Source: Candidatus Saccharimonadales bacterium (GTDB lineage: Bacteria; Patescibacteriota; Saccharimonadia; Saccharimonadales; Saccharimonadaceae). Taken from it: DNA of 64,000 bases. The translations under genes were made by a program, and so were the position numbers. Location of the stretch: positions 1 through 64,000 of the forward strand of contig DATHGB010000025.1 of NCBI GenBank assembly GCA_035317825.1, written 5' to 3'. Within the stretch, counting starts at the first letter, position 1; the number at the start of each line of letters is the position of its first letter. The notes beneath the pieces were generated by a model, which was not told the origin of the DNA, made no database searches, and saw nothing but the letters and a program-made list of their open reading frames with translations. Positions 1 through 64,000 of the stretch are shown piece after piece.

Positions 1-2
1 TT

Positions 3-902
3 GAATTCTTTTTGTTCAATAAAAACTACACGCCCTACAGCACGCATTTTGGAACAGATCTGAACGCGCAAATCCGTCCACTATTCCTGTATGATCTTAT
101 TAATTTCGTGAATTTAGGTGCTGGTACAGGCCTGACCGTACGTGATTTCGAACTATCCGAAGGGGAAGAAAACTCGCTTCTTCGGACAGATCTGCCAAAA
201 GTTGGCCGTGCCGAGACACTCCTTCATTTAATTGAAAAAGAGCGCCACGATATTATTGAATTCAGCCATGAAGAGCATGACTTCAAACGAATCAAAGGCG
301 TTGTCGCGCGTTTTTCACCAAAAGGCGACCACAAAAAGGCCTTTTACGTTATTAAATCAATTGGACAGGGAAATGTTCTGACAGGCGCCACTAGCTGGGA
401 ATTCCGCGATGGTAAGTTTGGTGCGTTCCAAGCTGATGTCGGGTTGAAAATGCCTAATGACAACCAGGTGTTGATCGTTAATCAGGATATTTTTGTCTTT
501 AACCAAAGTAAATTTGAAAAGCTTTTTAACTACGATTACAAAAAGCAGGCGTTAGCAGATCAAAAAGTCCTTGAAATTGAAAAGATATTTAAACTTAGTT
601 TTCCTGATGGGTTAGATCTACAGACACTTGTACGCGACCGTAAAAAAATCGTGAACAAGCTACAAAAAATGGAAATTGGTGCCGTGACACAGGAACAAGC
701 AATTGAATATGCCGATGAAATGCAGCTAGAGCTGATGACCGACGATGCCGGCGCGATTATTATCATGGACGGTAATGACCTTGATACTTTTGTGAACTTG
801 ATCAACGAAGATTATATCGTCAGCGAAATTACCGGAAAACGCTACGAAATTAAAAGCAAGAAATTACTTGATGATCCCGAAGGTGAACCACCCCGAGGAT
901 AA
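3..902 (+). CDS. DUF4868 (KwaB-like) protein, 5' end cut by window
   Basis: The frame is open from the first bases of the window; the first possible start inside it is a TTG at 12, but the sequence already looks like the middle of an N-terminal domain, so the gene probably begins outside. About 300 residues are visible. The central stretch NQVLIVNQDIFVFNQ, followed by FEKLF and a long helical segment, and a C-terminal GKRYEIKSKKLL, resemble the DUF4868 family, whose best known member is KwaB, the DNA-binding half of the Kiwa anti-phage system. No KwaA-like membrane partner is visible, but the upstream side is missing. Family assignment is by eye. The next gene, pheA, is convergent and starts 2 bp after the stop. 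Confidence 0.6.
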   Translation, partial: EFFLFNKNYTPYSTHFGTDLNAQIRPLFLYDLINFVNLGAGTGLTVRDFELSEGEENSLLRTDLPKVGRAETLLHLIEKERHDIIEFSHEEHDFKRIKGVVARFSPKGDHKKAFYVIKSIGQGNVLTGATSWEFRDGKFGAFQADVGLKMPNDNQVLIVNQDIFVFNQSKFEKLFNYDYKKQALADQKVLEIEKIFKLSFPDGLDLQTLVRDRKKIVNKLQKMEIGAVTQEQAIEYADEMQLELMTDDAGAIIIMDGNDLDTFVNLINEDYIVSEITGKRYEIKSKKLLDDPEGEPPRG

Positions 903-903
903 C

Positions 904-1722
904 CTAGGGAAGAGGGTTGGCTTGATATTCGCCTAAAACGGCAACGGACGTTCCGTTTGCGCGAATATCATCGAGTAGATGCTTTAATTGTTCGCCACCC
1001 GCTTCGACATCTATGTAGAACTTGTATCTCCATGCCTTGCCGATAATAGGACGTGACTGGAGTTTAGTCAGATTTACTCCCCGGTCGGCGAAAGCGGTAA
1101 GGACATTCGCAAGAGCTCCAGGTTTGTTATCGGTCTGAATGACAAGTGATGCCTTATTGGTGTTGGCAATCGTTTTAGCATTGGTATCAATGACTAGAAA
1201 CCGAGTGAAATTGGCTTTATTATCCTCAATATTCTCATGCAATATTGCGAGCGAATAGGTATCGGCTGCAACGCGCCCTGCGATTGCTGCCATCGATTTG
1301 TCACCGCTATTTTTAACAAATTCAACGCTTCCGGCGGTATCATGATGTTCGATTCGTTCGGCGTTTGGAAAATGAGCATCAAGATAGTTTTCGCACTGTG
1401 CAAGCGCAACAGGATGGGAATAGATATGAGTAATATCGGTTGTTTTCGCATCGGGAAGCGCAATAAGCTGCTGTTCAATTCGCAGATAGATCTCGCCAAC
1501 AATAGGGTAGCGGTGTGACTCGACGAGATCGTAGACTTCGTTAATTGATCCGTAGAGGGAATTTTCAATAGCAACGATTGCGAGCGTCGTTTCGTGACGA
1601 TTAAGCATGCCAAATACCTCACCAAATGTTTCGGCAGGTAAAATGTGGACATCATCGCCAAACCATGTCTTTGCTACCTGGTGGTGAAATGATCCTAACT
1701 GGCCTTGGATTGCGACGCGCAT
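904..1722 (-). CDS. pheA: Prephenate dehydratase
   Basis: Converts prephenate to phenylpyruvate, the penultimate step of phenylalanine synthesis, in the cytoplasm. The 272 residues are a monofunctional enzyme: catalytic prephenate dehydratase domain (about 1-180) with the AIENS motif near 51-55 and the diagnostic NFTRF at 171-175, then an ACT domain (about 190-260) containing QSRP, the counterpart of the Phe-binding ESRP motif, so feedback inhibition is likely. The start at 1722 is chosen over the ATG at 1731 because MRVAIQG is the usual N-terminus and because a TAGAAT hexamer lies 7 nt before it, predicting a leaderless message. No other aromatic-pathway gene is in the window. Confidence 0.92.
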   Translation of the reverse strand: MRVAIQGQLGSFHHQVAKTWFGDDVHILPAETFGEVFGMLNRHETTLAIVAIENSLYGSINEVYDLVESHRYPIVGEIYLRIEQQLIALPDAKTTDITHIYSHPVALAQCENYLDAHFPNAERIEHHDTAGSVEFVKNSGDKSMAAIAGRVAADTYSLAILHENIEDNKANFTRFLVIDTNAKTIANTNKASLVIQTDNKPGALANVLTAFADRGVNLTKLQSRPIIGKAWRYKFYIDVEAGGEQLKHLLDDIRANGTSVAVLGEYQANPLP

Positions 1723-1767
1723 AAGGTACATTCTACCACAATCTAAGTGGTGGAGAAGTGGTATACT
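1723..1767. promoter_or_regulatory. Divergent leaderless promoters of pheA and the helicase gene
   Basis: On the minus strand TAGAAT (complement of 1730-1735) ends 7 nt before the pheA ATG. On the plus strand TATACT at 1762-1767 ends 7 nt before the helicase ATG at 1775. Both transcripts would start at or next to the A of ATG. No convincing -35 element is visible for either. Confidence 0.5.
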
Positions 1768-1774
1768 AAAAGGA

Positions 1775-3298
1775 ATGAATCAGGGATTGGCGTTAGAAAT
1801 AATGCTTTCGGGGGAAAGCGTGCTTTTGACTGGCCCAGCCGGGGCGGGTAAGACTTTTGTGTTGAATCAATTTATTCGGCTTGCAAAAAGCGAAGGCAAG
1901 CACGTGTCCGTGACAGCTACGACAGGCCTCGCCGCAACACATTTAGGCGGTACGACAATCCATAGCTGGGCGGGAATTGGTATTGCTGATAGTCTGCCGT
2001 CTGGGTTTGCCGAACACTTAGGCAAAGGCCGTAAGGAAATTATTGAAAAAACAGATGTTCTGATTATCGACGAAATCTCAATGCTCCATGATTACCGGCT
2101 GGATATGGTTGACGAAGCCTGCCGGTTAGTCCGTCGGAAAGACGAACCGTTCGGCGGCATTCAAGTGATCATGAGTGGTGACTTCTTTCAATTACCTCCA
2201 ATCAATCGTGGTGACAATCGTGGCGGGGGTTTTGTCGTGCACAGCCAGGTTTGGAGAGAAATGGATCCAACGATCTGTTATTTGCAGGAACAACACCGTC
2301 AAGACGACGAGGAGCTTCTGGAGATATTAAATGCGCTTCGGGCAGGTGATATTCGCCGCCATCACGCTGAAAAGCTTCTTGCGCGCGTTGATGAAACGCC
2401 TGCAGAAGATTTAGTACTTACCGAACTTCATACGGTAAATGTCGACGTTGACCGCATTAATGATGTGAAACTGAAAGAACTTGGCGGTGATGAACTGCAA
2501 TATACCCAGACGACCACAGGATCAGATAACTACGTTGAAAGTTTGCAGCGATCAGTCCTAGCGCCAGGTACGCTTAGCTTGAAGCAAGGCGCGCTTGTTA
2601 TGGCGGTCAAAAACGCGACTGACCGCAAGTACGCAAACGGCAGCATCGGAACGGTCATTGACTTTGAACCTTCAACCGAATACCCGATCGTCGAATTCCG
2701 AAGCGGCAAGACAGTGACGATGATGCCGGATACATGGGAACTGCGCGATGGCGACAAAAAACGGGCGAGTATTACCCAAATTCCACTTCGTTTGGCGTGG
2801 GCGATTACCGTTCACAAATCGCAGGGAATGACGCTCGATGCGGCGCGCATCGATCTGCGAAAAGCTTTCGTTGAGGGTATGGGATACGTTGCCCTAAGCC
2901 GAGTAAAGAATTTGTCCAGCCTTTATTTATCCGGTATTAACAGGATGGCACTTGCTATCAGTGAGGACGCTCAAAACATTGATGGAACGCTCCGCACAAG
3001 AGCAGCGAGTGATAGTAAAAAATTTGCTCACCTTGCTAAAAATATTGAAAAACGCCAAAAAGAACCCACGGTAAAAAAGAAAGCTAGTGGCGGGTCGGGT
3101 TGGACGGATAAAATCGCAAAAATGCGCGAAACACACCCAAATGCGTACAAGCCTTGGCAGCCAAGTGACGACACGGTCCTTAAACAGGACTTTCAAAATG
3201 GAGCCTCGATCGAAGACCTCAGCCAAAAACTTGGCCGTCACGAAGGAAGCGTCAAAATGCGCCTGCAAAAACATTTCGGTGAAGACGCCGTACAATAA
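1775..3298 (+). CDS. PIF1/RecD-like SF1B DNA helicase
   Basis: ATP-dependent 5'-3' DNA helicase of superfamily 1B. The 507 residues show Walker A GPAGAGKT (20-27), Walker B IIDEISM (97-103), motif III GDFFQLPP (135-142), an SH3-like insertion, and the C-terminal UvrD_C_2 block with TVHKSQGMT (about 347-355) and ALSRVK. The last 60 or so residues, after a Lys/Ala linker, carry a small helical segment that looks like a helix-turn-helix and may bind DNA. This length and tail are seen in many bacterial PIF1 homologues. The start follows TATACT by 7 nt. It probably acts in replication-fork or G-quadruplex handling; the exact role is not shown by context. Confidence 0.9.
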   Translation: MNQGLALEIMLSGESVLLTGPAGAGKTFVLNQFIRLAKSEGKHVSVTATTGLAATHLGGTTIHSWAGIGIADSLPSGFAEHLGKGRKEIIEKTDVLIIDEISMLHDYRLDMVDEACRLVRRKDEPFGGIQVIMSGDFFQLPPINRGDNRGGGFVVHSQVWREMDPTICYLQEQHRQDDEELLEILNALRAGDIRRHHAEKLLARVDETPAEDLVLTELHTVNVDVDRINDVKLKELGGDELQYTQTTTGSDNYVESLQRSVLAPGTLSLKQGALVMAVKNATDRKYANGSIGTVIDFEPSTEYPIVEFRSGKTVTMMPDTWELRDGDKKRASITQIPLRLAWAITVHKSQGMTLDAARIDLRKAFVEGMGYVALSRVKNLSSLYLSGINRMALAISEDAQNIDGTLRTRAASDSKKFAHLAKNIEKRQKEPTVKKKASGGSGWTDKIAKMRETHPNAYKPWQPSDDTVLKQDFQNGASIEDLSQKLGRHEGSVKMRLQKHFGEDAVQ

Positions 3299-3371
3299 AG
3301 AAATAAAAATCGTTTGCTGTTTAGAACTCGCCGGGAGTATACTTTAAATATATTAACGGAGGGGTAAGCAA

Positions 3372-3788
3372 ATGGACGTTGACATCAATTATTGGGCAGT
3401 ATTACTAGCAGCAATCTCGAGCATGGTCGTAGGGTCTATCTGGTACGCAAAGAGCGTATTCGGTGATACTTGGATGAAACTTGCGAAAGTCGACAAGAAC
3501 AAGCCATACAATATGGTGGTTTCACTCGGCCTGACGTTTGTCGTGTCACTTATAACCGCGTACATTTTGGCGCACGTAACCTTCCTGAGCAACAATTTCT
3601 TCCACAATAGTTTTATGCAAGATGCGCTAACGACTGCATTTTGGCTATGGCTTGGTTTTACTGCAGCGAGGTTCTTGACGCACGACCTGTTCGAAGGCCG
3701 TCCTTGGAAATTGACGCTTATGAACGCTATGCACGAACTGATCACAGTAGTCGTAATGGCGCTTATAATCGGTGTAATGGGCGTCTAA
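3372..3788 (+). CDS. DUF1761 small membrane protein
   Basis: The 138-residue protein has four predicted transmembrane helices (about 8-26, 48-68, 84-102, 116-136). The N-terminal NYWAVLLAAISSMVVGSIWY and the short FGDTWMKL that follows are typical of the DUF1761 family, whose function is unknown. Unlike most first genes in this window it has a leader: TTGCTG at 3314-3319, TATACT at 3338-3343, then a strong Shine-Dalgarno GGAGGGG 8 nt before the ATG. The downstream gene is convergent and its stop abuts this one. Confidence 0.8.
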   Translation: MDVDINYWAVLLAAISSMVVGSIWYAKSVFGDTWMKLAKVDKNKPYNMVVSLGLTFVVSLITAYILAHVTFLSNNFFHNSFMQDALTTAFWLWLGFTAARFLTHDLFEGRPWKLTLMNAMHELITVVVMALIIGVMGV

Positions 3789-4643
3789 TTACTTTAAACG
3801 AGCAATCTTGATACAGCCGTCAGATACGTAGAATGTTCTAAGCTGCTGGCCGCGGAAACGTAGCTCTTCACCAGGTTCGCTAGTGTGGACTTTAGAGACC
3901 ACGCTAGCGTCTTTTAGCGTTTTAAGAATGAAATCACGCTCTTTGTCCGATTCGTCGCTGCCGCCATGGGTCAGCTGGCCTGTACGCCATTGGATGGCGA
4001 TAGGGTAGGTTTCTTCGGTTGCGGCACCAATCCACATTTCCTTTTTGCCTATAAAAAGGTGTCTGAATTTTTGAACCCAGAATTTGTATGCGTATTGATG
4101 TTTTCGATCAGCATATAGATGTGGCTCTTCCATGCGCCAAAAGCGGACGTGGTGTCTGGTACGGGCACTGCCGCGGTCATTAGTAGGAATCTCAAACCCG
4201 ACATCGTGCGGGCGGTTGAAAAGATACAGGTTACTTAGCGGTGAAGCGGGGTAGTGAGTGTTAAATACAACTGAAATAGCCTCACGAAAGGCATTTTTGA
4301 ATGTGAATGGTTCGGCCGTGTACCAGCCCGCTTTGTTCATTTTTTTAATAAGATGGTCACGGTTGGTGACGATTAACGCGATATTTACGGGGTCCGACGG
4401 CCAGCCGTCACCGGTGGTTACGTAAAGGGGAATGTGGTCAGGTTTAATGACGATTCTAAAAAGTCGGATCAGAAGAGGGATGACGGCGTAGGTGGAAATA
4501 CAATAAAGCAGCAGTACGACAATAAACGCCGGTAGGCGACTGTCGGCGTAGGGATAGACTTCGGTGATAGCAAGCCAAGCGAGCACAATACCTAGTCCAA
4601 GTATCAAAAGTCGCCAGAAAAGACGGAATATAAAACTAAACAT
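3789..4643 (-). CDS. LssY C-terminal domain membrane protein
   Basis: Two N-terminal membrane helices (within the first 60 residues) precede a soluble domain beginning TGDGWPSDPVNIAL, with AGWYTAEP, repeated basic/aromatic stretches and RFWRMEEP. These match the LssY_C family, often found attached to PAP2 phosphatase or DedA-type membrane domains in envelope-lipid proteins; no such catalytic domain is present here. The start is placed at Met 4643 instead of 4655 because TATAAT on the minus strand overlaps the upstream ATG and ends 10 nt before this one. Function unknown; family call is from motif pattern. Confidence 0.7.
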   Translation of the reverse strand: MFSFIFRLFWRLLILGLGIVLAWLAITEVYPYADSRLPAFIVVLLLYCISTYAVIPLLIRLFRIVIKPDHIPLYVTTGDGWPSDPVNIALIVTNRDHLIKKMNKAGWYTAEPFTFKNAFREAISVVFNTHYPASPLSNLYLFNRPHDVGFEIPTNDRGSARTRHHVRFWRMEEPHLYADRKHQYAYKFWVQKFRHLFIGKKEMWIGAATEETYPIAIQWRTGQLTHGGSDESDKERDFILKTLKDASVVSKVHTSEPGEELRFRGQQLRTFYVSDGCIKIARLK

Positions 4644-4653
4644 AGCTTGTCTC

Positions 4654-4686
4654 ATTATACACTCAGCCAGGCGGCAAGTGTATAAT
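4654..4686. promoter_or_regulatory. Divergent TATAAT elements for LssY_C and GH1 genes
   Basis: Complement TATAAT at 4654-4659 serves the minus-strand gene, ending 10 nt before its ATG at 4643. Plus-strand TATAAT at 4681-4686 serves the glycosidase, ending 9 nt before its ATG at 4696. The two promoters lie back to back within 35 bp. Confidence 0.55.
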
Positions 4687-4695
4687 AGGGTTTAT

Positions 4696-5952
4696 ATGGA
4701 GAAAAAGCCGAGTTTAAAGTTTCCGAAAAAGTTTTTATGGGGAGCTGCGACGAGCGCGCATCAAGTGGAAGGTGGGACTCATAACCAATGGTCGGTTTGG
4801 GAACTTGAGAATGCCAAATCGCGGGCAGCTCAGGCTGAATACGATCTTAGTGAGTTCGATAGCTGGCCCCGGATTAAGCCACTGGCGAAATCTGCCGATA
4901 ATTATGTTTCTGGCCGGGCGACGGATCACTATAACAAGTACCCGCAAGATTTTGACCTTCTTAAAAAAATGCATATGAATGCGTTTCGATTCAGTATTGA
5001 GTGGTCACGCGTAGAGCCTGAAGAGGGCGCTTGGAATGCTGAAGCAATCGAACATTACAAAAACTATGTGATGGAACTAAAAAAGCGGGGGATTGAGCCG
5101 ATCGTTACGTTGTTTCATTTTACATTACCCCTTTGGTTTACGGCGCTAGGCGGGTTTGAAAAACGACGTAACGTCAAATACTTTGTACGATTTGCCGATC
5201 GGATTGTCCGGGAACTAGGCATACATGTCAGGTACATCATTACGATTAACGAACCCGAAGCATACGCACACGAAAGCTACGTTGCTGGTCACTGGCCACC
5301 AGGGGTGAGCAGCAAATGGCAGATGGTAAAAGTATTCAACAATTTGGCACATGCGCATAACAAAGCAAGTAACGCCATCCATGCGATTAACCGTCGTTAC
5401 AAAGTATCCGTCGCTAAAAACTCAGCGTACGTATATGCGGGGGATGACGCGCTTCTAAGCCGTAAAAGCGCAGGTTTGATGCAATATTTTGCTGATGATT
5501 ATTTTCTGAAAAAAGTCGTAAAAACATGTGATTTTCTAGGAGTGAATTATTATTTTAGCGACCGGGTTTACGGATACCGTATCCACAATCCCGACGAAAG
5601 AGTAAGTGACATGGGCTGGGATTTAAGCCCGGCGAATATACAGTATGCGCTCGAACGATTACATGAAAAATACCACCTTCCCATTATCATTACCGAGAAT
5701 GGTCTGGCTGATGGCGAAGACCAGCACCGCAAATGGTGGATTACACAAACACTTATTGGCATGCAAAAGGCAATGGACAGCGGGGTTGACCTGCAGGGCT
5801 ACCTTCACTGGAGTCTACTCGATAATTTCGAGTGGGACAAAGGTATATGGCCGAGATTTGGCCTAGTGGAAGTAGATTACGATACACTGGAACGGAAACC
5901 ACGGCCCAGTAGTGTGTGGTTCGGCAAAATCATTAAACATCTAAGGGAGTAA
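4696..5952 (+). CDS. Family 1 glycoside hydrolase (beta-glucosidase type)
   Basis: Retaining beta-glycosidase of family GH1, hydrolysing beta-linked glucosides or galactosides; cytoplasmic, since no signal peptide is present. The 418-residue TIM barrel starts with FLWGAATSAHQVEGG, has the acid/base glutamate in TINEP (about residue 186) and the nucleophile in IITENG (about 333), and ends with the usual WSLLDNFEW and FGLVEVD motifs. All catalytic landmarks are intact and length is typical of compact members. A longer frame reaches 4564, but TATAAT at 4681-4686 fixes the start at 4696. It suggests use of imported oligosaccharides. Substrate cannot be told from sequence. Confidence 0.94.
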   Translation: MEKKPSLKFPKKFLWGAATSAHQVEGGTHNQWSVWELENAKSRAAQAEYDLSEFDSWPRIKPLAKSADNYVSGRATDHYNKYPQDFDLLKKMHMNAFRFSIEWSRVEPEEGAWNAEAIEHYKNYVMELKKRGIEPIVTLFHFTLPLWFTALGGFEKRRNVKYFVRFADRIVRELGIHVRYIITINEPEAYAHESYVAGHWPPGVSSKWQMVKVFNNLAHAHNKASNAIHAINRRYKVSVAKNSAYVYAGDDALLSRKSAGLMQYFADDYFLKKVVKTCDFLGVNYYFSDRVYGYRIHNPDERVSDMGWDLSPANIQYALERLHEKYHLPIIITENGLADGEDQHRKWWITQTLIGMQKAMDSGVDLQGYLHWSLLDNFEWDKGIWPRFGLVEVDYDTLERKPRPSSVWFGKIIKHLRE

Positions 5953-5957
5953 GTCTG

Positions 5958-6971
5958 GTGGAAGAACCATTTCCTCGAAATCATCTAAAAATTGCCGTCA
6001 TTGGCGGCGGGACAGGAAGCTTTGCGCTACTAAGTGCCCTAAAAGAATACAGTCATTCAATTGCGGCAATTGTGAACATGGCAGACGACGGGGGAAGTAC
6101 GGGGGTGCTTCGTGACGAGTTAGGGACGCTTCCTCCTGGCGATGTGCGCCAATGTTTGGTGGCGCTCAGCGATTCACCGAAAGTGCGTGATCTGTTTAAT
6201 TACCGATTCGAGGAGGGAACATTCCAGGGGCATGCGTTTGGCAACCTGCTCCTGAGCGCGCTTGAAAAAATGACGGGAAGTTTTAACGAGGCAGTTGAAA
6301 CGGCGTCAGAAATTTTGCGCGTCAATGGCGTCGTTGTGCCGGCAACCCTTGACGACGTACGCTTAAAAATGGAATGGCCTGATACGGGGGTTATCCTGAA
6401 AGGCGAGCGCACCATTGATGAAAAATCTTTTGAGGATGATGCCAGGGGAGCGATCCTTTCACTCGCGCCAAAGGCAACGGCGAACCCAGTTGCAATCAAA
6501 GCCATCGAACAAGCAGACCTTGTGCTACTTGCGCCCGGTGATTTATATACGTCGTTAGGCCCGCTCCTTATTATTGACGGTATTGCCGAAGCTTTGCGGG
6601 ATACAGACGCGAAAGTCGTCTACGTGTCAAACCTAGTTACAAAAAAAGGTCAGACTGAAAACTTCACGGTAAGTGACCATGCAAAAGAGATCGAACGGTT
6701 TATCGGGTATCCTGTATTGGACTACGTACTGTATAACGAACAGACTCCAGACGAAGAACTTACCGCACGCTACAAAGAAGAAGGCGCGTATTCAGTCGAA
6801 GTTGATAGTGAAGCACTTGCCAAAACCCACTACAAAGCAGTTGGTGGAAAGTTCCTGGGGGCGGTTGCGCAAAGTGCGAAAGCGGACGCCGTGACGAGAT
6901 CCTTGATCCGGCATGATTCGAATGCCGTTGCCCGGGGAATCATGGAACTGTATGGAAATGCCACGAAGTAA
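5958..6971 (+). CDS. yvcK: YvcK/GlmR-like (CofD-fold) regulator
   Basis: Rossmann-type protein of the CofD/YvcK family. In Bacillus the relative binds UDP-GlcNAc and steers carbon toward peptidoglycan precursors. The 337 residues start with IAVIGGGTGSFALL and NMADDGGSTG, followed by LPPGDVRQCL and AFGNLLLSAL, all family signatures; the YvcK subgroup is favoured over F420 biosynthetic CofD because no F420 genes are nearby and the length fits. Translation probably starts at the GTG at 5958, 5 bp after the glycosidase stop, so the two are an operon. Its place shortly before the dcw cluster fits a link to wall synthesis (inference). Confidence 0.88.
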   Translation: MEEPFPRNHLKIAVIGGGTGSFALLSALKEYSHSIAAIVNMADDGGSTGVLRDELGTLPPGDVRQCLVALSDSPKVRDLFNYRFEEGTFQGHAFGNLLLSALEKMTGSFNEAVETASEILRVNGVVVPATLDDVRLKMEWPDTGVILKGERTIDEKSFEDDARGAILSLAPKATANPVAIKAIEQADLVLLAPGDLYTSLGPLLIIDGIAEALRDTDAKVVYVSNLVTKKGQTENFTVSDHAKEIERFIGYPVLDYVLYNEQTPDEELTARYKEEGAYSVEVDSEALAKTHYKAVGGKFLGAVAQSAKADAVTRSLIRHDSNAVARGIMELYGNATK

Positions 6972-7671
6972 TCACGCCGACAAATATTATGTTATCGATT
7001 TTGATCGTTGTCTAGGTAGTACTGGCAAGCTGCAAACATTGCTTGAGCAAATCGTCAATGAAGAAACGTCTATTACGCACAAAGAGCTGGGCCAGGCTCA
7101 TGTAGAGGCTATTACGAGCGGTGGTTCGTTTGATTCAGTGAGATTCATTGAAGAAAGACTTCGCGCATCGGGAGATATTGAAGATTGGGAGAGGATCGTC
7201 AAGCTTTTTATCCACAAGGCTCAGCAAGTGGATATGTGCGAGCCGAACGCTCGGGATCTACTAGATACGCTTGACCAAAAAGATGCCCCTTATGGAATAT
7301 TGACGTTCGGTGGCTTGCTTTGGCAAACGATGAAGATTGAGGCTGCACGGCTAGAGCATGTTCCGTATATGATTACTAATACCAAAGAAAAAAGTCATGT
7401 GCTCACAAAATGGAAGCAGCAAGATGGTACGTTTCGTATTCCTGAAGAGTTAAGAATTGGGGGCGTAGCGGAGGCGAATTCACTCGTTTTACTTGATGAT
7501 AAGGCAATCAGTTTCAAGGACATGCCAGAAGGCGTGCGCGGCATACAGGTATTGCCTTATGATGGCAGCGAGCTTCTACTGTCACAGCGAGGTGCGTTGC
7601 CAGATCATGTCGTAGTTGTTAGGGGTCTGGCAGGGGCGATTGAGTTGATAAATAGCGGAAATGTTTGGTAA
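6952..7671 (+). CDS. HAD-like hydrolase
   Basis: The 239-residue protein has VIDFDRC at 14-20, giving the DxD nucleophile/acid pair (D16, D18), LTFGGLLWQ in the middle as a candidate motif II, and LLDDKAISF near 180 as motif IV acidic residues. These are the order and spacing of a haloacid dehalogenase-type phosphatase. The first third contains a helical cap-like insertion. No close family is recognised. It overlaps the yvcK stop by about 20 bp, so it is translationally coupled to it; a second in-frame ATG lies at 6958. Confidence 0.55.
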   Translation: MEMPRSNHADKYYVIDFDRCLGSTGKLQTLLEQIVNEETSITHKELGQAHVEAITSGGSFDSVRFIEERLRASGDIEDWERIVKLFIHKAQQVDMCEPNARDLLDTLDQKDAPYGILTFGGLLWQTMKIEAARLEHVPYMITNTKEKSHVLTKWKQQDGTFRIPEELRIGGVAEANSLVLLDDKAISFKDMPEGVRGIQVLPYDGSELLLSQRGALPDHVVVVRGLAGAIELINSGNVW

Positions 7672-7675
7672 AGTA

Positions 7676-7704
7676 TTGACAAAACATAAACAGTATGCTA
7701 AATT
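7676..7704 (+). promoter_or_regulatory. Consensus promoter TTGACA-N17-TAAATT
   Basis: TTGACA at 7676-7681, a 17-bp spacer, and TAAATT at 7699-7704 directly after the HAD-like gene. The predicted start of transcription is about 7711, three bases before the ATG of the small gene at 7714. Confidence 0.65.
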
Positions 7705-7713
7705 AAATGTATT

Positions 7714-7875
7714 ATGACACAGAAAAAAACAAACAACGAATACACGAATAACGAACAAGTAATAGAAGAAGCTCCTGATCAAGTTGGACAGGATTTTAAG
7801 AACGCGGTTCTCGTCGTATCGATGGTCGCTAACTTAGCTGTTGCTACAGCCTGGATTACGCTACAGATTGCGTAG
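7714..7875 (+). CDS. 53-residue single-helix membrane protein
   Basis: A 53-codon frame with a polar Lys/Asn/Glu-rich N-terminus (about 30 residues) and a C-terminal hydrophobic helix, AVLVVSMVANLAVATAWITL. The topology suggests a tail-anchored cytoplasmic peptide. Support comes from context: a consensus promoter with a near-leaderless start just upstream and a hairpin terminator just downstream make it a complete monocistronic unit. No family is recognised. It lies immediately upstream of the dcw control region, but nothing shows a division role. Confidence 0.6.
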   Translation: MTQKKTNNEYTNNEQVIEEAPDQVGQDFKNAVLVVSMVANLAVATAWITLQIA

Positions 7876-7889
7876 GTGACTCTCGATAA

Positions 7890-7923
7890 AAAATACCACA
7901 CCCTCCAAGGTGTGGTATTTTTT
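7890..7923. terminator. Intrinsic terminator
   Basis: Perfect 12-bp stem AAATACCACACC / GGTGTGGTATTT with a 6-nt loop, followed by TTTT on the plus strand. It ends the 53-residue gene and isolates the dcw promoter from upstream transcription. Confidence 0.85.
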
Positions 7924-7946
7924 ATTACCCCTGTTTTTGTGTACCT

Positions 7947-7968
7947 TTATCCACAGTACTGTGGATAA
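7947..7968. promoter_or_regulatory. Inverted pair of perfect DnaA boxes
   Basis: TTATCCACA at 7947-7955 and its complement TGTGGATAA at 7960-7968 are separated by GTAC, forming a 22-bp palindrome. Both match the canonical DnaA box exactly. The pair sits about 40 bp upstream of the mraZ -35 element, so DnaA could couple replication to expression of the division cluster (inference). Confidence 0.7.
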
Positions 7969-8005
7969 GCGCGAGCAACATCCCAGAAAATAGATAAAAT
8001 AGGGC

Positions 8006-8057
8006 TTGTCGTGGGTAGATGTGGGTATTATAGTAAAGCCAGTGGAAAGAAGTGGGT
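8006..8057 (+). promoter_or_regulatory. mraZ promoter with four phased MraZ-type boxes
   Basis: TTGTCG at 8006-8011, 17-bp spacer, TATAGT at 8029-8034. GTGGGT occurs at 8011 and 8021, GTGGAA at 8042 and GTGGGT at 8052: two pairs with exactly 10-bp period, overlapping the spacer and the predicted transcription start (about 8041). MraZ of E. coli binds TGGGN repeats with 5-nt spacers, which is the same 10-bp period, so autoregulation is expected. Confidence 0.7.
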
Positions 8058-8139
8058 AACACCACCAAAACAAACAAACACCACTAAACATTAAAAAATA
8101 ATCAACATGAAGTCCCGAGGGACAGAAGACACATGAGCA

Positions 8140-8502
8140 ATGGATTATTTCGAAAGAAAGCTTGACGACAAGCGACGGTTGACAATACCGACCGAGCTTC
8201 GAAATGAATTTGCCAGTGGCGTCGTTCTGACTAGGGGATTCGGCCAGTATCTTCACCTTTACCCGCAAACCGTGTGGGACAGGGAAGTTGAACCTGCGCT
8301 TGGCGGCGGTATTCTTGATGAGAACATCGCTGACTTAAACGTACGGTTTCGCCGCGGTAAAACTGGTGCGGAACTCGATCAAAAACAAGGTCGGGTCACA
8401 ATCGAGCAGCACCTGCTTGATTACGCTGGAATTTCCAAGGAACTGATTGCCGTAAGGGCAGGGGCCTATTGGCGCCTATTACCGCCCGATGCTGATGTTT
8501 GA
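8140..8502 (+). CDS. mraZ: Transcriptional regulator MraZ
   Basis: First gene of the division and cell wall cluster. MraZ is a ring-forming AbrB-fold DNA-binding protein that represses its own operon. The 120 residues hold two tandem SpoVT/AbrB-like halves: FERKLDDKRRLTIPTELR at the start with VLTRGF and LHLYP, and a second half with GRVTIEQHLLDYAGI. Length is a little short of the usual 140-150. The leader is about 100 nt and the ATG lacks a good Shine-Dalgarno; a 9-codon upstream frame (8107-8136) stops 3 nt before it. The gene ends in TGA, showing that TGA is a stop codon here. Confidence 0.93.
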   Translation: MDYFERKLDDKRRLTIPTELRNEFASGVVLTRGFGQYLHLYPQTVWDREVEPALGGGILDENIADLNVRFRRGKTGAELDQKQGRVTIEQHLLDYAGISKELIAVRAGAYWRLLPPDADV

Positions 8503-8839
8503 TTATTGATCAATTAGCCGTTCTTTAACAATCCGGACCAAATAGTAAAGATATCTCTCGAGATCAACTATCTGGCAGTAGAGCACGTGGTCCTCCGACG
8601 CCACATTAAAAATGTCGACGCACCTTCCTCAAAACACAACACCTCCCAAAAAACTCCACCTCACACACATAAGTCTCTCAACCAAATGACAGGACGGGTA
8701 TGAGTTACAATGTAACCCCCGACCCCCTCATTTGGACACTTATATACAAAAACAAACACAACCAAAAAACAAAAATTGCTTCTGCTGCCAGTTAGGTGAT
8801 CTCGAGTAAACCCACTTACATGTTATAGTAAAGGGGTTT
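8503..8839 (+). other. 337-bp structured spacer between mraZ and rsmH
   Basis: No credible ORF. The first part can form nested stems (CGGACC near 8534 with GGTCC near 8590, and TCTCGAGA within). A long A/C-rich, unstructured tract follows. Then CCAAATGA (8682-8689) pairs with TCATTTGG (8728-8735), enclosing GTTAC-AAT-GTAAC (8704-8716) and G-rich/C-rich arms. GTTCTTTAACAA near 8520 resembles an rRNA-type boxA. The end carries the rsmH promoter TATAGT at 8824-8829. It could be a leader, attenuator or small RNA; nothing decides between these. Confidence 0.45.
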
Positions 8840-9772
8840 ATGAGTATCAAAGAACATCCACCACAACACGAGCGTACCGGCGAACAAACTCCGTCTACCG
8901 CTCGAGTACATGTTCCAGTTTTACTAGACGCAACACTTGATATACTAAAGCCCGTTCAGAATGAGAATTATCTTGATCTGACAGCGGGGTATGGTGGTCA
9001 TGCTGAAGTGTTTTTAGCTAAAACTGAAAACTATGCTGATTCTGTTTTGGTCGACCGCGATAGTTTTGCAATTGCAACGCTAGGCGGATTCGAACAAAAG
9101 GGCGTCAGATTACTGCATACCGATTTTGTCAGTGCCGCAAAGCAACTGATTACGGAAGGGAAGCAGTTTAATATCGTACTTGTTGATTTGGGGGTGTCAT
9201 CACCACAGCTCGATAGGAGCGAACGAGGGTTTTCTTTTACAAAAAATGGTCCGCTTGATATGCGTATGGACATCCGGCAGGAAACATCGGCAGAAACGCT
9301 GGTGAACACCGCTACGAAGGATGAACTAGTGCGTATCATTACGACATACGGTGAAGAGCCACTTGGTTTTGCGAGGCGAATAGCTGACGCGATAACCAAT
9401 AACCGGCCATTCACTACGACAGAAGAACTCGGCGAGCTTATCAAACAAAGCTACGTGGGGAAGTGGAAAAAAATCCATCCAGCCACGCGTACATTTCAAG
9501 CGCTCCGCATAGCGGTCAACGAAGAACTCCGACAAGTTGAAGAACTGTTACCACTTTTGCCTGACCTTTTGAAAAAAGGCGGCAGAGCCGGGATTATCAG
9601 CTTCCATAGCCTCGAGGATAGGTTAGTAAAACAGTATTTCACAGAACAAAAGAATGCTGGATACGAAGCCGAACTGCAGATATTGACCAAAAAACCGCTA
9701 GCAGGGAACATTTACGACGTTCACAATCCGCGTTCACGTAGTGCAAAATTACGTGTCGCAGTGAAAAAATAA
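8840..9772 (+). CDS. rsmH: 16S rRNA (cytosine1402-N4)-methyltransferase
   Basis: Methylates N4 of C1402 in the 16S rRNA P-site, using SAM. The 310-residue protein has HVPVLLD-type N-terminus (VHVPVLLDATLDIL), SAM-binding YLDLTAGYGGHAEVFL, LVDLGVSSPQLD, GFSFTKNGPLDMRMD, ATRTFQALRIAVNEEL and the C-terminal IISFHSLEDRLVK, all diagnostic. TATAGT ends 10 nt before the ATG and an AAGGGG lies between, so the leader is very short. Position after mraZ is the classical dcw order. Confidence 0.97.
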   Translation: MSIKEHPPQHERTGEQTPSTARVHVPVLLDATLDILKPVQNENYLDLTAGYGGHAEVFLAKTENYADSVLVDRDSFAIATLGGFEQKGVRLLHTDFVSAAKQLITEGKQFNIVLVDLGVSSPQLDRSERGFSFTKNGPLDMRMDIRQETSAETLVNTATKDELVRIITTYGEEPLGFARRIADAITNNRPFTTTEELGELIKQSYVGKWKKIHPATRTFQALRIAVNEELRQVEELLPLLPDLLKKGGRAGIISFHSLEDRLVKQYFTEQKNAGYEAELQILTKKPLAGNIYDVHNPRSRSAKLRVAVKK

Positions 9773-9800
9773 AACAAAAAAAGGGAAGGGGCAAAACACC

Positions 9801-9866
9801 ATGCCAATTCACATCCCAGTACAAAACGCATCAGTCGAAACACAAGTGACTGTTCGTTTTAAATAA
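9801..9866 (+). CDS. Possible 21-residue microprotein
   Basis: A 21-codon frame (MPIHIPVQNASVETQVTVRFK) preceded by a strong Shine-Dalgarno, GGGAAGGGG, with about 9 nt spacing. It lies between rsmH and the ftsL-like gene. The good ribosome-binding site is the main evidence; it could be a leader peptide or a conserved microprotein. No family recognised. Confidence 0.35.
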   Translation: MPIHIPVQNASVETQVTVRFK

Positions 9867-9876
9867 ATAGTACTGG

Positions 9877-9904
9877 CGTATCCCGTAGCTTAGCTGCGGG
9901 TACG
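9877..9904 (+). other. Hairpin in rsmH-ftsL spacer
   Basis: CGTA/TACG, CCCG/CGGG and AGC/GCT pair in register around TTA, giving an 11-bp stem with two bulges just after the microprotein stop. There is no T-run, so it is not a standard terminator; it may shape translation or mRNA stability between the two genes. Confidence 0.4.
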
Positions 9905-9947
9905 TCCCAAATGCAATTATCACCACTAAAAACCAAAACAAAAAAAT

Positions 9948-10298
9948 ATGTCATACTCACGAACTGCACAATTTAATTCACGGCGTCAAAGCAACTGGAA
10001 CCGAAACCAGAATACTACCCGTTTTACGTCGAACATCAAACTTGGCCCCGTCACTCATACGGTGCTTGTTGCCCTTATGATTACCGTGCTTGGTTTGATC
10101 TACCTAACGCAGGCTACCCGTGCGACGGGATATGACTATGAAGCGCAAAAAATTGACAGTAAAATTGCCGAACTAACCACCAAAAAGACTGACCTCGAAG
10201 TTGAAAATGCCCGCTTGACCGCGCTTGAAAACGTAGGAGGAAGCAGCGTTGCCAAACAGATGACAACTCCGGCTGAAACACATTATACTAGTGAATAG
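9948..10298 (+). CDS. ftsL: FtsL-like septal membrane protein
   Basis: The 116-residue protein has a basic, polar N-terminus (about 35 residues), one transmembrane helix (HTVLVALMITVLGLIYLTQ, about 37-55), and an extracytoplasmic coiled coil (about 65-95) with heptad-like KIDSKIAELTTKK. This is the topology of FtsL/DivIC, the scaffold that links FtsQ and FtsW-FtsI. Sequence identity is low in this family, so the call rests on topology and position between rsmH and ftsI. It is followed by ftsI after 11 bp. Confidence 0.7.
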   Translation: MSYSRTAQFNSRRQSNWNRNQNTTRFTSNIKLGPVTHTVLVALMITVLGLIYLTQATRATGYDYEAQKIDSKIAELTTKKTDLEVENARLTALENVGGSSVAKQMTTPAETHYTSE

Positions 10299-10309
10299 AC
10301 GTACCACTT

Positions 10310-12049
10310 ATGCAACTACACCTCAATAAAGGCCGCCCGCGAATTCTTGCCATAGTGATCTTGATCATTATGGCGGTTTTTGTTGTGCGTTTGTTTTATT
10401 TACAGGTGATTCGTCACGATTATTACGTGGGCGAGGCAAACAAAGAGCAGTTGAAACAGCTGGTTATCCCTGCTGCCAGGGGTGAAATATATGCTATGGA
10501 CGGCGACAAGCCGGTAAAAGTCGTACTGAACGAATCCGTCTACACCGTATTTGCCGACCCGAAAGTCGTCGATGAACCAGATGAAATAATCAGCCTCGTA
10601 AAACGGGTGGCGGGCGGCAACGCACGCGCAAATCTTGATAAGCTGCTGGATCAAAAGAATTCCCGCTATCAGATACTGGCGACTAAAATAACCCGTAAAC
10701 AGGCAGAGCTTATGAAAGAATCAAAACTTCGCGGCCTTGGATTCCAGCAAGAAACGCAGCGCGTGTATCCGGAGGGCCAACTTGCGGCTCAGACGCTTGG
10801 ATTTGTCGATGCGGCGGGTAAGGGACAATATGGTATTGAAAGCCAGTTAAACAACCGGTTGACCGGTGCTGACGGGCTTTTACAATCCGTCACCGATGTG
10901 AGCAACGTGCCTTTGACAATCGGCGATAATAATATCAACAAACCGGCCAAAAACGGTGACAATCTCGTCATGACGCTTGATCGCAACGTACAGGCATATA
11001 CCGAAAAAGCGCTTGCTAAAGGTCTGGAGGCATCAAAGGCTACGAACGGTAGCGTCATGGTGATGGATCCGCAAACGGGCAAGGTACTCGCGATGGCTAA
11101 TTTGCCGACCTATAAACCAGCCGAATATAACAAGGTCACTGATGTGGCAGCATTCAACAACGACACGGTCAGTACGCCTTACGAACCGGGGTCGGACATT
11201 AAGACGTTTACGGTAGCAACGGGGCTTGATAAGGGCGCTATCCGGCCGGATTCTACCTATAACAATACCGACTACATTAAAGTTGAGGACCGAACGATTA
11301 CCAATGCGACCAAAGGCCAAACAGGTAACATAACCATGCAGCATGCGCTTAACTGGTCGCTGAATACGGGTATGGTCACGATTGCGCAGCGATTAGGTGA
11401 CGGGAGCAGCATTACTCGTTCAGCTAGGGATACCATATACCAATATTTCCACGATAAGTTTCGTATGGGTGAGATGACTGGTATCGAAGTCGCAAACGAA
11501 GCGGGAGGAACCATCATCCCTCCCACGGATGTCGACGGTGGGGCAGTACGGTATTCTAATATGGCATTTGGACAGGGAATGGACGTCACGATGGTCCAGG
11601 TATGTGCTGCGTTTAGTACGCTCATCAACGGAGGTATCTACTACAGGCCAACGGTGATTGCTGGAAAAATGAGTGATGATGGAAGCAGCTTTATCGCTGA
11701 TTCAAAAAAAGCGCCAATTCAGAATGTGATTAGCCAAAACACGTCAGCTACGGTAAAGGATATGATCCACCAGGCAAGGCTGGCATTTTATGCGGGCAAA
11801 GACCGTCCAGGCTACTACGTAGGCGGCAAGACAGGTACTTCCCAGACGATTGAAAACGGTCAGTACGTAGACGATCAGACGATTGGTACGTATCTTGGGT
11901 TTGGTGGCGATACTACCCCAAGGTATGTCATAATGGTGCAAGTATCTGGCAAGCACATGAACCTCTCAGGAGGAACGGATGCGTTGCCGGTCTTTACTGA
12001 TATATCCAACTGGATGATTGATTATATGAAACTACAACCACAAAGGTAA
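10310..12049 (+). CDS. ftsI: Peptidoglycan transpeptidase, class B PBP (FtsI/PBP2)
   Basis: Septal D,D-transpeptidase that cross-links peptidoglycan outside the membrane. In 579 residues: one N-terminal membrane helix (about 12-30), the PBP dimerisation/pedestal domain starting AARGEIYAMDG, and the transpeptidase domain with active-site SDIK within YEPGSDIK (serine near 295), SLN near 350 and KTGTS near 506. All three catalytic motifs are intact. There is no PASTA domain. It is in the expected place between the ftsL-like gene and mraY and partners with FtsW. Confidence 0.93.
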   Translation: MQLHLNKGRPRILAIVILIIMAVFVVRLFYLQVIRHDYYVGEANKEQLKQLVIPAARGEIYAMDGDKPVKVVLNESVYTVFADPKVVDEPDEIISLVKRVAGGNARANLDKLLDQKNSRYQILATKITRKQAELMKESKLRGLGFQQETQRVYPEGQLAAQTLGFVDAAGKGQYGIESQLNNRLTGADGLLQSVTDVSNVPLTIGDNNINKPAKNGDNLVMTLDRNVQAYTEKALAKGLEASKATNGSVMVMDPQTGKVLAMANLPTYKPAEYNKVTDVAAFNNDTVSTPYEPGSDIKTFTVATGLDKGAIRPDSTYNNTDYIKVEDRTITNATKGQTGNITMQHALNWSLNTGMVTIAQRLGDGSSITRSARDTIYQYFHDKFRMGEMTGIEVANEAGGTIIPPTDVDGGAVRYSNMAFGQGMDVTMVQVCAAFSTLINGGIYYRPTVIAGKMSDDGSSFIADSKKAPIQNVISQNTSATVKDMIHQARLAFYAGKDRPGYYVGGKTGTSQTIENGQYVDDQTIGTYLGFGGDTTPRYVIMVQVSGKHMNLSGGTDALPVFTDISNWMIDYMKLQPQR

Positions 12050-12053
12050 AACT

Positions 12054-13091
12054 ATGGAAAATATGACACTTGGAAGCCTAACGCACGAACTTACCGGAAC
12101 ATTTTTATTAAGTGTCGGAGCATTCTTGCTGGCAATGATGCTGACGCCGATATATACGTTTATCGCGTACCGTTACAAGTTTTGGAAAAAGCAGCGCAGT
12201 ACTAGTACGACAGGTGAGCTGCTTCAAGTTTTTAATAAACTACATGCCGACAAGTTTAAGCGTAACATTCCTACTATGGCTGGGGTTATTGGGCTTGTTT
12301 CCATTACGGTCGTGACACTTTTCTTTAACCTGGACCGTCAGGAAACCTGGCTGCCGCTCGCAGCACTGGTTGGCGGTGGAGCGGTAGGGCTTTTGGATGA
12401 CATTATCAATATTCGCGGCCAAGGACTAGGGGTCGCTGGCCTTCGTTCTAGCTTTAAATTTACGATGATCACGGTTTTAGCCGTCGCTCTTGGCTGGTAT
12501 TTCAACGTAAAACTTGGATATGATGCGGTGCATCTTCCATTCCTTGGTGATATTGCGCTCGGCTGGCTCATCGTACCCCTATTTGCACTCGCTGTTGTGG
12601 CAACAAGTAACGCGGTGAATATTAGCGATGGGCTAGATGGTCTCGCGGGCGGCTTACTCGCCATTAGCTTCGGTACGTTTGGCGTGATTGCACTGTTGCA
12701 AGGACAAGTGCTTATCTCTGGCTTTTGCTTCACGGTAGTCGGAGCGTTACTCAGTTACCTGTGGTTTAATATCTACCCGGCCAGGTTCTTTATGGGGGAC
12801 GTCGGCAGCTTTGCATTCGGGACGAGTTTAGGCGTTGTCGCGATGTTAACGAATACGTTATTCCTATTGCCACTTATCGGTATTATCTTTGTTGTCGAAG
12901 CCGGATCAAGCGTTATCCAAATTGCGAGTAAACGGCTATTTCATCGTAAAGTATTTCTATCCGCGCCTTTACACCATCACCTAGAAGCAGGCGGCTGGCC
13001 TGAAACGAAGGTGACAATGCGTTTTTGGGTTATTGGCTGCGTGGCTGGATTTACGGGTATTCTACTGGCACTAACGGGAGGCCATATTTAG
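12054..13091 (+). CDS. mraY: Phospho-N-acetylmuramoyl-pentapeptide transferase
   Basis: Makes lipid I by transferring phospho-MurNAc-pentapeptide to undecaprenyl phosphate at the inner face of the membrane. The 345 residues form about ten membrane helices with family motifs: FNKLHADKFKRNIPTM near the first loop, LLDDIINI, NAVNISDGLDGLAGG (catalytic aspartates), FMGDVGSFAFG and the HHHLE loop near 305. Length is typical. It follows ftsI by 4 bp and is translated as part of the same operon. Confidence 0.95.
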   Translation: MENMTLGSLTHELTGTFLLSVGAFLLAMMLTPIYTFIAYRYKFWKKQRSTSTTGELLQVFNKLHADKFKRNIPTMAGVIGLVSITVVTLFFNLDRQETWLPLAALVGGGAVGLLDDIINIRGQGLGVAGLRSSFKFTMITVLAVALGWYFNVKLGYDAVHLPFLGDIALGWLIVPLFALAVVATSNAVNISDGLDGLAGGLLAISFGTFGVIALLQGQVLISGFCFTVVGALLSYLWFNIYPARFFMGDVGSFAFGTSLGVVAMLTNTLFLLPLIGIIFVVEAGSSVIQIASKRLFHRKVFLSAPLHHHLEAGGWPETKVTMRFWVIGCVAGFTGILLALTGGHI

Positions 13092-13095
13092 CGAT

Positions 13096-14397
13096 ATGGA
13101 AGCAGCGAAAAGGGTTGGGACTAGAGCACGTACGGCTGTCGAGCAAACAGTTATACGGCGTCATCGGCCAGATTATCAAATTGCGCTCTATATGGGGCTT
13201 TTGATGATGCTAGGGCTGATCATTATGTATGCGATCGGGCCTCAGCGCGCGAATGTTCTAAATACTGCGCATGGTACGGATTTTTACACGAGTACTTACT
13301 TTTTCGTTAAACAGACGGTCAGCCTATTATTGGCACTAGGCGCATTTGTCGCAATGGCAATTATTCCTTATAGCGTCACGAAGAAATACGCGGTAAAAAT
13401 ACTTTTGGTTGGATTCGCGGCCTGCGCGCTACTGGCATTTGCTGGCTGGATCGGGTGGGGAATTGCCCAGTGTAGCAACGGTGCCTGCCGATGGTTCGAT
13501 TTAGGGCCTTTAGGAAGCCTGCAGGTGGCCGAGATATTAAAGTTCGGTATGTTAGCATTCGGTGCGGGATTCCTTGGCATGCGGGCTAAACAGGGGCTTA
13601 TAAACGATCTTCATAAGACGCTGATACCATTCGGTGTTGTTATCCTTGTGGCAATTATCTTTGTGATTGGTATTCAAAAGGATATGGGCACCGGTATATC
13701 ACTGATTGCTATCCTGGCGAGCATGATGATGGTAGGGGGGGTCAGCAAGAAAATAGGCGCTCTGCTAGTGGGTGCGGCGGTTGTTTTAGGTTTGCTGCTG
13801 GTTGTCATTGCCCCTCACCGTATTGACCGCGTTATGACGTTCCTACAGGGTGACGATACAAGCGTTGACGATGACTCAAACTATCACATTGCGCATGCAA
13901 AGATCGCTATTGGCAGCGGGGGAATCCTAGGTGTTGGTATTGGCAATAGCGTTCAGGCGACGGGGTATCTGCCAGAAGCGATTAATGACTCGGTATTTGC
14001 CATTATGGGCGAAACGTTCGGCTTTATCGGCCTGACCGTCATTTTAATATTATTCACCGCATTACTTCTGCGCCTGTTAAAAGTCACAGATCACTTACCA
14101 GATATGTGGATGAAACTCATTGCCGCAGGGGTGTTTGGCTGGCTGGCGGCGCACGTTATATTAAACGTAGCGGCGATGATCGGGGTATTTCCTCTGACGG
14201 GGATCACGTTGCCACTCCTTAGTTTTGGCGGCACGAGCATGGTATTTATTGCTGGCGCATTAGGACTGGCTTTCCAACTTTCACGGTATACTATTCATGG
14301 ATCATTAAATAAGGAGGCAAGCTATGAAAGTCCTAGCAGTCGGCGGGGGATCGGGCGGTCACGTGACGCCAGTCGTAGCCGTTCTTCGCGAGCTTAA
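13096..14397 (+). CDS. ftsW: Lipid II glycosyltransferase FtsW (SEDS family)
   Basis: SEDS-family peptidoglycan polymerase that works with FtsI at the septum. The 433 residues show about ten membrane helices, the large extracytoplasmic loop with LPEAINDSVFAIMGETFGFIG, and FPLTGITLPLLSFGGTSM, both SEDS hallmarks. The last 25 residues (from 14324) overlap the murG start by 74 bp and are a basic Arg/Ser tail; a shorter stop in this frame does not exist, so the overlap is real in the DNA and implies translational coupling. Confidence 0.93.
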   Translation: MEAAKRVGTRARTAVEQTVIRRHRPDYQIALYMGLLMMLGLIIMYAIGPQRANVLNTAHGTDFYTSTYFFVKQTVSLLLALGAFVAMAIIPYSVTKKYAVKILLVGFAACALLAFAGWIGWGIAQCSNGACRWFDLGPLGSLQVAEILKFGMLAFGAGFLGMRAKQGLINDLHKTLIPFGVVILVAIIFVIGIQKDMGTGISLIAILASMMMVGGVSKKIGALLVGAAVVLGLLLVVIAPHRIDRVMTFLQGDDTSVDDDSNYHIAHAKIAIGSGGILGVGIGNSVQATGYLPEAINDSVFAIMGETFGFIGLTVILILFTALLLRLLKVTDHLPDMWMKLIAAGVFGWLAAHVILNVAAMIGVFPLTGITLPLLSFGGTSMVFIAGALGLAFQLSRYTIHGSLNKEASYESPSSRRGIGRSRDASRSRSSRA

Positions 14398-15484
14398 ACA
14401 CCGCGATCAGAACGTGGAAATTCGTTTTTGGTGCGACCGGAAGTTTGCACCGCAGGCGAAAAGTATTATGAATCATTTTGATGATACTATTCCTGTGCAG
14501 CCTATTTTTTCAGGAAAGTTACGCCGCTACCATGCGCTTTCTTTGTGGCGTCAACTTCTGCGCCCAGTCACGATTGTCTTTCCGAATCTTCGCGATATGT
14601 TTTTCGTATTTTGCGGGTTTGTCCAAAGCTTTTTCAAACTACTTGTCTGGCGGCCTGACGTTGTCTTTACCAAGGGCGGGTACGTGTGTTTGCCGGTTGG
14701 ATTTGCCGCTAAGTTACTTCGTATCCCGTTAGTCATTCACGATTCTGATGCACATCCAGGCCTGACCAACCGCGTCCTTTCACGTTGGGCGACGGCAATT
14801 GCTACGGGTGCGCCTCTGGACTATTATCCGTACCCTAAAAATATTTCCAGGTATGTTGGGATTCCTATTTCTGACCAGTTCGTTCCAATGGACGATACAT
14901 TGCGTCGTCGCATAAAGAAAGAGCTGGGATTTGACGAAAAGCGTCCGCTTATTGTCATTACTGGGGGTGGTTTAGGCGCGCAGAGATTGAATAACGTGGC
15001 CGCATCAGCATTACCCGAGCTTTTAAGCATGTCGTCAATCATGCTTATTTCGGGTGCTGGCCAATACGACGAGCTTCGCGCAACAACGCCTCAGGATGAT
15101 GCTAGATATCAGCTGCACGACTTTATCAGCGAAGGTATGGCTTCAATACTTGGCGCCGCGGATATTGTCGTGACAAGGGCTGGGGCAACGACAATCTTGG
15201 AACTTGCCGCACTCGAAAAACCAACCGTACTCGTGCCAAACGCCTATCTTACTGCTGGTCACCAGCTTAAGAACGCTGCCGTGTACGCTGAAAAAGATGC
15301 CGTGGTTGTCCTAGATGAAAAGTTGCTTGAAAGCGATTCAGATCTTTTGGTATCAACGCTTGCCGAACTTTTAATCAATCCTGCCAAAAGGCAAAAAATG
15401 AGCAGAGCCCTTCATTCATTCGCTAAACCTCAGGCAGCTCACGATATGGCCGATATGATAATTGGCGCAGCAAAGCGGACGTAG
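14324..15484 (+). CDS. murG: UDP-GlcNAc:lipid I N-acetylglucosaminyltransferase
   Basis: Converts lipid I to lipid II on the cytoplasmic membrane face. The 386-residue GT-B enzyme has GGGSGGHVTPVVAVLREL at the N-terminus, FTKGGYVCLPVGFAAK, IHDSDAHPGLTNR, a second glycine-rich loop GGGLGAQRLN and TRAGATTILELAAL near the donor site. The start is supported by AAGGAGG 7 nt upstream, inside ftsW. No membrane helix is expected; hydrophobic patches in the N-domain dock it to the membrane. Confidence 0.95.
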   Translation: MKVLAVGGGSGGHVTPVVAVLRELKHRDQNVEIRFWCDRKFAPQAKSIMNHFDDTIPVQPIFSGKLRRYHALSLWRQLLRPVTIVFPNLRDMFFVFCGFVQSFFKLLVWRPDVVFTKGGYVCLPVGFAAKLLRIPLVIHDSDAHPGLTNRVLSRWATAIATGAPLDYYPYPKNISRYVGIPISDQFVPMDDTLRRRIKKELGFDEKRPLIVITGGGLGAQRLNNVAASALPELLSMSSIMLISGAGQYDELRATTPQDDARYQLHDFISEGMASILGAADIVVTRAGATTILELAALEKPTVLVPNAYLTAGHQLKNAAVYAEKDAVVVLDEKLLESDSDLLVSTLAELLINPAKRQKMSRALHSFAKPQAAHDMADMIIGAAKRT

Positions 15485-15509
15485 ATTTGCTACAATAACA
15501 GTAGTTCTT

Positions 15510-16445
15510 ATGGCTATATTTTCTAAAAAACAAAAGGATAGTCCTAGGCGACGACAAACGCCTGGTACGACTGAACGGGCATCCGAAAGCGAACTTGAGC
15601 AGCGCTATGCTTTTAAGCGTAACCGGACGCTAACAGGCAGTGCTTCGTCGCAAGTTATGAGTACTGGTGAATCAAAAGCCCAGCTAAAATCTGCCCGTGT
15701 TCAAGCCCATGATCTTACGCGTCAACGACGCCACATCGGAGGGCTACTGACGCTTGTTATACTGGGTAGTTTAGTACTGTATAGCCTTATTTCGCAGTTT
15801 ACTGCTGGCGTAACAGTCAAAACCGACGATAGTTCGGTCGTACTGGACGACACCTATGAGAAAGCCATCCAAACGTATTTGTCCCAGCAGCCTGCAGAAC
15901 GCCTTCGTCTTCTTTTGAATATTGATCATCTAACTGAATACCTACAGACCGTCACGCCTGAAATAAAGACGGTAAACGCCGTAAGCGCCTTCGGCCTAGG
16001 CGTATCTTCCTTTGAAGTGACCATGCGATCACCGATCGCTGGATGGAGTATTAATGGCAAGCAACAGTTTGTTGACGTATCTGGAACTCCTTTTGGCCGT
16101 AATTATTTCCCATCTCCTTCCGTACAGATTATCGATAAAAGCGGCATTCAGGTGGCAGCTGGCCAGGCAGTAGCCAGCAATAGCTTCCTCGGCTTCGTTG
16201 GCCAGGTTGTAGGGCTTGCAAAAGCTAGTGGCTATACGACAACACAAGTAGTGATCCCTTCTGGCACGACCAGACAAATAGAGCTAACTCTAAAAGACGT
16301 TAAATACCCGGTTAAATTTGCCGTCGACCGTCCAGCAGGGGAGCAGGTAGAGGATATGGCAGTAGGGATTGCCTGGATGGCTGCTCATAATCAAAACCCT
16401 GCCTACCTAGACGTTCGTGTAAGCGGACGTGCATTCTACAGGTAA
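15510..16445 (+). CDS. ftsQ: FtsQ/DivIB-like division protein
   Basis: The 311-residue protein has a long basic, disordered cytoplasmic N-terminus (about 75 residues), one membrane helix (LLTLVILGSLVLYSLISQF, about 79-97) and a periplasmic/extracytoplasmic region with a POTRA-like beginning (TEYLQTVTPEIKTVNAVSAFG) and a beta-rich remainder. Topology and position after murG match FtsQ; sequence alone would not prove it. The frame extends upstream to 15462, but TACAAT at 15491-15496 and MAIFSKK favour 15510. It is the last gene of the cluster; murC, murD, ftsA and ftsZ are not here. Confidence 0.65.
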   Translation: MAIFSKKQKDSPRRRQTPGTTERASESELEQRYAFKRNRTLTGSASSQVMSTGESKAQLKSARVQAHDLTRQRRHIGGLLTLVILGSLVLYSLISQFTAGVTVKTDDSSVVLDDTYEKAIQTYLSQQPAERLRLLLNIDHLTEYLQTVTPEIKTVNAVSAFGLGVSSFEVTMRSPIAGWSINGKQQFVDVSGTPFGRNYFPSPSVQIIDKSGIQVAAGQAVASNSFLGFVGQVVGLAKASGYTTTQVVIPSGTTRQIELTLKDVKYPVKFAVDRPAGEQVEDMAVGIAWMAAHNQNPAYLDVRVSGRAFYR

Positions 16446-17206
16446 GAAGAGCCTGTGCTCTCCTCTTGCAAAGTAGTGTTCTAATTTTGTTCTTTTATAA
16501 TATATAACGCTGCAGGGTAGAAAATATATATTAACATATCAATATAGCAAAAAAGCAAATGAAGGGTAGTGAGGGAGCAGGGAGTAGGGCAATAAAAATA
16601 CGAAAATACAAATAGACGAAAAGTCAAAAAACTATATAAGAACGTAGGAAAAATAAAAAGTCAAACGTCCGATTATATAGCGGTGTGGATAACTTAAGGA
16701 CGGTCGTACGTATCCACGAGGTATCTTGGCATCCAAGCCAGAGGCTCTAGGGTGATAGTTGTCTTACATGTATAACGCGTTAAACATTACGTACACGTAT
16801 AAATGAATAGGATAACGTGTTAGCACCCTACTTAAGGGATAGACCACTAATTTAGGTGTTATATAAAGGTATTACCAATCAACTTATGTATATATATCTA
16901 ATGTCGTAAAAGATATATTGTGCGACATATAATCACAAACTTGATTATGTCCACTATTACAAACTTTCAATTATTTTTTCCGACCCTGCGCTTTATTATT
17001 TTATTTAAACTACTCTTCCCTCATTGGCTTCATGCTATTCGGGTCTGGCTGTTGTCTGACTGGCTTTTATTTCTTCTAACTCTAAATTTTCACGCTACGG
17101 GCATATTGCCTGGGTCTATGTAACTATGTTGACGATTCTATAGTTATACCCCAGCTAAGTATAATGTTCTATTTTTGTTCTAGTTCGTGTCTGTATTGTA
17201 CGAACT
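16446..17206. other. 760-bp AT-rich convergent intergenic region
   Basis: Lies between two convergent transcription units. It holds a short hairpin GAGC-CTGT-GCTC right after ftsQ, a perfect DnaA box (TGTGGATAA, 16684-16692), a CTTGG-CAT-CCAAG hairpin near 16725-16737, and an inverted repeat ATGTCG/CGACAT around 16901-16927. A 67-codon frame at 16920-17123 is Leu/Phe-rich, has no ribosome-binding site and is probably not a gene. No tRNA, RNase P or tmRNA motif was seen. Confidence 0.5.
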
Positions 17207-17623
17207 TTACGCTTCCGAGAGGTTTTGTTTGAAGGTAATCTTGAGTGTCTTGATCACCTCGTCATGATCAATCGGTCGACTTTTGGCGACTACTGTAGCT
17301 ATTTTGTACAGATCTTCAGGACTTATATCTATCCATCTATCATTTTTGAATACAAACACGAGTGTAATAGTTACCGCCATACGCTTATTACCATTTTCAA
17401 AAGGATGATTCTTGATTATCGAATAGAAAAGGACTGCTGCCCTATGCGCGAGAGTCCAGTATACATATCTCCCATTGATATGAGTGAACGGCGCTTCCAG
17501 GCAGCCTTCTAGTTTACCGGGGTAGCGAGTATTGAAATCGGCTACAGGTTCACCGTAGTCCATCAGTTCTCGAGCAAGCTGGTGGGCAGTATACTCCGCT
17601 TCAACTAAGGAGACAGATTTCAC
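17207..17623 (-). CDS. doc: Doc/Fic-family toxin
   Basis: Small Fic-fold protein of the death-on-curing type; Doc of phage P1 phosphorylates EF-Tu, and related proteins AMPylate targets. The 138 residues carry the catalytic loop HPFENGNKRMA (about 73-83), the usual chromosomal Doc motif HPFxxGNKR, and an upstream EAPF/RAAVLFYSI helix block. The start codon is GTG at 17623, overlapping the TGA of the preceding small gene by 4 bp (GTGA), so the two are translationally coupled. Genomic context says type II toxin-antitoxin module; activity is not shown. Confidence 0.85.
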   Translation of the reverse strand: MKSVSLVEAEYTAHQLARELMDYGEPVADFNTRYPGKLEGCLEAPFTHINGRYVYWTLAHRAAVLFYSIIKNHPFENGNKRMAVTITLVFVFKNDRWIDISPEDLYKIATVVAKSRPIDHDEVIKTLKITFKQNLSEA

Positions 17624-17739
17624 GTCGCAGCAAGAAGTCGAAGTGTCTTGTGATACTTCTTAACAGTTTTCTTAACAGCTTTATCAATTACTTTTTTCTG
17701 CTGTTGAGTTAGTTCTGGCGTTTTATCCTGCTTGTTCAT
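17620..17739 (-). CDS. Putative antitoxin of the Doc module
   Basis: A 39-residue, Lys/Gln-rich, helical protein (MNKQDKTPELTQQQKK start, RLLAAT end) encoded directly upstream of doc with a GTGA overlap. It is much shorter than Phd and lacks a visible DNA-binding half, so it may only be the toxin-neutralising helix. The longer frame upstream (to 17826) is discounted because TATAGT on the minus strand ends 9 nt before the ATG at 17739, giving a near-leaderless start. Function is inferred from gene order. Confidence 0.6.
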   Translation of the reverse strand: MNKQDKTPELTQQQKKVIDKAVKKTVKKYHKTLRLLAAT

Positions 17740-17844
17740 AGACTTTATACTATACCATATATCTATTACGTTGTTAATGGTTAGTCCTGGGTATCTTTGT
17801 GTGTATTCTAAGTATAGAATAATCAAAACTATTTTACTAGAACA

Positions 17845-20724
17845 CTAGCGCAACCGGAGGATGTTATCTGAATCTTGGTTCTGCTGTTGAGAGGGGGCTG
17901 GCGGCGATTGCTGTGGTGCTTGTGACTGTTGTTGCGGTTGCGGTGCTGGGATTGAACTATGGTCTGTCTCGCCTGCTCCAGCCGGTTTACGCTTGCGATT
18001 ACGCGAACGTTTTCGTTTGCGTGGAGTGCCATCTTCGTTCAGGAGAGGTGGTCTGTCTCCATCCTGATGCTGATGTTGTGGCTGAGATTGCGTTTCCGGG
18101 GCTGGGGTAGGCGTAGTCCCCTGCTCTGGTGGCGTGTGGTCTATGGTTTGTTGCAGCGCAGGGGATGCAACGGGTGCCGGTTTTGGTGCCTGAGCTTGTT
18201 GCTGTGGTTGCTTTGGCGCTTGTGGCGTAACAGTTGCTTGCTGTGCATTAACTGGCCATTGTTTGGCCTGCGAGGCGGATTGCGGCTGCTTTTTCTGTAG
18301 GTTAGACGGTGGTTGAATAGCAGTGCTGATCTCGGCCTCTACCTCTGCCCTGTTGCGGCTGTATAAACGGCGTGTGTTTTCGATAATGCGACCGGTGTTG
18401 TCGATCTGTGGTGGAGGTAGCTGAAGCGTACGAGCACTAAACGCTGGCGACTTCTCGCCTTTGATGACCATATTGATGACGAAACTACGGTTGTGCATCT
18501 GCAAGAGGTCATTTGGTTCGAATTGTGGTTCGAACTGCTTGGCTAGGATTGGCGAGTCATCGGCCGAGACACGGAAACAAATCATAGTACCAACGTTACC
18601 AAATACGGCGTTTCGCACAGTTTCGCTCATCTGTGAGATGTATTGGTTGGCAACGGTTAGGTTAAGGCCGTATTTACGGGCTTCGGACAGAATTGTTGCA
18701 AAACTGTCGGTTGCGAAGTTTTGGAACTCGTCCACATACAGGTAGAACGGACGGCGGTCTTCAATGTTTGGAATGTCCGAACGTGACATGGCAGCTAGCT
18801 GGATTTTGGTGACCATAAAGGCACCAAGGATAGAGGCGTTGTCTTCACCAATCAGACCTTTTGAAAGGTTAACGATGAGGATTTTACCTTCGTCCATAAT
18901 TTCACGAACGTCAAAGGTAGATTTTGGCTGGCCAATAATATTACGAATAACTGGGTTGGCGGTAAACGCACCAACCTTGTTAAGTACCGGCGCGATTGCT
19001 TCGGCGGCAAACTTCTCGGTCCAACTGGCAAATTCGACTTTCCAGAACTGTAACACGACGGTGTCGGTACAGTAGCTAAGCGTTTCTTCACGGAACTTTT
19101 TGTCGGTAAGCATGCGGGTGATATCGAGCATGGTCGTGGTCGGACGGTCCAAAAGCGCTAAAATAGTGTAACGCAAAATGTATTCTAGGCGCGGACCCCA
19201 GCTTTCGGCGAACATACGCTTCAAAACGCCAATGACTTCACTGCTGATGTTCGTTTTGTGAGCAGGGTCAGTGACTTCTAGCGGGTTAAAGCCAAGCGGG
19301 AATGCGGTATCGGCCGGGTTGAAGTATACGACGTCCTGCAGGCGTGATCCGGGGATGAAACGCATGTTATCGACAGCAAGGTCGCCGTGCGGGTCGATAA
19401 TAGCATAGCCTTGGCCGTGGTAGATGTCGGACAAAGCAAACAGTTCGAGTGTTCCTGATTTACCAGCACCAGTTTGTCCAATGATATATACGTGACGTGA
19501 ACGGTCTGACCGGAGCATGCCGAATTGGTGGTTGATACCACGGAAGTTGGTGAGTCCAAAGGCGCTGATGTTCTCGTCTATAGCATCGTTCCCGGTTATT
19601 ACTGGTAGTTTGGCTGGCGGTTCGGCGGTTTTGTTGCTAGCCCAGACGATGTTCGGTGTTTCCACGTTGGTGTGCGGCAAGTGGAATACGGACGCTAGTT
19701 CCTCGATATTTAGAATAAAGCCCCTATCGCCAAAAAGCCTCGCGCGGTAATTTGCGAGATCTTCTTTTTTGAAACTACCGCCGGATATACGGAAGCCGTT
19801 CAGGTTGGTACTGTTGAACTGTTTGAACGTACCAACGATAGCCTGCATACGAAGCTTGGCATTCGTCGGGCTTTCCCCTAGGTAAGCTAGACGGATTTTT
19901 ACCTGGTAACCAAGTTTTGTTGCTTTCTTTTCTGCCTCACTAATTCGGGTTTTTTCGCGTTCAGATAGTTCTTTGGGGGTCGATCCGCCGCCAATCCCCT
20001 GCTCTGGCGGTTTCCATAGGGCTTCAAAAAAGCCACCAACCCACTTCATGTTGAACCCTTCCCCGGTTAGGAATGAGAACGGATTGCCTGTTCGGACAGT
20101 GCCGATCCAGCGTTCAGCGTCTTTGTGCCAGTCGTCGGCGATTGGGCGAGCTAACACCTGAATCCAGACTTCCTCACCGGTAGATTCTAGCTTGGCAAGT
20201 GTTCCGGTAATACCAGCAAGTGGGTCAACTTCGAAACTTTGGAAGGTTTTGATCGGTAAGAATTCGCTACCAGTTAGGACAATTTCAGAGCTGTAGACGA
20301 CGCTATGCTGACGTTCATGTGCGACGTAATCCTCTTCTGCTTCGTGGATTTGCACGCTTGGGTACTGCGAATAGATCTGGCCTTCGACGAAACTTTGCAG
20401 GGTTTTAGGTACCCAGGTGTAAAAATGGATCTGGCCATTAACAGACGCGATTTCAAAACTTAGATGTTCTTGGACGCCGTGATTGGCACGTAGTTCGTTC
20501 CGGTCACGAAGGATGCCGTGAAGGCTGGCAAAAAGCTGTTCGGCGGCAAGTTCTGACTTGTCGTTTGCTTTTGGAATTTCAAGAACTAACAGGACGGATT
20601 CGACGGCTTTTACCGCGTCGATCCGGCGGTAATTACGCCACGTCATGAATCCCAAAATGAGTACGATTGGAAGCCAAACGTACCATTGAAGAAGTAAATT
20701 TATGAGCCACAAAAGAAAGTCCAT
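17845..20724 (-). CDS. VirD4/TraG-type coupling ATPase with Pro/Gln-rich tail
   Basis: A 959-residue membrane-anchored P-loop ATPase of the type IV secretion coupling-protein superfamily. N-terminal hydrophobic segments (about 3-29), a roughly 350-residue family-specific region, Walker A GQTGAGKS (416-423), IIDPHGDLA (442-450), and Walker B-like LYVDEFQNF (662-670), followed by the ARKYGLNLTVANQY helicase-like motif. From about 790 the protein becomes a Pro/Gln-rich disordered tail ending in a basic RKRKRSRNRKRK patch. No relaxase, VirB4 or pilin gene is adjacent, so it could move protein or DNA, or have a chromosome-partition role. Tail composition resembles that of the kinase and response regulator at 33-36 kb. 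Confidence 0.88.
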   Translation of the reverse strand: MDFLLWLINLLLQWYVWLPIVLILGFMTWRNYRRIDAVKAVESVLLVLEIPKANDKSELAAEQLFASLHGILRDRNELRANHGVQEHLSFEIASVNGQIHFYTWVPKTLQSFVEGQIYSQYPSVQIHEAEEDYVAHERQHSVVYSSEIVLTGSEFLPIKTFQSFEVDPLAGITGTLAKLESTGEEVWIQVLARPIADDWHKDAERWIGTVRTGNPFSFLTGEGFNMKWVGGFFEALWKPPEQGIGGGSTPKELSEREKTRISEAEKKATKLGYQVKIRLAYLGESPTNAKLRMQAIVGTFKQFNSTNLNGFRISGGSFKKEDLANYRARLFGDRGFILNIEELASVFHLPHTNVETPNIVWASNKTAEPPAKLPVITGNDAIDENISAFGLTNFRGINHQFGMLRSDRSRHVYIIGQTGAGKSGTLELFALSDIYHGQGYAIIDPHGDLAVDNMRFIPGSRLQDVVYFNPADTAFPLGFNPLEVTDPAHKTNISSEVIGVLKRMFAESWGPRLEYILRYTILALLDRPTTTMLDITRMLTDKKFREETLSYCTDTVVLQFWKVEFASWTEKFAAEAIAPVLNKVGAFTANPVIRNIIGQPKSTFDVREIMDEGKILIVNLSKGLIGEDNASILGAFMVTKIQLAAMSRSDIPNIEDRRPFYLYVDEFQNFATDSFATILSEARKYGLNLTVANQYISQMSETVRNAVFGNVGTMICFRVSADDSPILAKQFEPQFEPNDLLQMHNRSFVINMVIKGEKSPAFSARTLQLPPPQIDNTGRIIENTRRLYSRNRAEVEAEISTAIQPPSNLQKKQPQSASQAKQWPVNAQQATVTPQAPKQPQQQAQAPKPAPVASPALQQTIDHTPPEQGTTPTPAPETQSQPQHQHQDGDRPPLLNEDGTPRKRKRSRNRKRKPAGAGETDHSSIPAPQPQQQSQAPQQSPPAPSQQQNQDSDNILRLR

Positions 20725-20770
20725 GTCTACAGTCTATTGTCCCACCTGTTACTACTGATTGCAAGCGCCC

Positions 20771-21823
20771 TTACTTGGCGTCGTTGATGGCGTAAGTAGC
20801 TTTGGCAACGCGTTTGAATTGCGATTTGCTTTGTAGGTTTAACAGGATTGTCGTTTCTTTAACTTGACGGCTTTTTAGGACGCGTCGGACGATTTCGTCG
20901 CGGTGAAGAGGTTCGCCTGCTTTTTTAAGAACGTCAGTGATGATGTCAGCAACGGTTCCCTTTGAGAAGCCCCAGTTGTCGAGTGCGTAAATACCACGGC
21001 CGATTAATACGAAGCGCTTATCTTTGATGAGCTCGTTGTGAATAGCCTGAGTGGTAACGTCTTTTCGTTTGAAGTCGCTGTCTTTGATTGCAGCGGCAAT
21101 GTCAGAAAAGTGCATGGGTTTGCCGTTTTCGGCCAAGATAACGTAGATCTTGTCGCGAATGTTTTTAGGGTTAACGGTTGGCCACTTCGTAAGTCCCCAG
21201 CTGTCTTTTAGGTGTGCTAGGTGCTTGCTAGTGCTAGCAAGTGCACGAACCTGGTCTGGGTGGTCGTGGCTAAGTTTATCGTGAAGTTCTTCGATCTGAA
21301 GAGGTTCACCGTGCTTTTTGATAGTCTTAACGATTTCATCAACGTTTGATTTGATCTTTTTCTCGTCAGCGTGTTCTTTAATACCAACAGCATGGTGGTA
21401 GTTATCGTTTTCGCTAATAACAACAAGCTTTGGTGATAGCTCAGCGATAAAGGCAACGTGAGCACGGCTACGTGGGTCGGTAGCACCGCCAACAAGACGT
21501 TCGGTAACGTCAGCGACACGGGCAACACGGCCAGTTTCAGAAAGTTCACGGATGAGCGTGCGTTCAACGTCATGGATAGCAGGAACTTTACCGGCTTCCG
21601 CGGCCATTTTAAGACGAATAAGAATAGCTTTTTCAAGCTGACGAACGCGTTCTCGGGTGATGCCAAGCAATTCGCCAATTTGTTCAAGGGTTTCACGGCG
21701 GTCAAGTAGTCCGAAGCGACGGGTAATAATCTCACGCTCACGGTCTTGCTCGATAACGCTAAGGATATCGTCGACTGCGGTGCGTAGTTTTTCACTAGTA
21801 TCTGTTTGTACGGTTTGGTCCAT
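20771..21823 (-). CDS. Sigma-70 region 4 protein fused to HARE-HTH domains
   Basis: The first 75 residues match sigma-70 region 4: DREREIITRRFGL, ETLEQIGELLGITRERVRQLE, the -35-recognition helix-turn-helix. No region 2 is present, so it cannot be a complete sigma factor. The remainder holds winged-helix modules: one near 155-215, and two HARE-HTH-like repeats near 219-283 and 284-347, each beginning with a DKIYVILAENGKPMHFSDI-like or DIITDVLKKAGEPLHRDEI-like pattern. HARE-HTH domains also occur in the RNA polymerase delta subunit (RpoE) of Firmicutes. Probably a polymerase-associated regulator. It has a perfect consensus promoter. Confidence 0.82.
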   Translation of the reverse strand: MDQTVQTDTSEKLRTAVDDILSVIEQDREREIITRRFGLLDRRETLEQIGELLGITRERVRQLEKAILIRLKMAAEAGKVPAIHDVERTLIRELSETGRVARVADVTERLVGGATDPRSRAHVAFIAELSPKLVVISENDNYHHAVGIKEHADEKKIKSNVDEIVKTIKKHGEPLQIEELHDKLSHDHPDQVRALASTSKHLAHLKDSWGLTKWPTVNPKNIRDKIYVILAENGKPMHFSDIAAAIKDSDFKRKDVTTQAIHNELIKDKRFVLIGRGIYALDNWGFSKGTVADIITDVLKKAGEPLHRDEIVRRVLKSRQVKETTILLNLQSKSQFKRVAKATYAINDAK

Positions 21824-21888
21824 GACGGTTTCGTTGTTCCTCTCTGTATCACCTCAGAAAATTAAGGGTTGTTGTATTTCTATGTTCG

Positions 21889-21917
21889 ATTATAGAACAA
21901 TATTTCTATAATGTCAA
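21889..21917 (-). promoter_or_regulatory. Perfect consensus promoter of the sigma4/HARE gene
   Basis: On the minus strand TTGACA (complement of 21912-21917), exactly 17 bp, TATAAT (complement of 21889-21894). The predicted transcript has a leader of about 60 nt; an AGAGGA lies 16 nt before the ATG, farther than usual. Confidence 0.8.
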
Positions 21918-22053
21918 ATAGTTTGCCTATTTAATTAATTATAGCATGAAATAGACGTGTGTAGTAAAGAGTGTCTTAGAGCTTTTTAAAAGCTTACGTT
22001 ATGTTGTGCGTTACCCCTTAAGCTGTCTAACCTATCGTGTGCACCCCTGATAA

Positions 22054-24351
22054 TTAGCTTGATTGGCGCCTAGTGATGCGCTTCCGGGCTTTTTTAGCCG
22101 GTGCTTTATCTAGGAGTTCTTTAGCTTGATCATGCGTGATCGAAGCAGGCTCGGTATCCTTTGGAATTTTAGCATTTTTTTTGCCGTCTGTAATATATGG
22201 ACCAAATCGCCCCTTTAATACCTTGATGCCGTCGCCAAAATCGGCGATGTTTTTTTCGCGTTCGGACTCTACTTTTGCCGTATACAGCTCTTTTGCTTCA
22301 TCGAGCGTAATAGTATGTGGGTCAAGCGGTTTGATACTGACGAATAGTTTGTCGATTACTATATATGGGCCAAAACGGCCAATGTTGGCTTTAATTTCTT
22401 TACCGTCGTCGGTTTTGCCAACCAGGCGTGGGAGTTTGAACATTTCAAGTGCTTGTTCTAATGTAACGGTTTCAATCTTGGCCCCGGTTGGGAGCGGCGC
22501 GAATTCTGGTTTAGGGTCATCTGACTGTTCACCCTTTTGCAGCATAGGGCCATAGCGGCCAAAGCGCGCAAAAATAGGCAGGCCTGTCTTAGGGTCATCA
22601 CCGATGTGGCGCGTGTTGGTGGCTTCGGCGCGCGAGATGTCGGCACTTGCCTCTACTAGCTGATGGAACGGCGTGTAGAAGTCGGTAAGCACACTGACGC
22701 GGTCTTTATTGCCAGCGGCGATTTCGTCGAGTTCAGATTCGACAGATTTGGTGAAATCGTAATCCATTACCTTTTCGAAGTGCTTGACCAAAAAGTCAGT
22801 CACTACCTTACCGGTATCTGTCGGAAAGAGCTTGTTAGTGTCTTTGCCGTACTGGATTTCCTCGGTGATTTCGGCAATCTTGCCGTCTTCGAGGCTGAGC
22901 TTTTGGATATTCTTCGGAACACCCTCGAGATCGCCGCGCTCAACGTATTCACGGGTTTGAATAGTATTAATAGTACTGGCATAGGTTGATGGACGGCCAA
23001 TACCCATTTCTTCGAGTTTGCGCACGAGGCTGGCTTCGGTGTAGCGGGCTGGACCGCGGGAAAGGTTCTCAATGGCTTCGGCAGATTTTAGAGTAAGAGG
23101 GTCACCTTTGCTAACATCCGGTAGGAGTACGTCATCGCCGCTTCGGCCGTAGACTTTAAGGAATCCGTCAAAGACAACGATCTCGCCCTTGGCTTCCATC
23201 ATTTCCTTGGTTTCACTGGCTGCCACCGTAATTGTGGTTTTTTCTAAGCTAGCGTTTTCCATCTGTGAAGAAAGCGTTCGGCGCCAGATCAGGTTATATA
23301 ATTTCTTTTGCTGTTCGTCAGCTCCGGCCCATTCTTTGGATACGTCCGTTGGACGGATTGCTTCGTGAGCTTCCTGTGCGCCGGCAGATTTGGACTTGAA
23401 CGTACGGAAATGGTGGTAGTTGTCGCCGTAGGTTTGTTTGATGAAGTTTGTCATCGCACCTAGGGCCTGGTCAGAGAGGTTTACTGAGTCGGTACGCATG
23501 TACGTAATATGCCCTGCTTCGTACAGACGCTGGGCGAGGCTCATGGTATTACGAGGGCTAAAGCCAAGCTTACTACTGGCTTCCTGCTGCAACGTACTGG
23601 TGGTAAATGGTGCTGACGGGCTGCGCGTACCTGGCTTCTTAGTGATATCGTCAACGGTAAAGTCGCTCTTTGCGAAATCTTCAAGGATTTTACGAACGTC
23701 GTCTGCGGATTGGTGTTTTTTAGCACTTACCGCAGGGAGGACGGTTCCGTCTGAAAGGATAAATTCAGCGGTAAGTTTGAACGTCGATTCTGGCGTGTGG
23801 TTGTCAATCTCGGCTTCGCGCTCAACGATCAGACGAACGGCAACGGATTGCACGCGGCCAGCCGATAGCTGCGGGCGGACTTTGCGCCACAGCACTGGGG
23901 AAAGCTCAAACCCTACGAGGTAATCTAGGGATTGGCGAGCTTGCTGGGCTTCAACGAGAGGCATATTAATAGTACGCGGATTCTTGACCGCTTCGTCTAG
24001 CGCGCTTTTGGTGATCTCGTGAAAAACAATACGATTCGTCGTTTTAGGATCGAGTTTAAGTACCTCGGCGAGATGCCAGGCAATGGCTTCCCCTTCGCGG
24101 TCTTCATCGCTTGCTAGCCAGACGGTGTCGGCGAGCTTCACTTCTTTTTTAAGTTCAGCGATGGTTTTTTTCTTGTCAGCGTTTACTTCGAATTTTGGCG
24201 CAAACTTGTTAGCAACGTCCACACTCCCATTCTTGCTGGGAAGTCCACGAATGTGGCCAATGCTACTTTTAACGACAAAACCACTCCCGAGATACTTCTC
24301 GATAGTCTTGGCTTTGGCTGGGGATTCCACGATAACTAGGTTTTTACTCAT
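22054..24351 (-). CDS. topA: DNA topoisomerase I
   Basis: Type IA topoisomerase that relaxes negative supercoils. The 765-residue protein starts with the Toprim signature LVIVESPAKAKTIEKYLG, has ASDEDREGEAIAWHL (80-94), catalytic tyrosine 284 in TYMRTDSV, and the usual RQSLDYLVGFELSPVLW. The C-terminus has three repeats around GRFGPY instead of zinc ribbons (no Cys), as in many Gram-positive and Patescibacterial enzymes, ending in a Lys/Arg tail. Of two in-frame ATGs, 24351 is preferred: TATATA on the minus strand ends 6 nt before it and MSKNLVIVES is the canonical N-terminus. Confidence 0.96.
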   Translation of the reverse strand: MSKNLVIVESPAKAKTIEKYLGSGFVVKSSIGHIRGLPSKNGSVDVANKFAPKFEVNADKKKTIAELKKEVKLADTVWLASDEDREGEAIAWHLAEVLKLDPKTTNRIVFHEITKSALDEAVKNPRTINMPLVEAQQARQSLDYLVGFELSPVLWRKVRPQLSAGRVQSVAVRLIVEREAEIDNHTPESTFKLTAEFILSDGTVLPAVSAKKHQSADDVRKILEDFAKSDFTVDDITKKPGTRSPSAPFTTSTLQQEASSKLGFSPRNTMSLAQRLYEAGHITYMRTDSVNLSDQALGAMTNFIKQTYGDNYHHFRTFKSKSAGAQEAHEAIRPTDVSKEWAGADEQQKKLYNLIWRRTLSSQMENASLEKTTITVAASETKEMMEAKGEIVVFDGFLKVYGRSGDDVLLPDVSKGDPLTLKSAEAIENLSRGPARYTEASLVRKLEEMGIGRPSTYASTINTIQTREYVERGDLEGVPKNIQKLSLEDGKIAEITEEIQYGKDTNKLFPTDTGKVVTDFLVKHFEKVMDYDFTKSVESELDEIAAGNKDRVSVLTDFYTPFHQLVEASADISRAEATNTRHIGDDPKTGLPIFARFGRYGPMLQKGEQSDDPKPEFAPLPTGAKIETVTLEQALEMFKLPRLVGKTDDGKEIKANIGRFGPYIVIDKLFVSIKPLDPHTITLDEAKELYTAKVESEREKNIADFGDGIKVLKGRFGPYITDGKKNAKIPKDTEPASITHDQAKELLDKAPAKKARKRITRRQSS

Positions 24352-24445
24352 ATACTTTATATAGTCCTTGTGCTTGATAGCTAAACACAAAGGCTGATTG
24401 TATGCAAATTGATTGAATTGGTCAAGTGTTAGAGTATTTTAGGCA

Positions 24446-24494
24446 AAGAAAGAGGCGGCCTTCCATGCGTAAACGCACGAAATGACCGCCGGCT
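24446..24494 (-). terminator. Terminator of the first GC-rich secreted gene
   Basis: On the minus strand GGCGG...GGCCGCC encloses an inner GTGCG/CGCAT hairpin, followed by TCTTTCTTTG. Same design and tail as the two terminators at 25.3 and 25.9 kb. Confidence 0.65.
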
Positions 24495-24555
24495 TTCCCA
24501 ACTTCAGGTAGAACTTGGTAAAAGCGCATGGACACCCTGTGTAGGGTTTGGGTTG

Positions 24556-25242
24556 TTACCGCGGGTCGCAGATCCCCAGCTGGTTGTTGCCGATCTTGCC
24601 CCAGCCGCCCTTGTTCGAAGCGGAGGACAGCAGGATCGTATCGCGCCAGTTGGCTTCGGGCACCTTGCCGTACAGGCTTTCGCCGGCGATCAGCGTGTCC
24701 GAGGGGAGCACACTCCCCTTCTGCGGGAACACCAGCAGGCCGGCCGTGGTGACGAGGGTCGAGACGAAGTTCGTCCCGTCCTTGTCGGTCGGCACCGTGC
24801 CGTTCAGCTGCAGGGGTATCCAGGTGGACACGTCACCGGCGCAGATGAGCCTGTGCTCCTCCGGGAGGAACTGCGGATCAACTCTGACATACCTGGGGAG
24901 GTCGCCGGTGCCGTACTCGTGGGATACCACCGTGATGGTCCTGCCGTTGGGCCTGACCGGCTTGACGGAGGGTTTCACGGCCGGTGTCGAAGTGGGTTTG
25001 GCAGTCGTGGGCGGCGTCGCCGGGACGGAAACGGTCACGGTCTTGTAGGCCGTGGGTCGCTGCGTCGGTTTCGGCGGCGTCGTCTTGTCGGGACCGGGAG
25101 TAGGCGTCGAAACGCTCGTCCCAGCCGTGGTCGTGGAGCTGGAGTCGGTGGTGGAAGTGGCGTCGTTGCCACAGCCAACCAATACGGGTGCAGCGGCTAC
25201 GCTCGCTGCTACGGTACAAAACAACCTTCGTCGGGTGTTCAT
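24556..25242 (-). CDS. Secreted lipoprotein, paralogue 1 of a three-gene family
   Basis: A 228-residue protein with N-terminus MNTRRRLFCTVAASVAAAP, lipobox LVGC (cysteine 24), then a Thr/Ser/Pro-rich linker (about 25-100) and a globular C-terminal domain of about 120 residues. Twin arginines before the hydrophobic core resemble a Tat signal. The C-terminal domain shares order and motifs with the next two genes: a first cysteine (LICAGD), GSVLPSDTLIAGESL, GGWG, and a last cysteine near the end (GICDPR). The DNA is GC-rich with G/C-ending codons, unlike topA next door. TATAGT ends 6 nt before the ATG. No known family; probably surface-displayed. Confidence 0.7.
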   Translation of the reverse strand: MNTRRRLFCTVAASVAAAPVLVGCGNDATSTTDSSSTTTAGTSVSTPTPGPDKTTPPKPTQRPTAYKTVTVSVPATPPTTAKPTSTPAVKPSVKPVRPNGRTITVVSHEYGTGDLPRYVRVDPQFLPEEHRLICAGDVSTWIPLQLNGTVPTDKDGTNFVSTLVTTAGLLVFPQKGSVLPSDTLIAGESLYGKVPEANWRDTILLSSASNKGGWGKIGNNQLGICDPR

Positions 25243-25248
25243 TTTTTC

Positions 25249-25277
25249 ACTATAACACTTGTGACTAATTTTGTCAA
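25249..25277 (-). promoter_or_regulatory. Leaderless promoter of paralogue 1
   Basis: TTGACA (complement of 25272-25277), 17 bp, TATAGT (complement of 25249-25254), then 6 nt to the ATG at 25242. Confidence 0.75.
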
Positions 25278-25308
25278 TCGACACGCCTCTTCCTGTAGAA
25301 ATATTTTG

Positions 25309-25343
25309 ACAAAGGAAAAGAGCGGCCTTTTTAAGGGCCGCTC
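25309..25343 (-). terminator. Terminator of paralogue 2
   Basis: AGCGGCC/GGGCCGCT stem (25321-25327 with 25335-25342); on the minus strand it is followed by TTTTCCTTTG. The sequence around it is similar to that at 25.9 kb. Confidence 0.75.
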
Positions 25344-25364
25344 GTGTGTTTTCCCAAAGATGTG

Positions 25365-25859
25365 TTAGCTGGTCTTGTCGAGCCGGCAGAGTACGAGGTC
25401 GTAGTAGCTCTGGTCCAGGTAGGCCACGTCGCCCCAGCCTCCCTCCACGATCGGGTCGACAGGCAGGATCATCGAGTGTGCGGTTCCGTTCTGCATCTCC
25501 TCTGGGAGGGGTGCAGCGAGCCGTTCACCGACGACCAGCGACTCGGCCTCGATGGCCTGGTCGCTGGTGATGATCGCGCCATCTTCCGTGATCGTCAGGA
25601 GGATGGTGCTGTGAGCGAGTGGCGTCGGGATGCCTGGCAACAGAGTGACGGGCATCGAGTAGTCGTGGTCGCACACCAGACCGCCGCCGGGGCGCTCAGT
25701 GATGTTGGCGACCTCGTCGATGATCTTGGGTATCACCACCATGGGTGCTGTGGAGGTACTGGGTTCGTCATCGTTGACGATGTTGACCGCAACAGCGGCG
25801 ATGATGGCGAGGATGGCTACGCCTGTCCCTGCAACTGCAAACTTCTTCAGGATGTTCAC
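25365..25859 (-). CDS. Membrane-anchored secreted protein, paralogue 2
   Basis: A 164-residue protein with one N-terminal helix (FAVAGTGVAILAIIAAVAV, about 8-26) that serves as signal or anchor, a short linker and a domain of about 110 residues. The domain repeats the pattern of paralogue 1: first cysteine (LVCDHD), GAIITSDQAIEAESL, EGGWG and a cysteine seven residues from the end (VLCRLD). Start is GTG at 25859, 6 nt after TATAAT with TTGACA 17 bp upstream, so the mRNA should be leaderless with a GTG start. Codon use is GC-rich. Family and function unknown; outside the cell by topology. Confidence 0.7.
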   Translation of the reverse strand: MNILKKFAVAGTGVAILAIIAAVAVNIVNDDEPSTSTAPMVVIPKIIDEVANITERPGGGLVCDHDYSMPVTLLPGIPTPLAHSTILLTITEDGAIITSDQAIEAESLVVGERLAAPLPEEMQNGTAHSMILPVDPIVEGGWGDVAYLDQSYYDLVLCRLDKTS

Positions 25860-25865
25860 TGTTTA

Positions 25866-25894
25866 ATTATAGCATTTATAGGTGTTTTTGTCAA
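25866..25894 (-). promoter_or_regulatory. Leaderless promoter of paralogue 2
   Basis: TTGACA (complement of 25889-25894), 17 bp, TATAAT (complement of 25866-25871), 6 nt to the GTG at 25859. Both hexamers are perfect. Confidence 0.8.
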
Positions 25895-25925
25895 TCAACA
25901 CCCTTTTCGATGAAAATATTCAGAC

Positions 25926-25957
25926 AAAGGAAAAGCGACCGCTGGATGCGGCCGCTG
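25926..25957 (-). terminator. Terminator of paralogue 3
   Basis: GCGACCGC (25935-25942) pairs with GCGGCCGC (25948-25955), allowing one G-T pair; minus-strand tail is TTTTCCTTTG, identical to that of paralogue 2. Confidence 0.75.
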
Positions 25958-26016
25958 GGGCTTCCCTGGTGCTGCAGTGCAGCTCCTCGGTGAAGCAGTG
26001 TGACACGTGACGTGTG

Positions 26017-26742
26017 TCAGCCGGTGAATGCGCAAATCTGGACGCGCCACCACATGGTGATGTCGGGAAGCCAGTCGTACGCGGTCAGGGTGACTTGGCT
26101 ACCTGCTGCCGTGGCGGGAAGCCAGGCGGCGTGAGCCTCGTTTACCACGATCGCGATCCGCCCTGGCTCGATGTCCAAGTCGCGCGGCGACAGCATCAGA
26201 TCACCGCGGTCCGTCCAGAGGTTGATCAGGTTGCTGTTGATGGCAACGCTGTCGTCTGCCTGAACGGGCTTCGAGACGATGCCGCCCATGGACCTACAGT
26301 GGACGAACCCGCCGTCGCTCTGAAGCAGACGGATGTCCATCGGGTCCTGTGCGGGAAGCACCGTCTGGCTGCCGTTGATGTCGGAGTCCACGGTCCAACT
26401 GCCGACCTCGTCATCCCACGCCGACTCGCCGAAGGGCAAGTTGTCGCAGAAGTACAGGGTGTCGTTGTACGAGTACCCACAAGGGTTGTTGCAGGTCTCG
26501 GAGATCCCATACGGGTCGATGCCGTACAAGCCGAAGAACTCGCAGGGCATCTCAGCTAGATCTTGGACAGGAGGAAACTCCTCCGGGGGCTGCGTCATGG
26601 ACACAGTCGTGGTGTGGACTTCCTGGGCGGGGGTCATGGCATCGCCGTAGGCGCTACCGATGACGACAGCCAGGATAGCTGCAAAGGTGACAGCGGCTAC
26701 GCTCGCTGCGGGGGACGTATCGAACTTCTCACGAAGGTTCAC
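26017..26742 (-). CDS. Membrane-anchored secreted protein, paralogue 3
   Basis: A 241-residue protein with one N-terminal helix (about 13-33), an extra Cys-rich segment (CNNPCGYSYNDTLYFC, about 85-100) absent from the other two, and a C-terminal domain. The domain resembles paralogues 1 and 2: FVHCRSMGG, GDLMLSPRDLDIEPG in place of the SDxxIxxES stretch, an aromatic segment near the end and a final cysteine (QICAFTG). Similarity is weaker than between 1 and 2. Start is GTG at 26742, 8 nt after a perfect TATAAT. GC-rich codons. No known family; secreted by topology. Confidence 0.65.
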   Translation of the reverse strand: MNLREKFDTSPAASVAAVTFAAILAVVIGSAYGDAMTPAQEVHTTTVSMTQPPEEFPPVQDLAEMPCEFFGLYGIDPYGISETCNNPCGYSYNDTLYFCDNLPFGESAWDDEVGSWTVDSDINGSQTVLPAQDPMDIRLLQSDGGFVHCRSMGGIVSKPVQADDSVAINSNLINLWTDRGDLMLSPRDLDIEPGRIAIVVNEAHAAWLPATAAGSQVTLTAYDWLPDITMWWRVQICAFTG

Positions 26743-26750
26743 GATAACGA

Positions 26751-26779
26751 ATTATATAACTTATATATAAAATTGTCAA
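26751..26779 (-). promoter_or_regulatory. Leaderless promoter of paralogue 3
   Basis: TTGACA (complement of 26774-26779), 17 bp, TATAAT (complement of 26751-26756), 8 nt to the GTG at 26742. Confidence 0.8.
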
Positions 26780-27072
26780 TGATCATTATATGAGCGTCCA
26801 CTGGCTGCCGCCAAGAGCGCGGACTGTTCCTGCAAGCTCTACCGTAGTGAGCGATTAGTCACATTACCCTACGGGAATAGCAGTTCTTGTAAAAGCGTGT
26901 CGCCCGTCGCGAGTTCCTGCGTGTAATAGCGCGATAATAGAGGATTTTGGGAAGTAGCATTCCTATAGAATGTAATATTATAGCTTTTTAGCAATAATAT
27001 TTAGTATCTGTAAATAATTATGCTTATCTGGAGATATTCTATTGATTTCCAGATGTTTTATGTCAGAAACTG
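26780..27072. other. Non-coding stretch without recognised features
   Basis: About 290 bp, GC-mixed then AT-rich. No ORF, tRNA or strong hairpin was found. It separates the three-gene secreted family from the structured RNA unit. Confidence 0.4.
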
Positions 27073-27101
27073 TTGACATTGTGTCAAATACGTGCTAATA
27101 T
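27073..27101 (+). promoter_or_regulatory. Promoter of the 27.1-kb RNA
   Basis: TTGACA at 27073-27078, 17-bp spacer, TAATAT at 27096-27101. The predicted transcription start is about 27108. No ORF follows. Confidence 0.75.
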
Positions 27102-27107
27102 CAAACA

Positions 27108-27356
27108 CGATTGGTTGCTATGCGAATACAACCAAACGCACCTTATACCCCCTATTCTAACTTATGTTAGGTTGTGCGCAATGTGTTATTAAGTAACTAC
27201 CCTCCACTTTTTAGCCTAGAAAGCGTTGCGTGCATACTAACCCCTTTAACCGGCGGGCCTCCATATTTTGTGTGAGGTGGGTCACGCTTTACCCCTAGGG
27301 GTGTGTTAAAGGGCCAAATGGCGCCAGGTGATGCCCACCCTTACCTGGCGCTTTTT
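27108..27356 (+). ncRNA. Candidate structured non-coding RNA, about 250 nt
   Basis: A complete transcription unit without ORF: consensus promoter, then terminator GCGCCAGGT (27321-27329) / ACCTGGCGC (27343-27351) plus TTTTT. Inside: GGTTG/CAACC hairpin (near 27112-27132), CTAAC-TTAT-GTTAG (near 27157-27170), a 9-bp helix CCCTTTAAC (27242-27250) / GTTAAAGGG (27305-27313) enclosing CCTC/GAGG and CCCC/GGGG hairpins, and AAAGCGT (27220-27226) complementary to ACGCTTT (27284-27290) inside that helix, which would make a pseudoknot. It does not show tmRNA, RNase P, SRP or 6S landmarks. The metal transporter gene downstream starts 29 nt after the T-run with its own -10, so a riboswitch is possible but not favoured. 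Confidence 0.65.
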
Positions 27357-27384
27357 GGTTGGCTTTGATATTATCAAAATACCT

Positions 27385-28131
27385 ATGACTGCTTTTTACA
27401 TGATCCTTGCAATTATTATCGGTAGCGTGATTTCCTTAGTTGGAGGTTTGTTACTTTTACGCTTTAAGAAACGCCGACAGGCTGCACTATTATTAACTAT
27501 GCCTTTTGGCGCCGGTGCGCTACTAGCAGCAGCCTTTTTTGATCTGCTTCCCGAATCTTTTGAGCTAGCTGATTCTCGTGCGATGCTTTTATACTGTCTG
27601 GGCGGTTTCATCTTCTTTTTTGTATTTGAGCGTTGCGCCAGTTGGTTTCACCATCACCACGAACACGACGGACACGGCCATAATGTACGTCAACGGTGGT
27701 TAATTATTTTGGGTGATATGACCCATAATGCTATTGATGGTGTGGCTATTGGTGCGGCATTTTTGGTGAGTGTGCCAACGGGTATTATTACTGCCCTTGC
27801 CGTGTCGGCACACGAAATTCCAAAAGAACTTGGAACATTTGCATTGTTGCTTGACCGCGGATGGAAGGACAAAACAGTTGTTCTCGCCAATATTGCGACC
27901 GCTATCGCGACGATTATTGCTGCGGTGATTGTATTTACTCTTGGAAAAGACATTAGCGAATTAGTCGCACCTCTGCTGGCTGTTACAGCCGGGTTCTTTA
28001 TTTATGTTGCAGCCAGCGATATTATTCCCGATATTCACGAACAACCACAAAAAGTTGGAACTATCCAGGCTGCCATGTTGGTTATCGGCGTGGTGCTTGT
28101 CGGATTTGTAATTACACTTCTGGGCGTATAG
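27385..28131 (+). CDS. ZIP-family metal transporter
   Basis: Divalent cation importer (zinc or a similar metal) of the ZIP family, in the cytoplasmic membrane. The 248 residues have about eight helices, a His-rich cytoplasmic loop after helix 3 (HHHHEHDGHGH), and the metal-binding pair HNAIDG in helix 4 and HEIPKE in helix 5, both intact. The start at 27385 is chosen over 27328 because the latter lies inside the RNA terminator and TATTAT at 27369-27374 ends 10 nt before this ATG. Metal specificity cannot be deduced. Confidence 0.92.
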   Translation: MTAFYMILAIIIGSVISLVGGLLLLRFKKRRQAALLLTMPFGAGALLAAAFFDLLPESFELADSRAMLLYCLGGFIFFFVFERCASWFHHHHEHDGHGHNVRQRWLIILGDMTHNAIDGVAIGAAFLVSVPTGIITALAVSAHEIPKELGTFALLLDRGWKDKTVVLANIATAIATIIAAVIVFTLGKDISELVAPLLAVTAGFFIYVAASDIIPDIHEQPQKVGTIQAAMLVIGVVLVGFVITLLGV

Positions 28132-28321
28132 CGAAAGTAAGAGTTGTGTTAAATACACTTTCGTGTTATAAATAGTGTGTGCCTGCCCGTGAAACACTGG
28201 TAGTACCGTGTGTATAATAAGTGGTTCACTGTGTGGTAACTCTTGTATCTCAGGTTCATTCATTTAGGGTAGAAAGTCGGGCGAGGCACGTCAGACCCCT
28301 AAAAGAAGGAGGTGGCCCACT

Positions 28322-28699
28322 ATGGTCACCGAGATCAAGAAAACCACCGCCCTGCTTCGCGGGACCATCACCGGAAGAGTGGTAACACTCGACCAAATGA
28401 TGGCTGCCCACGCGGCGGGATACGGTGGTCGGTCCACCCCGCTACCCATGGTCGTCCGCACCAAGGATGACCGTGAGTTTCGGCTCGGACTTGTCGTAAC
28501 AGGAGTCTTGCATCGCGTCAGCGGTGACAAGACCCTGTGCGACTTCGCAGGAGTGGTACAGTTCGTCTCTGGAATCGGGGTAGAGCGCCTCAAGGGCGTG
28601 CTCGTCCAGGGAACGATCGATCTCTCCTGCACACTGGCGGTCACTGACTGCCAGGGACGGCTCGAATGTCTCCGGCCAGTATTGGCGGAAGTAGCTTGA
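28322..28699 (+). CDS. GC-rich single gene, 125 residues, function unknown
   Basis: Codon use is strongly G/C-ending, in contrast to the ZIP gene upstream. It has TATAAT at 28213-28218, a leader of about 100 nt and a strong Shine-Dalgarno AAGGAGG 8 nt before the ATG, then a 13-bp hairpin just after the stop. The protein is soluble, with a basic start, beta-rich middle (PLPMVVRTKDDREFRLGLVV) and three cysteines (about 88, 112, 117). No family recognised. It belongs to the class of monocistronic GC-rich genes scattered through this window. Confidence 0.65.
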   Translation: MVTEIKKTTALLRGTITGRVVTLDQMMAAHAAGYGGRSTPLPMVVRTKDDREFRLGLVVTGVLHRVSGDKTLCDFAGVVQFVSGIGVERLKGVLVQGTIDLSCTLAVTDCQGRLECLRPVLAEVA

Positions 28700-28705
28700 G
28701 CTAAA

Positions 28706-28739
28706 AGGAGTGCGGCGGACCCCGTGCCGCCGCACTCCT
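28706..28739. terminator. Strong hairpin after the 125-residue gene
   Basis: Perfect 13-bp stem AGGAGTGCGGCGG / CCGCCGCACTCCT with an 8-nt loop. The plus-strand tail is ACCCTTCTTT, the minus-strand tail TTTTAG, so it may stop transcription from both sides. Confidence 0.75.
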
Positions 28740-28779
28740 ACCCTTCTTTCGTTGCAATAAGTCAACTTTTAAAAGAGTT

Positions 28780-29130
28780 TATTTACTGCTACGCAAGTAG
28801 TAGCAAAAGTGTTCGTGGATCAGTCCTTCCTGATACCCCCCTTCAGGTGGGAAAGATTTCACGGATAGTGTCAATGTGGACCGCAGGGGATCACATTGTG
28901 TGTTGCTTTCGCTAGGCAATGCAACAGGGAAAGCATTTCCTTGCACACGCTAGCCTCGAGTGGAAAGTTTGCGTCTGTCGGATATCGAGCCGACGCCCCT
29001 TTCTTCCCCAGACCGGGGTCAAGGGCCTTACTTCCCTCGCTATCCTCTCATGCGGGGTGCCCCCCTGGGGCACTATGAGGACCTGGGTGGTGAGTGTGGC
29101 TTCGGTCGCGCTCACCCCCAGGGTATTTCA
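28780..29130. ncRNA. Multi-hairpin non-coding segment, orientation unknown
   Basis: About 350 bp without a credible ORF but full of stems: CTAC-GCAA-GTAG near 28793; a long stem GCTAG / TGCAA / GGAAA - GCA - TTTCC / TTGCA / CTAGC (about 28911-28954); GTCGG/CCGAC (about 28978-28996); CTCAT and TGCCCC pairing with GGGGCA and ATGAG (about 29046-29082); and CCTGGG / GTGAG / CTTCG loop / CTCAC / CCAGG (about 29083-29121). GC content and density of helices suggest a functional RNA. RNase P, tmRNA and SRP signatures were looked for on both strands and not found. No clear promoter fixes the strand. Confidence 0.5.
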
Positions 29131-29167
29131 TGAACTCAATGCCTTTGCAAATTGCAGAGGCTATTTT

Positions 29168-29731
29168 TTATATGAGTGTATGACTGTCAGCGGTATGGTT
29201 ACCGTTAATAAACTCGTCTATTAGTTCGATTGCTTTAGGCAAGATTGAGTTTCGCAAGGCTACAGACTCGTCCTTTGTAAACTTTCCTAGCACAAAATCT
29301 GCGTCGTGGATTTGAGTAGCTAGATCATTATGGATGCCTATGCGAAGGCGCGGCGTGTCGTGGCCGATATGTTCGATGATTGATTTAATACCGTTATTCC
29401 CTGCCGCACTGCCGCTGAGGCGTGTACGAACAACGCCAAATGGCAATGCTAGTTCGTCATGCACAATCAAGATATCTGCTGGTTCAATTTTGTAAAAATC
29501 AGCAATGACACGGGCGGATTCGCCAACGAGGTTGTAATAGGTTGAAGGTTTGGCAAAGATAACTTTCTCATCTGAGCTATTGGATTCGGCGATAGCGGCT
29601 TTGAATTTATCTTTGGGCTGAAACATCAGTCCTTTTGCGCGCGCATATTGATCAAGCGCAGCAAAGCCCACGTTGTGACGCGTGTTTGCGTATTTTTCTT
29701 CGAGATTACCTAGGCCAATAATAAGTTTCAT
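29168..29731 (-). CDS. pth: Peptidyl-tRNA hydrolase
   Basis: Recycles tRNA by cleaving peptidyl-tRNA released from stalled ribosomes. The 187 residues start with LIIGLGNLEEKYANTRHNVGF (catalytic His 19), have KPSTYYNLVGES where KPQTYMNLSGES is usual (the asparagine is kept), VHDELALPFG with the catalytic aspartate near 94, and GSAAGNNGIKSI. Length is typical. TATACT on the minus strand ends 10 nt before the ATG, so the leader is very short. Confidence 0.96.
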   Translation of the reverse strand: MKLIIGLGNLEEKYANTRHNVGFAALDQYARAKGLMFQPKDKFKAAIAESNSSDEKVIFAKPSTYYNLVGESARVIADFYKIEPADILIVHDELALPFGVVRTRLSGSAAGNNGIKSIIEHIGHDTPRLRIGIHNDLATQIHDADFVLGKFTKDESVALRNSILPKAIELIDEFINGNHTADSHTLI

Positions 29732-29752
29732 GCTAGGTTATAGTATAAAGTA

Positions 29753-29781
29753 TTGTTAATGTTGTATATTTATGTTATAAT
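29753..29781 (+). promoter_or_regulatory. Promoter of the 118-residue GC-rich gene
   Basis: TTGTTA at 29753-29758, 17-bp spacer, TATAAT at 29776-29781. Transcription would start about 29788, giving a leader of about 60 nt. Confidence 0.6.
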
Positions 29782-29850
29782 AAACATACAATCGAAGTAC
29801 TGAAGAGTAATGCGATCGTAGAACCAGACCGACTAGTAGAAAGTGCACAC

Positions 29851-30207
29851 ATGTCAACTGTTTCGCTTGAAATCGCGACTATGCATTGGCGTGGAAACGA
29901 GGTCGTGACCGTCAGATTTCCCGCCAACTACAACATGGAGGGGGACTACTTCGGCATCGTGGTGACGAGTATCGATCATTCGGCACCTGGTGGTGGAGAA
30001 AGCCGAGAAGGCATACCCATCGCTACCGAGATGTTCGTGGAGCCGTGGAACCGTCAGCACGTTCGCATCTTGACGCCGCTCCTGACCCTTCAGGGGATCG
30101 AGGAGATTCGACGACGACTGCGGGATGAAGAGAGCTTCACGCTTGACGTCGACGCGTACGCCTTCCAGCTCTTTCTCGACGACATGCGTCAGATGATGTC
30201 CCTCTAG
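29851..30207 (+). CDS. GC-rich single gene, 118 residues, function unknown
   Basis: Soluble acidic protein with an N-terminal beta-rich half (VSLEIATMHWRGNEVVTVRFP, GDYFGIVVTSIDH) and a C-terminal helical half (IEEIRRRLRDEE, FLDDMRQMMSL). It has no signal peptide or membrane helix. Promoter upstream and a 12-bp terminator downstream make it a complete single-gene unit. Codons are G/C-ending, unlike pth and der on either side. The Shine-Dalgarno is weak (AGAAAG). No family recognised. Confidence 0.65.
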   Translation: MSTVSLEIATMHWRGNEVVTVRFPANYNMEGDYFGIVVTSIDHSAPGGGESREGIPIATEMFVEPWNRQHVRILTPLLTLQGIEEIRRRLRDEESFTLDVDAYAFQLFLDDMRQMMSL

Positions 30208-30251
30208 GGACTTCCGTCTCTACTGGTCACCCTCACCCCGTGTTATCCGCA

Positions 30252-30290
30252 GGAAAAGAACCCCGCGTCGATGGCGCGGGGTTCTTCCTT
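30252..30290. terminator. Bidirectional intrinsic terminator
   Basis: AAGAACCCCGCG (30256-30267) / CGCGGGGTTCTT (30275-30286) with flanking GGAA/TTCC. It serves the GC-rich gene from the left and der from the right. Confidence 0.85.
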
Positions 30291-30298
30291 GTTTGAGG

Positions 30299-31687
30299 CT
30301 ATTCTTCTTCGTCTGTTTCTTTATCAGCGAGTTTTGCTTTTTCAGCTTGTTCTTTTTCGCGGTTGGCTTTGATTTGTTTTTCGTCACGGAAACTGAATTT
30401 AATCGGAGTACCGGCGTAGTTGTAGGTCTCGCGTAGTTGTCGTTCTAGGTAGCGTTCGTAGCTCCAGTGAATGAATTTTAGGTTTGATCCATAGATCACG
30501 AACCATGGTGGTGACGTGTCGGTCTGAACCATGTAACGCAGTTTTGGATGCGTGTTTTTAAGCCCTGCAGGCGGGTGACGCTGGATGGCTTTTTGGAGCA
30601 TGTCATTTAGCACGCGGGTTTTCGTGGTTTGTTTACGACGGGCATCAATGTCGAGTGCTAGGTCGAATAATTTCGTGACGTTTTGGCCAGTGACACTACT
30701 GGTGAAAATGAGCGGTGCCCACGGGGTGAACTTGAAGGTCCGAGCGATTTTAGGCGCGAGCGCATCGCGGGTGTAGGCGTCTTTATCTTCGACGCTGTCC
30801 CACTTGCTGACGACAATTGCCATCCCCTTGCCTGCTTCGTCGATAATACCGCCAAGACGTTGGTCTAGCTGGGTATTCAGTTCGTTTACGTCCATCAAGA
30901 GGAAACAAACGTCGGCTTCTTCGATAGCCTGCAACGTACGAAGCACGCTGAACTTTTCGATGCCTACTTCTTGCTTGCCTGGTTTTCGCATGCCGGCGGT
31001 GTCAAGTAGTTCGATGTCGCGGCCGCCGTAACGGATCGATGTACGGTTGACGTCGCGGGTTGTTCCAGCGATATTAGCAACAAGTGCCTGCTGCTTACCA
31101 GCAAGGCTGTTAAACAGATGGGACTTACCAACGTTTGGACGGCCAATTAAGGCAACACGGAGGATCTCGTCAGGTGTTTCTTCGTATTTAGCAGGAATAA
31201 GTTCGACAATTTCATCAAGAATTTCGACAATACCTTGGTTGTGTTCGGCTGATGCACGAAGAATATTTTTAATGCCTAGACGTTTGAACTCATCAATACC
31301 AAGGCTACCTTTTAGATCGGCTTTGTTAGTGACAAGGATCGTCGGTTTTTTAGATTTGAGGGCTTTTTTAGCTACCGTTCGATCTTGATCGCTAGAATAT
31401 TGGCTGCTGTCGACGACGACAAGAATAACGTCAGCGGCCTCTGCTGCTTCGGTAATTTGTTCTTGAATACTGGCTTCGAAGTCGTCGTTAGGATCTTTTA
31501 GACCAGCCGTGTCGACGAGCCAAAAGTTGTGGTGTTTGTGTTCTACGCGACCCAAAACATTGTCACGGGTGGTACCAGCTTCGCGGGCGACAATCGCCTG
31601 CTGAGCGCGGACCATACGATTAAAAAGCGAACTCTTGCCGACGTTCGCTTGACCGATAATTGCTACTGTTGGTAGTTTTGAAGCCAT
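30299..31687 (-). CDS. der: Ribosome-assembly GTPase Der (EngA)
   Basis: Essential GTPase with two tandem G domains that matures the 50S subunit. The 462 residues show G1 loops GQANVGKSS (about 12-20) and GRPNVGKSH (about 182-190), DTAGL and DTAGM switch motifs, NKAD in the first domain and SKWD in the second, then the KH-like C-terminal domain. A charged tail (KEQAEKAKLADKETDEEE) follows. TATAAT on the minus strand ends 11 nt before the ATG, giving a short leader. Confidence 0.97.
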   Translation of the reverse strand: MASKLPTVAIIGQANVGKSSLFNRMVRAQQAIVAREAGTTRDNVLGRVEHKHHNFWLVDTAGLKDPNDDFEASIQEQITEAAEAADVILVVVDSSQYSSDQDRTVAKKALKSKKPTILVTNKADLKGSLGIDEFKRLGIKNILRASAEHNQGIVEILDEIVELIPAKYEETPDEILRVALIGRPNVGKSHLFNSLAGKQQALVANIAGTTRDVNRTSIRYGGRDIELLDTAGMRKPGKQEVGIEKFSVLRTLQAIEEADVCFLLMDVNELNTQLDQRLGGIIDEAGKGMAIVVSKWDSVEDKDAYTRDALAPKIARTFKFTPWAPLIFTSSVTGQNVTKLFDLALDIDARRKQTTKTRVLNDMLQKAIQRHPPAGLKNTHPKLRYMVQTDTSPPWFVIYGSNLKFIHWSYERYLERQLRETYNYAGTPIKFSFRDEKQIKANREKEQAEKAKLADKETDEEE

Positions 31688-31867
31688 AACTTTGGCTAAT
31701 TATAACAGAGGTTGTGTCAGTTAGCGAGCATAAGCAGCGTGCGGTCCGCTAGACAGGTATTCAGTTGACGGGCAAAGTACATAATGGTATCGTTTGCATG
31801 ATTGCTTGATTACAATTGCACCTTGGGAGAACGTTGCCTGAAAAGTGCATACGAGTAGAAGGGATTC

Positions 31868-32455
31868 ATGATGATGGGACGGCATTTTGTGGTTCTGCCG
31901 GATAGGTCGGTCTCAAGGCCCGTGAAGTGTGGGGTGGCCGAGGCAATCTGGACTGAGAGGATCGTCAGCGCTCTAAAAAGGGTCGCATCCGAGGTTCAAA
32001 AGACTGCGGACCTCAGCCTTCAAGTCCGAGATCTTTCGGACAAGAATAACACACTTCTTGAAAACAACCGAGCGTTCGACGAGGAGAACGATTGTCTCCG
32101 CAAGGAGGCCAAAACGTACCAGCGAACAATCCAGAATGTCCTGTCTCTTCGGCAGAACGCGGGTGCGGCAATTGCCGACCTTCTGGGTATCGAAGAGCCG
32201 TCCGAGCCGATCGTGAGCGCGGGTGGCGAGGCGTTCACACTCGAGTTCGGAGCGCGGTGCACCATAGAGGTGTATCCCTTCACTGAGAAGATGTATGTGA
32301 TTGTGCTCGGGTCGGGTGTGCAATACTCATATTCGATCTCCAACGGCAGACTCCATCGGGAAGATGCGAGTCGCCTTGCCAAGGCACTGGATCGCCCGGA
32401 GGTCTCACTCCTTGCATTTCTAGATCTGAAGGAACGGCCGCAGAATCCCGAGTAA
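31868..32455 (+). CDS. GC-rich single gene with coiled coil, 195 residues
   Basis: No family recognised. A basic N-terminus is followed by a long coiled coil (about 35-95, with LSLQVRDLSDKNNTLLENN heptads) and a C-terminal globular part (about 110-185) with mixed strands. No signal peptide or membrane helix, so cytoplasmic. Codons are G/C-ending. A GGGCCAA-type hairpin follows the stop. The second ATG (31871) could also be the start. One more member of the scattered GC-rich class. Confidence 0.6.
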   Translation: MMMGRHFVVLPDRSVSRPVKCGVAEAIWTERIVSALKRVASEVQKTADLSLQVRDLSDKNNTLLENNRAFDEENDCLRKEAKTYQRTIQNVLSLRQNAGAAIADLLGIEEPSEPIVSAGGEAFTLEFGARCTIEVYPFTEKMYVIVLGSGVQYSYSISNGRLHREDASRLAKALDRPEVSLLAFLDLKERPQNPE

Positions 32456-32477
32456 GACGTATCAAGCATGAGACGTG

Positions 32478-32518
32478 GTTGGCCCAATTTTGAACTTTGT
32501 TCAAGGTTCGGGCCAACC
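32478..32518 (+). terminator. Hairpin after the coiled-coil gene
   Basis: GGTTGGCCC (32478-32486) pairs with GGGCCAACC (32510-32518), with an inner TTGAAC/GTTCAA helix. The T-run is weak; a second short stem GGCCTC/GAGGTC followed by TTTATTT lies at about 32547-32570. Confidence 0.6.
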
Positions 32519-32586
32519 CGTCAGCCAGCACAAGTTCTGTTATACAGGCCTCCAGATGAGGTCTTTATTTATAATATATATATCAC

Positions 32587-33279
32587 CTACTGAATATTGG
32601 TGATATCGAATTTGCCAGGCTGTATATCACCAAGTGAATAATTTCCAAAATTGGTACGGTGAAGTTTAATCACCGAATATCCTAATGCGCCGAAGGTTCG
32701 ACGAATCTGACGGTTGCGGCCTTCGCTCATCGTTATTTGCCAACCTTTACGGTTGTCGTCAGACAGTCGCTCCAGCATTAGCTTGCTGCCTCCATCCTCT
32801 AGCTGCACTCCGTGGTCGCTGATCATCTGCTGATGAAGAGGTTCTAATTCGCGGTCGAGGCGTACGTTGTACGTTTTTGCCTTTTTAAACTTGGGATGAG
32901 TCATCTGATAGGCAAAATCGCCATCGTTTGTTAAAAGCAGCAGCCCAGAGCTATCCCGGTCCAAGCGCCCGACTGGTTTTAAGACATGGTATTCCGGGGG
33001 AAGCAAGGTGTAGATTGTTGGGTTCTCGCCTTGGTCACGGCGGGAACAAACATAGCCGACGGGTTTGTTGAACAATACGTACTGGTAGGCAGTATTTTTT
33101 GTTAGCTCTTTACCGCTTACTTTAATACTATCCCCTTCATTGAACCTAGCTCCAAGCGTCGCGGGCTCGTCATTAATGGTGACGCTTCCCTCTTCGATTA
33201 AGTTATCGGCTTCACGACGAGAAACACCTAACTCTAAGGCGAGGTGTTTGTTAAGGCGGTTATTTGTCGGTTCAATCAT
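32587..33279 (-). CDS. rluB: RsuA/RluB-family rRNA pseudouridine synthase
   Basis: Isomerises uridine in rRNA. The 230 residues hold an N-terminal S4 RNA-binding domain (RLNKHLALELGVSRREAD) and the synthase domain with catalytic aspartate in GRLDRDSSGLLLLT (about 112-125), KTYNVRLDREL, and EGRNRQIRRTFGALGYSV. The family (RsuA, RluB, RluE, RluF) is certain; the RluB label for 23S U2605 is the likeliest subgroup but not proven. CATAAT lies 9 nt before the ATG. Confidence 0.88.
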   Translation of the reverse strand: MIEPTNNRLNKHLALELGVSRREADNLIEEGSVTINDEPATLGARFNEGDSIKVSGKELTKNTAYQYVLFNKPVGYVCSRRDQGENPTIYTLLPPEYHVLKPVGRLDRDSSGLLLLTNDGDFAYQMTHPKFKKAKTYNVRLDRELEPLHQQMISDHGVQLEDGGSKLMLERLSDDNRKGWQITMSEGRNRQIRRTFGALGYSVIKLHRTNFGNYSLGDIQPGKFDITNIQ

Positions 33280-33289
33280 TTAGTGATGA

Positions 33290-34255
33290 TTATGACACGG
33301 TTGGGGGCTGAGGGCCAGGCGTAAAAGGTGTCGGTGGCTGTGGGTTATCCGAGCGAGGTGTTTCTTCGAACGATATTTCAGGTTCTTGAGGAGTAAGAGG
33401 AGGTGTCGGAGTTGGCATTGCCGCAGGGCTATTCTCCACTGGTGGCGCGGCAACAAACGGCTGTGGCGCTTGCACGGGAGCTGGAGCGGGTGGTGTTGGC
33501 GGCAAAGGCGGCGCGGCAACAGGTGCTGAATCAGCACTAAGTTCACGATCCATAAGGCTACCTAGATCTGGTTTTGAACTAGGCGTAGGTGAAATCGGAT
33601 GAATAACACGATCACCGAGGCTTGCAGGCCGTGTCGTCGAGAATGGCGCTGTTGGGCGTGGAAGAGCTGAAGGTGCGGGTGGCTGTGGGGCTACCTGCTG
33701 AGGTGCGGGTGGCGAGACTGGAGCAGGAGCTGCTGGTGCAGGCTGAGCGCCAGGTAGTGGAGCTACCGGGGCGGCAGCCGGACGAGGCGGTACGGGTGCG
33801 GCCGGGCGTGCACCAATCGGATTAGAGACCGGAGCGGCACTGGTGTTTCCACCGAATGTCTGCGGGCCAGCTGGACGTGATACCGGCGCGTCAGCAAGGA
33901 CGTCGTGAACGGCGCGGACGACATCTTCAATACCAACCTGGGATTTAACAAGGTAACGGTCCGCACCAAGGGCTTCGCCTCGGGCTCGTTGGTCTTCGGA
34001 GCTGAGCGCCGTCATCATAATTACCCGGATATCTTTGGTCTCGGTGGTAGAACGTAAGATGTCTAACATATCGAACCCGCTGATTTTAGGCATCATCACG
34101 TCGCTTACGATCAGTTGTGGCCGTTCTTTGATTGCCATGGCTAGGGCTTCTTCCCCGTCACCTGCTGAAACTATGTCGTACCCCTCGGCTAAGAGCCGCA
34201 CGCCGTAGATCTCGCGCAAACTCTTGTCGTCTTCTACCAGTAGTATTTTGGTCAT
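33290..34255 (-). CDS. Response regulator with Pro/Ala-rich tail
   Basis: A receiver domain (1-125) with acidic pocket EDD (8-10), phospho-acceptor D52 in VSDVMMPKISG, MMTAL and K104-type lysine in RYLVKSQVG. There is no DNA-binding output domain; the remaining 190 residues are a Pro/Ala/Gln-rich, low-complexity tail. It lies 51 bp after the histidine kinase gene in the same direction and is the expected partner. The kinase has a similar tail, so output may be by protein-protein interaction. AGAGGA and TACAAT precede the ATG. Confidence 0.85.
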   Translation of the reverse strand: MTKILLVEDDKSLREIYGVRLLAEGYDIVSAGDGEEALAMAIKERPQLIVSDVMMPKISGFDMLDILRSTTETKDIRVIMMTALSSEDQRARGEALGADRYLVKSQVGIEDVVRAVHDVLADAPVSRPAGPQTFGGNTSAAPVSNPIGARPAAPVPPRPAAAPVAPLPGAQPAPAAPAPVSPPAPQQVAPQPPAPSALPRPTAPFSTTRPASLGDRVIHPISPTPSSKPDLGSLMDRELSADSAPVAAPPLPPTPPAPAPVQAPQPFVAAPPVENSPAAMPTPTPPLTPQEPEISFEETPRSDNPQPPTPFTPGPQPPTVS

Positions 34256-34306
34256 ATTATCCTCTATTGTACCGAAGCAAAGTAAAAATTACTATACCCC
34301 TTGTGC

Positions 34307-36346
34307 TTATTTTTGATCACGCGGTGGAATAGCCACTCCGCCTCCTGGGCGAGTTCTCACATATTGATTCGGATTCTGCTCAATACTTGTAAGCGGCGTG
34401 TTCGGAAGAACGGGTTGGTCGGATAAGAGCGCGGGGCGTCGGTAAGGCGTCGGAGCAACAGGTTGGGGCTGAGGGGGCGGAGTTGGAGCCGGGGCCGGGG
34501 TGCGAATCGAGTTTTGCAATTGTTGCGCGATAGCTTCTGGCGAAGGGCTGCTGTAAGCAAGTTCGCTTGATGCTGGCTGGGAAGCTGGAAGCGGCGTGTT
34601 CTCAACGACGGGCGGCTGTTCAGGGAGTGGCGATAACGTTTGCGCGGTGATTGTCTGTTCTTCTTGTACGCTCGCCTCTTCGATTAACCTGGTCGCGTCT
34701 TCATGACTTGTCCTGGGTAGCTCGACAGAGAAGGTGCTGCCCTTTTGAAATTCGCTATCTACCCATATGCGTCCGCTCATTGCTTCGGTTAGTTTGCGGC
34801 ATAGGTATAGCCCAAGGCCAGTGCCGCCGATTTCGCGCGTGGCACTGTTGTCGACACGGTAAAACTTTTGAAACAGATGCGCCTGGTCTTCTTTAGGAAT
34901 ACCTATTCCGCTATCGGCTACGCTAATGACAACGTGATCGTTGTCGCCGTTTACGTCAATGACAACATCGCCCTGAGGCGTATATTTTATGGCGTTTTCG
35001 ACAAGGTTCGCGACGACTTCGCGCAGGTGATCGTTATCGACGTTAACGAAGTAGGCGGGGTTAATGCGGCGCTCTCCCCCTTTGTCTTCGTCATCGTCGG
35101 GCTGTGGTTTGAACAGAACCCGCAGTCCTTTTTCGTGAGCCTTTGGCGTGAGGCCCTGAACGATATCGTGAATAAACGCGACAACATCGACAACCTTCGG
35201 ATTGTTAGAAAGACGGCTGTCATCGGCTTTCGTGACATCTAAAAGGTCCTGGAAGAGCCTTCCGAGGTGTTCGGCGGACAGATGCGCTTTGGTGATGAAG
35301 TCACGGGCTTTGTCGTCAATCTGAGCTGTCGCGGGATTGAGTGCCAAGCCAAGGTAGCCTTCGATTGACGCAACTGGCGTACGCATTTCGTGGCTGGCGG
35401 TGCTGATAAACTCAGCTTGCTCGCGCTCTTCGGCTTTCTCTTTGGTGACATCGCGAAATACCACGATAACACCAGAACCCGGCTGGCCAACGGGTGAAAC
35501 GACGATCGAAATAAGCAATTTCTTACCCGAGTTAGTCAGGAGCGTTAGATTACCCGACGTAGCCTGTTGATTACTGCCAAGCGCTTGGACTACCGGGTCA
35601 ACCGATGGGGCTAATTCGGTATTATCCTTGTCGACAAGTTTTAGAACGGATTTATAGTCGAGCGCTAACGCGTCTTGCTTTCCCCACCCGATAATGCGCT
35701 GTGCTGCCGGGTTGATAAGCTGGATAACTCCTTGGCTGTCAAGCGCGACGACTCCGTCGGCGATGGCGTTAATGACCACTTCGGCTTTGCCGGCTACTTG
35801 GCTCAGTTCGGTGGCAAGTTCGCGGTAGGCGCGATCTTTTTCGGTCGGGTTGGCCTTGACGTGCCAGATCATATAGCTGACAACAAGGGGCAGCTCACCC
35901 CCTAAGACGAGGGTTAGAAGTGCTTCGCGGCTGAGTTCCCCGCCTGTAATTTGTAACACGACGTATGAAGTAATGGCGAGAAAAAGTGGCAACAGTCCGT
36001 AAAAACCAAAAACTCCGGCGAAAACGGATACGAACATCCATAAAGCAATGAACGGCGAGGTTGCGCCGCCCGTATCAAGGATTAAGACGGCTGAGGTGGC
36101 TGACAGAACGTAAAAGCTTGCTAGCGTCGTGAAGAACATGTACTTTTTGGGTATCCAAATATAGAACAATAGTCCAATGACGAACGAGACACCAGCCATA
36201 ATAGCGGCTTTATCACCTACGAGGAACGTGCTGCCGCTTTCTCGCATACCCGAGAAATAAGCCCATCCATAGAGCGCTAAAATAGTGACCGATACGACCA
36301 TAACAGCCTCGCAGATTCGGCGATGCCAAAAACGTGTAAGCGTCAA
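34307..36346 (-). CDS. Membrane histidine kinase with PAS domain
   Basis: A 679-residue sensor kinase: about six N-terminal membrane helices (to about 165), a PAS domain (about 185-300), HisKA with FISTASHEMRTPVASIEGYLG containing the phospho-histidine, and HATPase with N box NLVENAIKYTPQG, G1 VADSGIGIPKEDQ and G2 GGTGLGLYLCRKL, then a Pro/Gln-rich tail of about 130 residues. No extracytoplasmic sensor domain is evident, so the membrane part or PAS senses the signal. The longest frame starts at a TTG at 36346; an ATG at residue 16 is an alternative start. Confidence 0.9.
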   Translation of the reverse strand: MTLTRFWHRRICEAVMVVSVTILALYGWAYFSGMRESGSTFLVGDKAAIMAGVSFVIGLLFYIWIPKKYMFFTTLASFYVLSATSAVLILDTGGATSPFIALWMFVSVFAGVFGFYGLLPLFLAITSYVVLQITGGELSREALLTLVLGGELPLVVSYMIWHVKANPTEKDRAYRELATELSQVAGKAEVVINAIADGVVALDSQGVIQLINPAAQRIIGWGKQDALALDYKSVLKLVDKDNTELAPSVDPVVQALGSNQQATSGNLTLLTNSGKKLLISIVVSPVGQPGSGVIVVFRDVTKEKAEEREQAEFISTASHEMRTPVASIEGYLGLALNPATAQIDDKARDFITKAHLSAEHLGRLFQDLLDVTKADDSRLSNNPKVVDVVAFIHDIVQGLTPKAHEKGLRVLFKPQPDDDEDKGGERRINPAYFVNVDNDHLREVVANLVENAIKYTPQGDVVIDVNGDNDHVVISVADSGIGIPKEDQAHLFQKFYRVDNSATREIGGTGLGLYLCRKLTEAMSGRIWVDSEFQKGSTFSVELPRTSHEDATRLIEEASVQEEQTITAQTLSPLPEQPPVVENTPLPASQPASSELAYSSPSPEAIAQQLQNSIRTPAPAPTPPPQPQPVAPTPYRRPALLSDQPVLPNTPLTSIEQNPNQYVRTRPGGGVAIPPRDQK

Positions 36347-36442
36347 CGGTTTGATAATGAGCCCCCTATTTAGACGATATAATCTTAAGCATCATTATGA
36401 CTGATTGTGGACGCAGGTACAAGAGTTGAAATGCATGTATCA

Positions 36443-36471
36443 TTGACAAATTTAGCTTAAAATTATAAAAT
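36443..36471 (+). promoter_or_regulatory. Promoter of the 110-residue GC-rich gene
   Basis: TTGACA at 36443-36448, 17-bp spacer, TAAAAT at 36466-36471. The leader would be about 33 nt, with AAAGGA 6 nt before the ATG. Confidence 0.7.
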
Positions 36472-36510
36472 ATTGTTATCGAAGCTATTCTCAACTCCGA
36501 AAGGAATGAA

Positions 36511-36843
36511 ATGCCATCGATAAGTAGTCGAATGACCCTGGCAGCCAAGGCGGTTACGATCATCGTTGCCGCTGCGCTGATCGCTCTTGTGCTCAGCTAC
36601 AACCAAAAGGTGGCGGTTACGATCACGGTGTGTTCCGTGAAGCCTGTCACTACGGCCAACGGTGAGGTGGAGTACCGCGTCACTGCCGATGGAGGCCGTG
36701 AGTACACGACGGAACTCCCTGAGCTCAGGTGGCTGGAGACGTACAACGTCGACCTCGTGCATTGGCGAGTCCCGGGCATCAGCGTGCCCAAGATCGTCAA
36801 GGCGAACCCGGCGGCGGCGCAGCGCCCTGAGCTATGTCGATAG
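36511..36843 (+). CDS. GC-rich single gene, small membrane-anchored protein
   Basis: A 110-residue protein with one N-terminal helix (AVTIIVAAALIALVLSY, about 14-30) and a short outside domain that begins NQKVAVTITVCSV and ends with a cysteine next to last (ELCR). The two cysteines, near the anchor and at the C-terminus, recall the cysteine placement of the three secreted paralogues at 24.5-26.7 kb, but no sequence match was seen. Own promoter, Shine-Dalgarno and terminator. G/C-ending codons. Function unknown. Confidence 0.65.
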   Translation: MPSISSRMTLAAKAVTIIVAAALIALVLSYNQKVAVTITVCSVKPVTTANGEVEYRVTADGGREYTTELPELRWLETYNVDLVHWRVPGISVPKIVKANPAAAQRPELCR

Positions 36844-36867
36844 TCCGGTCCAGTCGTCGACACTTAT

Positions 36868-36897
36868 GGTCCTGTATATCTTCGGATATACAGGACC
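36868..36897. terminator. Perfect TTCG-loop hairpin terminator
   Basis: GGTCCTGTATATC-TTCG-GATATACAGGACC, a 13-bp perfect stem with a stable tetraloop, between the GC-rich gene and the convergent folC. Likely stops both. Confidence 0.8.
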
Positions 36898-36906
36898 GAG
36901 TCATTT

Positions 36907-38160
36907 CTAGAGTAGTTTTTGTATATAAGGTCTAGCCAGGCTGACGAGATAGAGTGATCCGGTAATCAGCAAAATCTTTTCCGGCCGTTCAAGTAGTGCT
37001 TGGACGGCTTTTCCAATATCTGGCTGCTGCTCGACGCCCGGATAATCCAGTTTACGCGCAAGTTCTTCGGTCTTGCCCGACTCGACCGAATGGCGGCTTT
37101 TCAGGTCCTGGCCTGCATAAAATGATGGGATGATAAGGTATGAAGCTAAGGGTTGGAGGATGGCAAGCGTTGAAAAAATCTTGGTGTCGGGTGCTTCGAC
37201 AATGTTTGCAAGGACTGCTGCTGGTTCGGAATATTTTAGGCTGAACGTTTGGTAAAGCATCTCCATTTTTTGGGGGTTATGAGCGCCATCCAGAATAATT
37301 GTTTTGTCATTCCACGCGTAGACTTCAAAGCGGCCTGGAGGTGTTTCGTGGGCTACTTCATCAAGTTCCGTATAACTTAATTCTTCAAGGTCATCGCGTT
37401 TTCGTACGTAATGAAAAGCTGCAAGCGCTAATGAAAAATTCCGCCTTTGAAATTCGGGCAGTGCTGATGGCGTCATCGTGAATTTTACAGTTTCCAGAGT
37501 CGCCTTTTTCTTCTTGGCTGCCTCTTTGATAACGTCTAGGATCTCTTTATCTTGATTTTGAACGATGACGTGATTTTTTGCTTGGATAATACCCGCTTTT
37601 TGGACCGCGATCTTAGTAGTCGTATTGCCCAGGATTTCCGTGTGGTCAAGGCCTATATCGCTAATCACGCAAACCTTGTCTTCCCTGCGTATCGTATTAG
37701 TCGAATCTAAAAGCCCGCCAAGGCCAGTTTCGATAACCGCATAATCCACCTTCTCTTTTGCGAACACCCAGTACGCAAATGCAATAAGGAGTTCAAAATA
37801 GGTTGGGTGAAGTTCGCTCTGGTCAATAATATCGAGAAAATCATTTAAATAGACGAGGAATTTTTCGCTTTCAAGCGGCGTGCCGTCAATTTGAACCCGC
37901 TCGTTAATCGCCGTAATGTGTGGCGATACGGTCAGACCGGTACGCTGCCCTTTTGCCTGCAACATTCCACGAATGAAATATGCCGTGGACGTTTTGCCTG
38001 ATGTTCCGGCAATGTGAACGGATTTGAATTGTTCCTGCGGATTGCCTATAAGCTGGAGGATTTGTTCGGTACGCTCCAGGTTGTACGATCCCTTCATATG
38101 CAAAGGTGAATACGCAAGAAGCGTTTCCATGGCTTCGTCTAAAGATTTTAGTTGTCTCAT
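36907..38160 (-). CDS. folC: Folylpolyglutamate/dihydrofolate synthase
   Basis: Mur-ligase-family enzyme that adds glutamate to folates. The 417 residues contain the P-loop AGTSGKTSTA (51-60), TVSPHI (signature following the loop), YFELLIAFAYWVFA, ETGLGGLLDSTN, SDIGLDHTEILG and ILDGAHNPQKMEML. Start overlaps the folP stop by 4 bp (ATGA-type), showing translational coupling. Together they form a two-gene folate operon. Whether the organism also makes dihydropterin cannot be seen here. Confidence 0.92.
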   Translation of the reverse strand: MRQLKSLDEAMETLLAYSPLHMKGSYNLERTEQILQLIGNPQEQFKSVHIAGTSGKTSTAYFIRGMLQAKGQRTGLTVSPHITAINERVQIDGTPLESEKFLVYLNDFLDIIDQSELHPTYFELLIAFAYWVFAKEKVDYAVIETGLGGLLDSTNTIRREDKVCVISDIGLDHTEILGNTTTKIAVQKAGIIQAKNHVIVQNQDKEILDVIKEAAKKKKATLETVKFTMTPSALPEFQRRNFSLALAAFHYVRKRDDLEELSYTELDEVAHETPPGRFEVYAWNDKTIILDGAHNPQKMEMLYQTFSLKYSEPAAVLANIVEAPDTKIFSTLAILQPLASYLIIPSFYAGQDLKSRHSVESGKTEELARKLDYPGVEQQPDIGKAVQALLERPEKILLITGSLYLVSLARPYIQKLL

Positions 38161-38984
38161 AGGGTAATTTTCCGGCTTCCGGTGATTGCCTCGGTAACTA
38201 TACGGGTTTGGACTGCGGATGCGACGTCATGAACGCGGACGATATCGACGCCGCCCATCATCGCAAGGGATTGTACGACGACCGTACCAACCGCCCGGTC
38301 TACTACGGGCGCAGGCTCACCGTTAACTGCGAGTGCTTTGCCGATAAAGCTTTTATTGGATGCCCCGTATAGCACCCGGTAGCCCTTCCCTGTGAACTCT
38401 TGTATGTGATGAGTCAGTTCAAAACTTTGGCTGGCAGTTTTTGCAAAGCCAATACCCGGATCAAGAATAATATTTTCTTTTTTAATGCCGGCTTCTACTA
38501 GTTTTTCAGCTTGGTTAAATAAAAACGTTTTAGCGGCAGATACGACGCCTTCAGGGTAATCAGTCAGCCTGCTCATTGTTTCGGGCGTGCCACGCATGTG
38601 CATGATAACTACCTGGCAGCCTGAATTTTTAACAAACTCGATCATTGCTGGGTCGGCACATCCGGTAATGTCATTTACGATCGTTGCCCCGGCTTTTAGC
38701 GCGGCTTCGGCGACGGCAGGCTTGAACGTATCGACAGAAATGGGCTTATCGGTCAGTTGCCTAGCGATGGTAACCGCAGGGACGACGCGCCTGATTTCTT
38801 CTTCGATATCAATAATAACCGCTCCGGGTCGTGTGCTTTGGCCGCCGATATCTAATAGGTCAGCTCCTTGATCGAGTGCTGTTTGAATATGGTTTTTAAG
38901 CGGTTCTTCGTCGCTAACCGTAATGCCGTCACCTGCGAATGAATCAGGCGAGGTATTGATAATGGCCATGATCTGAGTAGACAT
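38157..38984 (-). CDS. folP: Dihydropteroate synthase
   Basis: Condenses p-aminobenzoate with dihydropterin pyrophosphate. The 275-residue TIM barrel has IMAIINTSPDSFAGDG at the start, LLDIGGQSTRPGA, ISVDTFKP, IVNDITG, ILDPGIGFAKT and VRVHDV at the end, all family motifs and active-site residues. The start at 38984 (not 39002) is supported by TACACT ending 6 nt before it, another leaderless arrangement. First gene of the folP-folC operon. Confidence 0.93.
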   Translation of the reverse strand: MSTQIMAIINTSPDSFAGDGITVSDEEPLKNHIQTALDQGADLLDIGGQSTRPGAVIIDIEEEIRRVVPAVTIARQLTDKPISVDTFKPAVAEAALKAGATIVNDITGCADPAMIEFVKNSGCQVVIMHMRGTPETMSRLTDYPEGVVSAAKTFLFNQAEKLVEAGIKKENIILDPGIGFAKTASQSFELTHHIQEFTGKGYRVLYGASNKSFIGKALAVNGEPAPVVDRAVGTVVVQSLAMMGGVDIVRVHDVASAVQTRIVTEAITGSRKITL

Positions 38985-39023
38985 GTATTTAGTGTACTCC
39001 ACAGTTATTGTTGGATGTAGCCT

Positions 39024-39866
39024 TTAGAGCTTAACTGTTTGCTTTTCTATCATTTTGTCCGAAGATTCGGAGCTGATCTCGTAATAGTCCACGAAATCGT
39101 TTATAAAAGTAAACTTCTTTGCCCATTTTAAGAGTTCATTGATTGAAGAGTCGCGAACATTATCGCGAAGATGTTCGAGCTGCGGCCTGTAGATAGTCTC
39201 GGGTTCTCTTTCAAGAGTTTGGTCAGCCACTGTTGCTGTGTTGTAGGATTGGAAGGTGTGAGCAGCTTCAAAAAGGTCATGAAGAACAGATTCTTCCCCG
39301 TGAGAGATAATTTTCTCAACGCGCTGCAGAACCTCAATAGAAACATCAGGAAATAGGCGTAGATACAACGCGATTCTGACCTGCGCTTCAACGTCTCGAT
39401 CAGCATCGGTTTTGTTGCCAAAAGGTATATCACCTACTACTGCGCCCACTTCTTGTTCAATTGTTTCATGAGTGACTTCACCCATGTCGTGAATCATAGC
39501 GGCAAGCATCAGGATGCCCACCTCTTCTTCTGTGATGGGCAGTTCGCCTTTTGTGATACGTTCAGTCTCAAGAATTTGCGCAAGAAATACACCCAGTTGA
39601 AGTTGGTGTAGTAGTGGGTCAACATCCATGCCAAGGTGACGGAGTTTCGTTTCTCTGTCGTACTCCTGCCTAGGGAATCTAAGTGGTTGCTGGCGTATAT
39701 GCTGTCCGTACGGACTTGTCGCGGTACGTTTAAAAAGAGTGTCGACGCGAATCCCGCCGCCCATTCTAGACTTTACGGTTGAGGCAAAGTATTGTTCAAG
39801 CTCGCCTCGTTCTACCTCAAGGAGTTGTTCATATTCGTCGTATCTGTCGTTTAGTCGCTCAGTCAT
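39024..39866 (-). CDS. HD-domain protein of unknown role
   Basis: A 280-residue cytoplasmic protein with a helical core and metal-binding HD motif in LAAMIHDMGEVTHE (about 131-144), preceded by a histidine-containing helix (LHQLQLGVFLAQIL) and followed by EKIISHGEES, giving the H...HD...H layout of HD phosphohydrolases. It is not a recognisable dGTPase, RelA or CCA enzyme. TTGCGC-N17-TTTAAT with 8 nt to the ATG is a possible promoter. Substrate unknown. Confidence 0.65.
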   Translation of the reverse strand: MTERLNDRYDEYEQLLEVERGELEQYFASTVKSRMGGGIRVDTLFKRTATSPYGQHIRQQPLRFPRQEYDRETKLRHLGMDVDPLLHQLQLGVFLAQILETERITKGELPITEEEVGILMLAAMIHDMGEVTHETIEQEVGAVVGDIPFGNKTDADRDVEAQVRIALYLRLFPDVSIEVLQRVEKIISHGEESVLHDLFEAAHTFQSYNTATVADQTLEREPETIYRPQLEHLRDNVRDSSINELLKWAKKFTFINDFVDYYEISSESSDKMIEKQTVKL

Positions 39867-39976
39867 CAGAGCTTATTAAAGCATGTATATGTCAAGTGCG
39901 CAATTATTTAGTACGAAGAAACTATTCTGCGCTTACTGGCGCAAGCAGTCATCTAAACTGATATACTATAAGCACT

Positions 39977-40540
39977 ATGTTATCTAGGATTAATGTGCGG
40001 GAGCTTAGGATATTCGTTGCTTTGGCAGTTCTTGTAGGATTGTTAGCCTCCCCTGCTTATGTGGCTGCCTCGCCATTTGGCCAGGGGAAATTTGGTGCTG
40101 ACGTTCCGTTTGGATCGGCAACAAGTATCTCGATTAATTTAAGTGGTGATGTACCGATTGCCCTGACGCCTGGCGGAGGTAATTTCAGCGGAACGGGTTC
40201 GCACGTCGTGACGGTTACCTCTACCGATGTGGTTGGGTATTATTTGTATGCGCATACGACGAGTGGAACGAGCATGACAAGCGGAGCGGCTTCAATTCCT
40301 GCTAGCTCAAATACATCCGCTGGATCTCTGTCTGTTGGCTCTTGGGGATACAACACGACTGGCTCAACGACAAACTTTTTAGGAATGCCTGCAACGAGTG
40401 TTGCGATAAAAGATGCCATCGGGCCGTATAAAAACGGAGATCCTACGACCGTAACGTACGGGGCTCTCGCGAGTGGTACGCAGGAAGCGGGTTCGTACTC
40501 AGTTGCTGTCACGTATACCGCAGTCGCTAAAAATCAGTGA
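39977..40540 (+). CDS. Secreted Ser/Thr/Gly-rich surface protein
   Basis: A 187-residue protein with a signal peptide (VALAVLVGLLASPAYVAAS, about 14-32) and a beta-rich mature part. VVTVTSTDVVGYYLYAHT, WGYNTTG and the C-terminal YSVAVTYTAVAKNQ are similar in pattern to the WxL-like protein at 46.97-48.0 kb (GWMVWSKD, YNTG, YTDTL). It may belong to the same class of non-covalently attached surface proteins. TATACT ends 9 nt before the ATG. It converges with, and overlaps by 7 bp, the DUF916-like gene. Confidence 0.65.
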   Translation: MLSRINVRELRIFVALAVLVGLLASPAYVAASPFGQGKFGADVPFGSATSISINLSGDVPIALTPGGGNFSGTGSHVVTVTSTDVVGYYLYAHTTSGTSMTSGAASIPASSNTSAGSLSVGSWGYNTTGSTTNFLGMPATSVAIKDAIGPYKNGDPTTVTYGALASGTQEAGSYSVAVTYTAVAKNQ

Positions 40541-41403
40541 TCTTTCCTGAGCCGCCTTTTTCGTCGTAACAGTACGATAGCCAGCCAGATAGTTCCCCCT
40601 AGGGTTACCCAGAACCAAATGGGAACGTAGGCAATATATTTCTTTTTCTCCGTATATTGGCCCTCTTCGTTTCTATACCCGTAGGTAGCTTGGTAAATAC
40701 CTGGTATCGCAGGGGGCTGAATGGTTGTTTCTACTGACCGTATCGTCTGAGGCAGGAGTACGTGTGCTACCTCATTCCTTTTCTGGTCTAAAAACCAACC
40801 CGACAGTTTACCTGAGATATATACGAAGAAGTGGGTGTTGCCGGTATTCTTAATATTTAAATGGAGCGGAATCGAGCCGCTAAACGTGATGAGTGGTAAC
40901 GTGTCGGAAACAATCTCACTCGTCTTTTTGAGTTTCCCATCGACAGTGGCATATAGAATTAACGCGGTCCGCACCTGTTTTCCTGGACTGATCGTTGCCG
41001 AGGCGAAAATACTGAAATAGTGACCACCAGGACTAGCCCCTATTGGAGGATTGATGCTATAGGTAACCGTTTGGCTTGTTTTTGGCGCAAGGTCAACCTG
41101 TGTTTTTGAAAGCTTTACCCAATCTTCTTTGGGCGCGCTAAAGTTGTAGTCATACGTATAATCCGCGAGCGAGAATTGTCCGACGGAAAGGACCACTTTC
41201 ATGGGAGCGTCGTTAAGATTCCCAACCGTAAAAGTACCAGTAGCTGCTTTGCCGGCGGCAACGTTCAGATACTGCCGGGGCGGCGTAACAAAAAGGCCCT
41301 TTGGCTGTTCGGCTACGGGTGGCGTGACGGCCGATACGGGTGGTCCGATGGCAAAAGTAAAAATAAATACTGCTAAGAAAAATATGCTTAGCAGGCGCTT
41401 CAT
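40534..41403 (-). CDS. DUF916-like membrane-anchored surface protein A
   Basis: A 289-residue protein: signal peptide (about 1-25), two Ig-like beta domains (GLFVTPPRQYLNVAAGKAATG start; IPLHLNIKNTGNTHFFVY in the second), one C-terminal membrane helix and a basic tail (RRKRRLRKDH). This is the plan of WxL-interacting proteins (DUF916/DUF3324), which in Firmicutes hold WxL proteins at the wall. A second protein of the same plan is encoded at 45.9-46.9 kb. Family call from architecture and the TGTFTVGNLNDAP pattern. Confidence 0.65.
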   Translation of the reverse strand: MKRLLSIFFLAVFIFTFAIGPPVSAVTPPVAEQPKGLFVTPPRQYLNVAAGKAATGTFTVGNLNDAPMKVVLSVGQFSLADYTYDYNFSAPKEDWVKLSKTQVDLAPKTSQTVTYSINPPIGASPGGHYFSIFASATISPGKQVRTALILYATVDGKLKKTSEIVSDTLPLITFSGSIPLHLNIKNTGNTHFFVYISGKLSGWFLDQKRNEVAHVLLPQTIRSVETTIQPPAIPGIYQATYGYRNEEGQYTEKKKYIAYVPIWFWVTLGGTIWLAIVLLRRKRRLRKDH

Positions 41404-41406
41404 GAT

Positions 41407-42018
41407 TTACGCGGTCTCTGGGCGCTTGATGAGCTGTACTTGGATATCTGAAATGACGTTGATGTAGTGTTTAATCGCGAATGCTTGGGTCTCTTGATTC
41501 CGGTTTTGCCATTCGGGTGTCATGACGTAGCCATAGTTAAAATCAAAATCACATGATACAGGGTAATGGTCGAGCTTGTTATCAATGCGCCATTGCTTAT
41601 TGACGTACAAAAAGCTGGATTCAGAAATAGCTCGCTGATGTGTCGGATCTTGCCATGCGCGCATGCTTGAGTAATAAGGGCAGACAATTCGGGCGAACCC
41701 TTTTATTGGAATATTTGGGTTAGCAGGATCGAATTCGGCAGGTTTTAGGATACGATAAATTTCGTCGAAAAATTGAAAAAACGGATCATCGCGGCTGTCC
41801 CCGTGTGGGATATGCTCAACGAAATTTGAACATTCAATTTCGTCAACCGAGTTGTCAGCAAATTGAGTCCAAGGAAATGTCATTAGATCTTGAACGTAAT
41901 CGGCGTCATCTGTCTTAACGATGTCGACGCCCTTAAATCCTTCGGGTTTGTTGCCACCACAGGCTAGCGAAAGCCTTAAAACTGTATCTTTATTAGTAGA
42001 TTGCTTGGATTTTGGCAT
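41407..42018 (-). CDS. Predicted SAM-dependent methyltransferase
   Basis: A 203-residue protein with LRLSLACGGNKPEGFKGVDI, the glycine-rich SAM loop plus the acidic end of strand 2, and DEIECSNFVEHIPHG then FDEIYRILKP, matching the late motifs of class I methyltransferases. There is no target-recognition domain. Similar short enzymes accompany sugar-modification and phage fibre genes. It is 2 bp from the HNH gene upstream and close to a glycosyltransferase, so glycan modification is the best guess. AAAGGA precedes the ATG. Confidence 0.65.
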   Translation of the reverse strand: MPKSKQSTNKDTVLRLSLACGGNKPEGFKGVDIVKTDDADYVQDLMTFPWTQFADNSVDEIECSNFVEHIPHGDSRDDPFFQFFDEIYRILKPAEFDPANPNIPIKGFARIVCPYYSSMRAWQDPTHQRAISESSFLYVNKQWRIDNKLDHYPVSCDFDFNYGYVMTPEWQNRNQETQAFAIKHYINVISDIQVQLIKRPETA

Positions 42019-42019
42019 A

Positions 42020-42475
42020 TTATTCCTTTATTAGTTTTAGGTATGTGGCAAACTTATCTAAACCGACTGCTTCAATTCTGCCTAGTATAGTATTACAGGA
42101 CACGCACAGCAATCCTCTTATCTGTCCAGTTGTATGTGAGTGGTCAACATGTAGTCCTCTGATTTTCCCCGCTTTAGGAATTCTGCCGCACAATCTGCAT
42201 TGACCATTTTGAGCTATAGTCATTGCTTCAAATTGCTCTAAAGTTAAACCATACTTGTATTTAATGTGCTGAATCTTTTGTCTTGCGTTTACGGCTGTTT
42301 TATTTCTATGATGATATTCGCGACGAGCTGCGTTACTCTTTTCTTGGTTCTTTGCTCTCCACTTTCTCATATAAAGTCTACGTTTTTCTTTTTGACTTTC
42401 CGTTTTTGCGTATTCCCTTTTTCTCTCCCGGTATGCTTCTAAGTCTTTTAGTCTATGTTTCTGACTCTTATTCAT
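42020..42475 (-). CDS. Endonuclease VII-like HNH nuclease
   Basis: A 151-residue protein: a very basic N-terminal half (repeated KRR, YRERKREYAK) and a C-terminal zinc-supported HNH domain CRLCGR, LHVDHSHTTGQIRGLLC, CNTILG, the pattern of the recombination endonuclease VII family. Such genes often behave as homing endonucleases. It sits alone between a glycosyltransferase and a methyltransferase and is more AT-rich. GATAAT on the minus strand ends 6 nt before the ATG. Target unknown. Confidence 0.85.
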   Translation of the reverse strand: MNKSQKHRLKDLEAYRERKREYAKTESQKEKRRLYMRKWRAKNQEKSNAARREYHHRNKTAVNARQKIQHIKYKYGLTLEQFEAMTIAQNGQCRLCGRIPKAGKIRGLHVDHSHTTGQIRGLLCVSCNTILGRIEAVGLDKFATYLKLIKE

Positions 42476-42504
42476 TACTACATTATCGTATCATGCAAAC
42501 AGGC

Positions 42505-43230
42505 TCACCACATAATTTGAGCAGAAGCATCGTAGTGTCCAACTCGTACTCGTGAATCACAAGCGAATTTATATCCAAGCTCACGGGCTTTTTGGAAGAA
42601 CCATAAATCCTGGGTGTATACCTGCGTACCGACACCCGGTACGACTTCTTGCTTGGTTTTGAACCAGTTGCCGTAATCGAATCGTTTGTCTTTGAGCATT
42701 TCCGTACGGAATAGCGTAAAGCCCATACCTAATCCGTTGCACGGTGTGACTGTATCGGGTTGGGGTATCTGAGGGATGAAATTAAGAGGCATGACTGATG
42801 GGTCGCCGTAGCACATTGGCTGGCCGCCTTCACCTTTGGTCCAGTATAATCCACCAACAACGTCATATTCATCTATGGCTTCGTATAATTTCACGAGTCC
42901 ATCCGCCGGAGGCGCGTTATCCTCTTCGAGTGTCAAAATATATTTAAAGCTACTGAGGTCGGGATTTTCAAGGATCATTTTTAGCACGCTATTGTACGCT
43001 TCTCCAACTTCCATGCCTTCCATGAAGATCGGTCCAATAACCTTTTGGTTCATAGGGCGTATGAGCCCTTGCCAGTTTTGGACAATCCTGGCTGGAATAG
43101 AACCGCGCGTAGGACATACGATAATCGTCGAAAGATCGCGGTAAGTTTTTTCTTTTTCTAGCCGAGCGACATAATCGCTGGCATTATGAAAACCAACATC
43201 GTCGGGTACAAGAATTTGGGGCTTAGTCAT
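42505..43230 (-). CDS. GT-A fold glycosyltransferase (family 2-like)
   Basis: A 241-residue protein without membrane helix. STIIVCPTRGSIPARIV at about 35-51 is the nucleotide-binding start of a GT-A domain, ILTLEEDNAPPADGL near 98-112 contains the metal-binding acidic motif, and GMGFTLFRTEML precedes TQDLWFFQKARELGY, the usual acceptor/base region. Donor and acceptor are unknown; neighbours suggest decoration of surface proteins or fibres. TATAAT (complement of 43238-43243) ends 7 nt before the ATG. Confidence 0.75.
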   Translation of the reverse strand: MTKPQILVPDDVGFHNASDYVARLEKEKTYRDLSTIIVCPTRGSIPARIVQNWQGLIRPMNQKVIGPIFMEGMEVGEAYNSVLKMILENPDLSSFKYILTLEEDNAPPADGLVKLYEAIDEYDVVGGLYWTKGEGGQPMCYGDPSVMPLNFIPQIPQPDTVTPCNGLGMGFTLFRTEMLKDKRFDYGNWFKTKQEVVPGVGTQVYTQDLWFFQKARELGYKFACDSRVRVGHYDASAQIMW

Positions 43231-43355
43231 CTAACATATTATAAATGGTAATCGTATAAAACACCACAGATAGAGCTAAGGAGTTAAGTGACCGATGCAG
43301 GTGCTGCCGTTGATGTATTTTTTTATTCGTACTCTAATATGATTACTTTTAGCTA

Positions 43356-44969
43356 TTAAAATGTTCCCGAGTAACGATTGTTAAGGATAACGTGCGGTAT
43401 AAAGATGGCCATAGCGTGGTTGCGGTTAACCTGATTTGAACTTACGACCGTCGGTAGTACGCTAGAAGAAGCCGAGTATAGCCCATTCCAATAATTGCCT
43501 TGAGCTAATGTGGTAGCCGTGGCAACACTGACGCCAATCGTTCCGCCACGCTGTGCAGAAGTCATGTAGTTCTGGCCGATCCATGATAGAGGTGGGCCGA
43601 AGCCAGTCGAACGAATTAACAGGCCAAACACATATTCGCCTCCTTCTGCGAAAGCAGGCAATGAAGACCATTGAGAGCTTACAAAGCTAAGCCAACGAGC
43701 GCTCTGATAGTTGGCAGAGTTACTTGTATTAGCGGTAAATCCCCAAGAAGTAGATGCTGAATTAAGAAGTGATAAATTAGTCACATTATCACTGTAAACT
43801 CCTATATGAACTGTCATGGTGTGTGATGAGGAAGATGAAGTGTTCATGTTGCCGCTCATATTCAGCAGAACGGTATTGGCTGTAATATTTGCTGCGAAAT
43901 TAGCATTCTCTTGATTGAGGCGTTGGAAGAATACGGAGTTGTTTGTAGTTCCTAGAACAGCAGTTCCACCACGATCCATGTTCTGGTAAAAGTCCATTGT
44001 CTGCGCGCCACCACCTCCGCCAGCACCTGCTGAGATCGTAATAGTATTTCCGCCGGCATCTGTCGATTGACTGAGAGTAATATTGTTGCCGCCTGCAAAT
44101 ACTACTTGGTTTGAGGCAGTCCCACTTGTCCCAGCGGTGTTACCAATATTGCTTATTCCAGCTGAAAACGCAGGCACACCCATGCTAATCGTTGAGCCGT
44201 TCGTAGAAATACTCAACGCGCCTGTTGCGGATAGGCTGGATGTTTGCGGGACAGAAAAGTTGAACGATTGTCCCGTTGTCGAGGCGATGGTCATCGCACC
44301 TCCGGCAACAGCAAGATTAGCAGTGCCACTTGTATATGTCGTCTGTGAATTGGCAAGTGCAATACCACCGCCTCCCCCTCCGGCACCACCAGAGATCTGA
44401 ACAGAGCCATTGCTGTAGCCGACGCTTACCCCGCCTAGACCATTGAAAGTGAGACTGCGTGCATCAACTGTACCTGAATTAGTTTGTAGAGTGTTGCCAG
44501 TTACATTTATTCCAAGTGTCTGGTTCGTCTGTGAGGTAATACCGTTATGTGAAGCGTAGAACCCCTGTGTGCCCGTTGAGAAAGATATTCCGTTGCTATT
44601 AGCAAAAGTAGCTGTTTGAAATGTGAATGATCCATTGGCTGCGCTCAGTGCCTGATTGCTCTGAGAAGTTAAGCCGTTGTGCGAAGCGGTAATGACCGAG
44701 CCGGTCGTGAGGCCAAAACTAACACCATTTGAGTTCGAAAATTTTATGGCACTCATGTTGCTGGAGGAGTTGCTACCACTAACATTTATATTAGTTAGAC
44801 CTCCGGCAGCACCGGAAATTGTAATGGCGTTTCCTGCTTGGCTAAGCGTAATATTGTTACCGCCAGCAAAAGTGAGCGTACCTGAAGAAACCAGTGCGCC
44901 TGCACCGGCCGTGTTGCCACCGATAGTGGCGTTGATACGGCCACCGTTCATTGGAGGAAGATACGTCAT
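43356..44969 (-). CDS. Phage tail-fibre-like repeat protein
   Basis: A 537-residue Gly/Ser/Asn-rich protein. Its N-terminal 300 residues are built of imperfect repeats, FAGGNNITLSQ (about 33 and 290), ASHNGLTSQSNQ and ASHNGITSQTNQ (about 95 and 135), SNGVSFG/SNGISFS, as in trimeric tail fibres of phages. The C-terminal 200 residues (from TMDFYQNMDRGG) look like a receptor-binding head. No signal peptide is present. No capsid, terminase or tail-assembly genes are near. TATAAT lies 11 nt before the ATG, in the end of the preceding gene. Confidence 0.7.
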   Translation of the reverse strand: MTYLPPMNGGRINATIGGNTAGAGALVSSGTLTFAGGNNITLSQAGNAITISGAAGGLTNINVSGSNSSSNMSAIKFSNSNGVSFGLTTGSVITASHNGLTSQSNQALSAANGSFTFQTATFANSNGISFSTGTQGFYASHNGITSQTNQTLGINVTGNTLQTNSGTVDARSLTFNGLGGVSVGYSNGSVQISGGAGGGGGGIALANSQTTYTSGTANLAVAGGAMTIASTTGQSFNFSVPQTSSLSATGALSISTNGSTISMGVPAFSAGISNIGNTAGTSGTASNQVVFAGGNNITLSQSTDAGGNTITISAGAGGGGGAQTMDFYQNMDRGGTAVLGTTNNSVFFQRLNQENANFAANITANTVLLNMSGNMNTSSSSSHTMTVHIGVYSDNVTNLSLLNSASTSWGFTANTSNSANYQSARWLSFVSSQWSSLPAFAEGGEYVFGLLIRSTGFGPPLSWIGQNYMTSAQRGGTIGVSVATATTLAQGNYWNGLYSASSSVLPTVVSSNQVNRNHAMAIFIPHVILNNRYSGTF

Positions 44970-44976
44970 AGTCGTC

Positions 44977-45681
44977 TCATATTATATACCATGTGCTTCC
45001 GTCTGAGATAACTGTCAGCGACGTGTATTGAAGATCAAGTGATATGCTTGTCTGGCCATCGATCGTATCTGATCCAGAGCGCGCGACAGAGCAGGTATTT
45101 CCAGAACCGTCGATACGCTTAACGTAAAAGCGGTATCCGGAATTGGCAGAAGCTGTCGGCAAGGTAATCGCAACGTTTCCACTAGCGGCATTCGCGAATA
45201 TGACGACGTCAGTACCTGCGATCGTATAGTTGCTTGTTTTGGTGCTGGTCGCTAGTGTCGCGTCGCTCCATGCTGGCAACCCACCACTGACACGGAGTGT
45301 CTTCCCTGCTCCACCGGCAGCTAGGCGTACGAAGTTGCCGGACGAGTCGCGGTAGTAGGTGTCGCCTGTCGCGCCGGAGGAATCGTCATACAGGGCAACC
45401 TTCTTACGGACCGTACCGGTGGTGATGGTAAAGAATAGGCTATCGGTGTTAAATTCAGTTGCCCCTACTTCTGGGGCGCTTAAAAGCGTGCCTGATGTCA
45501 GTTTTAGAGGCGCTGTACCTGCCGTAGCGGTTCCTGCGCGGATCGTAACCGTTTCGTGCCCGCCGTTTTCCGTGGGGTTATCGGTATCATCGTTATAGTG
45601 TTCCTTCATGAGGAACTGGCGAATAATATCACCCCATACGCCGTCGTCACTGTTGACTATTGGTAATCGTTGCTCGGCCAT
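44977..45681 (-). CDS. Fibre-like protein with LPxxxSDDGxWGD N-terminus
   Basis: A 234-residue protein beginning MAEQRLPIVNSDDGVWGDIIRQFL, almost the same as the start of the 644-residue fibre protein at 54.8 kb. The rest is beta-rich, Thr/Ser/Gly-rich and ends with a domain (TSNYTIAGTDVVIFANAAS to STWYII) that resembles phage fibre tips. No signal peptide. The shared N-terminal motif may be an attachment or export module. Fourth gene of the operon starting at 48016; 3 bp after the small Tat-like gene. Confidence 0.65.
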   Translation of the reverse strand: MAEQRLPIVNSDDGVWGDIIRQFLMKEHYNDDTDNPTENGGHETVTIRAGTATAGTAPLKLTSGTLLSAPEVGATEFNTDSLFFTITTGTVRKKVALYDDSSGATGDTYYRDSSGNFVRLAAGGAGKTLRVSGGLPAWSDATLATSTKTSNYTIAGTDVVIFANAASGNVAITLPTASANSGYRFYVKRIDGSGNTCSVARSGSDTIDGQTSISLDLQYTSLTVISDGSTWYII

Positions 45682-45684
45682 ACG

Positions 45685-45894
45685 CTACGCTCCGAACTTC
45701 CTGGTGCCAAACCCTTTGTTGGAATCGGTTGTCGTTTTACTGACCGCTTCAATATCGCCAGATTTAAGTTGCGTGGCGATGGTAATAAGCCGGCTGATCC
45801 CAAGAATACCTAATAAAACAGCTCCCGTAATTTGTAAAAACTCACGTCGGGTTATTTGCTGTTTTGTTAGTTTATCTTGTAGTTCACTTGCCAT
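45685..45894 (-). CDS. 69-residue protein with Tat-like signal
   Basis: A small protein with ITRREFLQITGA at 14-25, a textbook twin-arginine motif, followed by a hydrophobic helix (VLLGILGISRLITIA) and a short polar tail ending GFGTRKFGA. It may be a Tat-exported or membrane-anchored peptide, or use the motif fortuitously. It lies between the DUF916-like gene (2 bp) and the fibre-like gene (3 bp), so it is part of the same operon. No family recognised. Confidence 0.6.
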   Translation of the reverse strand: MASELQDKLTKQQITRREFLQITGAVLLGILGISRLITIATQLKSGDIEAVSKTTTDSNKGFGTRKFGA

Positions 45895-45896
45895 GC

Positions 45897-46949
45897 CTAG
45901 TGCTTCATTCGTTTGATTTTTGTCGTCCTATGCTTCGGTCGGGAAAATTTAAGGATTTTACTTGTTAGCGACCATATGCCCGCAACGAGTAATAGTATAA
46001 ACAGTAAGAGCCCAGCTAATATTTTCCAAGGAATAACCCAAAAGCCGGCTTCTCCGGTAATAGGTATGTCACGCTGGCCATCGTTATATATCGCGACAAC
46101 TTTGGCGGTGTAGTGGCCTACGCGTATGTTAGAAAGATTTGACCAATTCCAGTCTACTTTTTTAGATGCGTCCGTTCCGTCGGTACGCTCAACGGGAAAC
46201 CCGTTATCCCAGTCGACAGAGAAAGTACGGGTCGTGCCAGGTAAGATATATCCCCCGCCTTTGTTGACTGCTAAAATATCGATCGGGTTGTTATCCTTGG
46301 AATCGCGCTGTAAGAATATATCACCGGCTGGCTGCGCGATAGTATTACCCGTGTTCCTGATCTTTACGTTGATCGTAGAAGGAAGATATTCGTACATGCC
46401 TTTATCAGTGGAAACGCTTTCTATCTCAAGTTTGCGAGTAGCGCCTGGCCGGTCAATGTTCAGCAAGACGAACACGCCTATCTGGGCTTTGATTGACCGC
46501 CCCGATTCCTTTGACGGCTGATCATTTCTTTGAATCAGCATTGCGAAAGAATAGCTAAACCCCGCGTCCTTTGGGACGTCGATCGTGAGCTGTTGGTCGT
46601 ACCACTGTCCCGGGCTTACTTCAAAGGTGCTTGCTTTAAACTTTATCCAGCTGGCTATTTCAGGAGGTTTCGTGTCATCGAACTGCACTTCGCCGGTCGT
46701 ATTATTGATCTTAAAACTACGAGGTTCGATCTTCAGTTTCTCAGTTTGCGGTCCGGCATTCCGCACTTTGAAATCGATCGTTTTGCTTTCCCCGGGCTTT
46801 ACCGTAGTCACGACTGGTGATGGCGAAACTTCTAAGTAAAATTCGCCCTCAGCGGCTGAAGCCGTTTGATGCTGAAATATTACATTAGCACTGAGCGATG
46901 CTGAAAGCATCGCTAGCGACAAAATAATACGACGAAGATGTTTGCTCAT
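45897..46949 (-). CDS. DUF916-like membrane-anchored surface protein B
   Basis: A 350-residue protein: signal peptide (about 1-33), Ig-like domain starting YLEVSPSPVVTTVKPGESKTIDF, a second with INVKIRNTGNTIAQPAG, a C-terminal membrane helix (IPWKILAGLLLFILLLVAGIW) and a basic tail. Same plan as the protein at 40.5 kb and as Firmicute WxL-binding DUF916 proteins. It follows the WxL-like gene by 20 bp with AGGA before the ATG, so the pair is co-transcribed, which fits a partner role in displaying that protein. Confidence 0.7.
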   Translation of the reverse strand: MSKHLRRIILSLAMLSASLSANVIFQHQTASAAEGEFYLEVSPSPVVTTVKPGESKTIDFKVRNAGPQTEKLKIEPRSFKINNTTGEVQFDDTKPPEIASWIKFKASTFEVSPGQWYDQQLTIDVPKDAGFSYSFAMLIQRNDQPSKESGRSIKAQIGVFVLLNIDRPGATRKLEIESVSTDKGMYEYLPSTINVKIRNTGNTIAQPAGDIFLQRDSKDNNPIDILAVNKGGGYILPGTTRTFSVDWDNGFPVERTDGTDASKKVDWNWSNLSNIRVGHYTAKVVAIYNDGQRDIPITGEAGFWVIPWKILAGLLLFILLLVAGIWSLTSKILKFSRPKHRTTKIKRMKH

Positions 46950-46969
46950 ATATGTTTTCCTAAAGGGGT

Positions 46970-48016
46970 TTAAAACAGTCCGGCACCTATAACGGTTAGC
47001 GTATCCGTGTAGTCACTAGCTGAGGCTGTGATTGGGCTGATTGCCGCGTTGTTCTTGATGGTGAGCACTGCGGTATCGGCAGTACCGTTTGAAGACGCAA
47101 GCGTCCTTAGGGTCGTGTCAAGGCCGCCACCTTGGCCTGCACCAGTTCCTACGAAAGGCGCGGCGACGGTAAGCGTACCAGATCCACCTACTTGTGATGA
47201 GGTAATACCGGTATTATATCCTTGCGTTCCCGCGACGAGCGTACTGTTCGAACCAGGGGTCGTTGATCCAATCGTGTATGATGCCGTTGCTGACGTAAGG
47301 CCGGTATTTAAATCTTTAGACCATACCATCCAACCGTTCTTAGCATTGGTGTTAACGGTTGCTGTCCGTGGCGTAGGACTCGTAGTGACGCTACTTGTCG
47401 TAAGCGTACCAAGCGCATCGGTGCTACCGCTTAGCGCGAAAGAGAATGTCGAAGGAACGGTTGCCGAAACGATAATTTGGTCGTTTGCTATGCTGGCCGT
47501 GCTATAGCCCGCACTATCAATATCCGTTGGGGTTACCGTCCTGGTGAGGACCGTACCCGTATTAGAACTTGTCGCGCTGGCTTTTACGGTGACTGCCGCA
47601 CTGTTTATCCAGTTAAAGCAGTAGAGCGTGCTAGCGGTAAGGTCACCACTAGGGAACGTCACGACTTGTCCCGTGACGTTCGTTGCCGTGTTGATGCCAA
47701 CCCACGCCGTTCCGCCTGTTGGCCAAGCTAAGTTAGTGGTGCTCGTCGTGAAGTTAGCAGCTGTTCCTAAGGTGTAGCCCGTAGGAAACGTTACTTGAAC
47801 GTCCGCCTCGGTAGCGGTGCTTGTTGGTTTTGCGCAGATTGTTCCTGTGGTTGGGGCACTTGTCTGCATTCGGTCGAATCTGACGGTTGCCTGTCCTAGG
47901 TCGGCTGCCGCTGCAAAGCTATGTGATAAAAGTGGAAGAACTAGTGACAACGCAATAACCGCTGCCAGTAATACTCTGTTCGTGACAAAAGTTACTTGCT
48001 TATGTATATGATTCAT
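46970..48016 (-). CDS. WxL-like secreted surface protein
   Basis: A 348-residue, Thr/Ser-rich protein with signal peptide (VLLAAVIALSLVLPLLSHSFAA, about 15-36). The C-terminal half resembles WxL domains: NAKNGWMVWSKD, a GYNTG segment, and the end YTDTLTVIGAGLF, the typical last strand. The N-terminal half is beta-rich with two cysteines. First gene of the operon 48016-44977 (WxL-like, DUF916-like, Tat-like, fibre-like). Promoter TTGCAT-N17-TATACT with a MarR-type operator just upstream. Confidence 0.65.
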   Translation of the reverse strand: MNHIHKQVTFVTNRVLLAAVIALSLVLPLLSHSFAAAADLGQATVRFDRMQTSAPTTGTICAKPTSTATEADVQVTFPTGYTLGTAANFTTSTTNLAWPTGGTAWVGINTATNVTGQVVTFPSGDLTASTLYCFNWINSAAVTVKASATSSNTGTVLTRTVTPTDIDSAGYSTASIANDQIIVSATVPSTFSFALSGSTDALGTLTTSSVTTSPTPRTATVNTNAKNGWMVWSKDLNTGLTSATASYTIGSTTPGSNSTLVAGTQGYNTGITSSQVGGSGTLTVAAPFVGTGAGQGGGLDTTLRTLASSNGTADTAVLTIKNNAAISPITASASDYTDTLTVIGAGLF

Positions 48017-48058
48017 TACACTACCCTCGTCGTGATGACGACAATTTAATTTACCTTA

Positions 48059-48113
48059 AGTATAATCACTATACAACTTATATGCAAGCAAATTAGGTAA
48101 CGTAACTTACCTA
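48059..48113 (-). promoter_or_regulatory. Surface-operon promoter with TAGGT-N10-ACCTA operator
   Basis: On the minus strand TTGCAT (complement of 48082-48087), 17 bp, TATACT (complement of 48059-48064). TAGGT (48094-48098) and ACCTA (48109-48113) form an inverted repeat with a 10-bp gap, 6 bp upstream of the -35 box and overlapping the marR stop codon. The same operator occurs at 48640-48659. Confidence 0.65.
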
Positions 48114-48554
48114 CTTATTTGTCGTTGGTTCTATGCCCTGGGCTAACTTTCCCATTAACAGGCTGAACTGCTTCAATTCCTCATCATCAAGCGTGTGAAA
48201 ATAGCTTTTATCCGCAAATCGGGCATAAGATGGCAGTGCTTTTCGTAGGCCGTCAAATGCTTTTTTTGAAAGTGCTACCCTAACGAACCGGTTATCATGC
48301 GATGACATATTACGTTCGACTAAATCAAGCTTCTGCAGGGACTCCACGCGTTGCGTGATCGCGCTGCTGCTGACACCTACGATACTGGCAAGCTCTTTTA
48401 TGCTTGTTCCTTCAGGGTGACGCGCTAAAATGCCTAGTAGTTCGCGCTGGGAACGGCTATAGCCTTTCCACCAACTATCCATTATTTGTGACGACCGACG
48501 CCTTAAAACAGCGAAATCGCTCACGATATTGACGATCATTTTTGCTCTGTTCAT
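48111..48554 (-). CDS. MarR-family regulator
   Basis: A 147-residue winged-helix repressor/activator: helices, then SQRELLGILARHPEGTSIKELASIVGVSSSAITQRVE as the DNA-binding part, the wing NMSSHDNRFVRVALS, and C-terminal dimerisation helices. Binds as a dimer to inverted repeats. Two copies of TAGGT-N10-ACCTA flank the gene, one before its own start and one before the WxL-like operon, so it probably controls both and itself. Strong Shine-Dalgarno AAGGAGAT. Ligand unknown. Confidence 0.9.
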   Translation of the reverse strand: MNRAKMIVNIVSDFAVLRRRSSQIMDSWWKGYSRSQRELLGILARHPEGTSIKELASIVGVSSSAITQRVESLQKLDLVERNMSSHDNRFVRVALSKKAFDGLRKALPSYARFADKSYFHTLDDEELKQFSLLMGKLAQGIEPTTNK

Positions 48555-48639
48555 ACGATTATCTCCTTGGGAAAATTCAGAATTCGGACATACCTCTGCA
48601 GTCCTATGTGTATAATTATACTATATGTTACTATTTCTA

Positions 48640-48659
48640 TAGGTTAGTGTAGCTACCTA
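48640..48659. promoter_or_regulatory. Second TAGGT-N10-ACCTA operator
   Basis: TAGGT at 48640-48644 and ACCTA at 48655-48659, identical half-sites and spacing to those at 48094-48113. It lies between marR and the divergent membrane-protein gene, about 15-20 bp upstream of a marR -10 (TATAAT on the minus strand near 48617), so it could shut off both. Confidence 0.65.
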
Positions 48660-48673
48660 ATGTAATAAATTAA

Positions 48674-49420
48674 ATGCTACGGTTTGACGAGATGGTTCTC
48701 TCAGTGAATTTGTATTTTATATATCAATTGGTTTCAAAAGTACGACTATTGTCGCGGCTTGCGGTTTTTGGCCTCTTTGGGCTTTGCCTTTTGTTTTCGT
48801 CACTCCTGCATGTAGTCCAAAGTAGCGCCCAATCCTATGACGTGACGGCTAAGGTAGCCCCTCCGCCTCCTACGAGTCCCGCAATTATTACGTCTCCCAC
48901 CAACTTTCAGCATTTCACCACGCCAATTATTACGGTTGAAGGGACGTGTTCGCCGGATACCGCGTACGTGGTCATTAGCCGTAACGGGGTTACCGTTGGT
49001 ATGCCACTTTGTGAAAATGGTGCGTTTTCCGTGGAAATTGAACTTGAGCGTGATGTCAATATTTTAGGCGCAATAGCCTTTAACGGCGGTGGAGAAGGTC
49101 CTTCGGTACCACCGATAACGGTCTACTTTGACCCACCGTTAATCTCTTCGTCCATATTGTCCTTCTTGGGTATAGATAATACGAAGCCGGGACAACTTTT
49201 GGAACTTCCTGCAATACTCAACCAACCCTACCCCCAATCAGTCTCCCCCCGCTTACCTACGATAGATTCGGGCAAAAAAGCGTTGCCATTGCCAGACTTT
49301 GTCCTGCCGTCAATAGGTGCGGCAATCGTTGTAGCTACGGCTAGCGTGGCCTTGTTTTATACCAGATGGACACGATCAGTCTTAAAGGGTTTTTGGAATC
49401 GCGGACGGGGTGGTAAATAA
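48674..49420 (+). CDS. Exported Ig-like membrane-anchored protein
   Basis: A 248-residue protein: N-terminal hydrophobic signal (LAVFGLFGLCLLFSSLLHVV, about 29-48), Pro-rich joint, one Ig-like beta domain (SPAIITSPTNFQHFTTPIITVEGTC and on), a linker and a C-terminal membrane helix with a basic tail (RSVLKGFWNRGRGGK). Divergent from marR and next to its operator, hence probably in the same regulon as the surface operon. The start may instead be the ATG at 48692. Function unknown beyond surface display. Confidence 0.6.
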   Translation: MLRFDEMVLSVNLYFIYQLVSKVRLLSRLAVFGLFGLCLLFSSLLHVVQSSAQSYDVTAKVAPPPPTSPAIITSPTNFQHFTTPIITVEGTCSPDTAYVVISRNGVTVGMPLCENGAFSVEIELERDVNILGAIAFNGGGEGPSVPPITVYFDPPLISSSILSFLGIDNTKPGQLLELPAILNQPYPQSVSPRLPTIDSGKKALPLPDFVLPSIGAAIVVATASVALFYTRWTRSVLKGFWNRGRGGK

Positions 49421-49469
49421 GCAAGATCTGACTGTATAATAAAGACATAATCATAATGTAGGAGGAACT

Positions 49470-49889
49470 ATGCAATCAAAACTAAACCCATATTTAGGTT
49501 TTAAAGATAACGCCCGTGAAGCGATGGAATTTTATAAAACCGTCTTTGGCGGCAAACTCGAAGTCCATACTTTCGAGGAATACCATGCTTCTGAAGATCC
49601 AGGTGAAGCTGACAAGGTCATGCACTCTATGCTCGAAGCCGAAAACGGTATTACCTTTATGGCATCAGACACTCCTAACGGCATGGAATACAAACCTGGT
49701 ACGAATGTCAGTATGTCACTCAGTGGCGATAGTGACGTGGAACTAGCCGGTTACTTTAACAAGCTTTCCGAAGGTGGCACGGTCACGCAGCCACTTGAAA
49801 GCGCTCCTTGGGGTGACAAATTCGGCATGGTGAATGACAAGTTCGGCATTCAGTGGATGGTGAGCATCGCTGGTAAAAAAGAAGCGTAG
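49470..49889 (+). CDS. PhnB-like VOC-fold protein
   Basis: A 139-residue protein of the glyoxalase/VOC superfamily, PhnB-type: NPYLGFKDNAREAMEFYKTVFGGKLE at the start, MHSMLEAENGITFMASD, and PWGDKFGMVNDKFGIQWMV at the end. These match the family often annotated as 3-demethylubiquinone methyltransferase-like, but no substrate is known. TATAAT at 49436-49441 with AGGAGGA before the ATG; a strong terminator follows. Confidence 0.88.
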   Translation: MQSKLNPYLGFKDNAREAMEFYKTVFGGKLEVHTFEEYHASEDPGEADKVMHSMLEAENGITFMASDTPNGMEYKPGTNVSMSLSGDSDVELAGYFNKLSEGGTVTQPLESAPWGDKFGMVNDKFGIQWMVSIAGKKEA

Positions 49890-49909
49890 TAGCTAGCTTT
49901 AAACGGCAG

Positions 49910-49938
49910 AACCCCACCTATTTTTAGGTGGGGTTTTT
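49910..49938 (+). terminator. Intrinsic terminator
   Basis: AACCCCACCTA / TAGGTGGGGTT with a TTTT loop, then TTT. It closes the single-gene VOC unit. Confidence 0.9.
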
Positions 49939-50039
49939 ATAATTTTCAATAGCATGAACTTGTTGGTTGTGTGCGGCATTGCATATAATAAATAAGGTCT
50001 CGAGAGAGATGATACGCCAACTTCTACTAGGAGGTGTGT

Positions 50040-51143
50040 ATGCGAAAGTGGTTCACCTACAACGTCGGCAGTATGCCCAACGTTGGCAATATGGGTAATC
50101 CGGAAGTGGCGGAAAAGTTCGCCGCTGTCAATACGCCAAAACCTGCCGTTCGCGGAGGAGGAGAAGTACGCCCAGGAGAGCGTAGCTGGGTGGTCTACAT
50201 TGCCCAGGCAATCGCTCGGGCGGTCGGTATTTCAGAACCAGATGAGTCGTATGGAACAAAGTACCGGCACTATGCCGGTAGGGCGCTCCGGGGCCTATGG
50301 CACTGGAGGCGGATCAACCGGCGGATTGCGGATGGGCATCTGCCTAATCTCGGCTATGCCAAATGGGCGGAAGAGGATTACGAGAACTTCAAGGCCTCCG
50401 AGAAAAGCAAGCCTACGGGCGCGCGTTTCATGCGAGGTATTGCCACCGCTTGGGCGATCAAGCTGTTTTCGGGTGTCATTCTTTTCAACCAGAAGAAGTT
50501 TGAAGAGAAGATTGTCCAAGATGCTAAGGAGATCCTCGCCCTCCGCAAGCCAGGTGATCCGGAGATTGTGCTGCAATTCGAGTTGCCTCTTGAAATGGCA
50601 CTCGGCGCGCTATTGCCGATGCCGAACTGGCTGCGGCAAAAGTTCTACGGGCTTTTTCTGAGGTCGATCGAACGGATCATCCTTCAGCTTCCCGAGGGAA
50701 CGGCTTTTGCCTTTCACCTCTGCTGGGGTGATTTGGGCGGAAGAGCGCTTGTGCCAAGGTGGCTGCAGGCGGTTGGTGCCAAGATCGCGATGGTTAACGC
50801 GATCACTGCTCTTCCGCTATGGGAGAACTACAGGCTGTTCGCTATCCATGATCCGTTCGGGGATGGCCGGCATGCTCCTAGGGTGACGTGGTGGACACGG
50901 TGGAGGTACGCCAGGCGGCTCAATCCCCTACCCGAGGGCGTGTTGTACGCCTTTGGCATCGTGCATCGGAATCTTCGGGCCAGCAAAATCGCCCAGATTG
51001 CTAACGCCTTGGCTGACGTACTCGAAAAGAAGGGTGCGGCTGCTTTTGCGCTAAGCACCCCGTGCGGAATGGGACGGATGATAACGGGACGTGCCCGTGA
51101 GCTCCTAGAGAGTATCCGGGAGGCATTCTCATCCCTCCGTTGA
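50040..51143 (+). CDS. GC-rich single gene, 367 residues, function unknown
   Basis: Largest of the GC-rich class. AGGAGG at 50029-50034 with 5 nt spacing selects the ATG at 50040 over the GTG at 50034; TATAAT at 49984-49989 is the likely -10. The protein is basic and tryptophan-rich (RALRGLWHWRRINRRIADG; TWWTRWRYARRL) and has two amphipathic or hydrophobic stretches (about 130-150 and 185-205) but no signal peptide. A hairpin terminator follows. No family recognised; the C-terminal part (SKIAQIANALADVLEKKG) is helical. Confidence 0.65.
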   Translation: MRKWFTYNVGSMPNVGNMGNPEVAEKFAAVNTPKPAVRGGGEVRPGERSWVVYIAQAIARAVGISEPDESYGTKYRHYAGRALRGLWHWRRINRRIADGHLPNLGYAKWAEEDYENFKASEKSKPTGARFMRGIATAWAIKLFSGVILFNQKKFEEKIVQDAKEILALRKPGDPEIVLQFELPLEMALGALLPMPNWLRQKFYGLFLRSIERIILQLPEGTAFAFHLCWGDLGGRALVPRWLQAVGAKIAMVNAITALPLWENYRLFAIHDPFGDGRHAPRVTWWTRWRYARRLNPLPEGVLYAFGIVHRNLRASKIAQIANALADVLEKKGAAAFALSTPCGMGRMITGRARELLESIREAFSSLR

Positions 51144-51149
51144 CGTATC

Positions 51150-51189
51150 CCAGCCAGGCGGGCCGCTACGATGCGGCTCGTCTGGCTGG
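51150..51189. terminator. Long GC-rich hairpin
   Basis: CCAGCCAGGCGGGCCGC (51150-51166) pairs with GCGGCTCGTCTGGCTGG (51173-51189), one or two mismatches. T-run is poor, but position after the GC-rich gene and before the convergent araC-type gene fits a terminator. Confidence 0.6.
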
Positions 51190-51223
51190 ACTGACTAATA
51201 GGAATTTATTTTATAGACCCGTG

Positions 51224-52072
51224 CTATTTGTTCGTATCCGTACGTGTCGCCTTTAAATATTGTGAGGGTGATACCCCGGTTGCGCTTTTAAATTCGCGGG
51301 TGAAGTGTGACTGGCTGCTGTAGCCTTGTTCGGCAGCGGCTTCTGTCCATGTGATGCCTGCGTGGGTATGAACCTGCCGTATGGTATCAAGTAACCTTCT
51401 GCGGGTGAGTACCCATTTTAGAGAGACGCCAACGTACGTGTGAAAAAGGAGTTGTAACGAGCGCTCACTCTTACCTATCGTTTTCGCTATACCCTTGACG
51501 TTTTGAGGCAGTTCATTGGTATCAAGCGCGGCCATGATTTTACCTACAAGCTGGAGATTCCTATCATACGCGGGAAGCCTGCTGGTCAATAACGCTTCAA
51601 GGCTGCTGACTATCTCTTTGTCCGAGGATGCCAAAAGTTTTGAGATAAAATCAGCGTCTGCCCCTGGAAATACGGCGGTGACCGGTATAGTTTTGTCCAT
51701 CATTTCTGACAGTGGACGTTTCAGGAACGGATAAAAGCCACCGGGTTGGAACTTAACCCCCGCGATAACGCCATCGGCGTGCGGGTTGTATCTAAATTTT
51801 CCAGGGATAGTGCTATGGATGAATGCTTTTTTTGCTGAAAAGAATAGATACACATTTGGACCGGATAGGATTTCGATTGGCTGATACGGTGTCTGCGTAG
51901 AGGATTTTTGGCGCTGAGTCCAAATGTGCGTCACAAAAGGCTGCAGAATATCTGATGGTTCGTAGCAGTGTAGCTCGAAATGAGCCTTGAATCCTTCCTG
52001 GTCAAGAATACCCGGATGAGGGAGATTAAGTTCGCGTAAGCGTTTTGCGGATTTTTGCAAGCTTTTTACCAT
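51224..52072 (-). CDS. AraC-family transcriptional regulator
   Basis: A 282-residue regulator. The N-terminal part (to about 165) is a cupin-like ligand domain with YEPSDILQPFVTHIW and GVKFQPGGFYPFL, typical of the DUF6597-type AraC group. The C-terminal HTH region has IAKTIGKSERSLQLLFHTYVG and ITWTEAAAEQGYSSQSHFTREFK, ending VSPSQY. The start at 52072 is supported by TATAAT 10 nt upstream. It is divergent from the large beta-helix gene and may control it. Confidence 0.88.
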   Translation of the reverse strand: MVKSLQKSAKRLRELNLPHPGILDQEGFKAHFELHCYEPSDILQPFVTHIWTQRQKSSTQTPYQPIEILSGPNVYLFFSAKKAFIHSTIPGKFRYNPHADGVIAGVKFQPGGFYPFLKRPLSEMMDKTIPVTAVFPGADADFISKLLASSDKEIVSSLEALLTSRLPAYDRNLQLVGKIMAALDTNELPQNVKGIAKTIGKSERSLQLLFHTYVGVSLKWVLTRRRLLDTIRQVHTHAGITWTEAAAEQGYSSQSHFTREFKSATGVSPSQYLKATRTDTNK

Positions 52073-52114
52073 CTCTTTATGTATTATAGCGGGTATATAG
52101 GGCATTCGTGCTTT

Positions 52115-54715
52115 GTGAGGGAAACAAAAATTAAAAAATTACTAACTATCATCGTCACCGTGGGGGCCTTCATAGGGCTTGGTTTCTGGTTGTTTATTGT
52201 TTTGCAGCCTAAAGATTCGGCAACTAATCCACCCGACAATAAGATATCAAATATCTTACCCTCGATTAAATTAGTTATTTCTGATGATAGTTTTAAGACA
52301 ATCAATGATAGCAAAACCCTTGAAATTGCTATTGATTCAGATAATAGTGCAGCGATTTCAAAAGTCGAATACCTACTGGATGACAAAGTTGCCGCTAGGA
52401 GCATTGAAGCACCTTTTGCAGTCACGATAAGTATCGCACAGCTTTCGGCTGGCGAGCATACGCTGCAGGCAATTGCGTACGACACCAAGGGCAGTAGCGT
52501 GAAGAGCAAAGTATTTACTTTTACTGTTGAGTCTGATGAGGTTGTGCCTTCGGATGACTCGTCTAGCGACATGGTAGGTTCCCTTCCTCGCAAGAAATCT
52601 AGCGTAGTTACTGCAAGTACTGGTGGATCGCAGAATTCGAGTGGTAATTCTGGCGGTGACTCCGGCCCGAGCGATCCGGATGATCCAAGCGGCCTTGAAG
52701 ATGGTGTTCGCACCGCTGGTGGGTGGTGGTCTTCCCTTCCTACTAGCATGGAGGTTTGTAGTAACGGGGTCCTAGACGGAGGGCCAACAAGCGCCCCAGC
52801 GGGTGCAATAACTGTTCCTGCTGGTGATAATGCGGGCTTCAGCTTGAATCAGGCGAACAAAACCTTTTGGTTTGCACCGGGAGTCCATACGCTTGGTTCG
52901 GGTATATTCAGCAGCATAACGGCTGGTGAAGGAAGCACGTATATCGGTGCTCCAGGTGCCATTATCGATGGTCAATTCATCAATAGATATGCCTTTCAAG
53001 GAAACGCTACGAATGTGCGTGTGGCCTACCTTGAGATCCGTAACTTTGGAGTCGATATGAGCGATCCTAATGTTACGGAGCCCGTCAATAATAATGAAGG
53101 GGTAATTAACCACGATGCGGGTGATGGCTGGACGATGGAATACCTCAATGCTCATCATAACGACGGTGCAGCAATCTTTATGGGAAGCGAAAACCAAGTA
53201 CGCAACAACTGCATGAAAGATAATGGGCAGTATGGCTTTAGCATGTTTAAGATGCCTATTAGCGGCGACTCGGCCATTAAAGACATCGTCATCGATCACA
53301 ATGAAATCTCCGGTAATAACCAAGACGATTGGGAAAGCCTCATTGACGGCTGTGGCTGTACTGGTGCTGGTAAATTCTGGGATGTTGAAGGTGCAGCCGT
53401 AACTAACAACTACGTGCATGACAATCTTAGCACCGGTTTATGGGCTGACACTAACGACATTGACTTCCTATTCGACAGTAACTGGATTGAGCATAACAGT
53501 GGTGAAGGTATTTGGTACGAAATTAGCTACAATGCCACTATTAGCCGGAACGTCCTCAAGCGTAACGCTTGGACAACTGGTCAAAATAACACCGGTTCCC
53601 CTGGCCCAGCAATCTACATTTCCGAATCGGGCGGTGATAGCCGGCTTCAATCAAGCACTAGCGGTAGCACCGACTTCCAGATTAAAAATAACCTTCTAGA
53701 AGATAATTTCTCAGGTGTTTCTATCTACGAAAACTCTAACCGCTTCTGTAACTCAAATGGTAATACGAGCAAAGGCTACTGTACGCCATTTGTTTTACCA
53801 ACACTTATTCCTGAACCACATGATTTCGATTACCCTAATCCTATCAGTACCACCCACCCATGCTATACGCAGATAAAGAATGCGCCTTATACGGCAGACT
53901 GTCGTTGGCATGCTAAAAACGTGCAAGTGTTTAATAATGAGTTCCGCTTTGATCCAACTGTAGTACCTTGTGTTGGGAGCTACTGTGGTGTTCAGGCACT
54001 CTTTGCAACTGGCGCCGACAATATGAACACTGGGCCGACCTATGGAGCATGGGTACCTCTCGCATACAACGTAGCCAATGTTCAAAATGATGTTATGTTG
54101 AACAATAACAATAAATTTTATAACAATAAATATTTTGGCAACTGGCGTTTTGCCAAGGGGTATGGCGAAAAGATTTACTACGGTTCCTGGCGGGCAGCAC
54201 CCTTCTTGCAAGATAACGGGAGTACGTTTGATGGTCTGTTAGGACCTGCGCCAGTTGCAAATAGCTTAGATACTGATACGGCAACACTTGAAGGTTCGAT
54301 CGGTCATTGGGAGCCTTGGTATTCGGCCGGTGTAACGCAGTCAACGCTTGAAGCGCATAGCGGTACGCATAGTCTCAAAATTAATGTTACGGATGAGGGC
54401 GGTTGGGCTGCCGACCTTAATAACTGGCCAGGTTTACCATCAGGACCCGGCAATAAGCATATCAGTTTTTGGGCGAAGCAGGGATTCGGGGCTACCTCTA
54501 GCGTAACGATGAGGGTCAAGTGGTATAGCGATGCTAATACACTTCTACAAACCGACCCGGTTCCTCTTGCTGGTTTGACGACAGGATGGCAGCAGGCTAA
54601 CATGAACGTTACTGCGCCTGTCGGTACGGTGAACGTATTTGTCGAATTTTCCAGTAGTTCCGGAACCGTTGGTAATACAGTGTATGCAGATGACTTTATA
54701 ATAGGAGATATATAA
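52115..54715 (+). CDS. Large exported beta-helix protein with Ig and carbohydrate-binding-like domains
   Basis: Protein of about 866 residues. N-terminal membrane anchor (LLTIIVTVGAFIGLGFWLFIV), one Ig-like domain (ISKVEYLLDDKVAARSIEAPF...), a Ser/Gly/Asp linker, then a right-handed parallel beta-helix with repeated Asn-containing turns (VRNNCMKDNGQYG, IVIDHNEISGNNQ, VTNNYVHDNLSTG, ISRNVLKRNAW, IKNNLLEDNFSG), and a C-terminal beta-sandwich like a carbohydrate-binding module (about 720-866). Pectate-lyase-like folds often bind or cut polysaccharides; catalytic residues cannot be assigned. The start is uncertain: GTG 52115 or the ATG at 52079. Confidence 0.75.
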   Translation: MRETKIKKLLTIIVTVGAFIGLGFWLFIVLQPKDSATNPPDNKISNILPSIKLVISDDSFKTINDSKTLEIAIDSDNSAAISKVEYLLDDKVAARSIEAPFAVTISIAQLSAGEHTLQAIAYDTKGSSVKSKVFTFTVESDEVVPSDDSSSDMVGSLPRKKSSVVTASTGGSQNSSGNSGGDSGPSDPDDPSGLEDGVRTAGGWWSSLPTSMEVCSNGVLDGGPTSAPAGAITVPAGDNAGFSLNQANKTFWFAPGVHTLGSGIFSSITAGEGSTYIGAPGAIIDGQFINRYAFQGNATNVRVAYLEIRNFGVDMSDPNVTEPVNNNEGVINHDAGDGWTMEYLNAHHNDGAAIFMGSENQVRNNCMKDNGQYGFSMFKMPISGDSAIKDIVIDHNEISGNNQDDWESLIDGCGCTGAGKFWDVEGAAVTNNYVHDNLSTGLWADTNDIDFLFDSNWIEHNSGEGIWYEISYNATISRNVLKRNAWTTGQNNTGSPGPAIYISESGGDSRLQSSTSGSTDFQIKNNLLEDNFSGVSIYENSNRFCNSNGNTSKGYCTPFVLPTLIPEPHDFDYPNPISTTHPCYTQIKNAPYTADCRWHAKNVQVFNNEFRFDPTVVPCVGSYCGVQALFATGADNMNTGPTYGAWVPLAYNVANVQNDVMLNNNNKFYNNKYFGNWRFAKGYGEKIYYGSWRAAPFLQDNGSTFDGLLGPAPVANSLDTDTATLEGSIGHWEPWYSAGVTQSTLEAHSGTHSLKINVTDEGGWAADLNNWPGLPSGPGNKHISFWAKQGFGATSSVTMRVKWYSDANTLLQTDPVPLAGLTTGWQQANMNVTAPVGTVNVFVEFSSSSGTVGNTVYADDFIIGDI

Positions 54716-54804
54716 GTTGAGCAGCTTTACTAATCACGAGCATTTTGATAAAATTTAAGTAAACGTAGTAATAAAAATAACAACATAAGTTAGGCAAGAA
54801 AGAC

Positions 54805-56739
54805 ATGGCAAGATTACCAATTCCTGGCTCGGACGATGGAGACTGGGGTGATGTCCTTAACGATTACCTACTACAATCCCTCACCTCAGCTGGCGCTCTC
54901 AAGCCTGATGCAGTGAGTGCCACCTCATTGCAAGACAATTCTGTCACCAATACCACTTTGCAAGATGGGTCGGTCACGGCTCCGAAGCTCTCTGCTCCTG
55001 GTGGCGCTACCGGTGAAGTCCTCGTTCGGGATACCGGAGTGTCTGGTGGTATTAAATGGGACGTGGTTGGTGGCGGCGGCGCTCCATCCGGCGCCGCGGG
55101 AGGCGACCTAGGCGGTACCTACCCTAATCCTATTGTTCCTGGTCTTGCCACCAAGGAACCCCTCATTACCGCTGGCTCTACTGCCCAATACTACCGTGGT
55201 GATAAGAGCTTCCAAACACTCGACAAGACCGCTGTTGGCCTCGCTAACGTCGACAATATCTCCGACGCGAATAAACCCGTCTCTACGGCTACCCAGACTG
55301 CTCTCAACGGCAAGGTTACGGCTAACGGTGCCATTACCGGTGCCACCAATACCAAAATCACCTACGACACAAAAGGTCTTGTTACTGCAGGTACTGCTGC
55401 CACCCAAGACGACATTACCGACGGCACCACCTTTAAGCAATATTCAGCTACTGAAAAAACCAAACTAGCTGGCATCGCCACCGGCGCCACGGCGAACAGC
55501 TCTGATGCTACCTTGCTTAACCGTACTAACCACACCGGAACACAAACCGCCGCGACGATCTCTGACTTTAACACCGCTGCCGACACTCGAGCTGATGCTA
55601 GAATTGCGGCAGCCTCCATCAACGCCCTGGCTGATGTTATCATCATCACGCCAGCTAACGGTGAAGTCCTCAAATACAATGGCACCAACTGGGTCAACGG
55701 GACCGACACTACTGGTGGCGTTACCGACGGCGACAAGGGCGATATTACTGTCTCGGGTTCGGGTGCCACCTGGACCATAGACACCGCTGCCGTTACTGGG
55801 GCTAAGATAGCAGGCACCACTATTACCGACGCTAACATTTCAGCCAGCGCGGCAATTGTGCAAAGTAAAATCCAGAACTTAACGACCGACCTTGCTGCTA
55901 AACAGCCCATTGACACCGACCTAACCGCCATTGCTGCTCTCACCCCAACGAACGATGACCTCCTCCAACGGAAAGCTGGTGTTTGGACTAATCGCACGCC
56001 TGCTCAAGTAAAGACTGATCTTGGCCTCGCTAACGTTGACAATACCAGTGATGCGAATAAGCCGGTCTCTACGGCTACGACGACGGCGCTTGGGGGGAAA
56101 GCTAGTACTGCAACCACTGTTTCTGCCGGTACGGGGTTAACGGGAGGTGGCGATTTAAGCGCTAACCGTACTATTTCTGCTAACTTTGGAGTCGCAGCCG
56201 GTACTATTGCCCAGGGCAACGATACCCGCATTACTGGTGCTGAGCAAGCTGCTAATAAAAATATAGCTAACGGATATGCTAGTTTGAATGCTTCAACACA
56301 TGTCCCGACTGCTCAACTTGGATCTGGAACAGCAGATAGTACGACGTATCTTCGTGGAGATAATACTTGGGCTACTCCTGCTGCGGGCGGGGGCGTTTCT
56401 CCTATTAACGGTGGTGGCGAAACTTATTTTGACGCTGGAAGTTCCGGAGCTGCTAAGACACTAGACCTTATAAATGGAAATGTTCAAAAATTAACCCTAA
56501 CCGCAAACTGCACGATTACTTTGACTGGTCCTGCAACAGGAGCTTACCGATCAATGCTTTTGTATGTATTTCAAGATGGAACAGGGCTACGCACGATTAC
56601 ATGGCCCGCATCCGTTAAATGGGGGGCGGCCGGAGCGCCCTTTTTGTCGACAACTTCGTTAAAAATGGATAAGATCTTACTCGATACTGTTGACGGCGGT
56701 ACTACGTGGTACGGGTCGGCGGGCCCCGGGGGCTTCTAG
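54805..56739 (+). CDS. Large fibre-like protein with LPxxxSDDGxWGD N-terminus
   Basis: A 644-residue protein opening MARLPIPGSDDGDWGDVLNDYL, then a low-complexity Ala/Thr/Asp fibre with phage-type repeats: GLANVDNISDANKPVSTAT (about 148-166) and GLANVDNTSDANKPVSTAT (about 408-426), GGDLGGTYPNPIV and AGTGLTGGGDLSANRTIS. The C-terminus (from YFDAGSSGAAKTLDL to TTWYGSAG) is a tip domain similar in pattern to the end of the 45.0-45.7 kb protein. No signal peptide. Probably trimeric and surface-exposed. The LamG gene starts 2 bp after the stop. Confidence 0.75.
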   Translation: MARLPIPGSDDGDWGDVLNDYLLQSLTSAGALKPDAVSATSLQDNSVTNTTLQDGSVTAPKLSAPGGATGEVLVRDTGVSGGIKWDVVGGGGAPSGAAGGDLGGTYPNPIVPGLATKEPLITAGSTAQYYRGDKSFQTLDKTAVGLANVDNISDANKPVSTATQTALNGKVTANGAITGATNTKITYDTKGLVTAGTAATQDDITDGTTFKQYSATEKTKLAGIATGATANSSDATLLNRTNHTGTQTAATISDFNTAADTRADARIAAASINALADVIIITPANGEVLKYNGTNWVNGTDTTGGVTDGDKGDITVSGSGATWTIDTAAVTGAKIAGTTITDANISASAAIVQSKIQNLTTDLAAKQPIDTDLTAIAALTPTNDDLLQRKAGVWTNRTPAQVKTDLGLANVDNTSDANKPVSTATTTALGGKASTATTVSAGTGLTGGGDLSANRTISANFGVAAGTIAQGNDTRITGAEQAANKNIANGYASLNASTHVPTAQLGSGTADSTTYLRGDNTWATPAAGGGVSPINGGGETYFDAGSSGAAKTLDLINGNVQKLTLTANCTITLTGPATGAYRSMLLYVFQDGTGLRTITWPASVKWGAAGAPFLSTTSLKMDKILLDTVDGGTTWYGSAGPGGF

Positions 56740-56741
56740 CC

Positions 56742-57413
56742 ATGCTTGGTTCAGCCCGAAGTGTACTTCTGCAAAGTGCGCTACCTGCGCCTATGGCTGC
56801 CTATAGCTTTAGCGAAGGCTCAGGCCTTACAACTGTAGATTCGTCCACTCACGGTCGCACACTTACTCTTAACGCAACAACTTGGACGACTGGCCATACG
56901 GGATTTGGCATAACTAATACCACTACGGGACAGGGTGCTACCGGATCTTTCATAGGACCAGCGGATACTCTTACGATTATGGCTTGGATTCGCCCTTTAA
57001 ATCTTGCCGCGGGTACGACGCATTTTGCGTTAGGGTTTGTCGATAGCTCGGCTAATACTCAGGTCGGTATATTCACTCAGCGTGCAGATTTTGGCACGTC
57101 GGATGTCCTACAGGCCGATATACGAATAGGGGGAAGTCTAAAAGAGTTACACGGTACTGCTCTGACGTTGAACACATGGACGCATATCGCCCTGACCTAT
57201 AATGGTTCCATAATATATCTATATAAAGATGGTGTGCTTGTGACATCACTAGCGGCTACGGGGAATATAGGAACCGGCGATGCTTTTTATGTTGCGGGCT
57301 GGAGTACAGTTGCCCCGTATGATACCGACGTTGATATTGATGATGTCCGCGTCTTTAGTACTGCCCTTACTCAGGGGCAGGTTATAATCGGCATGAACAC
57401 CCCCGTCACATAG
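56742..57413 (+). CDS. LamG/concanavalin-like surface protein
   Basis: A 223-residue protein with a single LamG-like jelly roll (about 20-220): AAYSFSEGSGLTTVDSS, TLTIMAWIRP, NTWTHIALTYNGSIIYLYKDGV and DIDDVRVFSTALTQGQV are the hallmark strands. Such domains bind glycans or serve as fibre tips. The start is placed at 56742, 2 bp after the fibre gene stop, because it fits coupling; a longer frame overlaps the upstream gene. Probably co-exported with, or attached to, the fibre. Confidence 0.8.
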   Translation: MLGSARSVLLQSALPAPMAAYSFSEGSGLTTVDSSTHGRTLTLNATTWTTGHTGFGITNTTTGQGATGSFIGPADTLTIMAWIRPLNLAAGTTHFALGFVDSSANTQVGIFTQRADFGTSDVLQADIRIGGSLKELHGTALTLNTWTHIALTYNGSIIYLYKDGVLVTSLAATGNIGTGDAFYVAGWSTVAPYDTDVDIDDVRVFSTALTQGQVIIGMNTPVT

Positions 57414-57440
57414 TTTGTTTTAAGGCCTTATAATAGAAGT

Positions 57441-58013
57441 ATGGGATATCTGCCCATGCTACTCCAAAAAACAGAAACTTTGCCTGAGGGCAAAGACTGG
57501 ATTTATGAACGTAAATATGACGGCTGGAGATTCCTTGCGTATCATGATGCGGACAAGGATAGATCACGTTTAGTAAGCCGCGGCGGAAATGATTATACCG
57601 CTGAAAAGAAATTTTCAATTGTCGCAGGTCAGATCGCAGCTGCGGCAAGCTATCTTGATGCGGTGTTCGACGGTGAAATAGTCGGAGAGGTTGAGGGCAA
57701 ACACAATCTTCGTACGCTGCGAGTGCCCGAGGCAAAGCTGGTTTATTACGTGTTTGACCTGCTGGATATAGACGGAATTCCGCTTGTTGGTAGGCGATGG
57801 TCCGTAAGGCGCGCGGCACTTGAAGAAATATTTCAGTCACAGCCGAACATCAAGCTCGCTCCTTATTCAGATGATAAGGATAAGATACTTAAAAAAGCTA
57901 AAAAATCTGGTTATGAGGGTGTTGTTGCGAAAAACATCAGAGGGGTCTACACGCAAGACAGTCGAACGCATATGGCATTGAAATATAAATCTCCAGAGTA
58001 CCGTCGAGAATGA
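57441..58013 (+). CDS. ATP-dependent DNA ligase-like nucleotidyltransferase, no OB domain
   Basis: A 190-residue protein with the covalent nucleotidyltransferase motifs of ATP-dependent ligases: motif I ERKYDGWR (about 23-30, lysine for AMP), RG motif Ia, motif III AVFDGEIV (about 74-81), YYVFDLL (IIIa), motif IV EGVVAKN (about 157-163) and motif V ALKYK (about 181-185). The OB-fold domain with motif VI that normally follows is missing and no continuing ORF is seen. Either a minimal ligase, an RNA/DNA-adenylating enzyme or a truncated gene. TATAAT ends 6 nt before the ATG, so it is expressed as a leaderless message. Confidence 0.78.
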   Translation: MGYLPMLLQKTETLPEGKDWIYERKYDGWRFLAYHDADKDRSRLVSRGGNDYTAEKKFSIVAGQIAAAASYLDAVFDGEIVGEVEGKHNLRTLRVPEAKLVYYVFDLLDIDGIPLVGRRWSVRRAALEEIFQSQPNIKLAPYSDDKDKILKKAKKSGYEGVVAKNIRGVYTQDSRTHMALKYKSPEYRRE

Positions 58014-58127
58014 TAACTCTTTATATTTTGCGGAAAGGATATTTGACTTAAGGTGCTTAAAGTTCCTACACTGGATATAGGGGGTAGGATCAACCAGGTG
58101 TGCGTGTAAATGAATAAGGAGGGTGTT

Positions 58128-59171
58128 ATGAAAGCAGCAATTTTTAAGGGTAAGGGTAACGTTGAGATTAATGAACGACCAGATCCTAAAATTCAGGATC
58201 CGACCGATGCTGTCGTGCGGGTCGTGATGGCCTGCGTTTGTGGTTCAGATCTTTGGCCTTATCGCGGAATACGTAAGAGAAAAATAGGTAATCCTATTGG
58301 GCATGAGTTTATTGGAATAGTCGAAGCAACTGGCTCGGATGTCACTAACATCAAAGTAGGCGATTTTGTTATTGCTCCGTTTCTTTATAGCGATGGAACA
58401 TGTCCTCATTGCCAGGTCGGCATGACCGCAAACTGTCAGCACGGCGGTGGTTGGGGTAGTGATTCTACTGATGGAGGCCAAGGTGAAGCCGTGCGAGTAC
58501 CCCTCGCTGACGGTACCTTGGTAAAAGTGCCAAAATCAGACTACCCAGAAGATATGTTAGCTTCCCTTCTTACCCTTTCGGATGTGATGTGTACCGGCTA
58601 TCACGCAGCGATCAGCGCTGGCGTTAAAAAAGGCGACACCGTTGCAGTTGTGGGAGATGGCGCTGTCGGGCTCTGCGCTGTTATAGCAGCGAAAATGCTC
58701 GGCGCTAAACGTATCATTGCCCTTAGTCGAAACCCTGCCCGTCAAAAACTTGCGAAAGAATTCGGCGCAACGGATATTGTTGAGGAACGTGGCGGCGACG
58801 CAGTCGAAGCGATTATGAAACTTACGGATGATGTCGGTGTTGATGCAGCACTTGAATGCGTTGGCACAAACGAAGCTGTCCAAACGGCAATTGGCATTGC
58901 TCGCCCAGGTTCAATTATTGGTGTCGTCGGTTTACCTACTGATGTCGAGTTGCCTTTTAGCGACATGTTCTTCAAGAATATAGGAATTCTTGGCGGTCCT
59001 GCCCCAGCTCGAGCGTACATACCTAAATTACTTGACGATGTTTTGGAAGGCCGCATTAACCCGGGGCGTGTGTTTGATCTAAGAACAGACTTAGATGATA
59101 TCAAGGAAGCGTACGCAGCCATGGATGAACGGCGAGCTATTAAGTCGCTGCTAAGAGTAAGTAATCTATAG
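58128..59171 (+). CDS. Zinc-dependent alcohol dehydrogenase (MDR family)
   Basis: A 347-residue medium-chain dehydrogenase: catalytic zinc ligands in CVCGSDLWPYRG and GHEFIG, a structural-zinc-like CPHC loop, nucleotide-binding VAVVGDGAVGLCAVIAAKMLGA and a C-terminal dimer region. NAD(P)-dependent oxidation or reduction of an alcohol; substrate unknown. The start is at the ATG preceded by AAGGAGG (58128), not the upstream ATG at 58110. The cupin gene follows after 8 bp with its own AGGAGG, making an operon. Confidence 0.9.
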   Translation: MKAAIFKGKGNVEINERPDPKIQDPTDAVVRVVMACVCGSDLWPYRGIRKRKIGNPIGHEFIGIVEATGSDVTNIKVGDFVIAPFLYSDGTCPHCQVGMTANCQHGGGWGSDSTDGGQGEAVRVPLADGTLVKVPKSDYPEDMLASLLTLSDVMCTGYHAAISAGVKKGDTVAVVGDGAVGLCAVIAAKMLGAKRIIALSRNPARQKLAKEFGATDIVEERGGDAVEAIMKLTDDVGVDAALECVGTNEAVQTAIGIARPGSIIGVVGLPTDVELPFSDMFFKNIGILGGPAPARAYIPKLLDDVLEGRINPGRVFDLRTDLDDIKEAYAAMDERRAIKSLLRVSNL

Positions 59172-59179
59172 GAGGAAAT

Positions 59180-59581
59180 ATGAAAATCATACCGCCAACA
59201 GAAACGACAAAAGGTCCAAAAGAAATGTTTACAGGCGACGTTTATATGAATGTCATCGCTAAAGGTGAAGAACCTTCACGAGTGCGTGTTAATACGGTCC
59301 GTTTTATGCCCGGTACTCACACCGCATGGCACTCTCATGCTGTCGGACAGACATTGCATGTAACTGACGGTGTCGGATTGGCTCAAGCCCGTGATGGTGA
59401 AGTCCAAGAAATTCGAGCTGGCGACACAATCTACACGCCTCCTGGTCAGTGGCATTGGCATGGTGCCGCGCCGGATCACTTTATGACACATCTTGCTATT
59501 TGGGAGGCTCCCGCTCAGGATAGTGGTCCCGAGAGTGAATGGGGTGAGCTGGTTACGGATGAGGAGTACGGACAGACTTAG
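59180..59581 (+). CDS. Small cupin protein
   Basis: A 133-residue single cupin with metal motif 1 AWHSHAVGQTLHVTDG (two His and a following H) and motif 2 PPGQWHWHGAAP. Related to cupins that accompany carboxymuconolactone decarboxylase-like or dehydrogenase genes. A strong Shine-Dalgarno (GGAGG) precedes the ATG. Co-transcribed with the alcohol dehydrogenase. Probably a small-molecule redox or isomerase activity; unproven. Confidence 0.85.
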   Translation: MKIIPPTETTKGPKEMFTGDVYMNVIAKGEEPSRVRVNTVRFMPGTHTAWHSHAVGQTLHVTDGVGLAQARDGEVQEIRAGDTIYTPPGQWHWHGAAPDHFMTHLAIWEAPAQDSGPESEWGELVTDEEYGQT

Positions 59582-59630
59582 TTCCAAAACATACAGTAAC
59601 TAATAAATAGAGAGTTGCTTCAGAAGAAGC

Positions 59631-60026
59631 TCACAGTTCGTTAATTAAAGATTCAACCTTCGATCTTACGATGTCGCGGGTTTGACGGTGAAACTCAAGT
59701 GATTGTCCACGGGGATCGGCTACGTTCCAATATCGTATGTTATTCAATTTACGTACAAAATCGGGTAATTCATCAGTGGGCTTAAATGAGACGATTAGAT
59801 TCACATCTCTTGCTACTGCCTCGTCAATCGGTTTGCGCACGCTTCGGTCCATGTCGTAGCCTTGCTCTTTCATGACTTCGATTACGAGTGGGTCAATTGG
59901 TTTACCTACGGTAGGGTTTACTCCCGCACTCAGAGCTTGGTGCTTGCCTTTTGCGAATGTATTAAGGAATATCTCTGCTTCTTGGCTTCGGGCTACATTT
60001 CCATCGCAGATAAAAAGGATCTTCAT
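59631..60026 (-). CDS. Low-molecular-weight protein phosphatase-like
   Basis: A 131-residue protein: FICDGNVARSQ at 5-15 is the CX5R phosphate loop (C7, R13), KPIDPLVIEVMKEQGYD, and WNVADPRG contains the general-acid aspartate. These fit the LMW phosphotyrosine phosphatase / arsenate reductase family. The loop CDGNVARS is slightly unlike the common CxGNxCRS since the second cysteine is alanine, which argues against ArsC-type redox chemistry. Role unknown. Confidence 0.85.
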   Translation of the reverse strand: MKILFICDGNVARSQEAEIFLNTFAKGKHQALSAGVNPTVGKPIDPLVIEVMKEQGYDMDRSVRKPIDEAVARDVNLIVSFKPTDELPDFVRKLNNIRYWNVADPRGQSLEFHRQTRDIVRSKVESLINEL

Positions 60027-60079
60027 GTCTTAACTATAGCAAAAAAATCCTCCTCGTTCTTTTAGGTGTATAATTATAT

Positions 60080-60226
60080 GTAGACAACCATACTCCGGTC
60101 CCTGCGCGTCTTATATATACACTTAGTTTCCTGTTATGATGACGCTGATAACGGTCAGCAACATTTACCAGGCAGCTTCATACAATAAAATCCGTTCCAA
60201 CTAAGCATCTGTTTTAGTTGTTTTTT
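60080..60226 (+). ncRNA. Possible small RNA ending in a terminator
   Basis: CAACTAA (60198-60204) / TTAGTTG (60214-60220) followed by TTTTTT is a clear intrinsic terminator without a preceding gene on this strand. TATAAT at about 60068-60073 could start a transcript of about 150 nt; a nearer TATGAT lies at 60135-60140. No ORF. Confidence 0.35.
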
Positions 60227-60251
60227 ATTTCTTAAGCAATGGAGTGCATAT

Positions 60252-60398
60252 ATGAGCAAGCAACACTGGTCTAACTATCTTGAGACACCAAGGCGAACCA
60301 CATCGCCGGTAAAAATTGATCTTATCTTAAAGAAACGTATGAAGACTTTCATGAAGGCGAAAATACGATCTCTTCAGGATATTTCTAATACGGATTGA
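60252..60398 (+). CDS. 48-residue basic protein
   Basis: A short frame (MSKQHWSNYLETPRR start) with GGAG 8 nt before the ATG and a hairpin terminator downstream. It is Lys/Arg-rich (about one in four) with a helical C-terminal half, so nucleic-acid binding is possible. No family recognised. Its upstream flank is the terminator of the possible RNA at 60.1-60.23 kb. Confidence 0.5.
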   Translation: MSKQHWSNYLETPRRTTSPVKIDLILKKRMKTFMKAKIRSLQDISNTD

Positions 60399-60428
60399 AA
60401 ATACGATAAAGGTCCACTCATAGAAAAT

Positions 60429-60460
60429 GAAAATGGCTCATCTCACGATGAGTCATTTTC
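60429..60460. terminator. Intrinsic terminator, probably bidirectional
   Basis: GAAAATGgCTCATC-TCAC-GATGAGtCATTTTC; A-rich on one side and T-rich on the other, between the 48-residue gene and the convergent FAD enzyme. Confidence 0.75.
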
Positions 60461-60473
60461 TCTCGTGACCCCG

Positions 60474-61871
60474 CTAGTGCTTATAGGGAGATTTTAAAAG
60501 ACCAATTAGTGCACGTCTTCTCGATGGCTCAGTTGTTAAGGGCTTAGTCAAAGTTTTGCGGTACACATCTGGAAATAACACTTCAGCATGGTATTTTTTG
60601 CGTAATTTTTCGTACCATTTTTTATCATAAATTGTCCAATATTCTTCAGGTGTGTAGTATGCGTGAGCGTAGAGTACTTTTCGCCCTCCAAGTTTATGGA
60701 CTTTATTTTCGATATCTCTATTTAGGGTACGAAAATCTTTGCCGGTTTCTTGTGGTTCGCCCCAAATACCAATGTTTATAACGAGTTTTGTATCAAGTGC
60801 GGTCGGCGCAAGCTTATTATCAGTCGGCTTTAATGGGCAAATCCAAAGTGGATAGATTCTTGTAGTAGTGTCGTTGTATTCTAAAAACTTGTTAACCGTT
60901 TCTTGCGGCAAGCAGATATCCTGAGCTACATAACGGTATGAGTATCCTGAACTGTGTAGCAGCTTGAATAATGTGCGTGTTTTGAACATCCAAGAAAGGA
61001 GGAATCTGTTCATTCGGTTGAATTGTATTTTTGTGCCTCTAAAACCATATTTAGCAACCCAAAAACCACCCCGATCATAACGGAAAAGATAATCTGTCAG
61101 CGGAGTAGGCTCTTCGTAGATACCTTGAGCAAGCCGTTCTTCAACGTGCAGATAAAACCACTCATTCCATGCATGCGCAAAATGCGCTACTTGCCCAACT
61201 TTTTTATGTGAATATTCACCCACCACGACAACTCCTTTGTTCTTGGACAGTTGAATCGCATCAACAAATTCAGCACCTTTATTGACGTGTTCTTTAACGA
61301 TTGAGATTGTTTCTTTGTAGTTCTCGGTAGGATAATAATTCAGTTTTACGTACTTTGCAGAGCGTATGATCTTGATTTTGATAGCTGTTAAAACACCCAG
61401 TGAGCCAAATGAGCAAGCTAAGCCTTGAAACAGGTCTTTATTCTTGGTTGGCGAGCAGAAAACCCGGTCTCCATTTCCAAGAATAACTTCATATTCTAGG
61501 CAGGTGTCGCTGAACAGGCCATATTTGTGCGAGCTACTTTCGCCTGAACCGCCTTGCGCCGCTCCTCCAGCCGTAATGCCGGGAAACTCTGCGACCATTG
61601 GAAGCGTAAATCCGAATTTACCTGTTGCTTTAACGAGTGTGTCGAGTGGAACGTTTGGCTCTGTAATAACATAGCCATCTTCTATATTAATTTCTATAAT
61701 CTCATTTAAATCGCTTACATCAATAATTGCTAAATCTGGGTCGATTGGCGGACGTGTCGAGTTGGTTGAACCATGAAACATCTTTGCTTGCTTGCCGGAT
61801 TGAGCAAGTTTTTTGACGGTTTCCTGAATATGCTTTGCCTTTGCGATGTGGGCAAGATGAGAGATTTCCAT
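60474..61871 (-). CDS. FAD-binding oxidoreductase, DHCR24-like
   Basis: A 465-residue flavoprotein of the VAO/PCMH family (FAD_binding_4). VITEPNVPLDTLVKAT, LPMVAEFPGITAGGAAQGGSGESSSHKYGLFSDTC, and FGSLGVLTAIKIK match the FAD site of delta(24)-sterol reductase-like proteins, and the C-terminal half has the expected substrate domain. Bacteria lacking sterols have homologues of unknown substrate. TATAAT on the minus strand ends 7 nt before the ATG, another leaderless start. No signal peptide. Confidence 0.85.
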   Translation of the reverse strand: MEISHLAHIAKAKHIQETVKKLAQSGKQAKMFHGSTNSTRPPIDPDLAIIDVSDLNEIIEINIEDGYVITEPNVPLDTLVKATGKFGFTLPMVAEFPGITAGGAAQGGSGESSSHKYGLFSDTCLEYEVILGNGDRVFCSPTKNKDLFQGLACSFGSLGVLTAIKIKIIRSAKYVKLNYYPTENYKETISIVKEHVNKGAEFVDAIQLSKNKGVVVVGEYSHKKVGQVAHFAHAWNEWFYLHVEERLAQGIYEEPTPLTDYLFRYDRGGFWVAKYGFRGTKIQFNRMNRFLLSWMFKTRTLFKLLHSSGYSYRYVAQDICLPQETVNKFLEYNDTTTRIYPLWICPLKPTDNKLAPTALDTKLVINIGIWGEPQETGKDFRTLNRDIENKVHKLGGRKVLYAHAYYTPEEYWTIYDKKWYEKLRKKYHAEVLFPDVYRKTLTKPLTTEPSRRRALIGLLKSPYKH

Positions 61872-61885
61872 TGCTTGTATTATAT

Positions 61886-62122
61886 ATGTTTAATGTGTTT
61901 CAGGAAAAGTTTCTTACCCTCCTCGAAGCCATGACGCCAAACAAACGCTCTCTCGGGCTGAGTAATCTTTACGCGTTTGCCGCCACAACAAAAGACCCAT
62001 CCGCGAAGGATGAGTCTTTTATGGTGAACCATAAGTCCCAAATGTGGAACACTTTATGGCCTAGTTTGGTGCGAATGCATAAAGAATTGGAGAAGCTGGG
62101 TGTCGGTAAGCTAGAACATTGA
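61886..62122 (+). CDS. Small protein with WNTLxxSLVxM...LEKL motif (copy A)
   Basis: A possible 78-residue protein. Its last 45 residues run through a terminator-like hairpin (61990-62020) and then share WNTLWPSLVRMHKELEKLG with copy B at 63.66-63.74 kb (WNTLYSSLVIMSERLEKLA). The repeated motif in frame suggests that either a peptide or a DNA repeat is conserved. No good Shine-Dalgarno; TATTAT upstream overlaps the divergent promoter of the FAD gene. Coding status uncertain. Confidence 0.4.
   Translation: MFNVFQEKFLTLLEAMTPNKRSLGLSNLYAFAATTKDPSAKDESFMVNHKSQMWNTLWPSLVRMHKELEKLGVGKLEH
61990..62020 (+). terminator. Terminator-like hairpin within copy A
   Basis: AAAAGAC-C-CATCC / GGATG-A-GTCTTTT around GCGA. 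Intrinsic-terminator shape with A-run and T-run; it is read as part of the ORF of copy A. Confidence 0.5.
62022..62110 (+). repeat. Repeat module copy A
   Basis: Downstream of the hairpin, about 85 bp aligns by eye with 63655-63742 (GGTGA..CC.TA, GGAACAC, CTAGT, ATG.., GAGAA in the same order and spacing). Together with the preceding terminator-shaped hairpin in each copy this is a two-part repeat. Confidence 0.45.
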
Positions 62123-62208
62123 CTTTATATAGTTTTTATGCTAAATTGAATACTTCGACTACTTAATTGTATAATATTCTCTTTTTACTACAAGCGAAGG
62201 ATGCTCAC

Positions 62209-62655
62209 ATGAGTAGTCAGCAAGAACCTTTCTATCGGATTACCGGTGACTCAGGCACTTACGCCGATCCGCATGTGCTCAGTAGTGATTTGCTGAGCAT
62301 GATCGAGCGTATTCCTGTCGGTGGCTACCACTACATCCCTGCGCAGATCGCCGTTGCGCGCGAAAAGCTCGTCGTAACAGAGGTGAGTGACGGAACTCGG
62401 GCCAAGCTCGAAATGCGTCTCTTGCAGAAAGAATACTCGTGGTATCGGGCGCGAACCGGTTACTTAGTGCAGCTGGCATTGCAACAACGCCTACTCGCAC
62501 GTCGGGAGAAGCTACTGCAGCAGGCGCGTGACTCACGACAAGCGTTTTACGCGTTTGCGGCGAGTCATCCAGACGTAGAGGTCACGGGGTTCGGTCCGGA
62601 CATTCCCTCAGTCGAGGAAATAGTCGCTCGGATCGAAGCGAGTCGCGCAAAGTGA
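62209..62655 (+). CDS. GC-rich single gene with helical core, 148 residues
   Basis: Starts at ATG 62209 with GAAGGA 8 nt upstream; TATAAT at 62170-62175 (and TTGACT-N17-TAAATT at 62119-62147) are candidate promoters. The protein has a short beta-like start (YRITGDSGTYADPHVLSSD) and a long Arg/Gln-rich helical stretch (about 60-115, LLQKEYSWYRARTGYL), likely a coiled coil. No signal peptide. G/C-ending codons; a strong terminator follows. No family recognised. Confidence 0.65.
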   Translation: MSSQQEPFYRITGDSGTYADPHVLSSDLLSMIERIPVGGYHYIPAQIAVAREKLVVTEVSDGTRAKLEMRLLQKEYSWYRARTGYLVQLALQQRLLARREKLLQQARDSRQAFYAFAASHPDVEVTGFGPDIPSVEEIVARIEASRAK

Positions 62656-62674
62656 TCAAGTAGGTTCGAATTAT

Positions 62675-62712
62675 ACCGCCAGATTCTCATCATGAGAATC
62701 TGGCGGTTTTCA
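62675..62712 (+). terminator. Intrinsic terminator
   Basis: ACCGCCAGATTCTCAT (62675-62690) and ATGAGAATCTGGCGGT (62692-62707) are fully complementary (the innermost pairs must open to form a loop), followed by TTTC. Confidence 0.9.
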
Positions 62713-62740
62713 ATTTCTTGCTCTACCCTAGCTTTAAATA

Positions 62741-62792
62741 TTGACATATTAAAATATTTATGCTATTATGTAAATGACATCGCCAATTGGCG
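62741..62792 (+). promoter_or_regulatory. TauE-type promoter with CGCCAATTGGCG palindrome
   Basis: TTGACA at 62741-62746, 17 bp, TATTAT at 62764-62769. The 12-bp palindrome CGCCAATTGGCG (62781-62792), 14 bp including flanking T/A, lies just after the predicted start site (about 62776), a good place for a repressor. No dedicated regulator gene is adjacent. Confidence 0.6.
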
Positions 62793-62825
62793 AATACTCT
62801 TATAACAAATCAAACAGAGAAAATT

Positions 62826-63563
62826 ATGGAATTTATTTATTTGGCAACGTTTTTCGTTGCATTTGCATCTAGTATTTTGAGTGGCATGGCCGGCAGCGGC
62901 GGAGGATATATCATGGCCCCGTACTGGCTGCTGACGGGTATGACACCTGCGCAAGCTGCAACTTCCGGTGCCTTTGTGGCGGGTGGCATGGCCGGCAGCT
63001 CCCTAGCAGCCTTTCGTGGGTCGGACCACATGCCCAAAAACCGCAAATTGGTTGTATCGCTCGTGGCAGTAACATTAGTGTCGTCAGCAGTTGGCCCATT
63101 TTTTCTGCAACACACTTCAGCAGATACCTTTAAGCCGCTGGTGGCTATTATTACTATCGTTGCGCTACCATTGTTATTCATTCGACGCCCAAACATTGAA
63201 CTGAGCCGAAAACATAAAACAGTGGGTATGGGAGTACTCATAATGATATTGCTAGCCAGTTCATACATTACTAGCAGTGCTTTTTCACTGATGATAGCGA
63301 TCGTTCTTTCCCAAATGTTCAGCCTCACGGTCCTGCAATCAACAGCCCTGCGTCGACTCATAGGCATTGTACAGTCGGCGGTTATGTTCAGTGTCCTATT
63401 CGCGCTAGGTAACTTTGTCTGGGCTCATGCGATCGCAGGAGTCATCGGTGGAATTTTAGGTAGCTATATTGGCACGAAATTTGCTATTAAACGGGGTGAG
63501 CGGTTCGCTAAATATGCGCTGGCGACTGGTGCGGTCGTTGGGGCGATTGCTTTGCTGGCGTGA
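62826..63563 (+). CDS. TauE/SafE-family membrane permease
   Basis: A 245-residue protein with about eight membrane helices and two inverted repeats, containing GMAGSGGGYIMAPYWLLTGMTP and ATSGAFVAGGMAGSSLAAF, and in the second half GVIGGILGSYIGTKFAIKRG. Family members export sulfite, sulfoacetate or related anions. The frame extends upstream to 62787, but the palindrome lies there and ATG 62826 gives the expected N-terminus. AGAGA is a weak Shine-Dalgarno. Substrate unknown. Confidence 0.88.
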   Translation: MEFIYLATFFVAFASSILSGMAGSGGGYIMAPYWLLTGMTPAQAATSGAFVAGGMAGSSLAAFRGSDHMPKNRKLVVSLVAVTLVSSAVGPFFLQHTSADTFKPLVAIITIVALPLLFIRRPNIELSRKHKTVGMGVLIMILLASSYITSSAFSLMIAIVLSQMFSLTVLQSTALRRLIGIVQSAVMFSVLFALGNFVWAHAIAGVIGGILGSYIGTKFAIKRGERFAKYALATGAVVGAIALLA

Positions 63564-63564
63564 C

Positions 63565-63599
63565 CCAATTGCTGCAGCGCACAGCGCTGCAGCAATTGG
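63565..63599. repeat. Perfect 16-bp inverted repeat
   Basis: CCAATTGCTGCAGCGC (63565-63580), loop ACA, GCGCTGCAGCAATTGG (63584-63599), directly after the TauE stop. It is followed by GGAG-TTCGATT-CTCC (63598-63612), shaped like a tRNA T-arm, then GTCACCA. No full tRNA can be folded around it. Confidence 0.65.
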
Positions 63600-63613
63600 A
63601 GTTCGATTCTCCA

Positions 63614-63663
63614 GTCACCAAGAAAAAAGCCCCAACTAAAGCAGAGGCTTTTTTCTTGGTGAC
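63614..63663. terminator. 18-bp hairpin terminator
   Basis: GTCACCAAGAAAAAAGCC (63614-63631) / GGCTTTTTTCTTGGTGAC (63646-63663), with A and T tracts in the stem ends. It should terminate in both directions. Its start overlaps the T-arm-like sequence. Confidence 0.75.
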
Positions 63664-63742
63664 CTTATGGGGAATGTTTTGGAACACCCTCTATTCTAGT
63701 CTCGTGATAATGAGTGAACGACTTGAGAAATTAGCGAATTAG
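63655..63742 (+). repeat. Repeat module copy B
   Basis: Counterpart of 62022-62110. In frame it reads VTLWGMFWNTLYSSLV...LEKLAN and is the end of a 60-codon frame (63560-63742) that otherwise only reads through hairpins. Coding status doubtful. Confidence 0.45.
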
Positions 63743-64000
63743 TGGCTGACAATTTTTAGACTAATTTACACCAAAACTGGCCCCTAAAAAATTCGTTCGC
63801 CTCCAAATAGCTCGGCTTAGTAAGCATCGAGCTACCCTCTTCTAGAAGACAAGATACTCGCCTTCTAGATAAAGGAGTAAATATTATATACTCTATCCTT
63901 ACTGGATCATCTATACAAGGGTTTTTATCATATGTTTTATAAAAATAATGTAACATTTTTGTCAAATAGATGATCTGAACCTAAAAATTAGCTGAATTAA
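63743..64000. other. Window-end non-coding stretch with a minus-strand promoter
   Basis: On the minus strand TTGACA (complement of 63960-63965), 18 bp, TATAAA (complement of 63936-63941). It reads leftward into about 190 bp with a CTAGAAG/CTTCTAG hairpin (about 63841-63868) and no ORF longer than 22 codons after the predicted start, ending at the 63.6-kb terminator. A short RNA is possible. Confidence 0.35.

Follow-up and report, generated by a model that had tools for sequence, protein, structure and literature searches.

In a 64,000-nucleotide stretch of DNA from a Candidatus Saccharimonadales bacterium (hereafter the window), we identified a structured RNA gene of about 250 nt on the + strand (27107-27356), which belongs to a previously uncatalogued family spread across the order (Saccharibacteria, very small parasitic bacteria). 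We propose that this gene stands on its own and encodes a trans-acting RNA, one that would occlude translation starts in the manner of LhrC and IsrR, while being much larger, more structured and older. From comparative sequence analysis we put the probability of this reading at roughly 0.6. The leading candidate target is the gene of a conserved protein, here called the SDDQ protein.

Definition of the RNA gene

The first-pass annotation had described an ORF-free unit bounded by a consensus promoter and an intrinsic terminator, and these elements were confirmed. The promoter (TTGACA-N17-TAATAT, 27073-27101, + strand) is of the sigma-70 type with a TG before the -10 element, and promoter-like sequence lies 5' of 71/72 homologues. 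Both ends of the gene were placed from promoter and terminator, so that it runs from the deduced 5' end at 27107 to the last T of the terminator run at 27356, and a covariance model matched over this interval (27106-27358, E = 1.4e-89). The terminator hairpin with its U-tract (P9, 27321-27356) consists of a 9-bp stem, GCGCCAGGT/ACCTGGCGC, followed by TTTTT; all 9 pairs show compensatory changes, and a T-run follows the loop in 69 of 72 homologues. Its 13-nt loop exceeds the limit of the scanner, hence it was missed by the automatic terminator scan. The + strand fold is far more stable than expected (z = -4.9, with none of 200 shuffles as stable), compared with z = -1.4 for the - strand.

No ORF of at least 40 aa was found wholly inside the RNA interval on the + strand. 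Chance short ORFs occur in some homologues, which could point to a small-protein gene or a dual-function RNA. However, the length of the longest ATG ORF ranges between 5 and 99 aa, with none seen conserved, and conservation tracks the helices and loops, with indels that are not multiples of a triplet; we therefore regard a coding role as very improbable.

Secondary structure and compensatory changes

Compensatory changes strongly supported the fold. Among 29 sequences of the family, in an alignment that was not fitted to the model, both sides had changed at 37/63 modelled pairs. Across 72 sequences of the order, 60/63 pairs were compensated and 94 % of cells paired, a level equalled by 0/500 shuffles and compared with 30-53 % in slid controls, although fitting this larger alignment to the model biases it in the model's favour. 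By this measure the locus appears to represent a conserved structured noncoding RNA family, as the first-pass annotation had suspected.

The scaffold is made up of a 5' hairpin, a long helix tipped by a C-rich hairpin loop, the P5-closed domain and the terminator hairpin, all on the + strand. The 5' hairpin P1 (UUGGUUG/CAACCAA, 27111-27135) has compensatory changes in 7/7 pairs and is followed by the single-stranded C-rich segment L1, CACCUUAUACCCCCUAUU (27139-27156), near-invariant within the family and variable or lost in two genera. Next comes P2 (CUAAC...GUUAG, 27157-27170), a hairpin of variable length that grows long in relatives. The long helix P3 (27173-27234) pairs 27173-27183 with 27224-27234, is compensated at 11/11 pairs, and encloses the P4 hairpin (27185-27215), whose conserved apical loop UACCCUCC (27195-27205) was matched in 64/72 sequences. 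The 9-bp long-range helix that had been noticed in the single sequence is real and corresponds to P5 (27242-27313), in which CCCUUUAAC (27242-27250) pairs with GUUAAAGGG (27305-27313); 99.8 % of cells are paired, and 7/9 pairs are compensated. Within this domain lie the irregular P6/P7 hairpin (GCG-GGC with GUC-A-CGC, 27253-27287), with compensatory changes in 6/6 P6 pairs, and P8 (ACCCC/GGGGU, 27291-27302), which is followed by a G-rich GGUG segment. Covariation supports the helices P1 to P9. The proposed AAAGCGT/ACGCTTT pseudoknot was contradicted: its central pair is G-C in only 3/29 homologues, and its ACGC is part of the P6/P7 hairpin, where it closes P6 through GCG/CGC pairs kept in 29/29. 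We therefore rejected it.

Conserved C-rich segments

Three C-rich segments are exposed on this scaffold and strongly conserved, namely single-stranded UAUACCCCC, UACCCUCC at the tip of a hairpin and GAUGCCCACCCUU in the loop of the terminator. While the stems vary, these segments scarcely do so: CACCUUAUACCCCC recurs 5' of P2, the P4 loop reads UACCCUCC (or UACCUCC, in two genera), and the P9 loop includes GCCCACC. This P9 loop, at 27330-27342 and proposed here as the antisense seed, contains GCCCACC in 70/72 homologues. It takes two lineage-specific forms, GAUGCCCACCCUUA in the family of the window and its sister family and mostly GGUGCCCACCCCCU elsewhere. As in LhrC and IsrR, the segments look like conserved single-stranded C-rich seeds.

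The P4 loop resembles an anti-Shine-Dalgarno sequence (CCUCC), and the RNA might accordingly act as a global repressor or reservoir on many Shine-Dalgarno sequences. Indeed, the pairing of this loop is stronger at translation starts (-6.97 kcal/mol) than inside coding sequences (-5.86 kcal/mol), beyond what shuffled probes achieve. However, the same preference is expected of any CCUCC probe, the 16S tail included, and no P4 target rose above shuffled probes, which leaves such a global role improbable.

Distribution and genomic neighbourhood

A covariance model built from 29 sequences detected the RNA in 212 of the 247 genomes sampled from the order, with few exceptions as a single copy, and in 110 of 130 genera. 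The same model, which may miss distant forms, gave no match in about 348 genomes from elsewhere in the phylum (5 from other orders of the class and about 343 others). A DNA search at a loose threshold gave a match in 196/198 genomes of the same family, most with significant E-values. Where public records with the core motif state a lineage, it is TM7, Candidatus Saccharibacteria or Saccharimonadales; the exceptions are one labelled Chloroflexi and two labelled only as Patescibacteria. The Chloroflexi-labelled contig, SEAL01000024.1, carries the RNA (E = 1.7e-77) and is probably a mislabelled or misbinned Saccharibacteria contig. Phage and plasmid collections contained no match to the RNA.

The usual neighbourhood consists of divergent topA-dprA, the RNA, and convergent pth and der. 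At 45/56 loci pth lies downstream on the opposite strand, and dprA is a neighbour at 41/56. In the window, the RNA does lie directly upstream of a ZIP transporter gene on the same strand, as first described, but this adjacency is not conserved, occurring at 6/56 loci only. Because of this rarity, we associate the RNA with the dprA-pth interval rather than with ZIP. A riboswitch or attenuator acting in cis on the ZIP transporter would fit the arrangement in this genome, but it would call for a conserved same-strand gene downstream, where most loci have pth on the opposite strand; the RNA also ends in a covarying terminator. Synteny thus largely refutes a cis-acting leader, and we give that explanation hardly any weight.

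Two further features were seen beside the gene. On the - strand at 26792-27052 lies a dprA remnant, with N-terminal and C-terminal pieces, stops between them and the middle missing; in most relatives dprA adjoins the RNA. In addition, three ORFs without Pfam match, some of them lipoprotein-like, are found between topA and the RNA (24556-26739, - strand), in the place expected for dprA.

Comparison with catalogued RNAs

Rfam 15 gave no match above the gathering cut-off in the window or at 20 divergent homologous loci, and a permissive threshold yielded only weak chance matches around the RNA gene. The tmRNA and RNase P RNA of this genome lie apart from the locus, at C15:83959 and C15:81501, respectively. 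For 6S RNA (RF00013) there was no match in the genome itself and none over the cut-off in 21 genomes, and for SRP RNA (RF00169 and RF01854) 0/21 genomes matched either model. We rejected the housekeeping identities, the first two being encoded elsewhere and the last two having no match. SRP RNA and 6S RNA may be absent from this genome and the 20 relatives, or too divergent for these models. In one relative (L048), a 6S-like match below threshold lies next to RNase P.

Like 6S RNA, the new RNA is single-copy, widely conserved and, judging from its promoter and terminator, independently transcribed; unlike 6S RNA, a single long hairpin with a central bubble, it has a multi-branched fold. It shares with raiA and OLE a clade-wide distribution, a structured form and a function that was unclear at discovery, and differs from them in having no Rfam match beyond chance.

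A literature search, which excluded preprints, supplements and most subscription journals, returned no description of such an RNA and no report of regulatory RNAs in Patescibacteria. A catalogue of candidate RNAs from the human microbiome (PMC8040213) could contain it unnamed. We rate it as a new RNA family with a known mode of action, set apart by its size, scaffold and age, and it merits an Rfam family.

The SDDQ gene as candidate target

The SDDQ protein (157 aa, MDIQPKAQQPISDDQELAKVL..., G000:C10:29276-29746 in this genome) is encoded near a GroEL-like gene and is present in 110 of 119 genomes. It has a Pro/Ala-rich N-terminus, which is probably disordered, and a conserved C-terminal region of 75 aa; no match was found in Pfam, NCBIfam or PDB. 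The gene has an unusual ribosome-binding site, GGGGUGGGC-AUG or AGGGGGUGG-AUG, to which the P9 loop is complementary. In most genomes the start region reads AGGGGUGGGC-AUG, AAAGGUGGGC-AAAAUG, AGGGGGUGG-AUG or similar. GGUGGG occurs in 27/55 and GGGUGG in 26/55 SDDQ start regions, as against 0/139 start regions of neighbouring conserved genes. Throughout the order the SDDQ gene almost always carries a motif of this class, which hardly any other gene has, while canonical AGGAGG-type sites are very rare at its start.

Target ranking in this genome covered about 628 kb of its 1.1 Mb, with 592 called genes; the SDDQ gene came first by predicted pairing energy, with -23.7 kcal/mol vs -18.5 for the next gene. 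It ranked only 4th of 676 in a second genome. For 45 genomes whose starts were trusted, the class-specific loop form was computed to bind the SDDQ start at -18.9 vs -15.2 for the reversed loop (p = 1e-5), and shuffled loops averaged -12.4. A paired test over two genomes was marginal for the P9 loop, 1/15 shuffled probes being equally strong, and not significant for L1 and P4.

The loop and its proposed target also appear to vary together. GGGGG is found in the SDDQ start region of 0/22 genomes with a CCCUU loop vs 19/33 with a CCCCCU loop (Fisher p = 4e-6, a value that ignores phylogeny and reflects few lineage splits). Several genomes without an RNA match still have a G-rich SDDQ start region. 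Bacterial sRNAs usually turn over quickly, whereas here seed/target co-variation across an order is suggested. Taken at sequence level, the RNA seems to share with LhrC and IsrR a conserved complementarity to the Shine-Dalgarno region of a target.

The P9 loop could alternatively be conserved for intramolecular pairing, because 70/72 RNAs hold an internal GGUGGG or GGGUGG with which it could pair. This would suit a structural RNA or RNP component in the style of 6S, raiA or OLE, which binds a protein or the ribosome and whose C-rich loops make protein-binding or tertiary contacts, the mRNA match being secondary or coincidental. The large multi-branched fold, the single copy, the order-wide spread and the invariant loops are consistent with such a role, as is the missing match to 6S and SRP RNA. 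Yet RNase P RNA and tmRNA are present elsewhere, there is no similarity to any Rfam family, and a structural role alone leaves unexplained why the target start changes along with the P9 loop variant, CCCUU or CCCCCU. We consider this explanation rather unlikely.

Proposed mode of action

As a trans-acting RNA, the scaffold would present up to three C-rich single-stranded segments. The terminator-hairpin loop, AUGCCCACCCUU (GGUGCCCACCCCCU in other families), would pair with the ribosome-binding site and start codon of the SDDQ mRNA, and this pairing would block 30S binding and thereby repress SDDQ translation. The remaining C-rich segments would probably contact further mRNAs or aid binding, and the internal GGUGGG segment may cap the P9 loop and so gate activity.

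This layout resembles two characterized systems. In Listeria, LhrC is shorter and exists in five copies. The three C-rich sites of LhrC1-5 of Listeria monocytogenes, the terminator loop among them, were demonstrated experimentally (PMC4132741), and the present RNA has a similar three-site layout. Unlike LhrC, it is single-copy, 250-400 nt long and order-wide, with a multi-branched covarying scaffold; no sequence relation was found. IsrR of staphylococci likewise has an sRNA gene of its own and three conserved C-rich regions, and it represses translation of its targets (PMC9410917), an effect shown for IsrR and only predicted here. IsrR is iron-repressed and its terminator is poorly conserved and lacks C-rich regions, whereas in the new RNA no segment is as conserved as the terminator loop. 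Having a testable target, this order-wide structured RNA offers a direct way into post-transcriptional control in bacteria whose hosts are themselves bacteria.

Other candidate targets

Among the start regions sampled from this genome, those of truB and the SDDQ gene stood out against the conserved segments, the first with L1 and the second with the terminator loop. We rejected truB as an L1 target: its match (-24.2 here) was missing from 29 relatives, and at that position many of them carry promoter-like TATACT/TATAAT. A VirB4-like ATPase (for L1) and an Hsp20-like protein (for P4), both named by eye from sequence, came top in the two-genome comparison. They were rejected as well: they did no better than shuffled probes, and the matches were not kept in a third genome.

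More tentatively, and with doubt on our part, the RNA might be a core Saccharibacteria regulatory RNA since the ancestor of the order, its C-rich seeds on a rigid scaffold controlling a small regulon that includes the SDDQ protein and possibly PilM and type IV pilus assembly. If true, a regulon with type IV pilus assembly would bear on growth on the host bacterium. PilM, by sequence a type IV pilus assembly protein, is the second-ranked gene in this genome. In 3/3 genomes examined (L278:13909 and the orthologues in G014 and G285), GUGGGC lies at or just before the pilM start codon, a lead suggesting that the terminator loop might have pilM as a second target.
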